36,549 nucleotides of DNA from an uncultured Faecalicoccus sp. (GCF_944325745.1 NZ_CALVBG010000007.1:1-36549); one strand, 5' to 3'; positions 1 to 36,549 are shown, counted from the stretch's first letter. Program-made: numbers and translations. The notes: generated from the letters alone by a model not told the origin.

Positions 1-109
1 GAAAATTTCACGACTTTAATCATTTCTTGAAGAATGGGAGTAGAAAAAGTAAGATATGTCACTAAGATACACGGAATTATTTTTTTGTTCTTTTTCTGCT
101 CAAAATATT
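1..109. other. Window edge, no gene recognised
   Basis: These AT-rich bases lie downstream of the leftward small-peptide gene. I see no open reading frame with a ribosome binding site and no clear terminator hairpin before the window edge. Confidence 0.5.
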
Positions 110-328
110 TTATACCGGGATCCAATCTGTTTCCCAACGATTTTGAGTAGCGTTCCACAGACGTTTATATAATTTTCCATTAATAGCAGCGTATCTCCAT
201 TCTAAAATATCCGCTCTTGTTTGACTAGCTGCAGAAGGCTTTGTAACAATTTCTTGTGATAAACAATATGTATCAGTTACAGGAAAAATAAATAAAGAGC
301 ATAATATTAACAAAAATATTTTTTTCAT
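110..328 (-). CDS. Small exported peptide, last gene of the blaI-M56 operon
   Basis: A 72-residue protein of unknown function. Residues 1-20 form a signal peptide (two lysines, then a hydrophobic core), so the mature product would be about 50 residues outside the cell. The C-terminal half is rich in tryptophan, tyrosine and basic residues (WRYAAINGKLYKRLWN). There is one cysteine near the likely cleavage site, but the context TDTYC is not a convincing lipobox. The start is set by an AAAGGAG site that lies inside the 3' end of the M56 gene, and the two genes are 7 nt apart, so they are probably co-transcribed and perhaps translationally coupled. Sitting behind a BlaI repressor and M56 protease, it may be an effector, ligand or inhibitor in that circuit. 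This role is inferred from position only. Confidence 0.72.
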   Translation of the reverse strand: MKKIFLLILCSLFIFPVTDTYCLSQEIVTKPSAASQTRADILEWRYAAINGKLYKRLWNATQNRWETDWIPV

Positions 329-335
329 TGATTCA

Positions 336-1454
336 TTATCTCCTTTCTATAATTGGAACATTATTAAATTCTTTACTATTTGGATTTTCAATTTCAATTT
401 CAATTCCGTCAAATGTCAAAGTATAACTCCCATTTGAATAATGTGTTATATATCCTTTTTTCAGGTCCGAAGCCGTATAAGTCTCATGAGAAGAATATGG
501 TTCAGAAAAATATGCTTCAAATACAATACTGTTGCTCAAAAAAGGCAAAAGAATTATAATTCCTAATAAAATTAGATTGGTTCGTTTTCGATAATTTGAA
601 TTCAATAGATAATCGATTCTGTAAGTTAATACTTTGTTATCTTCCCCGATGAAAAAGCTGGAAGAAATTGGTAATGCGGAATGATTATATTTCTGATCTT
701 GTTTGACTATTAAATCTTTTAATCGAATCAATGTTTCAATGTACTCCATCGTCTGCGATTTAGTATACTGTTTTGTCGTTTGCTGATCTACTCTCATTTC
801 CAAGGAAAGTTGAAACTTATTTGATAACCAGTATATTGGTGGAAACCACCAATAAATGATTTTCAATATGTTAAGAACCTGTTTGAACAGGTTGTCATGA
901 TTTTTAATATGTTGTAATTCATGAGTAACAACATTATTTACTTCAGCTGATGACAATTCTATCTCAGGAAGAAGGATTACTTTTTTTAAACCAATAACCA
1001 TAGGTGTTGTGATTTCTTTTGTAACCCAGACTGGATAATCGTACTTAGGATCTATACTTAAAAAATCTGAAACCGATTTATGATCACAATTCCTTTTTAA
1101 ATTACCGATAATAGCATTTATCTTTTTTAAGCTGAGAAAATATCTAATCAACTGTATCATGGATCCTAAAGCCCAGATAACGCATAGTATATTGAATACA
1201 GTTAAATTAGAAAAAACTTCATAATTCATGAAAGCTTGTATATTGTTCATCAGCAAAGGGAATGCGATTGTCACAGTGAATGGCAATTCTATAGGGAAAA
1301 GCATTCTTGCGATTATCACGATTACCAATGCTAATAGTACATCCATCCTAAGAAAACGAACCAATCGTTTATTTAGCAACAATAATACAAACAACAAAAT
1401 TAAAATGGTCGACATGATCAATGTGATAAAAATCGAAGACATTGAAATTTGCAT
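336..1454 (-). CDS. BlaR1/MecR1-like M56 family membrane metalloprotease
   Basis: A 372-residue membrane protein of peptidase family M56. Hydrophobic segments are at about residues 6-28, 38-60 and 82-107, with a fourth at 291-312. The zinc motif HELQH is at 178-182, with a candidate third ligand glutamate near 219 (LSLEMRVD). Classical BlaR1/MecR1 is near 600 residues and ends in a penicillin-binding sensor domain. Here only about 55 residues follow the last membrane segment (from roughly 318), so the external sensor is a short tail and a beta-lactam is unlikely to be the ligand. In this family, signal sensing triggers cytosolic proteolysis that inactivates the partner BlaI-type repressor. 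The gene lies 3 nt after blaI on the same strand, which supports that pairing. The activating signal is unknown. Confidence 0.9.
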   Translation of the reverse strand: MQISMSSIFITLIMSTILILLFVLLLLNKRLVRFLRMDVLLALVIVIIARMLFPIELPFTVTIAFPLLMNNIQAFMNYEVFSNLTVFNILCVIWALGSMIQLIRYFLSLKKINAIIGNLKRNCDHKSVSDFLSIDPKYDYPVWVTKEITTPMVIGLKKVILLPEIELSSAEVNNVVTHELQHIKNHDNLFKQVLNILKIIYWWFPPIYWLSNKFQLSLEMRVDQQTTKQYTKSQTMEYIETLIRLKDLIVKQDQKYNHSALPISSSFFIGEDNKVLTYRIDYLLNSNYRKRTNLILLGIIILLPFLSNSIVFEAYFSEPYSSHETYTASDLKKGYITHYSNGSYTLTFDGIEIEIENPNSKEFNNVPIIERR

Positions 1455-1457
1455 GCT

Positions 1458-1826
1458 TTAATCCTCTAATTCTTTTCTCTTTTTATCGATTAATTTACGA
1501 AGTTCGTCCAGCTCTTTTAAAGAGGAGTTGTTATTGATCAAAGAAGAAGTAACTTCAAATGGACTTTTATCCCCTAATAGAAATTGAATATAGTCTGATT
1601 GCGAAACAGTAGAAGAGTAAAGCCTAGTCAAAACAGTATGAGAATAACCTATATCTGCCACTTTAATATAGCCCATTTTCAAAAGGGAACGTAACACTTG
1701 TTGCACAGTGTTCATATTCAAATCATCATTTTTGCTTTTGATTTGCTGGGCTGATAAAGGCTCTTTGCTTTCCCATAAAATAGACATGACTTCATTTTGT
1801 TTTTTAGTAAGAAATTTTAGCTTCAT
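1458..1826 (-). CDS. BlaI/MecI family transcriptional repressor
   Basis: A 122-residue winged-helix repressor of the BlaI/MecI/CopY (Penicillinase_R) family, of usual length. The N-terminal DNA-binding domain runs from about residue 3 to 70. It includes the typical opening LTKKQNEVMSILWE and the recognition-helix region MNTVQQVLRSLLKMGYI. The C-terminal part (about 75-122) is helical and charged, as in dimerisation regions of the family. The start is supported by a strong AAGGAGG site 5 nt upstream. It is the first gene of a leftward operon with the M56 protease and a small exported peptide. It probably represses both its own operon and the divergent secreted genes until cleaved by the M56 protein. 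That regulation is inferred from the family and the layout. Confidence 0.92.
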   Translation of the reverse strand: MKLKFLTKKQNEVMSILWESKEPLSAQQIKSKNDDLNMNTVQQVLRSLLKMGYIKVADIGYSHTVLTRLYSSTVSQSDYIQFLLGDKSPFEVTSSLINNNSSLKELDELRKLIDKKRKELED

Positions 1827-1847
1827 GGGAGCCTCCTTTTCATTTAT

Positions 1848-1876
1848 ATTATAAACAATTAATTAATTTCACACAA
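1848..1876 (-). promoter_or_regulatory. Probable promoter of the blaI-M56 operon
   Basis: Read on the minus strand, TTGTGT (1876-1871) and TATAAT (1853-1848) are separated by 17 bp. The spacer contains the perfect palindrome AATTAATTAATT (1857-1868), which could be a repressor site or simply reflect AT-richness. Confidence 0.55.
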
Positions 1877-1898
1877 ATAAATTATATAAAAATTAATA

Positions 1899-1927
1899 TT
1901 GTAAAAAATTAATCTATAATTTATAAT
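1899..1927 (+). promoter_or_regulatory. Probable promoter of the divergent secreted-protein genes
   Basis: TTGTAA (1899-1904) and TATAAT (1922-1927) are separated by 17 bp, pointing to a start near 1934. Two copies of AAATTAAT (1890-1897 and 1906-1913) overlap the -35 side and the spacer and could be repressor half-sites. Confidence 0.6.
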
Positions 1928-1936
1928 CTAATTAAA

Positions 1937-1948
1937 GATAACGTTATC
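1937..1948. promoter_or_regulatory. 12-bp perfect palindrome GATAACGTTATC, candidate operator
   Basis: A perfect palindrome just after the predicted transcription start of the rightward genes and before their ribosome binding site. It is GC-containing in otherwise very AT-rich DNA. It fits an operator for the adjacent BlaI-type repressor or another regulator. It does not contain the TACA/TGTA core typical of staphylococcal BlaI sites. Confidence 0.45.
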
Positions 1949-1972
1949 GTTGTAAGAAAGGCGGTTATAAAC

Positions 1973-2305
1973 ATGAAAAAAATTGCTATGATTGGTATCA
2001 TTCTTTTTTCTGGGTTAATGATCTGTCCTACAATTATTACTGAAGCCGTTGAAAAAGATAACAACGTGTCAGAGGATCCGCAAACACAGTCTTATATAGA
2101 AAATGTATTCTCAGACCTTAACGATACAGATAAGGTCTTAGAGATGCCTAATGGTGGATTCTTATATGGAGAAGCTACAGTAATCAATCCGGATGGGTCA
2201 AGTGTTCATTACAACAGTGCTACTGACTCTAATTCAAAAACAGTTTTAGAGGCAAAGAGTTCTTTAAAAGAGCAGGCGGCCACTGGAAATTTAAAATATG
2301 AATAA
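1973..2305 (+). CDS. Exported protein of unknown function, paralogue of the next gene
   Basis: A 110-residue protein with a clear signal peptide (residues 1 to about 26). The start is supported by AGAAAGGCGG upstream. The mature part is acidic and polar. The segment VLEMPNGGFLYGEA (about residues 56-69), followed by a Y-NSATDSNSKTV-type stretch, closely matches the N-terminal part of the downstream gene product (VLEMPDGGFLYGEA, then YDSETDPDSKTV). The protein ends where the second protein continues into an extra C-terminal domain. No family was recognised. It lies 5 nt upstream of its paralogue and is probably co-transcribed with it under the blaI/M56 divergent control region. It could be a stand-alone propeptide or inhibitor-like partner, but this is speculation. 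Confidence 0.8.
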   Translation: MKKIAMIGIILFSGLMICPTIITEAVEKDNNVSEDPQTQSYIENVFSDLNDTDKVLEMPNGGFLYGEATVINPDGSSVHYNSATDSNSKTVLEAKSSLKEQAATGNLKYE

Positions 2306-2310
2306 TTGAG

Positions 2311-2976
2311 ATGAAAAAAATGAAGACTATTAGAAATTTATTATCTATAATACTAGCATCTTTTCTTCTAATGCCTGGAGTTCCTGTTTTTGCTGCAGAA
2401 AGAATGTCATTAGAAGATGCTGAAGAGCTTGTTGATCAGATGTTTGATGATATGGAGGGATCTGAAAAAGTTTTAGAAATGCCTGATGGTGGATTCTTAT
2501 ATGGTGAAGCTTATATCGCACCTGCGGAAGACATCACAGAAGTTTTGATTTCTTACGATAGCGAAACGGATCCAGATTCTAAAACAGTTGAAGAAACTAA
2601 AATTGATTTAATTGATGACTTGGTTAATGGAACTCCGACAATCCAACCGCGCGGAGCATCGGTACCTACACAAAATTATGTGTTAGGCCCGGGGGCTGTT
2701 TATAAATCCAGTCCATTTAGTGGGGCTGGCTGGCGATTCAGCGGATATATGTTCGCTCCTCGCCCGGATACTGGATATTATCTATTATGGACTTCTTATG
2801 GAGATGATGCCCGTGTTGGAGACATTGTCCAGGCCAGAAATACACTTAACGGAACTATCCAAGGCGAGATAATCTATAATGGTGTATCAAAATATATTAA
2901 TAAAGCTACACTATCGCATGTGTATTACACTTATAATCCGGTAGATGGATCATACTATGTAGTTGCTAATTATTAA
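2311..2976 (+). CDS. Exported two-part protein of unknown function
   Basis: A 221-residue protein with a signal peptide (residues 1 to about 29, ending near FAAE). Residues about 30-105 form an acidic region homologous to the upstream protein, with the shared segment VLEMPDGGFLYGEA. A linker (about 106-120) leads to a C-terminal domain of about 100 residues that is rich in Tyr, Gly, Ser and Trp, has no cysteine, and looks like a beta-rich secreted domain. I recognise no family. The start is uncertain. ATG at 2311 has almost no Shine-Dalgarno site and another in-frame ATG lies at 2320, so translation may be coupled to the gene in front. The arrangement of acidic N-part plus compact C-domain resembles a pro-protein, but no cleavage motif can be asserted. 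Confidence 0.78.
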   Translation: MKKMKTIRNLLSIILASFLLMPGVPVFAAERMSLEDAEELVDQMFDDMEGSEKVLEMPDGGFLYGEAYIAPAEDITEVLISYDSETDPDSKTVEETKIDLIDDLVNGTPTIQPRGASVPTQNYVLGPGAVYKSSPFSGAGWRFSGYMFAPRPDTGYYLLWTSYGDDARVGDIVQARNTLNGTIQGEIIYNGVSKYINKATLSHVYYTYNPVDGSYYVVANY

Positions 2977-2984
2977 TGTTAAAA

Positions 2985-3034
2985 AATTATAAGGTGTGGA
3001 TATCTCTCATACAACAAATCTCAGCCTTATAATT
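2985..3034. repeat. 10-bp inverted repeat in the 3' untranslated region
   Basis: AATTATAAGG (2985-2994) and CCTTATAATT (3025-3034) are perfect inverted repeats 30 nt apart, starting 8 nt after the stop codon of the second secreted gene. As RNA they could form a long-looped hairpin. Its role is unknown. Confidence 0.5.
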
Positions 3035-3043
3035 ATGTAAAGT

Positions 3044-3077
3044 GCCAGATTAACAACCTGGCTCTTTTCTAGTTTTT
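3044..3077 (+). terminator. Probable terminator of the secreted-protein genes
   Basis: A GCCAG/CTGGC stem (3044-3048 with 3058-3062) around a 9-nt loop is followed by a T-rich tract. The stem is short, so the terminator may be weak or may act with the inverted repeat just upstream. Confidence 0.5.
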
Positions 3078-3118
3078 ACTAAGTGGAATCATTGATGATA
3101 CAATTTGTTTTTCTATGT

Positions 3119-4321
3119 CTACTGTTTGGCAACAAATACATACGTTTGCAGACGCTCAAAAGCCACTTTGACTTTTTGAGTAGGGAGTGCCAAGTTCATG
3201 CGAATCGTGTTTTCTTTTTGGAAAGGACGGCCATCTTGCCAAAGAACGCCGACTTCGATTCCTTTTCTTAATAAGGTATCCATATCTATGGAATGACTCT
3301 TGATCCATTCTGTACAGTCCAAATATAACATGTATGTGCCTTGCGGTCGAGAGATTTGGATCTCTGGTGCCATCTTCTTTAGGGCATCCAACGCAAAGTC
3401 AATATTGGTTTCTAAAACGGAGCAGAGCTCATCGACCCATTGTTCTCCTTGTTGAGAATAAGCGCCGATCAGGGCATGGACACTGAGAATGTTCGGAGAA
3501 TTATAATGGGAGCGCGCTTCCGTTTTTAAGATCTCTTGTCGCATGTTTTGATTGAAGATCACATGGTAAGAACCGACCAGTCCCGCTAAATTAAAGGTCT
3601 TGCTGGGGGCGAAGATCGAAACGGTTCTTTGTTTGGCATCTTCATTGACCAGAGCTGTAGGAATATGCGTGTAACCAGGCAAGATCAAATCGCTCCAGAT
3701 CTCATCGCTGATCACGATACAGTCGTTGTTGCGATAGACTTCCAGTGCTTTCTCAATCTCTTCTTTTTCCCATACTCTTCCGGTTGGGTTATGAGGAGAA
3801 CAGAAGATGCAGACTTTGATGTGATATTGTTTGATCTTTTTGTCCATATCTTCATAATCCATACGCCAGATTTGATTCTCATCTAAGATCAAGGGAGAAT
3901 GGATGATCGTTCGCTGGTTGTTGTTCAAGGTCTTGGTAAATCCAATATAGGTGGGAGAGTGGACCAAAATGGGATCGTTTTCTTTTGTGAAAGTTTGTAA
4001 CACACTGCTTACGCAGCCTAAGACACCATTTTCGTATCCAATCTGTTCTTTCTTGACATCTATTTGATGCCGATCTTTTTGCCATCGAATGATGGAATCA
4101 TAGTAAGCCTGAGGCAATTCAAAGTAGCCGAAGTGTGGTTCTTGGAGACGCTTTGAAATCGCTTTTTGGATCTCGGGGAAAACCGGAAAGTTCATATCGG
4201 CCACCCACATTGGGATCTTGGTAAAGCCTTCTTTGAGTTCTGCACCTTGGATAGGCATAGAATCGAGTGCTAAGGCATCATGCCCTTCGCGATTTAAAAT
4301 CGTTGTGAAATCATAGTTCAT
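3119..4321 (-). CDS. patB: MalY/PatB family PLP-dependent C-S lyase (cystathionine beta-lyase type)
   Basis: A 400-residue fold-type I aminotransferase-like enzyme. Proteins of the MalY/PatB family cleave C-S bonds of cystathionine or cysteine conjugates, giving pyruvate, ammonia and a thiol. The family signature is visible: PMWVADMNFP near residues 37-46, SPHNPTGR (175-182), SDEIWSDL (205-212) and the PLP lysine in SKTFNLAG (K241). The length is normal. I chose ATG at 4321 because GGAGG lies 8 nt before it and MNYDF is the usual beginning; an upstream in-frame ATG at 4369 has no such support. The gene is transcribed away from the NAD operon and shares its intergenic region. Substrate choice between cystathionine and other thioethers cannot be told from sequence. 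Confidence 0.93.
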   Translation of the reverse strand: MNYDFTTILNREGHDALALDSMPIQGAELKEGFTKIPMWVADMNFPVFPEIQKAISKRLQEPHFGYFELPQAYYDSIIRWQKDRHQIDVKKEQIGYENGVLGCVSSVLQTFTKENDPILVHSPTYIGFTKTLNNNQRTIIHSPLILDENQIWRMDYEDMDKKIKQYHIKVCIFCSPHNPTGRVWEKEEIEKALEVYRNNDCIVISDEIWSDLILPGYTHIPTALVNEDAKQRTVSIFAPSKTFNLAGLVGSYHVIFNQNMRQEILKTEARSHYNSPNILSVHALIGAYSQQGEQWVDELCSVLETNIDFALDALKKMAPEIQISRPQGTYMLYLDCTEWIKSHSIDMDTLLRKGIEVGVLWQDGRPFQKENTIRMNLALPTQKVKVAFERLQTYVFVAKQ

Positions 4322-4426
4322 AGGATCATCCTCCGTGACTAGTTTATCATGGTTACTATGGGGTGACACAATTTTATAGAATCATTTTACAATTTGATAG
4401 GATTTGTGTCTAAAATCCGCTTTTTC

Positions 4427-4471
4427 CTGTCTTGTCACCTGACATGACTCAGTGTATAATGGTCAAGACAG
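4427..4471. promoter_or_regulatory. Candidate NiaR operator around the nadA promoter
   Basis: CTGTCTTG (4427-4434) and CAAGACAG (4464-4471) are perfect 8-bp inverted repeats. The left arm overlaps the -35 box and the right arm covers the expected start site. A smaller inverted pair TGTCA/TGACA lies at 4433-4444. Because niaR is in the operon downstream, this is most simply the binding site of NiaR. The assignment is inferred. Confidence 0.65.
4432..4460 (+). promoter_or_regulatory. Promoter of the nadA-nadBC-niaR operon
   Basis: TTGTCA (4432-4437) and a perfect TATAAT (4455-4460) with 17-bp spacing. This predicts a start near 4467, about 26 nt before the nadA start codon. Confidence 0.8.
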
Positions 4472-4492
4472 ATTTTTTTGGAGGATTTCAAA

Positions 4493-5401
4493 ATGGGAAT
4501 CAAGGAAGAGATATTGAGATTAAAAAAAGAAAAGAATGCCGTTATTTTGGCTCATTATTATGTCTTGCCGGAAGTTCAGGACCTTGCCGATTTTGTCGGG
4601 GATTCTTTTGCGTTAGCGAAGAAGGCCAAATCCATCGATGCTTCGATCATCGTGTTTGCCGGCGTTTCTTTTATGGGCGAAAGTGCCAAGATCCTCAACC
4701 CGGATAAAAAGGTGCTGATGCCAGACCTTGAAGCCGATTGTCCTATGGCTCATATGGCCACTTTGGCAAAGGTTCAAAAAATGCGGGAAGAGATCGATGA
4801 TTTGGCAGTGGTTTGTTATGTCAATTCAACGGCCGAACTCAAAAAAGTCAGCGATGTCTGTGTAACGAGTTCGAATGCAGTGGATATTGTTCGTAAACTT
4901 CCACAGAAAAATATCTACTTTATTCCCGATCGTCATCTCGCATCGTTTGTTCAAAATTTGGTGCCGGAAAAAAACATAATCTTAAACGAAGGGTATTGTC
5001 CGACACATCATGCGATGACCATCCAAGATGTCCAAACTGCCAAACAAGCGCATCCGCGGGCATTGGTCTTTGTTCATCCGGAATGTCCGGAAGAAGTTGT
5101 AAATTTGGCCGATTATGCCGGCAGTACCGCGGGCATCATTCAGGCTGTCAGACAAAGCGATGCGAAAGAATTTATCATCGGGACTGAAGAAGGCGTCTTG
5201 CACGAGCTTCGCAAGCAGAATCCTGAAAAGACATTCTATTTGCTGAGTGAAAACCTGGTTTGTGAAGATATGAAAAAAGTGACGTTGGAAAAGTTGGCGC
5301 AAGTGTTGCGCGATGAATCCAATGAAGTTCATTTAGATGAAAAGACCATGGAAGAGGCCTATAAAGCGATGGATACGATGTTGGAGATGGCTCAATCATG
5401 A
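4493..5401 (+). CDS. nadA: Quinolinate synthase NadA
   Basis: A 302-residue enzyme that condenses iminoaspartate with dihydroxyacetone phosphate to give quinolinate, the second step of de novo NAD synthesis in the cytoplasm. It carries a [4Fe-4S] cluster. The three expected cysteines are present at C83 (ADCPMA), C169 (GYCPTHH) and C257 (LVCEDM), with spacing as in short-form NadA. The N-terminal ILAHYYV and the STAGI segment are also typical. I chose ATG at 4493 because GGAGG lies 8 nt upstream; the in-frame TTG at 4478 lies within the poly-T tract before that site. It overlaps nadB by 4 nt (ATGA), so the two are translationally coupled. Confidence 0.96.
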   Translation: MGIKEEILRLKKEKNAVILAHYYVLPEVQDLADFVGDSFALAKKAKSIDASIIVFAGVSFMGESAKILNPDKKVLMPDLEADCPMAHMATLAKVQKMREEIDDLAVVCYVNSTAELKKVSDVCVTSSNAVDIVRKLPQKNIYFIPDRHLASFVQNLVPEKNIILNEGYCPTHHAMTIQDVQTAKQAHPRALVFVHPECPEEVVNLADYAGSTAGIIQAVRQSDAKEFIIGTEEGVLHELRKQNPEKTFYLLSENLVCEDMKKVTLEKLAQVLRDESNEVHLDEKTMEEAYKAMDTMLEMAQS

Positions 5402-7530
5402 AGTCGATCCATACCGATATCGTCATTGTAGGGACAGGTTGCAGCGGTTTGTTTGCCGCTTTACATGCCCCAAAAGAAAAAAAGATCCTGATGTTGACGA
5501 AAACGACATTAGAAGAAAGTGATTCCTTTTTGGCACAAGGCGGGATCTGTGTCCTGAAGGATTCGGATGATTATGAGAGCTTTTTTAAAGATACGATCAA
5601 GGCAGGTCATTATGAGAATCGTCGGCAGTCTGTCGAGATCATGATCAAATCTTCCCCGGAGATCATCGCCGAGTTAGAAGCATATGGTGTTCGTTTTGCC
5701 AAAGATAAAGATGGCAATCCGATCTATACGAAGGAAGGGTGTCATTCCAAGCCGCGTATTCTTTTCCATGAAGATATTACCGGCGAAGAGATCACTTCGT
5801 GTCTTTTGGCACAAGCCAAGAAACGATCCAATATTTCCTGGATGGAAAATATGACGATGGTCGATATCGTTGAAAAAGAGAATACTTGTTATGGGATCTT
5901 GGCACAAAGAAACGGGGAGACCTTTGCGATCGAAAGTGATTTTACGATCTTTGCGACCGGCGGGATCGGAGGCCTGTTTTCCAATTCAACCAATTATCCT
6001 CATCTGACCGGCGATGCGTTGGCCATCAGTTTACGGCATCATATCGCTTTGGAACATCCGGATTATATCCAGATCCATCCCACAACACTCTATTCTACGA
6101 AAAAAGGACGTCGCTTTTTGATCAGTGAGAGTGTCCGTGGAGAAGGGGCCAAATTATATGGCAAGGATGGCAAACGCTTTGCGGATGAAGTTTTACCTCG
6201 AGATTTGTTGACCCAAGAGATCTATAAGCAGATGAAAAAAGACGATATGCCTTATGTTTGGCTGGATATGACGATGTTGGGAAAAGAACAGATCCTCTCG
6301 CATTTTCCTCATATCTATCAGCATTGTTTAGATGAAGGCTACGACTGCACGAAAGAACGGATCCCTGTTGTTCCTGGACAACATTATTTTATGGGCGGGA
6401 TCCATGTGGATGCGGTCTCCAAGACAACGATGGATCAACTGTATGCGATTGGAGAAACGGCATGCAACGGAGTGCACGGAGCCAATCGGCTCGCCAGCAA
6501 TTCCTTGTTGGAAAGTTTAGTTTTTGCCAAACGGGCCATGCGCGATCTGCTGGCACAAAAACCGAAAACGACAAAAGAATTTTTAACTTTGGCCATAGAA
6601 ACGGCCAAGACATTAGAACTATCAAGCTATAAAAAAATCGTATGGAATGCGATCCGAAAAAGAAAAGAGGGAAAAAAGATGAATTCAATTACGATGTCGA
6701 TGAATGTTGATACCTTGATCCTTCAAGCACTTCGTGAAGATGTGACCAGTGAGGATATCACTACCAATGCGATCATGAAAGGATATCAGTCCGGAAGTGT
6801 ACAGCTGATCTGTAAAGAGAGCGGTGTAATTGCCGGATTGCCGGTATTTGAAAGAGTTTTCCATCTGGTTGATCCTAAGACCGAGGTCACTTTCTTTTTT
6901 CATGATGGCGACAAGGTGCAAAAAGGCGATCTGGTTGCCGAGATCTATGGGGATATCCGTTCCTTGTTGACAGGAGAAAGAACGGCACTGAATTATCTGC
7001 AGAGAATGTCCGGGATCGCAACCTATACAGCCCAGACCGTCAAACTGTTAGAAGGAACGAATATTCGGTTATTGGATACGCGCAAGACAACTCCGAATAT
7101 GCGGGTCTTTGAGAAATATGCCGTGAAAGTAGGCGGCGGCTATAATCATCGCTATAACTTGAGCGATGGGATCTTGTTGAAGGACAACCATATCGCGGCG
7201 GCCGGCGGAATCACCAACGCGATCCAGATGGCCAAAGAATATGCTTCCTTTGTTCGAAAGATCGAAGTGGAAGTAGAAAATATGGACATGGTCAAAGAAG
7301 CTGTCGAAGCCGGTGCGGATATCATTATGCTGGATAATATGACTGTGGAGCAGATGAAAGAAGCTGTGGATTATATTGCGGGCAGAGCTCTAACAGAATG
7401 TAGCGGAAATGTAACGCGCGAGAATATTGCACAATATATTCAAAGCGGCGTCGATTATATTTCCAGTGGTGCCTTGACACATTCTGCCAAGATCTTGGAC
7501 CTTTCGTTAAAGAATCTAAAAGCGGTCTGA
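5398..7530 (+). CDS. nadB-nadC: Fused L-aspartate oxidase (NadB) and quinolinate phosphoribosyltransferase (NadC)
   Basis: A 710-codon reading frame holding two NAD-pathway enzymes. Residues 1-427 are NadB, the FAD enzyme oxidising aspartate to iminoaspartate: the dinucleotide motif VGTGCSG (11-17), SFLAQGG, HPTTL, RGEGAKLYGKDGKRF, and the end signature HGANRLASNSLLE. The usual C-terminal helical domain of long NadB proteins is missing. Residues 428-710 are NadC, which makes nicotinate mononucleotide from quinolinate and PRPP: DTRKTTPNMR, GGGYNHRYNLSDGILLKDNH, EVEVEN and IIMLDN. No stop codon separates them. ATG at 6679 is preceded by GAGGG with 7-nt spacing, so a separate NadC could also be made. 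The context (nadA in front, niaR behind) confirms the pathway. Either a true bifunctional protein or a dual-start gene is possible. Confidence 0.93.
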   Translation: MKSIHTDIVIVGTGCSGLFAALHAPKEKKILMLTKTTLEESDSFLAQGGICVLKDSDDYESFFKDTIKAGHYENRRQSVEIMIKSSPEIIAELEAYGVRFAKDKDGNPIYTKEGCHSKPRILFHEDITGEEITSCLLAQAKKRSNISWMENMTMVDIVEKENTCYGILAQRNGETFAIESDFTIFATGGIGGLFSNSTNYPHLTGDALAISLRHHIALEHPDYIQIHPTTLYSTKKGRRFLISESVRGEGAKLYGKDGKRFADEVLPRDLLTQEIYKQMKKDDMPYVWLDMTMLGKEQILSHFPHIYQHCLDEGYDCTKERIPVVPGQHYFMGGIHVDAVSKTTMDQLYAIGETACNGVHGANRLASNSLLESLVFAKRAMRDLLAQKPKTTKEFLTLAIETAKTLELSSYKKIVWNAIRKRKEGKKMNSITMSMNVDTLILQALREDVTSEDITTNAIMKGYQSGSVQLICKESGVIAGLPVFERVFHLVDPKTEVTFFFHDGDKVQKGDLVAEIYGDIRSLLTGERTALNYLQRMSGIATYTAQTVKLLEGTNIRLLDTRKTTPNMRVFEKYAVKVGGGYNHRYNLSDGILLKDNHIAAAGGITNAIQMAKEYASFVRKIEVEVENMDMVKEAVEAGADIIMLDNMTVEQMKEAVDYIAGRALTECSGNVTRENIAQYIQSGVDYISSGALTHSAKILDLSLKNLKAV
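6667..6681 (+). promoter_or_regulatory. Internal ribosome binding site and ATG at the nadB/nadC junction
   Basis: GAGGG (6667-6671) followed by a 7-nt A-rich spacer and ATG (6679-6681), in frame with the nadB part. NadC proteins normally begin near this point, so a free NadC of 283 residues could be translated from here in addition to, or instead of, the fusion. Confidence 0.6.
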
Positions 7531-7531
7531 T

Positions 7532-8032
7532 ATGAATCGAGAAGACCGTCTACAAAAGCTTCTGACTCTTCTCCAGCACGCTTCCGATCCATTATCCGGA
7601 AGTATGCTTGCCAAAGAATTACATGTTTCCCGGCAAGTCATTGTACAAGATATCACTTTGTTGCGCGAACGCGAAAACGCCATTCTTGCCACTCGCTGGG
7701 GATATGTTTTGGAAAAGAAGCCGTGTCAGGAAATCATCAAAGTGCACCACTTTGATGATCGTATCGAAGAAGAGCTGAATACGATCGTCGATGCCGGCGC
7801 CTGGGTCAAAGACGTGTTTGTCCAACACGAGACCTATGGAAGACTCCAAGCCGATCTGTCGATCCACTCTCGCCGGGATGTTCAAAGATTTATGGAAGAT
7901 CTCCGACAAAAAAATAGTGCTCCATTAACGAATTTGACCAATGGGGTCCACTATCATACGATCCAGGCCTTGGATCCGGAGTCGATCCAGGAAGCGTTGA
8001 AGAACTTAGACAAACTAGGCTTTCTTTGTTAA
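7532..8032 (+). CDS. niaR: NAD biosynthesis repressor NiaR (HTH plus 3H domain)
   Basis: A 166-residue repressor of the NiaR/YrxA family. The N-terminal helix-turn-helix (about residues 5-60) contains GSMLAKELHVSRQVIVQDITLLR. The C-terminal 3H domain has the histidines in VHHFDD, VQHETYG and GVHYHTI. In this family the 3H domain binds nicotinate (metal-dependent), and the ligand-bound protein represses NAD synthesis and niacin uptake genes. It starts 1 nt after the nadBC stop, so it is the third gene of the operon it is expected to control; the inverted repeat at the nadA promoter is its likely target. The ribosome binding site is weak, consistent with coupling to nadBC. The length is close to that of the Bacillus protein. 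Confidence 0.93.
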   Translation: MNREDRLQKLLTLLQHASDPLSGSMLAKELHVSRQVIVQDITLLRERENAILATRWGYVLEKKPCQEIIKVHHFDDRIEEELNTIVDAGAWVKDVFVQHETYGRLQADLSIHSRRDVQRFMEDLRQKNSAPLTNLTNGVHYHTIQALDPESIQEALKNLDKLGFLC

Positions 8033-8041
8033 AATTGAGCC

Positions 8042-8947
8042 ATGAATGAGTTTTCTTTATGGCAAAGATGCAAGAGTGATTTCAATAAATGCACAGGCTT
8101 ATTATTGATTTATACCTTTTTATCGTTTGTTTTAGGAATGGGATTGGGATCCTTTATCGGAATCCTGCCCCTTTCTTTTCTTCAAAAGCTGGTTTTGATG
8201 ATGCTGGCGGTGTATTTGCTGTCCTTGTTTGTGATCGTGATCGTCTTTTTGATCGGGAAGGTATGGTTAAAAGTGCCGCTCACAAAATGTTTGCGATCCA
8301 AAGTCTCGTTCAAGACGTTGGGACTCTCCACCGCATTCATGTTTGGCACGAGTTTTTGTGTAGCCTATTTTGTCAATCTGGTCAACTTGTTATTGATTCA
8401 GTTATTTGGAATTTCGATGACAAGTTCCCATTTCGACCTGGGTCCTTTTAACTTTTATACTTTTTTGATTTTGATCTATGTTGTTGTTTTAGGGCCCTTA
8501 TTTGAAGAACTCTTATTTCGCGGTTTGATCTTGCGGACGCTTGATAAATATCATCGCGGTTTTGCGATCTTGATCAGTTCGCTTTTGTTTGGGATGCTTC
8601 ATATGAATCTGCAGCAAGGCATCGTTACTTTTGCGATTGGTTGTGTACTGGCCTATGTAAGTTTAAAATACGATACTTTGCTTTTACCGATCGGGATGCA
8701 TATGATCAATAATTTAGTCGCTGTTTTGGTGACATACTTTTCGTGGCCACTTCTGTGGGTCCTCTTCTATTTGTTTTGCGTGGTCATGATGGCAATCTTA
8801 TTGTCGAAAGAAGAACGTTTCATCCATCGGTTATTTCAAAAAGAATATTGCACCTATCCTTATGGAAAGCTCTTTTTCAACCGCTGGACAACGATCCTGT
8901 TTTTGGTCGTCTTTGTACTGATGGCTGTGCTTGGATGGGGACAGTAA
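8042..8947 (+). CDS. CPBP family intramembrane glutamic protease
   Basis: A 301-residue polytopic membrane protein of the CPBP (CAAX protease and bacteriocin-processing, Rce1/Abi) family. The three motifs are visible: EELLFRG (EExxxR, near residue 156), LLFGMLHM (FxxxH, near 195) and GMHMINN (HxxxN, near 220). Several hydrophobic segments flank them, and two more lie at the C-terminus. Members cleave substrates within the membrane, but substrates are rarely known; related proteins work in peptide maturation or bacteriocin self-immunity. It begins 9 nt after niaR and is probably co-transcribed with the NAD genes, though no functional link to NAD is evident. No lanthipeptide or bacteriocin gene lies beside it. 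Confidence 0.9.
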   Translation: MNEFSLWQRCKSDFNKCTGLLLIYTFLSFVLGMGLGSFIGILPLSFLQKLVLMMLAVYLLSLFVIVIVFLIGKVWLKVPLTKCLRSKVSFKTLGLSTAFMFGTSFCVAYFVNLVNLLLIQLFGISMTSSHFDLGPFNFYTFLILIYVVVLGPLFEELLFRGLILRTLDKYHRGFAILISSLLFGMLHMNLQQGIVTFAIGCVLAYVSLKYDTLLLPIGMHMINNLVAVLVTYFSWPLLWVLFYLFCVVMMAILLSKEERFIHRLFQKEYCTYPYGKLFFNRWTTILFLVVFVLMAVLGWGQ

Positions 8948-8966
8948 AAAAAATTTATTTTTCTGT

Positions 8967-8995
8967 TTGACATCTTTTTATGAGAATGCTATTAT
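8967..8995 (+). promoter_or_regulatory. Promoter of the tRNA-Ile/tRNA-Ala genes
   Basis: Consensus TTGACA (8967-8972), 17-bp spacing and TATTAT (8990-8995). The predicted start is about 14 nt before the mature tRNA-Ile. Confidence 0.8.
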
Positions 8996-9015
8996 ATCTA
9001 GGCAGTCAGCAATAC

Positions 9016-9092
<77 letters not shown>

Positions 9093-9110
9093 TTTGCTTT
9101 GATTGTTTGT

Positions 9111-9186
9111 GGGGTGTTAGCTCAGCTGGGAGAGCACCTGCTTTGCACGCAGGGGGTCAGGAGTTCGATCCTCCTACGCTCCACCA
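9111..9186 (+). tRNA. tRNA-Ala (anticodon UGC)
   Basis: A 76-nt cloverleaf with anticodon loop TTTGCAC, acceptor GGGGTGT pairing with ACGCTCC (one G-U and one U-G pair) and encoded CCA. The Ile(GAU)-Ala(UGC) pair is the combination usually found in the 16S-23S spacer of rRNA operons, but no rRNA is present here. Confidence 0.97.
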
Positions 9187-9214
9187 TTTTTAAAAAATTC
9201 ACCAAATAATTTTG

Positions 9215-9230
9215 GTTCTATATATAGAAC
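9215..9230. repeat. 16-bp perfect palindrome GTTCTATATATAGAAC
   Basis: A perfect palindrome between the end of tRNA-Ala and its terminator. It could fold as a small hairpin in the tRNA 3' trailer or be a protein site. No known consensus was recognised. Confidence 0.45.
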
Positions 9231-9234
9231 ATTC

Positions 9235-9266
9235 AGACGGACGCAAGGTTCGTCTTTTCTTTTTTT
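9235..9266 (+). terminator. Terminator of the tRNA-Ile/Ala transcript
   Basis: A 7-bp stem (AGACGGA with TTCGTCT, one G-U pair), a 7-nt loop and a T-rich tail of about 11 nt. Confidence 0.8.
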
Positions 9267-9284
9267 GGTTTGGAGCATACAAAA

Positions 9285-9310
9285 ATAACATCCTCTGTCG
9301 AAGATGTTAT
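9285..9310. terminator. Hairpin, possible terminator for minus-strand or readthrough transcripts
   Basis: ATAACATC (9285-9292) and GATGTTAT (9303-9310) form an 8-bp stem. On the minus strand it is followed by five Ts, while on the plus strand the tail is only moderately T-rich. No minus-strand gene upstream of it was recognised, so its job is unclear. Confidence 0.4.
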
Positions 9311-9345
9311 CTTTGTTGTTATCATTTGTTATTTAGGAGAGAGAT

Positions 9346-9384
9346 ATGAAGAGATTTTTTTGTCTTCCCTTAAGACACTTATAA
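9346..9384 (+). CDS. Possible 12-residue mini-ORF
   Basis: ATG at 9346 is preceded by AGGAGAG at suitable spacing and encodes MKRFFCLPLRHL before TAA. It lies 139 nt before the ftsX gene, with the ftsX promoter in between, so it is not a leader of that operon unless a promoter lies further upstream. It may be coincidental. Confidence 0.2.
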   Translation: MKRFFCLPLRHL

Positions 9385-9469
9385 TATAAAGAATTTTTAT
9401 CGTTTAATTATTTGGAATTCGTGTGAAACTATGTGAGTCTTGCTGCGATTTTGGGGAATTATGGATTTC

Positions 9470-9498
9470 TTGGGCGGGTGGATGAACCATGGTATAAT
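9470..9498 (+). promoter_or_regulatory. Promoter of the ftsX-hydrolase-ftsE-ftsX operon
   Basis: An extended -10 element (TGGTATAAT, with TATAAT at 9493-9498) with a weak -35 TTGGGC (9470-9475) 17 bp upstream. The predicted start near 9505 leaves a leader of about 18 nt. Confidence 0.65.
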
Positions 9499-9522
9499 AG
9501 TTTGGATTGGATGTGAAAAGGA

Positions 9523-10425
9523 ATGATCTTATTCATAAAGTGTCTGCCTAGGCTTTTTCGACAGGCAGGAAAAGATATGCGTCGCCATTTTGCTCTGACT
9601 TTTTCGTCTGTGCTTTCGATTGCGATTGCTTTATTGATCTCCATGTTGATGCTGGTTCTGGCATGGAACGTTTCTTCTTTTACGACAAATATTGAAGAAG
9701 AACTGATCGTTCAAGTGTCTTTGAATCCGACTCTGGATGCTGCCGGGCAAGATGAACTGGAAAAAGAGATCAAAGAGATCAAGGGAATCTCTTCGGTTCG
9801 TTTCAGCGATAAAGAAGCAGAGTTGGAACAGCTGATCGAAGATTATGGAGATACCTTTTCGCAATATGAAGGAGAAGACCGCAATCCCCTCTATGATGTA
9901 TTTATCGTAGAATTAGAAGATCCTACACAAATCGATGCCATCACTTCCCAGATCTCTAAGATGGATGGGGTTATAGAAGCGACTTATGGAACGGATACAG
10001 TCAATACAATGGTGCAATTGTTTTCCTCTGTCCGTATCGGCGGATTAGTGTTTGTCGCAGCGTTGATCTGTTTGGCCATCTTTTTGATTCGCAATACGAT
10101 CAAATTAGCGATCCAAGTTCGTAAAGATGAGATCCAGATCATGCGGCAAGTAGGCGCCATGAACTGGTATATCACTGTGCCTTTTGTGCTGGAAGGATTA
10201 TTGACCGGCTTTTTTGGGGCCTTGATTCCTTCTTTGATCTGTGTCTTTGGCTATACCGCTTTATATCAGGCTTTAAACGGCGTGTTTATCTCAGAACTGT
10301 TTGTTTTGAAAAGCCCCTATCCGTTTCTTCTGTATGTTTGCGGCGTATTATTTTTGATTGGTATTCTGGCGGGCATGTTCGGAAGCTATTTGGCGAGTCG
10401 AAAGTATTTGAGGTGGACAAGATGA
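9523..10425 (+). CDS. ftsX: FtsX-like permease, first copy
   Basis: A 300-residue membrane protein with FtsX topology: a cytosolic N-terminus, TM1 (about 25-48), an external domain (about 50-165, with FSDKEAELEQLIEDYG) and three more membrane segments (about 170-190, 220-245, 265-290). The signature MRQVGAMNWYI follows TM2. FtsX partners with the ATPase FtsE and transmits ATP cycles across the membrane to activate peptidoglycan hydrolases with coiled-coil domains. The hydrolase is the next gene, which overlaps by 4 nt. ATG at 9523 has an AAGGA box immediately against it (0-nt spacing), an odd arrangement, but no better start is visible. A second, diverged FtsX of identical length ends the ftsE pair downstream. 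Confidence 0.92.
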   Translation: MILFIKCLPRLFRQAGKDMRRHFALTFSSVLSIAIALLISMLMLVLAWNVSSFTTNIEEELIVQVSLNPTLDAAGQDELEKEIKEIKGISSVRFSDKEAELEQLIEDYGDTFSQYEGEDRNPLYDVFIVELEDPTQIDAITSQISKMDGVIEATYGTDTVNTMVQLFSSVRIGGLVFVAALICLAIFLIRNTIKLAIQVRKDEIQIMRQVGAMNWYITVPFVLEGLLTGFFGALIPSLICVFGYTALYQALNGVFISELFVLKSPYPFLLYVCGVLFLIGILAGMFGSYLASRKYLRWTR

Positions 10426-11789
10426 GAAAACGAAATCGTGTTATGATGTGCTGCTTGCTGATCTTTGGCATGAGCTCTGTTCTTCCTGTGTATGCCCAAG
10501 AGTATTCCGATAGTGACTATTGGGTCCAAAAGTGTTCTCAACCGCAAAACTCACAAGCGGATGTGCAGGCGTGCCAGGGATTTCAGACTGTTCAGCAGCA
10601 GCGTTATGAAGAACTGCAAGCCAATATTGAACAATATTCGAATGATATTGCTTCTTTGCAGGCGGATACCGAGAAAATGGAAGAGCTGGCAAAGACGCAA
10701 AAAGAACTGCAGGAAACTTTGGAAGGTCAGATCCAGGAAAAAGAAGCAGCTCTGCAGACGATCCAGGAACAGATCAAAAAATTGGATACCGAGATCCAGA
10801 AAAAACAAGAAGAGATCGATGCCTGGAACAAGCAGATCGTGACGCGGATGCAGGAGGAACAATCCAATACAGGGACAAATATGGTTGTCGATCTGATCAT
10901 GGGATCCTCCGATCTGAATGATATGTTACGACGAATTACAGGGCTAGAACGGATCACAGAAGATGATCAGGACCAAATTGAGCAGTTAAAAGAATTAAAG
11001 GCCGAACTGGATCTTCAGAAATCCGAACAAGTCCGTTTGGAAGAAGATACAAAATCTCAACAAGATCAATTGGAGAGTCAGCGCCAGCAGGCGCAACAGC
11101 TTGAAGAATCGTATAACCAGCTGGCAGAACAATACCAACAGAAGATGGCGGAATTACAGGCAGCCAAACAAGCCGCTTTTAACGATATTGAATCGTTGCG
11201 CTCCAATATGATCTCGGTAAGCTATTCCGGCACTTTGACCAATGTCAGCGGTTTTACGGCTCCCATATCCGGAGGCCGGATCTCGGCTGGTACATGGGCT
11301 TATTCTGGCGGTGGTCTGCATCTGGGGATGGATTATGCGGTCCCAATCGGGACACCGGTCAAAGCGCCGGCTAACGGCGTGATCTTGTATGCAAACAATC
11401 CGGCTCCTTCGAATGGCGGTTATTTAGGCAACTGGAGCGGATATCCTTTTGGCGGCGGCAATACCTTCGAGATGATCTGTATGGTCAATGGAACTACTTA
11501 TGCCATCAGTTTTGCACATTTATCACAAGAAGGATTTGCGGTTTCTGCCGGGCAGAGCGTTGTTCAGGGGCAGACACTGGCATTAACAGGAAATTCCGGC
11601 AATTCCAGCGGACCTCATTGCCATATCGAAGTTTATAATTTAGGCACGATGTCTTTAGAAGAAGCAATCTCACGGTTTTCCAGCTCGGCTGATTTTGCCT
11701 GGGGTACGGGATGGAATACTACCGCAACAGCTTGTGAAAACGGGCATGGAACACCATGCCGTGAAAGACCGGAGCGTTTCTTCGGATAG
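10422..11789 (+). CDS. PcsB/EnvC-like murein hydrolase: coiled coil plus M23 peptidase
   Basis: A 455-residue exported protein. It has a signal peptide (1 to about 26), a long Gln/Glu-rich coiled coil with a helical break (about 50-260), and a C-terminal M23 LytM domain (about 275-405). The zinc ligands appear intact: H300 and D304 (HLGMD), and H399/H401 (PHCHIE). It may therefore be a real endopeptidase rather than a degenerate activator such as EnvC. Cysteines C38, C51, C438 and C446 lie in the N- and C-terminal mature regions. The coiled coil is the expected docking element for FtsX, encoded on both sides. I chose ATG at 10422 because it overlaps the ftsX stop (ATGA) and begins the signal peptide; the longer frame from 10338 runs inside ftsX. 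Confidence 0.92.
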   Translation: MRKRNRVMMCCLLIFGMSSVLPVYAQEYSDSDYWVQKCSQPQNSQADVQACQGFQTVQQQRYEELQANIEQYSNDIASLQADTEKMEELAKTQKELQETLEGQIQEKEAALQTIQEQIKKLDTEIQKKQEEIDAWNKQIVTRMQEEQSNTGTNMVVDLIMGSSDLNDMLRRITGLERITEDDQDQIEQLKELKAELDLQKSEQVRLEEDTKSQQDQLESQRQQAQQLEESYNQLAEQYQQKMAELQAAKQAAFNDIESLRSNMISVSYSGTLTNVSGFTAPISGGRISAGTWAYSGGGLHLGMDYAVPIGTPVKAPANGVILYANNPAPSNGGYLGNWSGYPFGGGNTFEMICMVNGTTYAISFAHLSQEGFAVSAGQSVVQGQTLALTGNSGNSSGPHCHIEVYNLGTMSLEEAISRFSSSADFAWGTGWNTTATACENGHGTPCRERPERFFG

Positions 11790-11798
11790 GAGGTTGTC

Positions 11799-12482
11799 AT
11801 GATCGAATTTAAAAATGTTACAAAATCATATCCGAACGGGGTCCATGCCCTAAATCGTATTTCTTTAGAAATCGAAGATGGGGAATTTATCTATATTATC
11901 GGACCCACCGGATCCGGCAAAAGTACAATCATCAAGATCTTAAATGGGGAAGAAGTACCGGATTCGGGCTTGGTGATGGTGGATAATGTTGATGTGGGAA
12001 GCTTGAAACATCGTAAAGTTCCTCAATATCGACGAAACATTGGCTGTGTCTTTCAAGATTATCGCTTGTTGCCGGCTTTGACCGTGCAGGAAAATATTGC
12101 GTTCGCTTTAGAGGTGTTAGGACTTCCCAAGAAAATGATCCGTAAACGGGTCCAGGAAGTCTTGGAACTGGTCGATCTGAAAGAAAAGGCACGCGCTTAT
12201 CCCGATGAGCTTTCCGGCGGTCAGCAGCAGCGTGTGACGATCGGACGGGCCATCGCCAACCGACCCAAGATCTTGATTGCGGATGAACCGACAGGAAATT
12301 TAGACCCTGAGAAATCACGTGAGATTATTGCCTTGTTGGAGAAGATCAACGCGATGGGAACGACCGTGGTCATGGTGACGCACGATATCGTTCTGGTCAA
12401 TGAATTCAAAAAGCGCACGATCACATTGGATCAGGGCTTTGTGGTAAAAGATTCAAAGAAAGGCGGCTATGTGAGCGTATGA
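11799..12482 (+). CDS. ftsE: Cell division ABC transporter ATPase FtsE
   Basis: A 227-residue ABC ATPase of the FtsE/LolD-like group. It has Walker A GPTGSGKST (35-43), signature LSGGQQQR, Walker B LIADEP with the D-loop GNLD, and H-loop MVTHDI. FtsE with FtsX powers conformational control of septal cell-wall hydrolases and does not itself transport a known substrate. It starts 9 nt after the M23 hydrolase with an AGGAGG site, and overlaps the second ftsX by 4 nt. With one ATPase gene between two ftsX genes, one FtsE dimer may serve an FtsX1/FtsX2 heterodimer or two alternative homodimers. Length is normal. Confidence 0.95.
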   Translation: MIEFKNVTKSYPNGVHALNRISLEIEDGEFIYIIGPTGSGKSTIIKILNGEEVPDSGLVMVDNVDVGSLKHRKVPQYRRNIGCVFQDYRLLPALTVQENIAFALEVLGLPKKMIRKRVQEVLELVDLKEKARAYPDELSGGQQQRVTIGRAIANRPKILIADEPTGNLDPEKSREIIALLEKINAMGTTVVMVTHDIVLVNEFKKRTITLDQGFVVKDSKKGGYVSV

Positions 12483-13381
12483 AACGATGGTTATCGCTGT
12501 TGTTTTATGAATTCAAGTATGCCTTCCTGGGGATCCGTAAGCATCTATTGTTGACGATATCCGCTATCAGCTGTATGATCGTTTCTTTATTTTTGATCGG
12601 CCTGTTTTTATTGATGGGACTGCATGTGGATCATTTCGCAACGAATGTACAGCACGATATGAGTATCCATGTCGTATTGAATCAAAAGATCGAAGATCAG
12701 GAAACGATCCGACAAATCGAAAAAGAAATCGATTCGATATCGAATGTGGAGTCGATTACATTCTCGGATAAAGATCAAGAATTAGAATTGATGATCCAGG
12801 AAAAAGGCGAAGCTTTCGGCCTATATCGGGGAGAAGAAAATCCTTTATCTCACGCCTTTTTTGTGATGGTCAAAGATAGTTCCAAGATCGATCAAACCGC
12901 CAATAAAATCGAAGAATTAGAAGGTGTAAGTTCAGTGGCTTACGGCGGATCGAGTGTTCGTGATTTGATCGATTTGATGGATATTGCCCGTAAGGTGGGC
13001 TATGGATTGGCTGTGCTTCTTTTGGTCTTATCGCTGTATTTGATCTATAATACGATCAAGACCACGATCTATTCCCGCCAAGAAGAGATCGCCATTATGC
13101 GTCAAGTGGGAGCTTCCAATGCGTTTATTCGGATTCCGTTTGAGATCCAGGGAGTTTTGATTGGAGGCATTGGAGCTCTGGTTCCTTGTTTATTGTTAGT
13201 TTTTGGATATCCAAAGCTTTATGAACAGATGCACGGGATCCTTTTCTCGCATCTATTCTCTTTGATCGAGCCGGCACAAGTTTTCTGGACTGTAGGAAGT
13301 TGTGTTGTAGTTTCGGGCTTGCTGGTGGGCATCCTTGCCAGTTTGTTGGCAGTGGGTAAATCCCTGCGCGTCAACCGTTAA
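12479..13381 (+). CDS. ftsX: FtsX-like permease, second copy
   Basis: A 300-residue paralogue of the first FtsX in this operon, with the same plan: TM1 about 22-48, an external domain to about 168 (FSDKDQELELMIQEKGEAFG aligns with the first copy), then three membrane segments. The conserved MRQVGASNAFI matches MRQVGAMNWYI of copy one. Sequence outside these blocks has diverged strongly, especially the external domain that would contact the hydrolase coiled coil, so the duplication is old. It overlaps ftsE by 4 nt, as in ordinary ftsEX operons, so this copy is the orthodox partner by position. Both copies look intact, which argues for distinct roles. Confidence 0.93.
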   Translation: MKRWLSLLFYEFKYAFLGIRKHLLLTISAISCMIVSLFLIGLFLLMGLHVDHFATNVQHDMSIHVVLNQKIEDQETIRQIEKEIDSISNVESITFSDKDQELELMIQEKGEAFGLYRGEENPLSHAFFVMVKDSSKIDQTANKIEELEGVSSVAYGGSSVRDLIDLMDIARKVGYGLAVLLLVLSLYLIYNTIKTTIYSRQEEIAIMRQVGASNAFIRIPFEIQGVLIGGIGALVPCLLLVFGYPKLYEQMHGILFSHLFSLIEPAQVFWTVGSCVVVSGLLVGILASLLAVGKSLRVNR

Positions 13382-13397
13382 AGAAAGGAAGAATTTG

Positions 13398-14843
13398 ATG
13401 AAAAAAGCTGAGTATAAAGAAACGACTCTGACAGTAATCATTGTGATCTTATGCCTTCTCTTTTTTGGCTTGGGTGTTTCAGTCCCTATGATCTTTGATC
13501 GAGGGACAAAATCCGAAGATGTTGCCAGTGACGAGAAATTTAATGCGATCTATGATCTGCTTCGGGAAGAGTGGTATTTTGCCGATGAAGTGGAAGATAT
13601 CGATAAAGTTTTATTAGAAAAGGCCATCGAAGGGATGACCGATCTGGAAGAAGATCCGCATACGAATTATTATGATCTTGAGTCTGCTCAAAAATTCTCA
13701 GAAAGTTTGGAGGGCTCGAATGTGGGCTTGGGAATGTCTTATTTTCTCGATGAAGATCAAAACTTTGTAGTCAAGGATGTTTTCCTGGATTCACCGGCTG
13801 AAAAAGCAGGATTACAAACAGGCGATGTGATTACAACGATCGATGGGCAGGCTTGTTCACAGAACGACTCAGATACTTTGGTTCAGCGGATCAAAGATCA
13901 TGAAGGCACACCGTTAGAGATCGTTTATACTCATGAGGGAGAATCCCATTCCATAACAATCGAACCGACAGAGTATGATGAGACTGTCTCTTGTCAGTTA
14001 TTTGAAGATCAAGGATTTGCCTTACTCCGCCTGACAAGTTTCTCTGAAAACAGCGGAGCGGATTTTGCGAAAGCTATGAAGCGGATCCAAGAAGCCGGGA
14101 TCCAAGATCTGATCCTGGATCTAAGAGGCAATACCGGAGGATATCTGAGTGCTGCCGTAGATATTGCCAGTTCTTTATTGCCGAAAGGTAGCGTAGTCGT
14201 ACAAGAAGAAGATAAAGACGGGCATCGCAGTGAATCGAAAACAAACGATGACTACGATCAAGTCAAGTTAGATCAGATCGTAATTCTTCAAAATGCAACC
14301 ACGGCCAGTGCCAGTGAAGCGCTGATCGGCGCACTCAAAGATAATCTGGGCTCTGTGGTGACTACGGTGGGAACGACTTCTTATGGAAAAGGAACGGAAC
14401 AAACCAGTGTTCCTTTCAGTGATGGAACAAGCATCAAATATACGATCGCCAAATGGTTTACACCGAATGGAGAATCGATCGATCAAGTTGGATTTGTTCC
14501 CGATGTAGAAGTTTCTTCTTCCGAAATTGAAAATGTACAATACAATGCGGAAGAAACAAAAAACACACTGGAACCCGATACAGTTTCTGTCAACGCGAAG
14601 GCAGTTCAGATCTTCTTGAAGTATTTGGGGTATTCTGCCGATCGGACCGATGAGTATTTTTCGGAGGCGAGCAGCGAAGCCTTAAAACTGTTCCAAAAGG
14701 ATAATGCCTTGTCGATCAGCGGCAAGTGCGATCCGCAGACATGGGAAAAGCTGTATCAGAAAGCGATGTTGAAATACAATCAAGATACTTTATATACCGA
14801 TCAACAGATCGAAACGGCGATTGATCAGCTCGAGGCATCTTAG
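13398..14843 (+). CDS. S41 C-terminal processing peptidase with PDZ and peptidoglycan-binding domains
   Basis: A 481-residue membrane-anchored serine protease of the CtpA/CtpB family. It has a TM anchor at 11-32, a PDZ domain at about 105-185, and an S41 domain at about 195-370. The catalytic serine S306 lies in TTASASEAL and the lysine K331 in TSYGKGTEQ, with the usual 25-residue gap. A C-terminal peptidoglycan-binding domain follows at about 395-475 (KYLGYSADR... SEALKLFQKDN). Such proteases trim exported proteins, often cell-wall enzymes. ATG at 13398 is preceded by AAAGGAAG and starts the membrane anchor. It lies 16 nt after ftsX2 and ends in the operon terminator, so it plausibly processes the M23 hydrolase or other partners of this operon. 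Confidence 0.93.
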   Translation: MKKAEYKETTLTVIIVILCLLFFGLGVSVPMIFDRGTKSEDVASDEKFNAIYDLLREEWYFADEVEDIDKVLLEKAIEGMTDLEEDPHTNYYDLESAQKFSESLEGSNVGLGMSYFLDEDQNFVVKDVFLDSPAEKAGLQTGDVITTIDGQACSQNDSDTLVQRIKDHEGTPLEIVYTHEGESHSITIEPTEYDETVSCQLFEDQGFALLRLTSFSENSGADFAKAMKRIQEAGIQDLILDLRGNTGGYLSAAVDIASSLLPKGSVVVQEEDKDGHRSESKTNDDYDQVKLDQIVILQNATTASASEALIGALKDNLGSVVTTVGTTSYGKGTEQTSVPFSDGTSIKYTIAKWFTPNGESIDQVGFVPDVEVSSSEIENVQYNAEETKNTLEPDTVSVNAKAVQIFLKYLGYSADRTDEYFSEASSEALKLFQKDNALSISGKCDPQTWEKLYQKAMLKYNQDTLYTDQQIETAIDQLEAS

Positions 14844-14857
14844 GATGCCTCTTTTTT
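14832..14857 (+). terminator. Terminator of the ftsX-ctp operon
   Basis: GAGGCATC/GATGCCTC 8-bp stem with a 4-nt loop and six Ts. The stop codon of the S41 protease lies partly in the loop, so terminator and coding end overlap. Confidence 0.9.
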
Positions 14858-14864
14858 CACTTTC

Positions 14865-14893
14865 TTGCATAATAATTATCGAAATTTTATAAT
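14865..14893 (+). promoter_or_regulatory. Promoter of the siroheme (hemC) operon
   Basis: TTGCAT (14865-14870), 17-bp spacing and TATAAT (14888-14893). The predicted start near 14900 rules out ATG at 14897 as the hemC start. Confidence 0.65.
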
Positions 14894-14917
14894 GAAATGG
14901 TGAATCAAGAGGACGAT

Positions 14918-15799
14918 ATGATCATCAAAGTTGGGACGCGAAAATCAAAATTGGCTTTAAAACAGACCGAACTGGCCATCGAGACTTTATCCAAGATCTT
15001 TCCGGATCGATCCTTTGAGATCGTGCCGATCTGTGTCAAAGGCGATCGGGATAAACAGACGCCGTTAGTTCAAATGAGTCAAAGCGGCATCTTTGTCAAA
15101 GAAATTGAACAAGCTTTACTGGATCATACGATCGATCTGGCAGTACATTCCTTAAAAGATGTCGGTTCCATGATGCATCCTGATTTGATGTTGTTGCGGC
15201 ACGGGATCTTTGAGGACCCTAGAGATTGTCTGATCTCCAAAGGGCATCAAACCTTGCTCGAATTACAGCCAGGGGCTGTGATTGCGACCGGCAGTCTTCG
15301 CCGCCGTGCCTGTATTCATCGCCTTCGTCCGGATATTCAGTTTGTGGATATACGCGGGAATATCGAAACGCGCCTGCAAAAGTTTCAAACCTCCGATTGG
15401 GATGGGCTGGTTTTGGCCAGTGCGGGCTTAAAGCGGTTAGGACTGGAATCACAAATCGATGAACATTTGGATCCTTCTATTGTAATTCCGGCTTGTGGTC
15501 AAGGCACTTTGGCTTTGCAGATTCGGAAAGAAAATCAAAAAATGTATGAAGGATGTTTCCCGAAGACTTCAAGAATGCTTGAAGTTGAGATCGAACGAGA
15601 TTTTTTAACACAAAGCCAAGCGGGATGTCATATGCCGGTGGGCTGTTATGCCAAGATCCAAGGACAAGAAATCAAGGTTGACGCTTGTTTGGGGGAAGAG
15701 GAATCTTCCTGTATTTTTGTGCATGAGTCTTTTTCTTTGGATCATTTTGAACAAATCGGAGCTCAGCTTCTTAAAAGAATAAAGGAACAATCATTATGA
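14918..15799 (+). CDS. hemC: Hydroxymethylbilane synthase (porphobilinogen deaminase)
   Basis: A 293-residue enzyme that polymerises four porphobilinogens into hydroxymethylbilane. Visible signatures are GTRKSKLALKQTE (6-18), the catalytic aspartate D81 in HSLKDV, GSLRRRA, the ACGQGTLA segment, and C237 (QAGCHMPVG), which would carry the dipyrromethane cofactor. I chose ATG at 14918 because AGAGGA precedes it at short spacing and the promoter leaves no room for the upstream in-frame ATG at 14897. It overlaps the next gene by 4 nt. No hemA, hemL or hemB is in the window, so porphobilinogen must come from genes elsewhere or from outside the cell. Confidence 0.95.
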   Translation: MIIKVGTRKSKLALKQTELAIETLSKIFPDRSFEIVPICVKGDRDKQTPLVQMSQSGIFVKEIEQALLDHTIDLAVHSLKDVGSMMHPDLMLLRHGIFEDPRDCLISKGHQTLLELQPGAVIATGSLRRRACIHRLRPDIQFVDIRGNIETRLQKFQTSDWDGLVLASAGLKRLGLESQIDEHLDPSIVIPACGQGTLALQIRKENQKMYEGCFPKTSRMLEVEIERDFLTQSQAGCHMPVGCYAKIQGQEIKVDACLGEEESSCIFVHESFSLDHFEQIGAQLLKRIKEQSL

Positions 15800-17187
15800 T
15801 ATGGTTTGTGGGAGCGGGATGTTATCATCCCGATATGTTGACGATCGGCGCCATCAAATGTTTGAAGATGGCAGACTGCGTTTTATATGATCATTTAGTA
15901 AACCCTGAATTTCTACAATACACTTCTGCTGAGTGTGAATGCATCTGTGTAGGGAAGCGCGGTTATCACCCTTCTTTCTTGCAGACAGATATTGAAAAAC
16001 TGCTGGTGGAAAAGGATAAAGAATATTCTAATGTGGTCCGCTTAAAAGGCGGAGATCCTTTTTTATTTGCCCGCGGCAGTGAAGAGATGCGCTATGTTCT
16101 AGACCATGGGTGTGATTGCCAGTATGTACCGGGAATCAGCAGCGCTATCGGGGCTTTGGGATTTGCCGGGATCCCGGTAACACAAAGATATGTTTCGACA
16201 GGATTTGTCGTGCATACTTTGCACACGCAGGATGGAAAAGATCCCTTGGATTATACAAAAATTGCGCAGGAAAAGAATACTCAGATCTTTTTTATGGGAT
16301 CACATAAGATTGAACAGCTGGTGAAGAACTGTCTTGCACATGGGATGGCAGCGGATACTCCGATTGCCTTAGGGTCGCATTTGACCTATCCGCACCAAAA
16401 AGTCTTGGTATCGAGTTTAGGGAAACTCTTGGATCAAGATCTAAGCGCTTATACAAGTCCCTTGTTGATCGTGATCGGAGATGTGGTCAAAGAACAGGCT
16501 TATTTAGAAAACGCAGCGCGTTTACCGCTTTTTTCAAAACAAGTTTTATTTTGTTCTGTGGATCAGACACCCTGGCCTATCGAAGACTTAACGCTTCGCT
16601 ATGGGATCTATCCCACCGTTCGACAAGTCGCAGAAGTGAAAACGATCATTGAGAAAAAGTTTTCCATAGAACCTTATTCCACTTTTGTCTTTGTATCGCG
16701 CCATGCGGTCGAGGGTTTCTTTGAAAATTTGAAAACGCATCATCTCGATGTTCGTGATCTCTATCAGAAAAAGATCGTTGCGATCGGGGCCAGGACCCAA
16801 GAAGCCTTACATCAAAGGGGACTTTTATGTGATCGGGTGTTTTCACATTTCCGCTCTTTTGAAGAGGAATGGCAAGACAAGTCTTCCGTTTGTATGATCA
16901 AGGCGAAGAAAAATGAATATGCTTATCCGTCTTTTTCGTGTTATTGCGTAGATGAAAAAGTCTTTGCGATCCCTGAGGTTTTATGGGATGCGGTGGCGGT
17001 GACTTGTTCGCGCTCTTTGGAGATCTTAAAAAATAAGGGCTTGGATCTGTCTACCCCGATTTTTTGTTTTGCCCATAAGACATTGCAGAAAGCCAAAGAA
17101 TGGGGGTTCACCAATTTGCATCCGACACCGTCTTCCAAACAGGAACTGGTAGAGGAACTGATTCGTTTCTTGGGAGAAACATCATGA
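15796..17187 (+). CDS. cobA-hemD: Fused uroporphyrinogen-III methyltransferase (CobA) and uroporphyrinogen-III synthase (HemD)
   Basis: A 463-residue bifunctional enzyme. Residues 1 to about 240 are the SAM-dependent methyltransferase that turns uroporphyrinogen III into precorrin-2: VGAGCYHPDMLT near the start, VRLKGGDPFLFARG and VPGISSAIGALG. Residues about 250-463 are weakly conserved, as HemD always is, but have the expected length and the FVSRHAVEGFF and VAIGARTQEAL segments; this half cyclises hydroxymethylbilane. CobA-HemD fusions are known in Bacillota. ATGA overlaps couple it to hemC in front and to the next fusion gene behind. Together the operon runs from porphobilinogen to siroheme. 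Confidence 0.92.
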   Translation: MIWFVGAGCYHPDMLTIGAIKCLKMADCVLYDHLVNPEFLQYTSAECECICVGKRGYHPSFLQTDIEKLLVEKDKEYSNVVRLKGGDPFLFARGSEEMRYVLDHGCDCQYVPGISSAIGALGFAGIPVTQRYVSTGFVVHTLHTQDGKDPLDYTKIAQEKNTQIFFMGSHKIEQLVKNCLAHGMAADTPIALGSHLTYPHQKVLVSSLGKLLDQDLSAYTSPLLIVIGDVVKEQAYLENAARLPLFSKQVLFCSVDQTPWPIEDLTLRYGIYPTVRQVAEVKTIIEKKFSIEPYSTFVFVSRHAVEGFFENLKTHHLDVRDLYQKKIVAIGARTQEALHQRGLLCDRVFSHFRSFEEEWQDKSSVCMIKAKKNEYAYPSFSCYCVDEKVFAIPEVLWDAVAVTCSRSLEILKNKGLDLSTPIFCFAHKTLQKAKEWGFTNLHPTPSSKQELVEELIRFLGETS

Positions 17188-18203
17188 GAATTTGTATCGA
17201 TATTGAATGGAAAGATCATGTGGTCTGTATTTTGGGCGCGGGCAAGGTCGCTTTGCGCAAAGCTCGTCAGTTTTCAGAAGCCGGGGCCCAGATCTATATT
17301 TCGAGTTTGGAATATGATGTTGAGTTTGAAGGACTTTCGGTCACACGATGTTCCTATTCCCAATTGATCCAGGCGTTGGATCAAGCGGCATTGGCCATTG
17401 CGGCAACCAATGATCGTCTTGCGAATGAGCGGTTTGTTCAAGAAGCCAAAAAGCACCATGTTCTGGTCATGGCAGCACAAAAAGAGGTAGGACAAGATTG
17501 TTTTAGTATGGTCGAGGTGCGAAAACAAGATTTGGTGCTGGCGTGCCATACCCAGGGAGCTTACCCTCTAGCCAATCGGGCCATCTTAAATGACTGGCAA
17601 GATCGCCTGCAAGACTTGAAAATCATCCGGGAACATCTTCAGGATCATCGCCATTGTGAGAAGATTTTAAATTTGAATCCCGAACATCTTTCTTTTTTGT
17701 GCTCCTTATTGAAGACACAAAAAGGAATCGTTGTGTTGATGCATGGCAATGCTTCTCAAAGGGCAAAGAGACAGGCAGAAAATCTCTGCCGGGAGATCCA
17801 GGAAAAGCACCAATGTCCCACGACGTTCTTTTTCATGGCTGCCAAGCTGCAAGAGATCTCGTTAGAAGATCTCTGTCTGATCTTAAAAGATCTCAAAGTG
17901 AAGGTTCATTTTGTCGCGCTTTTTTGGACACAGGGGCATTATATGCATCAGATCCAAACGACATTGGAAAGAGTACATTTTCCGCTTCAGCGGATCCCCA
18001 TCGATGCAGGTGCCTTTGTGGGCCCTGATGAAACTTTGATCCAGCATACGCATCCTGTTCCTGAAGGAGATCAAAGTGTTGTGGTGAGCATGTTAGATTC
18101 TCCTTTTTTAAGGAAACAATATCCAAACAGCCGATTTATAGCTTGTTTGGAACAAGAAGAAATCATAGAAAGGATCGTCCATGAAATCCATCCGATATCT
18201 TAG
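17184..18203 (+). CDS. sirC-sirB: Fused precorrin-2 dehydrogenase (SirC) and CbiX/SirB-like sirohydrochlorin chelatase
   Basis: A 339-residue protein with two parts. Residues 1 to about 150 resemble SirC/Met8/CysG-N: the NAD site ILGAGKVALRKA (16-27) and the AATNDRLAN segment with the probable catalytic aspartate D77. It oxidises precorrin-2 to sirohydrochlorin. Residues about 180-300 resemble a single CbiX/SirB module: MHGNASQRAK (first metal-binding histidine H187, where most relatives read HGSR) and FWTQGHYMHQI with H252, which would insert iron (or cobalt). I chose ATG at 17184 because GGGAGA precedes it and it overlaps cobA-hemD by 4 nt; the longer frame to 17100 lies inside that gene. 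It overlaps bioY by 23 nt. Metal preference is unknown; a sulfite reductase gene next door favours iron. Confidence 0.85.
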   Translation: MRICIDIEWKDHVVCILGAGKVALRKARQFSEAGAQIYISSLEYDVEFEGLSVTRCSYSQLIQALDQAALAIAATNDRLANERFVQEAKKHHVLVMAAQKEVGQDCFSMVEVRKQDLVLACHTQGAYPLANRAILNDWQDRLQDLKIIREHLQDHRHCEKILNLNPEHLSFLCSLLKTQKGIVVLMHGNASQRAKRQAENLCREIQEKHQCPTTFFFMAAKLQEISLEDLCLILKDLKVKVHFVALFWTQGHYMHQIQTTLERVHFPLQRIPIDAGAFVGPDETLIQHTHPVPEGDQSVVVSMLDSPFLRKQYPNSRFIACLEQEEIIERIVHEIHPIS

Positions 18204-18729
18204 CTATACCGCTTTATTCTTGGCGTTGATGATTCTTTCTGCCTATATTCAGATCACTTTGCCGACGCCTGTTTATTCCATGCATATTACGATGCAGTTG
18301 TTTGTAAGCATTGTTTGTGGTTTTTGTTTACCGATGCGATACGGTCTTCTTTGCATGGGGATCTATATTCTGATGGGACTGATGGGAATTCCGGTCTTTG
18401 CCAGCGGGGGAGGGATCCAGTATCTTTTGTATCCTACCTTTGGCTTTGTCCTTGGTTTTTTCGCATGTACAGGGATCTGTGCTTTTTTACGCCAAAGAAA
18501 AAGACCAAATTCCATGAAAGAGTATCTTTACATCGGCTCTTTTGGTCTTTTGATCTACTATCTTTTAGGAAATGTTTATTATTATTTCTCATTTCCCTTG
18601 TTGATGAATACACATATTCCTATTTGGCTGTCCCTGGTAAATGCCTTTTTGGTTTCGATCGTTCCCGATCTTTTGATCATGATCGCAGCTTGCCGGACAG
18701 CGAAATCCCTACAGATATTTTTTAAGTAA
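18181..18729 (+). CDS. bioY: BioY, biotin-specific S component of an ECF transporter
   Basis: A 182-residue membrane protein of the BioY family with about six hydrophobic segments. The family signature GLMGIPVFASGGGIQYLLYP (about residues 61-80) is present, followed by TFGFVLGFF. BioY binds biotin and works with the shared ECF module (EcfA, EcfA', EcfT), which is not in this window. Its start lies inside the siroheme fusion gene (23-nt overlap, AAAGGA upstream), so it is co-transcribed with that operon although the functions are unrelated. Its 3' end overlaps the convergent reductase gene by 21 nt. No biotin-repressor (BirA) site was seen. Confidence 0.92.
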   Translation: MKSIRYLSYTALFLALMILSAYIQITLPTPVYSMHITMQLFVSIVCGFCLPMRYGLLCMGIYILMGLMGIPVFASGGGIQYLLYPTFGFVLGFFACTGICAFLRQRKRPNSMKEYLYIGSFGLLIYYLLGNVYYYFSFPLLMNTHIPIWLSLVNAFLVSIVPDLLIMIAACRTAKSLQIFFK

Positions 18730-20244
18730 CGCTTGCCACTGGTCGGCGTTTTCTTTTTGCCAGATCGCAAACGATGAATCCGCGGCTGTGACCATTTCTC
18801 CCAGTTCTTTGAAGAAAGCATTGATATCCGATTCTAAGAGCAGGCCGGTATCTTCACCGAATTGTGTATCCGCTAGACAAGGCTTTCCATTCAAAGACAT
18901 TTTGAAAGCGGGATACGGTTTCTTATCCACTAATTTAGTAAAGCCTTGTAACCCAATCGTTCCAATCTGATGTGTACCGCAAGAACTTGGACAACCAGAA
19001 ACATAGATTCGAGGAAGAATGCCTTCTTTAAAGTTGTAGGGCCGCAAGAATTCAATCAAGTTTTTTAAAACTTCATTGGAATCCCGCAAACCTACCTGAC
19101 AAGTTTTGGCCCCGATACAAGAAACACTGGCTTCAAAAGAAGTGCGGGCTCCATCCTGGGTATGGGCTAAGATGGTTTTTGCTTCATCGATCGTCAGATT
19201 GACGATATAGATGTCTTCTTGCGGAGATAAGCGAAGTTCGACAGCTTCCATATCTTGGATCAAATGATTGAGTTCTGCCCATTTTTGAAGATCCATATTT
19301 CCGCAGATCGGGTGATATTTTACGGCATAAAGGCCAGGCTGTTTTTGGGCGAACACACGATCGGGCAGTTCTGTGGCAGTGGGACCGGTCTTGGCGATGA
19401 TTTCTTCTTGAATGTTTACATCATGATTCAAGTTTTGTTTGGCCAGGCTGACCTTTTCCTGGAATTCTTTTTGGATCTCTTCTTCGATCAGGATTTGTTG
19501 GATATAACGCGATCTTGCCTTGGCACGATTCGTATAATTTCCATGTTCCATAAAGAAAAGGACCATCGTGTTGACATAGTAGAGGATGTCTTTGGGATCG
19601 ATATGATCTCCGACTTTAACCCCCATCATCGGATTGTTTCCCAGGCCTCCGCAACAATACACATCAAAGGTATGATCTTCATTGGCGATAAATCCCAGAT
19701 CTCTAAAATTCGCGTGAGTCTCATTATCTTTTGAATTTGAGAATGCGACTTTCAGCTTGCGGGGCAAAGAGTATTTGTTGATGATCTTGAGCAGATATTC
19801 GCCCGCTGCTTTGGCATAAGGATAGACATCAAATGGTTCCTTAGGATCTATACCGGATAATGGGGAACACATCACGTTTCGCGGATAGTCTCCACCGCCG
19901 CCTCGGGTCACGATCCCAATTTCAAGGCCGGCTTTCATGATCGGGGTCAAGGCATCGGCCTGGACATCATGCAGCTGCACGGTTTGACACGTTGTACAGT
20001 GTGTTCTGTGAATATCATATTTTTGGCATTGTTCGACGATAAAATGGAGTTTTTCCTTTGTGATGCGACCTTGATTCATGCGTAAGCGAAGCATAAAAGT
20101 TTCTCCGCCGCGTTGGGCATAGGATCCAAATCCTCCGCTGTACCCTTTATATTCTTTGATGGAGATTTCCTTTTGACAGAATTGTTTGGTCTTCTTTTCA
20201 AATTCTGGTAATTCTTGATAGAGTTCTTGTTGTAGTGATTCCAT
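18709..20244 (-). CDS. Siroheme-dependent sulfite/nitrite reductase (ferredoxin type)
   Basis: A 511-residue protein of the sulfite/nitrite reductase hemoprotein family, with two repeated half-domains. The cysteines that bind the coupled [4Fe-4S] and siroheme are C376 and C382 (SCIGAKTC), and C418 and C422 (SGCPSSCG), the classical CX5C and CX3C spacing. RGGGGDYPRNVMCSPLSG is also typical. It performs six-electron reduction of sulfite to sulfide or nitrite to ammonia; the sequence alone does not decide which. No NADPH flavoprotein partner is adjacent, so ferredoxin is the likely donor. ATG at 20244 has GAGG 7 nt upstream. It converges on the siroheme operon that makes its cofactor and overlaps the end of bioY by 21 nt. 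Confidence 0.93.
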   Translation of the reverse strand: MESLQQELYQELPEFEKKTKQFCQKEISIKEYKGYSGGFGSYAQRGGETFMLRLRMNQGRITKEKLHFIVEQCQKYDIHRTHCTTCQTVQLHDVQADALTPIMKAGLEIGIVTRGGGGDYPRNVMCSPLSGIDPKEPFDVYPYAKAAGEYLLKIINKYSLPRKLKVAFSNSKDNETHANFRDLGFIANEDHTFDVYCCGGLGNNPMMGVKVGDHIDPKDILYYVNTMVLFFMEHGNYTNRAKARSRYIQQILIEEEIQKEFQEKVSLAKQNLNHDVNIQEEIIAKTGPTATELPDRVFAQKQPGLYAVKYHPICGNMDLQKWAELNHLIQDMEAVELRLSPQEDIYIVNLTIDEAKTILAHTQDGARTSFEASVSCIGAKTCQVGLRDSNEVLKNLIEFLRPYNFKEGILPRIYVSGCPSSCGTHQIGTIGLQGFTKLVDKKPYPAFKMSLNGKPCLADTQFGEDTGLLLESDINAFFKELGEMVTAADSSFAIWQKENADQWQALLKKYL

Positions 20245-20268
20245 AGTTTTTCCTCGTTTCTAAATTTC

Positions 20269-20285
20269 ATTATATCGTATATACG
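20269..20285 (-). promoter_or_regulatory. -10 box and palindrome upstream of the reductase gene
   Basis: On the minus strand TATAAT (20274-20269) lies 25 nt before the reductase start codon. No -35 is found at normal spacing; instead the palindrome CGTATATACG (20276-20285) abuts the -10. This suggests control by a regulator bound at the palindrome, whose identity is unknown. Confidence 0.4.
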
Positions 20286-20316
20286 GGTCAAAAATGCATT
20301 TAGATGATTCTTTTTT

Positions 20317-20346
20317 TTGACAAATATTCGGAGTTCTGCTTTTCAT
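20317..20346 (+). promoter_or_regulatory. Possible promoter of the 5'-nucleotidase gene
   Basis: Consensus TTGACA (20317-20322) with an 18-bp spacer to a poor -10 TTTCAT (20341-20346). The strong -35 and weak -10 make this tentative. Confidence 0.35.
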
Positions 20347-20392
20347 GAATCAAGAAAACGATTAGAATAAAAAAAGAAAGAGAAAGATCTTG

Positions 20393-22846
20393 ATGAAGAA
20401 TTTGAAAAATATCGTATTATCACTGGGAATCTGTTTAGGGCTGCTGGTTCAGCCGCTCTTCGTTTTTGCCCAGGAAAATCAAGAAATCACGATCTATCAT
20501 ACCAATGATATGCATGGATATGTGACGGCTTCTGAAGATGTCATAGGTCTAGGCAAGATTGCCACTTTAAAGGCCATGGATCCCAATTCGATCTTGGTCG
20601 ATGCCGGCGATGCCATGCAGGGAGCACCGCTTGCTTCCCTGTCTAAAGGAGCAGATATCATCTCTTTGATGAATACTGCCGGCTATGATGTAATGGCTGT
20701 GGGAAACCATGAATTTGATTTTGGGATCGAGAATTTATTACAAAACAAGGATCTGGCAAATTTTCCGATCTTAGGAGCCAATGTATCTTATAATGGAAAT
20801 TCGGTTTTAGAATCTTCTGCGATCATTGAACGAGGAGGATATAAGATTGGATTCTTTGGCCTGGTGACCAAGGATACGGCGACCAGTACGAATCCATCCG
20901 GGATCCAAGGGGTCACATTTGCGGACGAGATCGAGACCGCTCAGGAACAAGTGACTTATTTAGAATCGCAAAACGTTGATGCGGTCATTGGCATCGTTCA
21001 TTGTGGGGAACAAAGCGGCGGGGCTTCAACGACAGCCCAAGATCTTGCCCAAGAGGTTGCGGGAATCGATGTTTTGATCGATGGACACTCGCATAAAGTA
21101 GAAAATGACAAAGTCAAAAATCAAGAAACTGGCGAGGAGACATTAGTCGTTCAGACCGGATGCAATGGAGCCAGTGTCGGTGAATTAGCGCTGACATTTG
21201 ACGAAAATGGAGAAGTGAACGCTACAGAAACGCTGTTAGATGTCGGCAGTGTCGCCAACATTGAAGAGAATGCTGCGGTCCAAGCTCAGCTCGCACAAAT
21301 CAATGCGGCGTTATCTGACGAATTAAATGTAGAGGTGGCTCAAAGCGATACGACATTATGGGCCGGTTCTTTAGGAGATGGCGTCACGATCACCCGTGTG
21401 GTAGAAACGAATCTAGGGGATTTGGTTGCCGATGCCTTCCAGGCGAAAGCCAAAGAAATAGCCGGTGATTCTTTTCCGGTGGTTGCGGTGGAAAATGGCG
21501 GCGGGATCCGAGAAAAATTTCCGAACGGATCTATTACGCAAGGGGATCTTGTCACTGCGTTTCCATTCTCCAATACGGTGGTTTTAAAAGTTGTGACCCC
21601 TAAAGACTTGTACGAGATCATGCAGGAAGGGGCTTCCTGCTTGGATGGTCAGAATCCGGAAACGGGAATGTTGTTGCAGTTGGCCAATTCTGGAAGCTTT
21701 ATGCAAGTCAGCGGAATGAAAGTGATCTATAACTCGGAAGCGGCCTCTGTTCAATCTATTACATTGGATGGACAAACTACACCGCTGGATCCAAACGATG
21801 CAACTACACAGATCCTTCTTGCGACCAATAACTATATTGCGGATTCTAAATTGGCAGATATTGCGAAATATGCCGAAGCTGGCGGTGAATTAGAAACGAT
21901 CCAGGAATATCTTCAAAAGGCAGATTTAAGTCAATATCGTCAAACACAGGGACGGATTCAATTTACGGGCAGTGAGTATGAGCCAGGAGATTATCAGGCA
22001 ACGCTGCAGATCTTAGATCAAAATCATCAGCCATTCACCAATCAAACGGTACAGTTTGTCGTGGATGGAAGGAATAAGATGGAAGCTAAGACAGATGAAA
22101 ATGGCTATGTCTTGCTCACGTTAGAAGATGGAGCGCACAGTGTTCGTCTGGCTAGTGGAACCGAGGAAGTCTATGTGGATAACTATACTGGGTTTGGAAT
22201 CATCGAAGGAAATTACCGCGGGTCCTTTCCAGTTTTGATCACGAGTGATTCTCTGGAAGAAGAAACCCCAACCCAGCCGGAAACTACGATTCTTTCCAAT
22301 GCATCGGGTGTGAAAGTGGAAATTCCGACATCGGCTGCGCAAGGATTAGGCCTTGAAGTGAATCGTGTTTATAAAGGAATTGATGAAATCAAAGAGGTAT
22401 TATCGAAACTGATTGCGATCGATTCCGATAAAATCGCGGTATACGATCTAAGTTTTAAAAAGGATGGAAAGGACTACGATTTCAACCAGCAGTTTGAAGC
22501 GAAGGTCATGATTCCGATTCCGGAAGGATGGGATCCCAATGCATTGGCACTTTATTACTATGATGAAGAAACAAGATCCGCTACAGAAGTCGCCTTCCAA
22601 GTCAAAGATGGATTTGTAGAGTTCACGACCAATCATTTCTCTTACTATGTTTTGGCACAAAAAGCGCAAGGAAAAGATCATTCGAATGCACAGACAACCG
22701 AAGAGAACAAAAAAGAAGATTCTCTAATGGAAGAAGGATCCAAGACTTCAACGCAGACAAATACAAGTTTGTATGTGGTTTTATTGGCAGTCAGTGCTGT
22801 TATATTGATCCTGATTGGAAAATATTTAAATAAAAAGGATAAATAA
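20393..22846 (+). CDS. Surface-anchored 5'-nucleotidase / metallophosphoesterase (UshA-like)
   Basis: An 817-residue exported enzyme. It has a signal peptide (1 to about 27) and a metallophosphoesterase domain with YHTNDMHGY, DAGDAMQG, GNHEFDFG and GHSHK (about 30-270). The 5'-nucleotidase C-terminal domain (about 310-510) contains LGDLVADAF and ENGGGIRE. An Ig-like/carboxypeptidase-regulatory-like repeat (about 535-610) and a further beta-rich module precede a C-terminal TM helix with a positive tail (NKKDK). It probably hydrolyses extracellular nucleotides to nucleosides and phosphate. The C-terminus has the shape of a wall-sorting signal but no LPXTG motif (QTNTS precedes the helix), so it may simply be membrane-anchored. 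ATG at 20393 follows an AGAAAG box; the TTG before it is less likely. Confidence 0.92.
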   Translation: MKNLKNIVLSLGICLGLLVQPLFVFAQENQEITIYHTNDMHGYVTASEDVIGLGKIATLKAMDPNSILVDAGDAMQGAPLASLSKGADIISLMNTAGYDVMAVGNHEFDFGIENLLQNKDLANFPILGANVSYNGNSVLESSAIIERGGYKIGFFGLVTKDTATSTNPSGIQGVTFADEIETAQEQVTYLESQNVDAVIGIVHCGEQSGGASTTAQDLAQEVAGIDVLIDGHSHKVENDKVKNQETGEETLVVQTGCNGASVGELALTFDENGEVNATETLLDVGSVANIEENAAVQAQLAQINAALSDELNVEVAQSDTTLWAGSLGDGVTITRVVETNLGDLVADAFQAKAKEIAGDSFPVVAVENGGGIREKFPNGSITQGDLVTAFPFSNTVVLKVVTPKDLYEIMQEGASCLDGQNPETGMLLQLANSGSFMQVSGMKVIYNSEAASVQSITLDGQTTPLDPNDATTQILLATNNYIADSKLADIAKYAEAGGELETIQEYLQKADLSQYRQTQGRIQFTGSEYEPGDYQATLQILDQNHQPFTNQTVQFVVDGRNKMEAKTDENGYVLLTLEDGAHSVRLASGTEEVYVDNYTGFGIIEGNYRGSFPVLITSDSLEEETPTQPETTILSNASGVKVEIPTSAAQGLGLEVNRVYKGIDEIKEVLSKLIAIDSDKIAVYDLSFKKDGKDYDFNQQFEAKVMIPIPEGWDPNALALYYYDEETRSATEVAFQVKDGFVEFTTNHFSYYVLAQKAQGKDHSNAQTTEENKKEDSLMEEGSKTSTQTNTSLYVVLLAVSAVILILIGKYLNKKDK

Positions 22847-22851
22847 ACTAG

Positions 22852-22878
22852 AAAGGCTTGAGAATGCTCAAGCCTTTT
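22852..22878 (+). terminator. Hairpin after the 5'-nucleotidase gene
   Basis: An 11-bp perfect stem (AAAGGCTTGAG with CTCAAGCCTTT), 4-nt loop and only four Ts. The next gene starts 15 nt later, so some readthrough is needed to express it unless it has an unseen promoter. Confidence 0.75.
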
Positions 22879-22892
22879 AGAAAGGAATAGAT

Positions 22893-23504
22893 ATGAAATT
22901 TAGTGATATTGATTTTTCAGCGCTTTCTCAAATGATGAATTCCATGAGTGATGAGGAAAAAGAACGTCTGAATTCGATGGCAGAAAACATGATGGAAAAC
23001 ATGAAAGGGCAACCGGAACCGGAAGAAGATACGGATTTTTATGAATTCTTTGGGATTTGTGAAGAAGAGTACGCCGATCTTCCTGGACAGGTCTTAGATC
23101 AGATCGAGGCGGCTTGTGATTTGGAGCAGTATTATGAGGATGTTCCGGAATCGGATTTCAGCGCTTCCGTTCTTTTCTTAGGGAAAGCGGTTTTGAATAT
23201 GGTTCGTCACTATCACGCTCCGATCTATCAGAATGTATTGGGCTTGTCCAAATTTGTCAATCCACATACAACTGTTTTGTATGATTATTTCTATCCGTTG
23301 TTGGATGAAGAACATATCCATAAGCTTTGTGATGAAGGCTATGGAGAATCCAGTCTGTGGATCGATCATAAGAATATGCTGCAGCAGATCTATATGGCGC
23401 TCAACCGAGCAGAATATGACTTTATCAATTATGAAACGCTGCAGGAAATCAAATCCATATTGTTTGATCAAAAAGGTTTGATCCAAATTATAAATTTGAT
23501 TTAA
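22893..23504 (+). CDS. Acidic protein of unknown function
   Basis: A 203-residue protein that I do not recognise. The start is well supported by AGAAAGGAATAG upstream. The first 50 residues are methionine- and glutamate-rich and look helical, followed by a very acidic linker (PEPEEDTD). The rest is a probable soluble alpha-helical domain rich in Tyr, His and Leu (about 55-203), without a signal peptide, membrane segment or metal-binding cysteine motif. It lies directly behind the hairpin that ends the 5'-nucleotidase gene and is followed by its own terminator. There is no obvious functional link to either neighbour. Confidence 0.8.
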   Translation: MKFSDIDFSALSQMMNSMSDEEKERLNSMAENMMENMKGQPEPEEDTDFYEFFGICEEEYADLPGQVLDQIEAACDLEQYYEDVPESDFSASVLFLGKAVLNMVRHYHAPIYQNVLGLSKFVNPHTTVLYDYFYPLLDEEHIHKLCDEGYGESSLWIDHKNMLQQIYMALNRAEYDFINYETLQEIKSILFDQKGLIQIINLI

Positions 23505-23518
23505 ATAGAATGACCTAT

Positions 23519-23573
23519 AGGAAGTGTTTGTTTAGGCTCCTTGGCCTTGGACATTTCCTGTTTTGTTTTTTTC
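23519..23573 (+). terminator. Terminator of the acidic protein gene
   Basis: A 9-bp stem (AGGAAGTGT with ACATTTCCT, one G-U pair) encloses a second small hairpin (AGGC/GCCT) and is followed by a T-rich run. This rules out a coding start for the TetR gene upstream of it. Confidence 0.7.
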
Positions 23574-23608
23574 TAGAAAACGCAAAGATTTTTTCTTATT
23601 ATATAACT

Positions 23609-24079
23609 ATGGATACGAAATATTTATTGGCAGAGGCTTTGAAGCGGTGTATGAAAAAAGCTCCTTTAGAGAAGATCACAATTAAGGACATTACAGATAC
23701 ATGCGGGGTCTCCCGCCAGACTTTTTATCGTCATTTTAAAGATCGGCAAGATCTGGTCAACTGGTACTTTGATAAGATTCTTTTAGAATCTTTTGAACAT
23801 ATGGGAGAAGGGAAAACGATCTACGACGGTTTGGTGAATAAATTTACGTTTATCAATCAAGAAAAATTATTTTTCTCGGCTGCCTTCAAAAATGATGATC
23901 AAAACAATCTGCGTGATCATGATTTTGAATTGATTCTTGCGTTTTATACCCATCGAATACAAGAAAAAACCAGGCATCCACTTTCTGATCAGCTGCAGTT
24001 TCAGCTGGAGATGTATTGCCAAGGTTCCATATATATGACAGTAAAATGGCTTTTGAATGGAGCTCAATCTTCACCGTAG
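23609..24079 (+). pseudogene. TetR/DhaS-type regulator interrupted by an amber codon
   Basis: A 156-codon reading frame of the TetR family, DhaS-like branch. The N-terminal helix-turn-helix (about 1-55) contains TIKDITDTCGVSRQTFYRHF, and a C-terminal ligand/dimer domain follows (about 60-150). The frame stops at TAG (24077-24079), but the same frame then continues with NLARQMVDSMPENLRQVYTD and LDLL to TAA at 24152-24154. That stretch has the character of the normal C-terminus (SSPEE-LARQM type). The intact protein would be about 181 residues, so one substitution appears to have created the stop. The shortened product loses about 25 residues and may still fold. ATG at 23609 lacks a Shine-Dalgarno site. 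It stands upstream of fucO and probably regulated it. Confidence 0.8.
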
Positions 24080-24154
24080 AATCTCGCTAGGCAGATGGTG
24101 GATTCTATGCCCGAAAATCTACGGCAAGTATATACGGATCTGGATCTTTTATAA

Positions 24155-24214
24155 AGTGACAGATTCGTTTTTTTGTAACTTATCATACGCTAAGCCCATT
24201 GATAAAATAAAGAT
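24155..24214 (+). promoter_or_regulatory. Possible promoter/operator region upstream of fucO
   Basis: GTGACA (24156-24161) and TATCAT (24181-24186) could form a -35/-10 pair, but the spacing of 19 bp is long. An imperfect inverted pair AAGTGAC/GTAACTT (24154-24160 and 24175-24181) falls in the same place and could be a site for the adjacent TetR-type regulator. Both are tentative. Confidence 0.3.
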
Positions 24215-24228
24215 AGAAAGCGTTTACA
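24215..24228. promoter_or_regulatory. cre-like site (CcpA) upstream of fucO
   Basis: AGAAAGCGTTTACA matches the Bacillota catabolite-response consensus TGWAARCGYTWNCW at 13 of 14 positions. It lies 19 nt before the start codon, downstream of the likely promoter, a position that normally gives repression by CcpA when good sugars are present. Confidence 0.65.
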
Positions 24229-24246
24229 TAAAGGAGGAACAATAAA

Positions 24247-25392
24247 ATGTCAAACAGAATTATGTTAAACGAAACATCTTATCATGGTTACGGAGCAATT
24301 CAGGAAATTGCCAATGAAGCGAAGGCGAGAGCTTATAAGAAGGCTCTTGTATGTTCAGATCCCGATTTGATCAAATATGGAGTTACTGGCAAGGTGACCA
24401 AAGTTTTGGAAGATGCCGGATTAGAATATACGATCTATTCGGATATCAAGGCAAACCCGACAATTGAAAATGTTCAAAAGGGAGTTGCAGCCTTTAAAGA
24501 AGCGCAAGCCGATTACATTGTTGCGATTGGTGGCGGTTCTTCTATGGATACAGCCAAAGCTATTGGGATCATCATTGCCAACCCAGAATTTGAAGATGTA
24601 CGTTCTCTAGAAGGAACGGCGCCTACCAAAAATCCTTGCGTTCCCATTATTGCCGTACCGACGACTGCAGGAACAGCAGCAGAAGTAACGATCAATTATG
24701 TGATTACAGATGTTGAGAAAAAGAGAAAGTTCGTATGCGTGGATCCGCATGATATGCCTGTGATCGCAATCATTGATCCTGATATGATGTCATCAATGCC
24801 AAAAGGACTGACAGCTTCTACGGGAATGGATGCATTGACACATGCGATCGAAGGTTATACGACGAAGGCTGCGTGGGAAATGACAGATATGTTCCATTTA
24901 AAGGCAATCGAGATCATCAGCCGTTCATTAAGAAGTGCCGTTGCGAATGAAAAAGAAGGGCGTGAAGGCATGGCGTTAGGACAATATATTGCCGGTATGG
25001 GATTCTCCAATGTCGGACTAGGAATTGCACACTCTATGGCTCATACTTTAGGTGCTGTTTATGATACGCCGCATGGGGTGGCTTGTGCTATGATGCTCCC
25101 TATCGTTATGGAATATAACGCAGATTGTACAGGTGAAAAATATCGTGAGATTGCGCGAGCTATGGGCGTCAAAGATGTCGATTCCATGACCCAGGAGGAA
25201 TATCGTAAAGCGGCTGTAGATGCTGTTCAACAATTATCTATCGATGTCGGTATCCCAACAAAATTGGAAGCTTTAAAAGAAGAAGATCTCGATTTCTTGG
25301 CAAAATCAGCTTATGAAGATGCTTGTGCTCCAGGCAATCCAAAAGATGCCAGCATTGAAGATCTGAAGGCCCTGTTTAGAAAATTAATGTAA
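24247..25392 (+). CDS. fucO: Lactaldehyde reductase / iron-dependent alcohol dehydrogenase
   Basis: A 381-residue group III (iron-type) alcohol dehydrogenase closest in pattern to FucO, which interconverts lactaldehyde and 1,2-propanediol with NAD(H). The cofactor motif GGGSSMDTAK is at about 95-104, and the metal ligands D195, H199, H262 and H276 are present at nearly the same numbering as in E. coli FucO. The signature region GMDALTHAIEGY is intact. A strong AAGGAGG site sets the start. It stands alone behind a damaged TetR gene and a cre-like box and has its own terminator. No fucose or rhamnose genes are nearby, so its role could be general redox disposal of aldehydes. 1,3-Propanediol dehydrogenase is a less likely alternative. 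Confidence 0.93.
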   Translation: MSNRIMLNETSYHGYGAIQEIANEAKARAYKKALVCSDPDLIKYGVTGKVTKVLEDAGLEYTIYSDIKANPTIENVQKGVAAFKEAQADYIVAIGGGSSMDTAKAIGIIIANPEFEDVRSLEGTAPTKNPCVPIIAVPTTAGTAAEVTINYVITDVEKKRKFVCVDPHDMPVIAIIDPDMMSSMPKGLTASTGMDALTHAIEGYTTKAAWEMTDMFHLKAIEIISRSLRSAVANEKEGREGMALGQYIAGMGFSNVGLGIAHSMAHTLGAVYDTPHGVACAMMLPIVMEYNADCTGEKYREIARAMGVKDVDSMTQEEYRKAAVDAVQQLSIDVGIPTKLEALKEEDLDFLAKSAYEDACAPGNPKDASIEDLKALFRKLM

Positions 25393-25396
25393 CAAA

Positions 25397-25453
25397 AAAA
25401 GCTATGTAAAACTCTATGGTGAATCAAAATCATCAAGAGCTTACATAGCTTTT
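25397..25453 (+). terminator. Terminator of fucO
   Basis: A perfect 13-bp stem (AAAAGCTATGTAA with TTACATAGCTTTT) around a 31-nt loop. The A- and T-runs are in the stem itself, so it could also act for minus-strand transcripts. Confidence 0.7.
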
Positions 25454-25553
25454 ATATTGGTTAAAGTATACATTGATATTGTTCAGAATCGTAAATAAAG
25501 CATAGAAACAAATAGTTTCTGTGGCGAAAATGTGGGTGAAACTGCAAAAAATA
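25454..25553. other. Intergenic stretch with no gene recognised
   Basis: About 100 AT-rich bases between the fucO terminator and the tRNA-Asn terminator. Only a 6-bp hairpin (AGAAAC/GTTTCT, 25504-25520) is visible. Confidence 0.5.
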
Positions 25554-25605
25554 AAACACTTTCTTAATTTCGCCCTTTACCTAAAGCGTTTTTAAGAAAG
25601 TGTTT
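25554..25605 (-). terminator. Terminator of tRNA-Asn
   Basis: A perfect 14-bp stem (AAACACTTTCTTAA at 25554-25567 with TTAAGAAAGTGTTT at 25592-25605), followed on the minus strand by a T-rich tail. It begins 9 nt after the tRNA 3' end. Confidence 0.8.
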
Positions 25606-25613
25606 ATTCGCAA

Positions 25614-25689
25614 TGGCGCCTGAAACAAGACTCGAACTTGTGACCTGCCGGTTAACAGCCGGATGCTCTACCGACTGAGCTATTCAGGC
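25614..25689 (-). tRNA. tRNA-Asn (anticodon GUU)
   Basis: A 76-nt cloverleaf on the minus strand: acceptor GCCTGAA with TTCAGGC, discriminator G, encoded CCA, anticodon loop CTGTTAA and T-loop AGTTCGAGTCT. The outermost anticodon-stem pair (27-43) is a U-C mismatch. Confidence 0.96.
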
Positions 25690-25701
25690 AACTGCTCAAT
25701 T

Positions 25702-25730
25702 ATATTATCATACTCTTTTAGAGGACGCAA
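25702..25730 (-). promoter_or_regulatory. Promoter of tRNA-Asn
   Basis: Read on the minus strand: TTGCGT (25730-25725), 17-bp spacing and TAATAT (25707-25702), which overlaps a TATAAT shifted by three bases. It starts about 12 nt before the tRNA 5' end. Confidence 0.55.
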
Positions 25731-25759
25731 TAGGAAAAAATAAAAAAATCAATCTGTAC

Positions 25760-25788
25760 TTGTAATTTTTTAGGGTTCGGTTTTAAAT
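25760..25788 (+). promoter_or_regulatory. Possible promoter of the HAD phosphatase gene
   Basis: TTGTAA (25760-25765) and TTAAAT (25783-25788) with 17-bp spacing, 28 nt before the start codon. The match to consensus is moderate. Confidence 0.4.
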
Positions 25789-25816
25789 GATTGTAAGCTA
25801 AAAAGGAAGTGGGCTT

Positions 25817-26695
25817 ATGATCAAGGCAATCGTCATGGATATGGATGGTACTTTGTTAGATCCATCCAATAAAATCATGCCAAAAACCAAAAACGCATTG
25901 ATTGAATTACAGAAAAAAGGTGTGCAATTAATACTGGCCAGTGGACGCAGTTATACCCGACTGATGCCGTATGCCAAGGAACTATCCATGGATAAACATC
26001 GAGGATGGTTATTAGAAGTGGATGGTGTTGCTGTATATGATTTGTCAAAGATGGAACGAAAGATCTTACGCAGGATGACCATAGAAGAAGTTCGAAGAGT
26101 ATTTTCTGATTTGATCCATAGAAACTGCGAAAGCATGGCTTGCTTTGATGATGGTGTCTATGACTTTTTTCCAGAAACGATCCGTCAGATCAAAGCGGAT
26201 CTAAGAATCAAAGAAAAGTTGCCAGAAGATTTCCCTTGGACCGGCGGGCCTTGGGGCTGGCTGGCAGATATGCGGGACGGCTATCCGAATATTCACTATA
26301 TCCAGGATGTGCAGGAGATATCCCCGCCGATCAATAAAGTTCAGCTCATGCAGGAGGAACAAGAGATCCAGTCTTTGTATGAAGCTTTGACCGAGAAACT
26401 TCTGGATTTTAATGTGTTTCGGACAGCGCCTCGTCAACTAGAGATTCTTCCTAAAGGCGTTTCAAAAGGAGAGACCTTAGAGAAGATCATGGAATGGGAA
26501 GGCTGGACCATGGATGAAGTTTTGGCGTTTGGCGATGGCGAAAATGATGTCAGTTTATTTGATGTGGTCAAGAACAGTTTTGCGATGGGGCAGGCCAAAG
26601 CGTATGTCAAAGATCGGGCAAAATTTGTCACGGCTCCTAATGATCAGGAAGGAATCTGGCAGGCGTTAAATAAACTAGGCCTGCTTGAAGAATAA
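25817..26695 (+). CDS. Cof-type HAD-superfamily phosphatase
   Basis: A 292-residue HAD hydrolase of the Cof/YbjI/YkrA (type IIB cap) family. Motif I DMDGTLLD has the nucleophile D8 and acid D10, motif II is LASGRS, and motif IV is FGDGENDVSLF. The cap domain lies between (about 85-200). Members dephosphorylate sugar phosphates, flavin precursors or other small phosphates with loose specificity, so a substrate cannot be named. The start is supported by AAGGAAG upstream. The downstream transferase gene begins 21 nt after it, which suggests a two-gene unit. A shared role in phosphate-ester or envelope metabolism is only a guess. Confidence 0.93.
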   Translation: MIKAIVMDMDGTLLDPSNKIMPKTKNALIELQKKGVQLILASGRSYTRLMPYAKELSMDKHRGWLLEVDGVAVYDLSKMERKILRRMTIEEVRRVFSDLIHRNCESMACFDDGVYDFFPETIRQIKADLRIKEKLPEDFPWTGGPWGWLADMRDGYPNIHYIQDVQEISPPINKVQLMQEEQEIQSLYEALTEKLLDFNVFRTAPRQLEILPKGVSKGETLEKIMEWEGWTMDEVLAFGDGENDVSLFDVVKNSFAMGQAKAYVKDRAKFVTAPNDQEGIWQALNKLGLLEE

Positions 26696-26716
26696 ACAGT
26701 TCGATAAAAAGGAAGG

Positions 26717-28147
26717 TTGAATGAGTTGTTGAACTTTTTGATAATATTGATTGGATCCGTATTGGCAAGGACCGTCGCATGGGCATTTTCCTATTTTGGA
26801 CTTTCTTCGTTTGAACAGCTGGTTTTTCATATTAAAGTGCCGTTGGAAGGAACGAATAAACGGTTCTTAGTGGACTGGGTCCGTCTGTGTTTTCTTTATG
26901 GTCTGATCCTGTCAGTTCTGATCTTTTTTCTTTTCTACATTTTGGATTTATCAGATGAATTAGCTTGGGTCTGGTTTGCCCTTTGCTTGATTTATTCGGC
27001 TGCCAAAGTCGGACTTTTTACGTATATTCTTCACCAGTTTCAATCCAGTGATCTTTATGAGAAAGAATATATTCATCCGGATGAAACCTCATGGATGGCA
27101 CCGAAAGAAAAAAAGAATTTGATTCATATCTATTTGGAATCAATGGAAACCACTTATGCGAAAAAAGAAGATGGAGGCGATGCGCAAGAAAACCTTCTTC
27201 CATATTTAACTTCTTTGACAAAAGAAAATCTTTCATTTTCGCAGCACGACAAGATCGGAGGCGGCCTCGTGGTAACAGGAACCGGCTGGACCACGGGAGC
27301 AATGGTTGCATCCAGTGCGGGAGTCCCTCTGATTTTTCCCATCTATCATCCTTTTTGTACGGATAAAAAACCCTTCATGGAAGGGCTTGTCGGTCTGGGA
27401 GATATTTTAGAGGAAAACGGATACTCCAATACGTTGATGATCGGTTCTCAGGCGGTATTTGGCGGACGAAAGTTTTATTATGATCAACATGGTCATTATC
27501 AGATCTATGATTTAGACAGAGCAAAAAAAGAAGGCTGGCTAGATTCGGATTACCATACGTTTTGGGGATATGAGGATGAGAAGCTTTTTGCCTTTGCGAA
27601 AAAAAAGCTTTTAGAGCTTGCCCAAAAGGATCAGCCGTTTAATTTTGAAATATTGACAGTCGATACGCATCATCCTTATGGCTATCAACAAGATGATTGG
27701 GATCAACCTTTTACGAAGGGGATCTCCAATTCCATTTATCATACAGACCAGTTATTGAAAGATTTCATGGAGTGGTTGAAGAAACAATCTTTCTATGAAG
27801 ATACCGTGGTCGTGATCCAGGGAGATCATACCAGTATGGCGGCTCAATATATCCATTCGACCTATGATAAGGATTTTGACCGTCGAATCTGGAATGTATT
27901 TATTCATCCTCAAAAAAAGACAAAAGAAACACAATATCGAGAATTTTCCACTTTAGATCTATTCCCAACGATCCTTTCTTCTTTGGGTTTTTCCCTGCCT
28001 AAAAAAGGCCTGGGATTAGGGCGCGATCTGTTGGGAGACCAGAAAACTTTGGTGGAAAAATACGGATGGGACACGCTCAATTTATGGATCAAAAAACGAT
28101 CTCGCTTCTATCAAAAAAAGATTTTGAAGCTGGGTAAAAAAAGCTGA
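26717..28147 (+). CDS. LTA synthase-like membrane sulfatase-fold transferase
   Basis: A protein of up to 476 residues with three N-terminal membrane segments (about 4-26, 53-76, 80-103) and a large external alkaline-phosphatase-fold domain. Motifs agree with the LtaS/MdoB phosphoglycerol transferase group: HIYLESMETTY (metal site), TGWTTGAMVASSAG with the catalytic threonine, VDTHHPYG and VIQGDHTSMA (metal ligands). LtaS proteins usually have five membrane segments and over 600 residues, so this is a shorter relative that may add phosphoglycerol or phosphoethanolamine to a glycolipid or surface glycan. The start is uncertain: TTG at 26717 lies hard against the AAGGAAGG box, so TTG at 26726 or 26729 is as likely. 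No ATG fits. Confidence 0.87.
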   Translation: MNELLNFLIILIGSVLARTVAWAFSYFGLSSFEQLVFHIKVPLEGTNKRFLVDWVRLCFLYGLILSVLIFFLFYILDLSDELAWVWFALCLIYSAAKVGLFTYILHQFQSSDLYEKEYIHPDETSWMAPKEKKNLIHIYLESMETTYAKKEDGGDAQENLLPYLTSLTKENLSFSQHDKIGGGLVVTGTGWTTGAMVASSAGVPLIFPIYHPFCTDKKPFMEGLVGLGDILEENGYSNTLMIGSQAVFGGRKFYYDQHGHYQIYDLDRAKKEGWLDSDYHTFWGYEDEKLFAFAKKKLLELAQKDQPFNFEILTVDTHHPYGYQQDDWDQPFTKGISNSIYHTDQLLKDFMEWLKKQSFYEDTVVVIQGDHTSMAAQYIHSTYDKDFDRRIWNVFIHPQKKTKETQYREFSTLDLFPTILSSLGFSLPKKGLGLGRDLLGDQKTLVEKYGWDTLNLWIKKRSRFYQKKILKLGKKS

Positions 28148-28152
28148 TTTTA

Positions 28153-28166
28153 TGGAAGCGTATTCG
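28153..28166. promoter_or_regulatory. Weak cre-like sequence upstream of pflB
   Basis: TGGAAGCGTATTCG matches the catabolite-response consensus at 11 of 14 positions and abuts the -35 box. This is a weak candidate. Confidence 0.25.
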
Positions 28167-28195
28167 TTGACACTTTTCGTCTTCTTGGGTATCAT
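28167..28195 (+). promoter_or_regulatory. Promoter of the riboswitch-pflB-pflA unit
   Basis: Consensus TTGACA (28167-28172), 17-bp spacing and TATCAT (28190-28195). The start is predicted near 28202, right at the beginning of the riboswitch. Confidence 0.85.
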
Positions 28196-28203
28196 GAAAT
28201 CGT

Positions 28204-28275
28204 GCTTATACGACTGACGGAATTAGTGGAACAGACCACATGAAGTATAAGAGTGCATAGCCGACCGTCTGGGCA
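28204..28275 (+). promoter_or_regulatory. ZTP riboswitch (pfl motif) aptamer
   Basis: The fold of the pfl RNA motif can be drawn from the sequence. P1 is CTTATAC (28205-28211) with GTATAAG (28245-28251). P2 is GTGG/CCAC (28226-28229 with 28236-28239). The diagnostic pseudoknot is GACGG (28216-28220) with CCGTC (28265-28269), which lies in the conserved CCGTCTGGGCA. This class senses ZTP/ZMP, which accumulates when 10-formyl-tetrahydrofolate is short, and usually switches genes on. It is placed directly before pyruvate formate-lyase, a formate source for folate one-carbon units. Confidence 0.93.
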
Positions 28276-28278
28276 GAA

Positions 28279-28308
28279 AGAAAAGCCCGGAGGCCGGCTT
28301 TTCTTACG
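28279..28308 (+). terminator. Riboswitch expression platform: intrinsic terminator
   Basis: AGAAAAGCC (28279-28287) pairs with GGCTTTTCT (28296-28304), with extra internal CCGG pairing and a T-rich 3' side. An alternative pairing CTGGGC (28269-28274) with GCCCGG (28285-28290) would compete with it. Ligand binding to the aptamer is expected to prevent terminator formation. Confidence 0.75.
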
Positions 28309-28330
28309 AAATCACAAGGAGGAAAACAGA

Positions 28331-30577
28331 ATGTTTGAACAATGGAAGGGCTTTAAAGGTTCTAAATGGCAGGACGAAGTGAATGTCAGAGATTTTATTC
28401 AGCACAATTATGATCCTTATGATGGGGATGAGTCATTCTTGGCAGGTCCAACCGAGGCGACCGAAAAATTGTGGGATGCGTTACAGAAGCTCCAGAAAGA
28501 AGAACGTGCTAAGGGCGGCGTTTTGGATATGGAGACAGAAGTTATTTCAACTTTGACATCCTATGGTCCAGGTTATATCGATGAAAGCTTAAAAGATTTG
28601 GAACAAATCGTGGGGCTGCAGACGGATAAACCCTTAAAACGTGCTTTTATGCCATATGGCGGTATCCGCATGAGTATGGAAGCTTGTGAAACATACGGTT
28701 ATACCCCAAGCAAAAAAATTACCGAAGTCTTTACAAAATATCATAAAACTCATAATGATGCCGTGTTTAGTGCTTATACTCCAGAAATGCGTCTGGCTCG
28801 TAAAAATAAGATCATTACAGGACTTCCTGATACTTACGGCCGTGGTCGTATCGTGGGGGATTACCGTCGAGTTGCCTTGTATGGAATAGATTTCTTGATT
28901 GAAGAAAAACAAAAAGATATGGCACTTTGCGGCGACGGAACGATGACGGATGATGTGATTCGTTTGCGCGAAGAGATTGCCGACCAGATCAAAGCTTTGA
29001 AGGAAATGAAAGAAATGGCCGCTACTTATGGCTATGACATTTCGCAGCCGGCAAAAAATGCGAAAGAAGCGGTTCAATGGGTATACTTTGGATATTTGGC
29101 TGCCATCAAAACGCAAAATGGTGCCGCTATGTCCGTGGGGCGCATCTCCACTTTCTTAGATATTTATATGGAACGCGATATCAAAGCAGGAGTCTTAACT
29201 GAAGAGCAGGCACAGGAATTAGTGGATCATATGGTCATGAAATTCCGTATGGTAAAATTTGCCCGTATCCCTTCTTATAATCAACTTTTCTCCGGCGATC
29301 CGGTTTGGGCGACTTTGGATGTTGCGGGATTAGGTATGGATGGCCGCCATATGGTGACGAAAACTTGTTTCCGTTTCTTACATACATTAGAAAACATGGG
29401 ACCAAGTCCAGAACCAAACTTGACTGTATTGTATTCGAGCCGTTTACCAGAATCATTCAAAAAATATGCGGCGAAAGTCAGCGTTGCCACTTCTTCGTTA
29501 CAATATGAGAGCGACGATGTCATGCGTCCTGAATGGGGAGATGACTACTCGGTTTGCTGCTGCGTCAGCGCTACACAAACAGGAAAAGAAATGCAGTTCT
29601 TTGGTGCCCGTGCCAACTTGGCAAAATGTTTATTGTATGCCATCAATGGCGGTGTGGATGAAAGAACGAAGATGCAGGTAGGTCCAGAATACAAACCAAT
29701 CACCAGTGATGTTTTGGACTATGATGAAGTTATGCATAAATACGATTTGATGATGGATTGGTTAAGCGGTCTTTACGTAAACACATTGAATCTGATCCAG
29801 TATATGCATGATAAATACTACTATGAATCAGCTTTGATGGCTTTGATCGATACCGATGTTCGCCGTACGTTTGCGACGGGTATCGCAGGCTTCTCGCACG
29901 TTGTGGATAGTTTATCAGCCATTAAATATGCGAAAGTGACGCCTATCCGCGATGAAGATGGAATCGCAATCGATTATAAGATCGAAGGGGATTTCCCGCG
30001 TTATGGAAACGATGATGAAAGAGCCGATGAGATTGCCGTATGGCTGTTGAAGACATTTATGAATAAGATCCGCAAACATCATACTTATCGTAACAGTGAG
30101 CCAACGACTTCGATCTTAACGATCACAAGCAATGTAGTATATGGAAAAGCCACCGGAGCTTTACCGGATGGCAGAAAGGCCGGAGAACCTTTATCTCCAG
30201 GTGCTAACCCATCTTACGGAGCAGAAAAGAACGGTTTGCTGGCATCATTGAATTCAGTTGCGAAATTACCATATGAATATGCATTAGATGGTATTTCCAA
30301 TACACAAACGATCAACCCAGGGGCTTTAGGACACAGTGATGAGGAAAGAGCTGAAAACTTAGTTCACGTGATGGATGGTTACTTTGATCAGGGGGCTCAT
30401 CATTTGAATGTCAATGTATTTGGTGTTGAAAAGCTGAAAGATGCGATGGAGCATCCGGAAAAAGAAGAGTACCAGAACTTTACGATCCGTGTCAGCGGTT
30501 ATGCTGTAAAATTTATCGACTTGACGCATGAACAACAGCTGGATGTGATTGCCAGAACATGCCATGATCATCTATAA
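28331..30577 (+). CDS. pflB: Formate acetyltransferase (pyruvate formate-lyase)
   Basis: A 748-residue glycyl radical enzyme that converts pyruvate and CoA to acetyl-CoA and formate under anoxic conditions. The catalytic cysteine pair is C410-C411 ([10 protein letters not shown]), and the glycyl radical site is G723 in RVSGYAVKF near the C-terminus. Length and the N-terminal [19 protein letters not shown] are typical of true PFL rather than other glycyl radical enzymes. I chose ATG at 28331 because AAGGAGG lies upstream and the riboswitch terminator occupies the region of the earlier in-frame start at 28253. The activating enzyme follows 5 nt later. Control by ZTP would link formate production to folate one-carbon demand. 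Confidence 0.97.
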
Positions 30578-30582
30578 GATCT

Positions 30583-31326
30583 ATGAAAGGAAGTATTCAT
30601 TCCATTGAAACCTTCGGCTCGGTTGACGGGCCGGGGGTTCGTTATGTGATCTTTTTACAAGGGTGTAAGATGCGTTGTCAGTTTTGCCATAACGCAGATA
30701 CATGGCAGATCCTGGAACCCACCCAGGAAGCTAGCGATGTGTTAAAAAACGCGTTACGTTATCGTCCTTATTGGAAACAAAAGGGTGGCATTACGGTATC
30801 GGGTGGTGAACCTCTATTACAAATCAATTTCTTGATTGAATTGTTTACTCTTGTCAAAAGAGAAGGGATCCATACCACTCTGGATACATCTGGGCAACCA
30901 TTTTCTAGAACGGAAGCTTTTTTAGAAAAATTTGATCGATTGATGGAAGTCACCGATTTGGTCTTATTGGATATCAAGCATATTGATGATCAAGCTCATC
31001 AAAAACTGACTGGATGGAGCAATCAGAATATTTTGGAACTGGCTAGATATTTAGATCAGATCCATAAACCTGTTTGGATTCGTCATGTATTGGTTCCTGA
31101 ACGCACCGATGACGATGGGTATCTAAAACAATTAGATTCCTTTGTTTCAAGCCTACATAACGTAGAGCGTTTAGAAGTGCTTCCTTATCACACTTTAGGA
31201 GCTTATAAATGGAAAGAGTTAGGCCTTTCCTATCCTTTAGAAGGAATCGATCCCCCGACGGCAGAGCGCATTCAAAACGCCAATCAGCTGCTCCATACAG
31301 ATCACTATAAAAAATATCAAGACTAA
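30583..31326 (+). CDS. pflA: Pyruvate formate-lyase activating enzyme
   Basis: A 247-residue radical SAM enzyme that installs the glycyl radical on PflB. The cluster motif CxxxCxxC is C28, C32 and C35 (GCKMRCQFC), preceded by SIETFGSVDGPGVRYVIF, the PflA family hallmark. SGGEPLLQ is the SAM-binding GGE region. Length is normal. The start codon lies 5 nt after the pflB stop with AAGATCTATGAAAGG-like context but no perfect Shine-Dalgarno site, so coupling to pflB is likely. It is followed by an intrinsic terminator, so pflB-pflA form a two-gene operon under the riboswitch. Confidence 0.97.
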   Translation: MKGSIHSIETFGSVDGPGVRYVIFLQGCKMRCQFCHNADTWQILEPTQEASDVLKNALRYRPYWKQKGGITVSGGEPLLQINFLIELFTLVKREGIHTTLDTSGQPFSRTEAFLEKFDRLMEVTDLVLLDIKHIDDQAHQKLTGWSNQNILELARYLDQIHKPVWIRHVLVPERTDDDGYLKQLDSFVSSLHNVERLEVLPYHTLGAYKWKELGLSYPLEGIDPPTAERIQNANQLLHTDHYKKYQD

Positions 31327-31334
31327 ACAAAAAG

Positions 31335-31376
31335 CCAAGGAAATACAAAGTAAACTTCTGTACTTCCTTGGTTTTT
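31335..31376 (+). terminator. Terminator of pflB-pflA
   Basis: CCAAGGAAATAC (31335-31346) with GTACTTCCTTGG (31360-31371) form a 12-bp stem with one A-C mismatch, followed by five Ts. Confidence 0.85.
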
Positions 31377-31390
31377 ATTATGAAGGATAC

Positions 31391-31420
31391 AAAAAAAGGC
31401 ATCGTTGATGGATGCCTTTT
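31391..31420 (-). terminator. Terminator of recU-ponA
   Basis: A 10-bp stem AAAAGGCATC/GATGCCTTTT with a 7-nt loop; on the minus strand it is followed by a run of seven Ts. It sits just after the ponA stop codon. Confidence 0.88.
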
Positions 31421-31425
31421 ATACG

Positions 31426-33915
31426 TTATAACCAACTAAAGATGTTGAATAGAAATCTTCTAGGAAGACCAAGAAGTCCTGTGGTTTGTAAGGACTGCGT
31501 TGTCGCACCGGCATTTGGATCGGTCGTTTCTCCGCCAGTTCCCGGATCAACGGTTCCGCCGCCAGTTCCCGGATCGGTTGTTCCACCGCCAGTTCCGGGG
31601 TCTGTCGTTTCTCCGCCGGTACCAGGATCGGTCGTTTCACCGCCCGTTCCCGGATCCGTAGGCCAAGTACATACACCGTTAGACCATGTACCACCTTGGT
31701 TGATGCAATCTTGTTGAGCTTGATCGACCTCTGGTTCCGTTTCTTCTGGTTTTTCTTCTTCTTTTGTTTCTTCCTCTTCTTCGTCTTCTTCGTCTTCGCT
31801 TTCGTCCTTAGCGTTGCCGCCCGTTACTTTCGAATCGCCTTGTGATAAGAATTCCGTTTTGATATAACCGCCATTATAGCTCGATACGCCACCAGGTTTT
31901 TCTATATCCTTGTAGTTATAGAATTGAGCACAATAGTCAATTAAATAATCTGTAATGTAGAATCCTGTAGCCTGATATAAAACGCTGGTCGTAAAATAGT
32001 AACCTTGTTTTTCCATTTCAAAGGTATATCCTAACCAGGTTGCTACAGAAATATCGCTCGTGTATCCGACAGACCATTCATCACGATAGTTTCCGTTTGG
32101 AATACCATATTGGGCACCGTCAATCCCCCAGTCGGATGTACCGGATTTTCCATACACGGCATAATTTGGATTGTATAAGATATCATTGAACATCCCGTAG
32201 TTACCGGATACAACATTTTCCAAAAGATACGATGTCATGAACGCGGCTTCTTCACTGATCAAATCATATTCCGTAGTATCTCCAGCTGTTTCTTTATTGT
32301 CTGAACGACGGATGACATTGCGAACAGTATGGTCATTGACACGAGTTCCGCCATTGGCCAACATGGTATATGCGCTTGCCTGTTGACGAGGAGAGGCATA
32401 CATATCGCTTCCGCCAATCGAATATTGTTCTACAAACGATTCACATCGCCTTTCCGAATAGCCCAGCTTCTTACAGAATTCAACCCAATAATCATAGCCT
32501 GTTTGATTGACTAGTTCGATCATTGCCTGCGCTGCCGGTGTATTTAAGGATAAACCTAAAGCAGTCTTCAAATTCACAACACCATGATATGTATGATCGG
32601 AGTTTTGAAGATTATTGCCAGAATGGAAGTAATCTTCCCCGTGGTCATTGATTCTGTGTTCCGTAGACCAGCCTAATAAATCAAAGGTAGACGAGTAAGC
32701 TAAGAGTGGTTTCATAGAAGAACCAGGCTGTCTTTCTGTGATGGAAAGATCATCTTTACCTCCGGTCGAATAGTAGGTTCTTCCGGCTCCTACCGCAATG
32801 ACTTCACCTGTGTGATTTTCCACAACGGCAAATCCTGTATTCAAAACATCATTCGGGAAGGAAATGATATTGCCGGCACAGATATCATAAGCAACTTTTT
32901 GGACATTTTGATTCAAAGTCGTGTAGATATCCATTGGTACGACCGTTGGATCTTGTCCTGTCAATTCTGTGACTTCCGTGATGACTTGGCTGATGAACGG
33001 TGAATTCGGATCAGAGCTGGTCATTTCCTGGTAATCTAATGCGAACTCTAATCGAGTATTCACAGCTAACTGATACTCAGTTTCTGTAATATATCCATGC
33101 TGAAGCATCAAGGCCAATGTTGTATTTCTTCGTTCGGTCGCATTGGCCAAATAGTCCTGATCGGTTTTGATCAGATTGTTCAACGGGTTATAAGTGTCCG
33201 GGGCATTGATGGCTCCTGCCAAGAAAGCTGCTTCTCCTAAATTTAACTGCGATACATCTTTATTAAAGAAATATTTGGCAGCCTTTTGGATGCCTCGGGT
33301 GTTATACCCGGAACCAAACCAGATATGGTTGACATAATACTCAAAGATCTCTTCTTTATCTAAGGTTTGTTCAGCAATCAAAGATAAGTAGATCTCTTGT
33401 ACTTTTAATTTGATATTGTCTAAGGTAGAAATTCCACCTTGCTCACTTTGAAGCTTTTCTTTTTGTTTGGTCGTGAAGGTATTATCGATCAGCTGCATGG
33501 TCAAGGTCGAACCACCTTGTGCTAATGATCCGCTTCGTAAATTGGTCAATGCACTGGCCAAGAAACGCGGCAAGTCAAACCCGCTGTGATCAAAATAACG
33601 CGAATCCTCAATACTCAAGAAAGCATCGATCACATCCTGCGGAATTTGTTCGTATGTAATATCTTCACGAATCTCGGCACCTAGTTCCGTTACGAGATTT
33701 CCATCGCGGTCATAAATACGCGAGTTAGAGATGGTCGTCAAATCGCCTTCTACGAACTGCATGCCTTCCGGATCATTGATGATGTTGACCAAGATAAAGA
33801 AAACAGAGATGCATCCTACTAAAAAGATAGAAAGAACTCCGATCGCTAATTTATTCCAGACATCCAATTTACGCCGTTTTTTTGTAGCGGGCGTTTTATT
33901 TTCCCCTTTGTTCAT
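31426..33915 (-). CDS. ponA: Class A penicillin-binding protein (PBP1-type)
   Basis: An 829-residue bifunctional peptidoglycan synthase. It has a cytosolic tail and TM anchor (about 20-48), a GT51 glycosyltransferase domain (about 75-260; SIEDSRYFDHSGFD and GGSTLTMQLIDN), and a transpeptidase domain (about 350-690) with S399-xx-K402 (SSMKP), SLN (GLSLNTP) and KSG (YGKSGTSD). The C-terminal tail is unusual. A run of Asp/Glu is followed by a Cys-x11-Cys segment (CINQGGTWSNGVC), then about six 9-residue repeats (DPGTGGETT) and a hydrophobic/basic end (RRFLFNIFSWL). The start has AAGGAGG upstream and overlaps the recU stop by 4 nt, the same gene pair as in Bacillus. It polymerises and cross-links glycan at the outer membrane face. 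Confidence 0.95.
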   Translation of the reverse strand: MNKGENKTPATKKRRKLDVWNKLAIGVLSIFLVGCISVFFILVNIINDPEGMQFVEGDLTTISNSRIYDRDGNLVTELGAEIREDITYEQIPQDVIDAFLSIEDSRYFDHSGFDLPRFLASALTNLRSGSLAQGGSTLTMQLIDNTFTTKQKEKLQSEQGGISTLDNIKLKVQEIYLSLIAEQTLDKEEIFEYYVNHIWFGSGYNTRGIQKAAKYFFNKDVSQLNLGEAAFLAGAINAPDTYNPLNNLIKTDQDYLANATERRNTTLALMLQHGYITETEYQLAVNTRLEFALDYQEMTSSDPNSPFISQVITEVTELTGQDPTVVPMDIYTTLNQNVQKVAYDICAGNIISFPNDVLNTGFAVVENHTGEVIAVGAGRTYYSTGGKDDLSITERQPGSSMKPLLAYSSTFDLLGWSTEHRINDHGEDYFHSGNNLQNSDHTYHGVVNLKTALGLSLNTPAAQAMIELVNQTGYDYWVEFCKKLGYSERRCESFVEQYSIGGSDMYASPRQQASAYTMLANGGTRVNDHTVRNVIRRSDNKETAGDTTEYDLISEEAAFMTSYLLENVVSGNYGMFNDILYNPNYAVYGKSGTSDWGIDGAQYGIPNGNYRDEWSVGYTSDISVATWLGYTFEMEKQGYYFTTSVLYQATGFYITDYLIDYCAQFYNYKDIEKPGGVSSYNGGYIKTEFLSQGDSKVTGGNAKDESEDEEDEEEEETKEEEKPEETEPEVDQAQQDCINQGGTWSNGVCTWPTDPGTGGETTDPGTGGETTDPGTGGGTTDPGTGGGTVDPGTGGETTDPNAGATTQSLQTTGLLGLPRRFLFNIFSWL
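31495..31656 (-). repeat. Six 27-bp tandem repeats in the ponA tail
   Basis: In-frame repeats encode DPGTGGETT and variants (GGGTT, GGGTV), the last copy (DPNAGATTQ) being degenerate. Nucleotide differences between copies are mainly synonymous or E/G changes, so copy number may vary between strains. Confidence 0.85.
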
Positions 33916-34502
33916 GAATTTTCCTCCTTGAAATAGATCTGATCAACGATTCGCAAGTAATCAAGACGGGGAATATACCCTTCTTGAATCTGATGACCAT
34001 TTTCCTGAAACCAGGCATAGGGAATCGAACTTTTTGTCGTTTTTTCCATGGTTTGGATCATCAGCGGTGCATCGATCAAATACGTTTCATTGTAGCTGGT
34101 GAATCGGACGATAAAAAAACCGATTCCTCCATGAAGCTGTACTTTTTTTAAATGCTGAATCTGATGAGGATGGACGATGCCCATCGGAAACTGTGACTTG
34201 TTTTTCGTTTCCTTCGCTTCAAAATCGATATAACGACCCCGATACACTCCGTTGTAGTCTGTTGTCGACGGTGTCTTATAATAGGCTTCGACGATCTTGG
34301 CCTTGTTACGGGCCGGATAGTCAACGTGGACAACCTGAACGGGCGTTGGCTTTTTATAAATCAAGGCTTTATCGCATTCCCGATAGTAAGCATTTGTATC
34401 GTTGATATCCGCTTCTAAACGCATTCCGCGATGCGTATGACGGTCTTGCGCTCCTTGATTTTTTATCGGTGAAATCGCTGTTGGATATCGAACTACACTC
34501 AT
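33912..34502 (-). CDS. recU: Holliday junction resolvase RecU
   Basis: A 196-residue nuclease that resolves Holliday junctions during recombination and chromosome segregation. The beginning VVRYP, the stalk region KKPTPVQVVHVDYP, and the catalytic block TTDYNGVYRGRYIDFEAKETK with its acidic residues and lysine match RecU of Bacillota. HPHQIQHL follows. I chose ATG at 34502 because it starts at the same place as the Bacillus protein; the longer frame to 34607 runs through the promoter region and into the divergent gpsB start. No good ribosome binding site precedes it. It overlaps ponA by 4 nt, a conserved pairing that couples DNA repair and wall synthesis genes. Confidence 0.95.
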   Translation of the reverse strand: MSVVRYPTAISPIKNQGAQDRHTHRGMRLEADINDTNAYYRECDKALIYKKPTPVQVVHVDYPARNKAKIVEAYYKTPSTTDYNGVYRGRYIDFEAKETKNKSQFPMGIVHPHQIQHLKKVQLHGGIGFFIVRFTSYNETYLIDAPLMIQTMEKTTKSSIPYAWFQENGHQIQEGYIPRLDYLRIVDQIYFKEENS

Positions 34503-34509
34503 CGGCTTT

Positions 34510-34538
34510 ATTATATATGAAATAGAGGGAACATTCAA
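34510..34538 (-). promoter_or_regulatory. Promoter of recU-ponA
   Basis: Read on the minus strand: TTGAAT (34538-34533), 17-bp spacing and perfect TATAAT (34515-34510). Only 7 nt separate the -10 box from the recU ATG, so the transcript may begin at or next to the start codon. Confidence 0.7.
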
Positions 34539-34544
34539 ATATGG

Positions 34545-34573
34545 TTGATTTTTATGGGGAAAAACGGCATAAT
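34545..34573 (+). promoter_or_regulatory. Promoter of gpsB
   Basis: TTGATT (34545-34550), 17-bp spacing and CATAAT (34568-34573), back to back with the recU promoter. Confidence 0.65.
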
Positions 34574-34600
34574 TAATTGTAGTGTTTAGGGGGAATGACC

Positions 34601-34951
34601 ATGGCAAAAGAGTTGAATCTTACTGCACAAGAAATATTTGAAAAAGAATTTCATGTTGATATCAAAGGCTATGCGCCGGCCGAAGTCGATGAATTCCTGG
34701 ATCAGATCATTGAAGACTACCAAGTTTATGATGAAAAGATGGAAGAATTAGGCCAGGCATTGAGCCGCTATGAAGAGAAAATCAAAGAGCTTCAACAAGA
34801 AATCTATACTCTGCAAAGTGAAAAAACAAACCTAGAAGAAAAGGTCAATGCGGATTATATCAATGGAAACAGTGATACGATCGATATTTTAAAACGCATT
34901 GCTCGTTTGGAAAAAGCAGTATTCCATACAGGAGAAGAAACAGAAGAATAA
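34601..34951 (+). CDS. gpsB: Cell division adaptor GpsB
   Basis: A 116-residue DivIVA/GpsB-family protein. The N-terminal membrane/partner-binding domain (about 1-70) has LTAQEIFEKEFHVDIKGYAPAEVDEFLDQI-type sequence, leading into a coiled coil (to about 85) and a short C-terminal helical part (about 90-116) that mediates oligomers. GpsB docks PBP1-type class A PBPs and other wall enzymes at the division site. Its expected client, ponA, is in the divergent operon. I chose ATG at 34601 because AGGGGG lies 7 nt upstream; the ATG at 34595 is only 1 nt away from that box. rnpB follows immediately, the same order as in Bacillus. Confidence 0.94.
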   Translation: MAKELNLTAQEIFEKEFHVDIKGYAPAEVDEFLDQIIEDYQVYDEKMEELGQALSRYEEKIKELQQEIYTLQSEKTNLEEKVNADYINGNSDTIDILKRIARLEKAVFHTGEETEE

Positions 34952-34957
34952 AAAAAA

Positions 34958-35293
34958 TACGATTTCGACAGTCGCTGGCGAAAGTTAGAGGAAAGTCCAT
35001 GCTCGCACAGTCTGTGATGACTGTAGTGTTTGTGCTGGATGAAGTCATAAATCCAGGCAGGTCTTAGACCTGACGGCTGCCTGACTTCCTAAGGGAAACT
35101 AGGGAATGAAGGCTTTAAAAGTGCCACAGAGACGAGCCATTCTGGAAATAGAATGGGTGGAACGGGTAAACCCCACAAGCGAGAAACCCAAATTTGGTAG
35201 GGGAATCGGCCGGAATGAATCAGAAAGGAAGGTCGGATAGGAAACTATAGATAAATGACTGTCTAATACAGAACATGGCTTATGAAATCGAAG
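34958..35293 (+). ncRNA. rnpB: RNase P RNA
   Basis: The catalytic RNA of RNase P, which matures tRNA 5' ends. Conserved blocks are present: GAGGAAAGTCCATGCTCGCA (near 34990), AAGTGCCACAGAGACGA (near 35117), GAGAAACCCAAATTTGGTAG (near 35181) and the closing ACATGGCTTA (near 35273). P1 is CGATTTC (34960-34966) with GAAATCG (35284-35290). The order of elements resembles the Bacillus type B RNA. It begins only a few bases after gpsB, and I see no convincing separate promoter. Confidence 0.95.
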
Positions 35294-35296
35294 AAT

Positions 35297-35318
35297 ACGG
35301 GAGAGATCCCGTTTTTTC
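35297..35318 (+). terminator. Terminator of rnpB
   Basis: ACGGGA/TCCCGT 6-bp stem, GAGA tetraloop and six Ts. Confidence 0.9.
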
Positions 35319-35362
35319 TTTTGTTAAAAACTTGGAAAGTGTGTGTGGCTTTCCGGGATTTG

Positions 35363-35371
35363 TGATACAAT
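35363..35371 (+). promoter_or_regulatory. Extended -10 promoter of corA
   Basis: TGATACAAT gives an extended -10 (TACAAT at 35366-35371) without a clear -35. The start would be near 35378, leaving a leader of about 124 nt. Confidence 0.55.
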
Positions 35372-35392
35372 ACTAAAGCATGAAAGAAAGTA

Positions 35393-35471
35393 GGTGAGTG
35401 TATGTCTCCGGACCCATTAAGTTGCAACAACAACCACATAATGAATCAAAGAAAAGGGCGGGGACATCACC
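35393..35471 (+). promoter_or_regulatory. Structured leader upstream of corA, class unknown
   Basis: The leader can form one long hairpin: GGTG (35393-35396) with CACC (35468-35471), ATGTCTCC (35402-35409) with GGGGACAT (35460-35467, one wobble), and CCC (35413-35415) with GGG (35456-35458), with internal loops and a 40-nt apical part. An alternative pairing GGCG (35457-35460) with CGCC (35481-35484) would break it. CTCC of the 5' arm could otherwise meet the ribosome binding site AAGGAGG (35488-35494). This suggests translational control, perhaps by a metal ion. I could not match it to the M-box or another known class. Confidence 0.45.
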
Positions 35472-35501
35472 AGTAGTCTTCGCCGATAAGGAGGGATTAC
35501 T

Positions 35502-36455
35502 GTGCTGGAATTCTACAAAACTTTTGATGACGGAACTCGTTTGATCGATGCTCCGGAACGAGGATGTTGGATCAATGCGATTGCACCAACGGAAGAAGAA
35601 AGAAATTTTTTGATTGAACAGATTGGGGTTCTGCCAGAATTTGTCAAATCTTCACTGGATGAAGAAGAGAGTTCACATATTGATTATGATGATGATTTTG
35701 ATCAAACCCTGGTCATTGTCGATTATCCGGATTCCGATGATAGCGATGCTAATAAAAATGAAGATTATACGACACTGCAGTATAAGACCAATCCAATGGG
35801 AATCGTGATCTTGAAAGGCTACGTCGTAACGATCAGTCTTTATGAGAACTGGTCTTTGCAGGACATGGCCCAAGGCCGGGTTCGTCAAATGGACACGCGG
35901 TTGAAGACGCGATTTTTGTTGTTGTTAGTCCTTCGAATCTCGCAACAATATCTGGTTTATCTGCGTCAAATTGACCGTTTATCAAGCCGAACGGAAGCGA
36001 AACTGCATCAGTCGATGGAAAATAAAGAGTTGATCCAGATGCTTGGATTGGAAAAATCGCTCGTATTCTTCTCTACATCGTTGAAAGCGGATGAAATCAC
36101 GTTAAATAAGATCATGCGTGGAAAAATGATCAAGCTGTATGAAGAAGATGAAGATCTTTTGGAAGACGTCATGATCGAGATCCATCAGGCGATTGAGATG
36201 TGTAATATCTATTCCAATATCTTGAGCGGAACGATGGATGCCTTTGCGAGTGTCATTTCGAACAATTTGAATATCGTCATGAAGGTCTTGACGGTCATTA
36301 CGATCGTTATGGCGATTCCAAACATTATCTTTAGTTTCTATGGAATGAATGTTGATGGCTTGCCTGTGCCTCATGTCCTGTTTCCTACATCGGTGGCTGT
36401 CGTTGCTTGTTTGATCGCAATTTTGATCTTCAAGAAAAAAGATATGTTTCATTGA
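35502..36455 (+). CDS. corA: CorA family magnesium/divalent cation transporter
   Basis: A 317-residue channel-type transporter. The long N-terminal cytosolic domain (about 1-255) is acidic and has the DYDDDFDQTLVIVDYP region. Two membrane helices close the protein, with the selectivity motif YGMNVDG between them (near residue 290) and a lysine-rich end (FKKKD). CorA pentamers import Mg2+ (some also Co2+ or Ni2+) and close when internal Mg2+ is high. Translation starts at GTG (35502), set by AAGGAGG 7 nt upstream; no ATG is nearby. It is a single gene behind a structured leader and ends in its own terminator. Confidence 0.95.
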   Translation: MLEFYKTFDDGTRLIDAPERGCWINAIAPTEEERNFLIEQIGVLPEFVKSSLDEEESSHIDYDDDFDQTLVIVDYPDSDDSDANKNEDYTTLQYKTNPMGIVILKGYVVTISLYENWSLQDMAQGRVRQMDTRLKTRFLLLLVLRISQQYLVYLRQIDRLSSRTEAKLHQSMENKELIQMLGLEKSLVFFSTSLKADEITLNKIMRGKMIKLYEEDEDLLEDVMIEIHQAIEMCNIYSNILSGTMDAFASVISNNLNIVMKVLTVITIVMAIPNIIFSFYGMNVDGLPVPHVLFPTSVAVVACLIAILIFKKKDMFH

Positions 36456-36480
36456 GGTTTATCAAAAGATAAGCCTTTTT
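36455..36480 (+). terminator. Terminator of corA
   Basis: AGGTTTATC/GATAAGCCT 9-bp stem (one G-U pair) with an AAAA loop and a T tail, starting at the stop codon. Confidence 0.85.
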
Positions 36481-36549
36481 ATTTTATAAGGAAGTTTTGA
36501 AAGTTTTGCGTATGATTTTAAAGATTTTGATTCTCGATAATAATAAAGA
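36481..36549. other. Window edge, no gene recognised
   Basis: AT-rich bases after the corA terminator with no coding start or structure that I can support. Confidence 0.5.

Follow-up and report, generated by a model that had tools for sequence, protein, structure and literature searches.

Two diverged FtsX paralogues around one PcsB-type hydrolase and one FtsE in Faecalicoccus and relatives from its family

Gene content of the locus

The DNA analyzed here, a stretch of 36,549 bp that we refer to as the window, comes from a fragmented metagenome-assembled genome (MAG, 80% complete) of Faecalicoccus (Erysipelotrichaceae). Between positions 9523 and 13381 it carries two ftsX genes that flank a gene for a PcsB-type hydrolase and an ftsE gene, with a gene for a Ctp-type protease next; all five lie on the + strand. 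The upstream copy, ftsX1 (9523..10425), and the downstream copy, ftsX2 (12479..13381), each encode a protein of 300 aa. The hydrolase gene (10422..11789) specifies a signal peptide, a long coiled coil and an M23 (LytM) peptidase domain in which the HxxxD and HxH motifs are intact, and ftsE (11799..12482) takes the position termed E2 and is the only FtsE of the genome. The protease (13398..14843), named by inspection, combines PDZ and S41 domains with a peptidoglycan-binding-like C-terminus, and its gene is found downstream of the FtsX/PcsB module in most relatives.

The genes are closely packed. Overlaps of 4 bases (ATGA) join the ftsX1 stop to the hydrolase start and the ftsE stop to the ftsX2 start, while 9 bases separate the hydrolase gene from ftsE and 16 bases separate ftsX2 from the protease gene. 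A consensus scan for terminator-like hairpins (11 found against 5.2 expected) placed one hairpin resembling an intrinsic terminator at 9235..9255 (+), after tRNA-Ile and tRNA-Ala, and another, followed by TTTTTT, at 14832..14851 (+). Because these hairpins sit before ftsX1, separating it from the tRNAs, and after the protease gene, the five genes probably form a single operon that ends with the protease. A putative promoter is the extended -10-like element TGGTATAAT (9491..9499, +), about 24 bases 5' of the ftsX1 start codon, which was read directly from the sequence, lacks a good -35 and is absent from the consensus-scan list. The tRNA-Ile/tRNA-Ala pair (9016-9186) immediately 5' of ftsX1 is also found near ftsX1 in several other genera and is sometimes doubled (G001, G113).

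Two further genes of the window deserve mention. At 5398-7530, after nadA, a single open reading frame of 710 aa joins a NadB-like (L-aspartate oxidase) and a NadC-like (quinolinate phosphoribosyltransferase) part, all named by inspection; full-length fusions of the same kind are present in L003 and L049 (94% identical) and in L048 (82%). At 31426-33915 lies a class A penicillin-binding protein, also recognized by inspection, with a series of DPGTGGETT-like repeats at its C-terminus.

Both FtsX proteins exceed the cut-off of 225 bits for FtsX_Gpos (NF038347, NCBIfam), FtsX1 with 305 and FtsX2 with 290 bits, and both contain FtsX_ECD (PF18075) and the C-terminal FtsX permease domain (PF02687). 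They are 37% identical over 290 aa and have MRQVGA in common. FtsX1 shares 93% identity with a protein of Faecalicoccus acidiformans. AlphaFold2 monomer models, built from 12-sequence alignments (mean pLDDT 78 for FtsX1 and 82 for FtsX2), predict helices and strands in the order expected of FtsX, with four transmembrane (TM) segments, an elbow helix, an extracellular domain (ECD) between TM1 and TM2 and a coupling helix between TM2 and TM3. The best PDB match for both models was FtsX 8ymc, at TM-scores of 0.71 (FtsX1) and 0.64 (FtsX2). The ECD fold is retained in both models and the coupling-helix motif EI.IMR.VGA in both copies, and dN/dS is about 0.04 for each, a sign of strong purifying selection on the two genes alike.

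FtsE matches TIGR02673 with 280.5 bits (cut-off 264.85), and its Walker A, LSGGQ signature, Walker B and H-loop are intact. The hydrolase, which is secreted and adjoins the ftsE and ftsX genes, matches CC_PcsB (PF24568) with 36.4 bits (cut-off 27) and Peptidase_M23 (PF01551) with 63.9 bits; by analogy with studied FtsEX systems, it is putatively bound to FtsX and activated by the FtsE ATP cycle. Genome-wide, the MAG holds exactly two FtsX_ECD matches, one FtsE over the cut-off and one CC_PcsB protein. A first-pass annotation of the sequence had proposed two full-length FtsX of 300 residues each, sharing MRQVGA and flanking a PcsB-like hydrolase and one FtsE. The reading frames, profile scores and alignment bear this out for the two proteins, as do the gene and domain calls and genome counts for the layout.

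Distribution and evolutionary history of the pair

The canonical FtsEX system has one FtsX per genome or locus, and two are present in the window genome and in 15 genera. Among sampled genomes of the same GTDB family, the X1-X2 pair was found in 30 out of 146, covering 15 of the 60 genera; in one of these carriers (G084) X1 and X2 lie on different contigs. Most other sampled genomes of the family have one FtsX, and so does nearly every sampled genome of a sister family in the same order, where a second match in G150 fell below the cut-off. A scan of 245 genomes across the phylum, many of them small and lacking FtsX, did not turn up the pair outside this family. Four nearly complete family members (G056, G016, G003 and G011) showed neither an FtsX_ECD match nor a strong FtsE, and the near-absence of any candidates in two of them (G016 and G056) may point to a problem with the data. 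A literature search in open-access papers returned no description of two FtsX with one FtsE.

About 90 relatives were used to trace the origin of the arrangement. The usual single-copy order is E-X-P-Ctp (E, FtsE; X, FtsX; P, the PcsB-type hydrolase). Doublet loci come in three orders: E1-X1-P-E2-X2 in three genomes from three genera (G006, G043 and G052), where genome counts confirm two FtsE each; E-X1-P-X2 in genus g50; and X1-P-E-X2 in the remainder, including the window. The other doublet genomes that were checked have one FtsE, and none of these single-FtsE genomes has a second FtsE over the cut-off elsewhere.

Since the source genome is a fragmented MAG, the arrangement could in principle be an assembly artefact, or else a recent and transient duplication. 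Two isolates, F. acidiformans DSM 26963 (L003) and F. pleomorphus DSM 20574 (L004), carry the same locus, which rules out a chimera of the MAG, and closely related near-complete genomes agree with the 80% complete window genome. Together with the occurrence in 15 genera, the 37% identity between the copies and a single deep duplication in the tree, the isolate genomes lead us to reject these explanations with near certainty.

A phylogeny of both copies, which the first-pass annotation had suggested as a check, resolved them into separate clades, X1 (support 96/99, bootstrap/SH-aLRT) and X2 (100/99), with one of each in every doublet genome. Trees constrained to unite the two copies of the crown genera, or those of genus g50, in a separate clade were rejected by AU tests (p 0.006 and 0.004, respectively), and with them independent duplications or gene conversion in these groups. 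X1 and X2 stem from one ancient duplication.

The history of ftsE is less uniform. In the two-FtsE genomes (G006, G043 and G052), FtsE1 branches outside the clade containing their FtsE2 and the only FtsE of G014, G055 and G088 (98/96); the lineages of the latter three therefore lost FtsE1. That FtsE1 is a recent copy of FtsE2 within the two-FtsE genomes is disfavored (AU p 0.026). On a tree of X1, X2 and P, parsimony required a minimum of 3 changes for FtsE1 and a single one for the downstream slot, which was lost in genus g50, and no FtsE1 remnant was found upstream of X1 in doublets without FtsE1. The FtsE of genus g50 occupies the upstream slot and is not placed firmly with FtsE1 by the tree. 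On the basis of the FtsE tree, the parsimony changes and the absent remnants, we conclude that the second FtsE was lost repeatedly after the duplication, with either slot surviving (usually E1 was lost, in one genus the downstream copy), and that both FtsX were kept. No intact locus has lost just one FtsX. One locus that resembled a loss of X1 together with PcsB (L108 of G038, 2044-3299) is instead a chimera that passes straight from the first 45 residues of FtsE1 to the final portion of FtsX1, and the PcsB after it is broken and contains an N. It may reflect a deletion or an assembly collapse between two ftsE copies; because the chimera adjoins N in the sequence, it was left out of the counts. 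Genomes with FtsE upstream only, downstream only or in both places would be natural intermediates, and the course of evolution can be followed through the preserved stages (single FtsEX, double FtsE with double FtsX, single FtsE in either slot).

Divergence of the two copies

According to the first-pass annotation, the main differences between the copies lie in the external domain. This is true of the positions that define the two subfamilies: when 298 positions were ranked for being conserved within but different between the copies, the top ten all fell in the ECD. It does not extend to overall identity, since the ECD of the window copies (35%) is no less conserved than the elbow helix with TM1 (25%), TM2 (33%) or TM4 (34%), and clearly higher conservation is limited to the coupling helix (61%) and TM3 (50%).

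Among the 298, the five with the strongest separation between X1 and X2 (L104, Y108, S66, I128 and V126 of X1) align with F152, F158, Y114, V175 and V173 of E. coli FtsX, the match of Y108 with F158 crossing a two-residue gap. All five E. coli residues are named EnvC contacts (PMC7668044). L104 and Y108 align also with L115 and M119 of S. pneumoniae FtsX, which touch PcsB, are located in the PcsB-binding helix and whose double mutant has shape and growth defects (PMC6355983). As a whole, the E. coli contact set was enriched for X1/X2 divergence (mean 0.549 versus 0.189, p below 1e-4). The pooled S. pneumoniae contact residues alone gave no significant enrichment (p 0.16), because most of them are conserved in both copies.

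In a control comparison of two single-copy FtsX clades, however, the E. coli contact set was likewise enriched (0.427 versus 0.158). Other pairs of single-copy clades showed lesser or similar enrichment. For one pair of clades the contact positions ranked 2, 3, 4, 9 and 13 in divergence. The enrichment is thus not specific to the duplication, and it appears that the contact surface evolves fast whenever partners differ; we therefore downgraded it as a proof of subfunctionalisation. What still stands is that X1 and X2, although they share a cell and a single PcsB, differ consistently at the contact surface across genera. Relative to single-copy FtsX, the contact faces of both copies have shifted.

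The FtsX dimer is built on TM1 and TM2 of both chains, with the coupling helices on FtsE (PMC11491553). At position 180 in TM2, most X1 and single-copy proteins have A or G, and 27 of 29 X2 proteins have L. Judged from the alignment, this is a candidate change at the dimer interface, which we offer as a lead only.

Comparison with known systems and candidate complexes

The locus resembles FtsEX-PcsB of Streptococcus pneumoniae and FtsEX-CwlO of Bacillus subtilis in having an FtsE ATPase, a four-TM FtsX with an extracellular domain and a coiled-coil peptidoglycan hydrolase, the latter being directly activated in those systems. It differs from them in its two diverged FtsX per FtsE and in the gene order X1-P-E-X2. 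The hydrolases of those systems carry a CHAP or NlpC/P60 catalytic domain, whereas that of the window is M23 (LytM). An M23/LytM domain in the coiled-coil partner is a feature of FtsEX-EnvC from E. coli, P. aeruginosa and V. cholerae; EnvC is an activator without an intact catalytic site, whereas the M23 site of the window hydrolase looks catalytically intact. Both in FtsEX-EnvC and in FtsEX-RipC of M. tuberculosis, the partner is held between two FtsX ECDs, an arrangement that we propose for the window locus as well. Their two FtsX chains are identical, whereas in the present locus two separate genes may encode the asymmetry.

In E. coli, two identical FtsX ECDs bind one internally asymmetric EnvC, a single surface fitting two sites ("dual recognition", PMC7668044), and in partner-bound complexes of E. 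coli and M. tuberculosis the FtsX conformations are unequal (PMC11139282, PMC10694151). Because the two-site coiled-coil partner sits between identical chains, one FtsX surface must fit both sites in known FtsEX. The Lol system, which belongs to the same ABC class (type VII), is a LolF homodimer in most bacteria and, in a subset, a heterodimer of LolC and LolE with one ATPase and divided tasks (PMC11784454). In a similar way, the present gene set combines a single ATPase gene with two paralogous permeases, X1 and X2, that have diverged from each other and are each conserved. Unlike the present system, LolCDE and LolDF extract lipoproteins instead of activating a hydrolase and have another extracellular domain; the heterodimer proposed here is read from gene content.

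We favor an FtsE2-FtsX1-FtsX2 complex with one PcsB, because duplication could release FtsX from having to match both sites and because the Lol system took the same step. Such a complex, with one hydrolase site per FtsX and analogous to LolCDE, seems to us somewhat more probable than its absence. The narrower proposal that each FtsX is specialised for one of the two dissimilar sides of one coiled-coil hydrolase, which may make this the first FtsEX whose asymmetry is encoded genetically, we rate as an even call. The first-pass annotation had spoken of a new variation of the FtsEX system; as a gene arrangement this is real, ancient, spread over 15 genera and, among the genomes sampled, limited to part of the family, and the heterodimeric complex itself is the best-supported reading, given two FtsX per FtsE and PcsB, the repeated loss of FtsE but never of one FtsX, and the divergence of the hydrolase face. 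We infer the physical pairing of X1 with X2, the specialisation for one site each and the activation cycle, the latter taken over from studied FtsEX systems. The ancient duplication of ftsEX around pcsB would have let each FtsX specialise for one hydrolase site, upon which the spare ftsE would have become dispensable and been lost several times, and both FtsX indispensable. One FtsE dimer would drive an FtsX1-FtsX2 heterodimer holding one PcsB-type M23 hydrolase; the binding of ATP to FtsE would bring X1 and X2 together, put a twist on the coiled coil and uncover the M23 active site, which would then cleave peptidoglycan in division. Against this stands the fact that the 4-base overlaps link X1 to PcsB and FtsE to X2 but do not link the two FtsX to each other.

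The main rival to the heterodimer is a pair of homodimers, FtsE2-X1-X1 and FtsE2-X2-X2, that share the FtsE pool but have distinct partners or act at separate moments, X1 for instance with PcsB at the septum and X2 with another wall enzyme. Each FtsX keeps all parts of a full FtsX, their contact faces differ, and one copy may have a partner other than PcsB. Sharing of FtsE has parallels in the family: four genomes (G006, G043, G052 and G088; loci L056, L067, L073 and L075) have a third FtsX, X3 (clade support 100/100), beside its own PcsB-like hydrolase of 464-518 aa with no FtsE nearby. These X3-PcsB2 pairs are orphans that must borrow an FtsE or work without one, and as no extra FtsE accompanies them, one FtsE can probably serve more than one FtsX. 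Genomes such as G088, with three FtsX (X1, X2 and X3) and one FtsE, make sharing by separate FtsX complexes plausible. Another genome (G128, genus g60, L079) has the order FtsE-FtsX-FtsX-PcsB-PcsB, a separate and independent FtsX duplication in which FtsX and hydrolase are both doubled beside one FtsE. In these cases, however, the added FtsX brings its own hydrolase, whereas the X1-X2 pair doubles FtsX alone, and most doublet genomes hold one CC_PcsB protein genome-wide. With one FtsE and, in most doublet genomes, one such protein, the two FtsX appear to serve one hydrolase. Were the complexes separate, one would less expect X1 and X2 to be retained so strictly together next to one hydrolase, and we consider the homodimers unlikely, although worth keeping in mind.

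It is more doubtful still that homo- and heterodimers both form, with partly interchangeable copies whose ratio tunes hydrolase activity. One operon probably expresses both FtsX, and mixed dimers are sterically plausible because the TM segments are 25-50% identical, with TM3 and the coupling helix the most conserved; yet the consistent clade-wide differences since the duplication, TM2 position 180 among them, point to specialisation and not to redundancy. That one copy is a non-signalling paralogue, such as a localisation factor or an inhibitor that does not work through FtsE, we hold to be very improbable: the movement of both contact faces away from the single-copy state would fit, but both copies retain the coupling-helix motif and the ECD fold under the same low dN/dS.

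Research on cell division has yet to explain how a symmetric FtsEX dimer passes its signal to a single asymmetric hydrolase. If the heterodimer holds, each side of the complex would be separately mutable, which E. coli and S. pneumoniae do not allow unless they are engineered, and the lineage would join LolC/LolE as the second instance in which a homodimeric type VII ABC permease has turned into a heterodimer.
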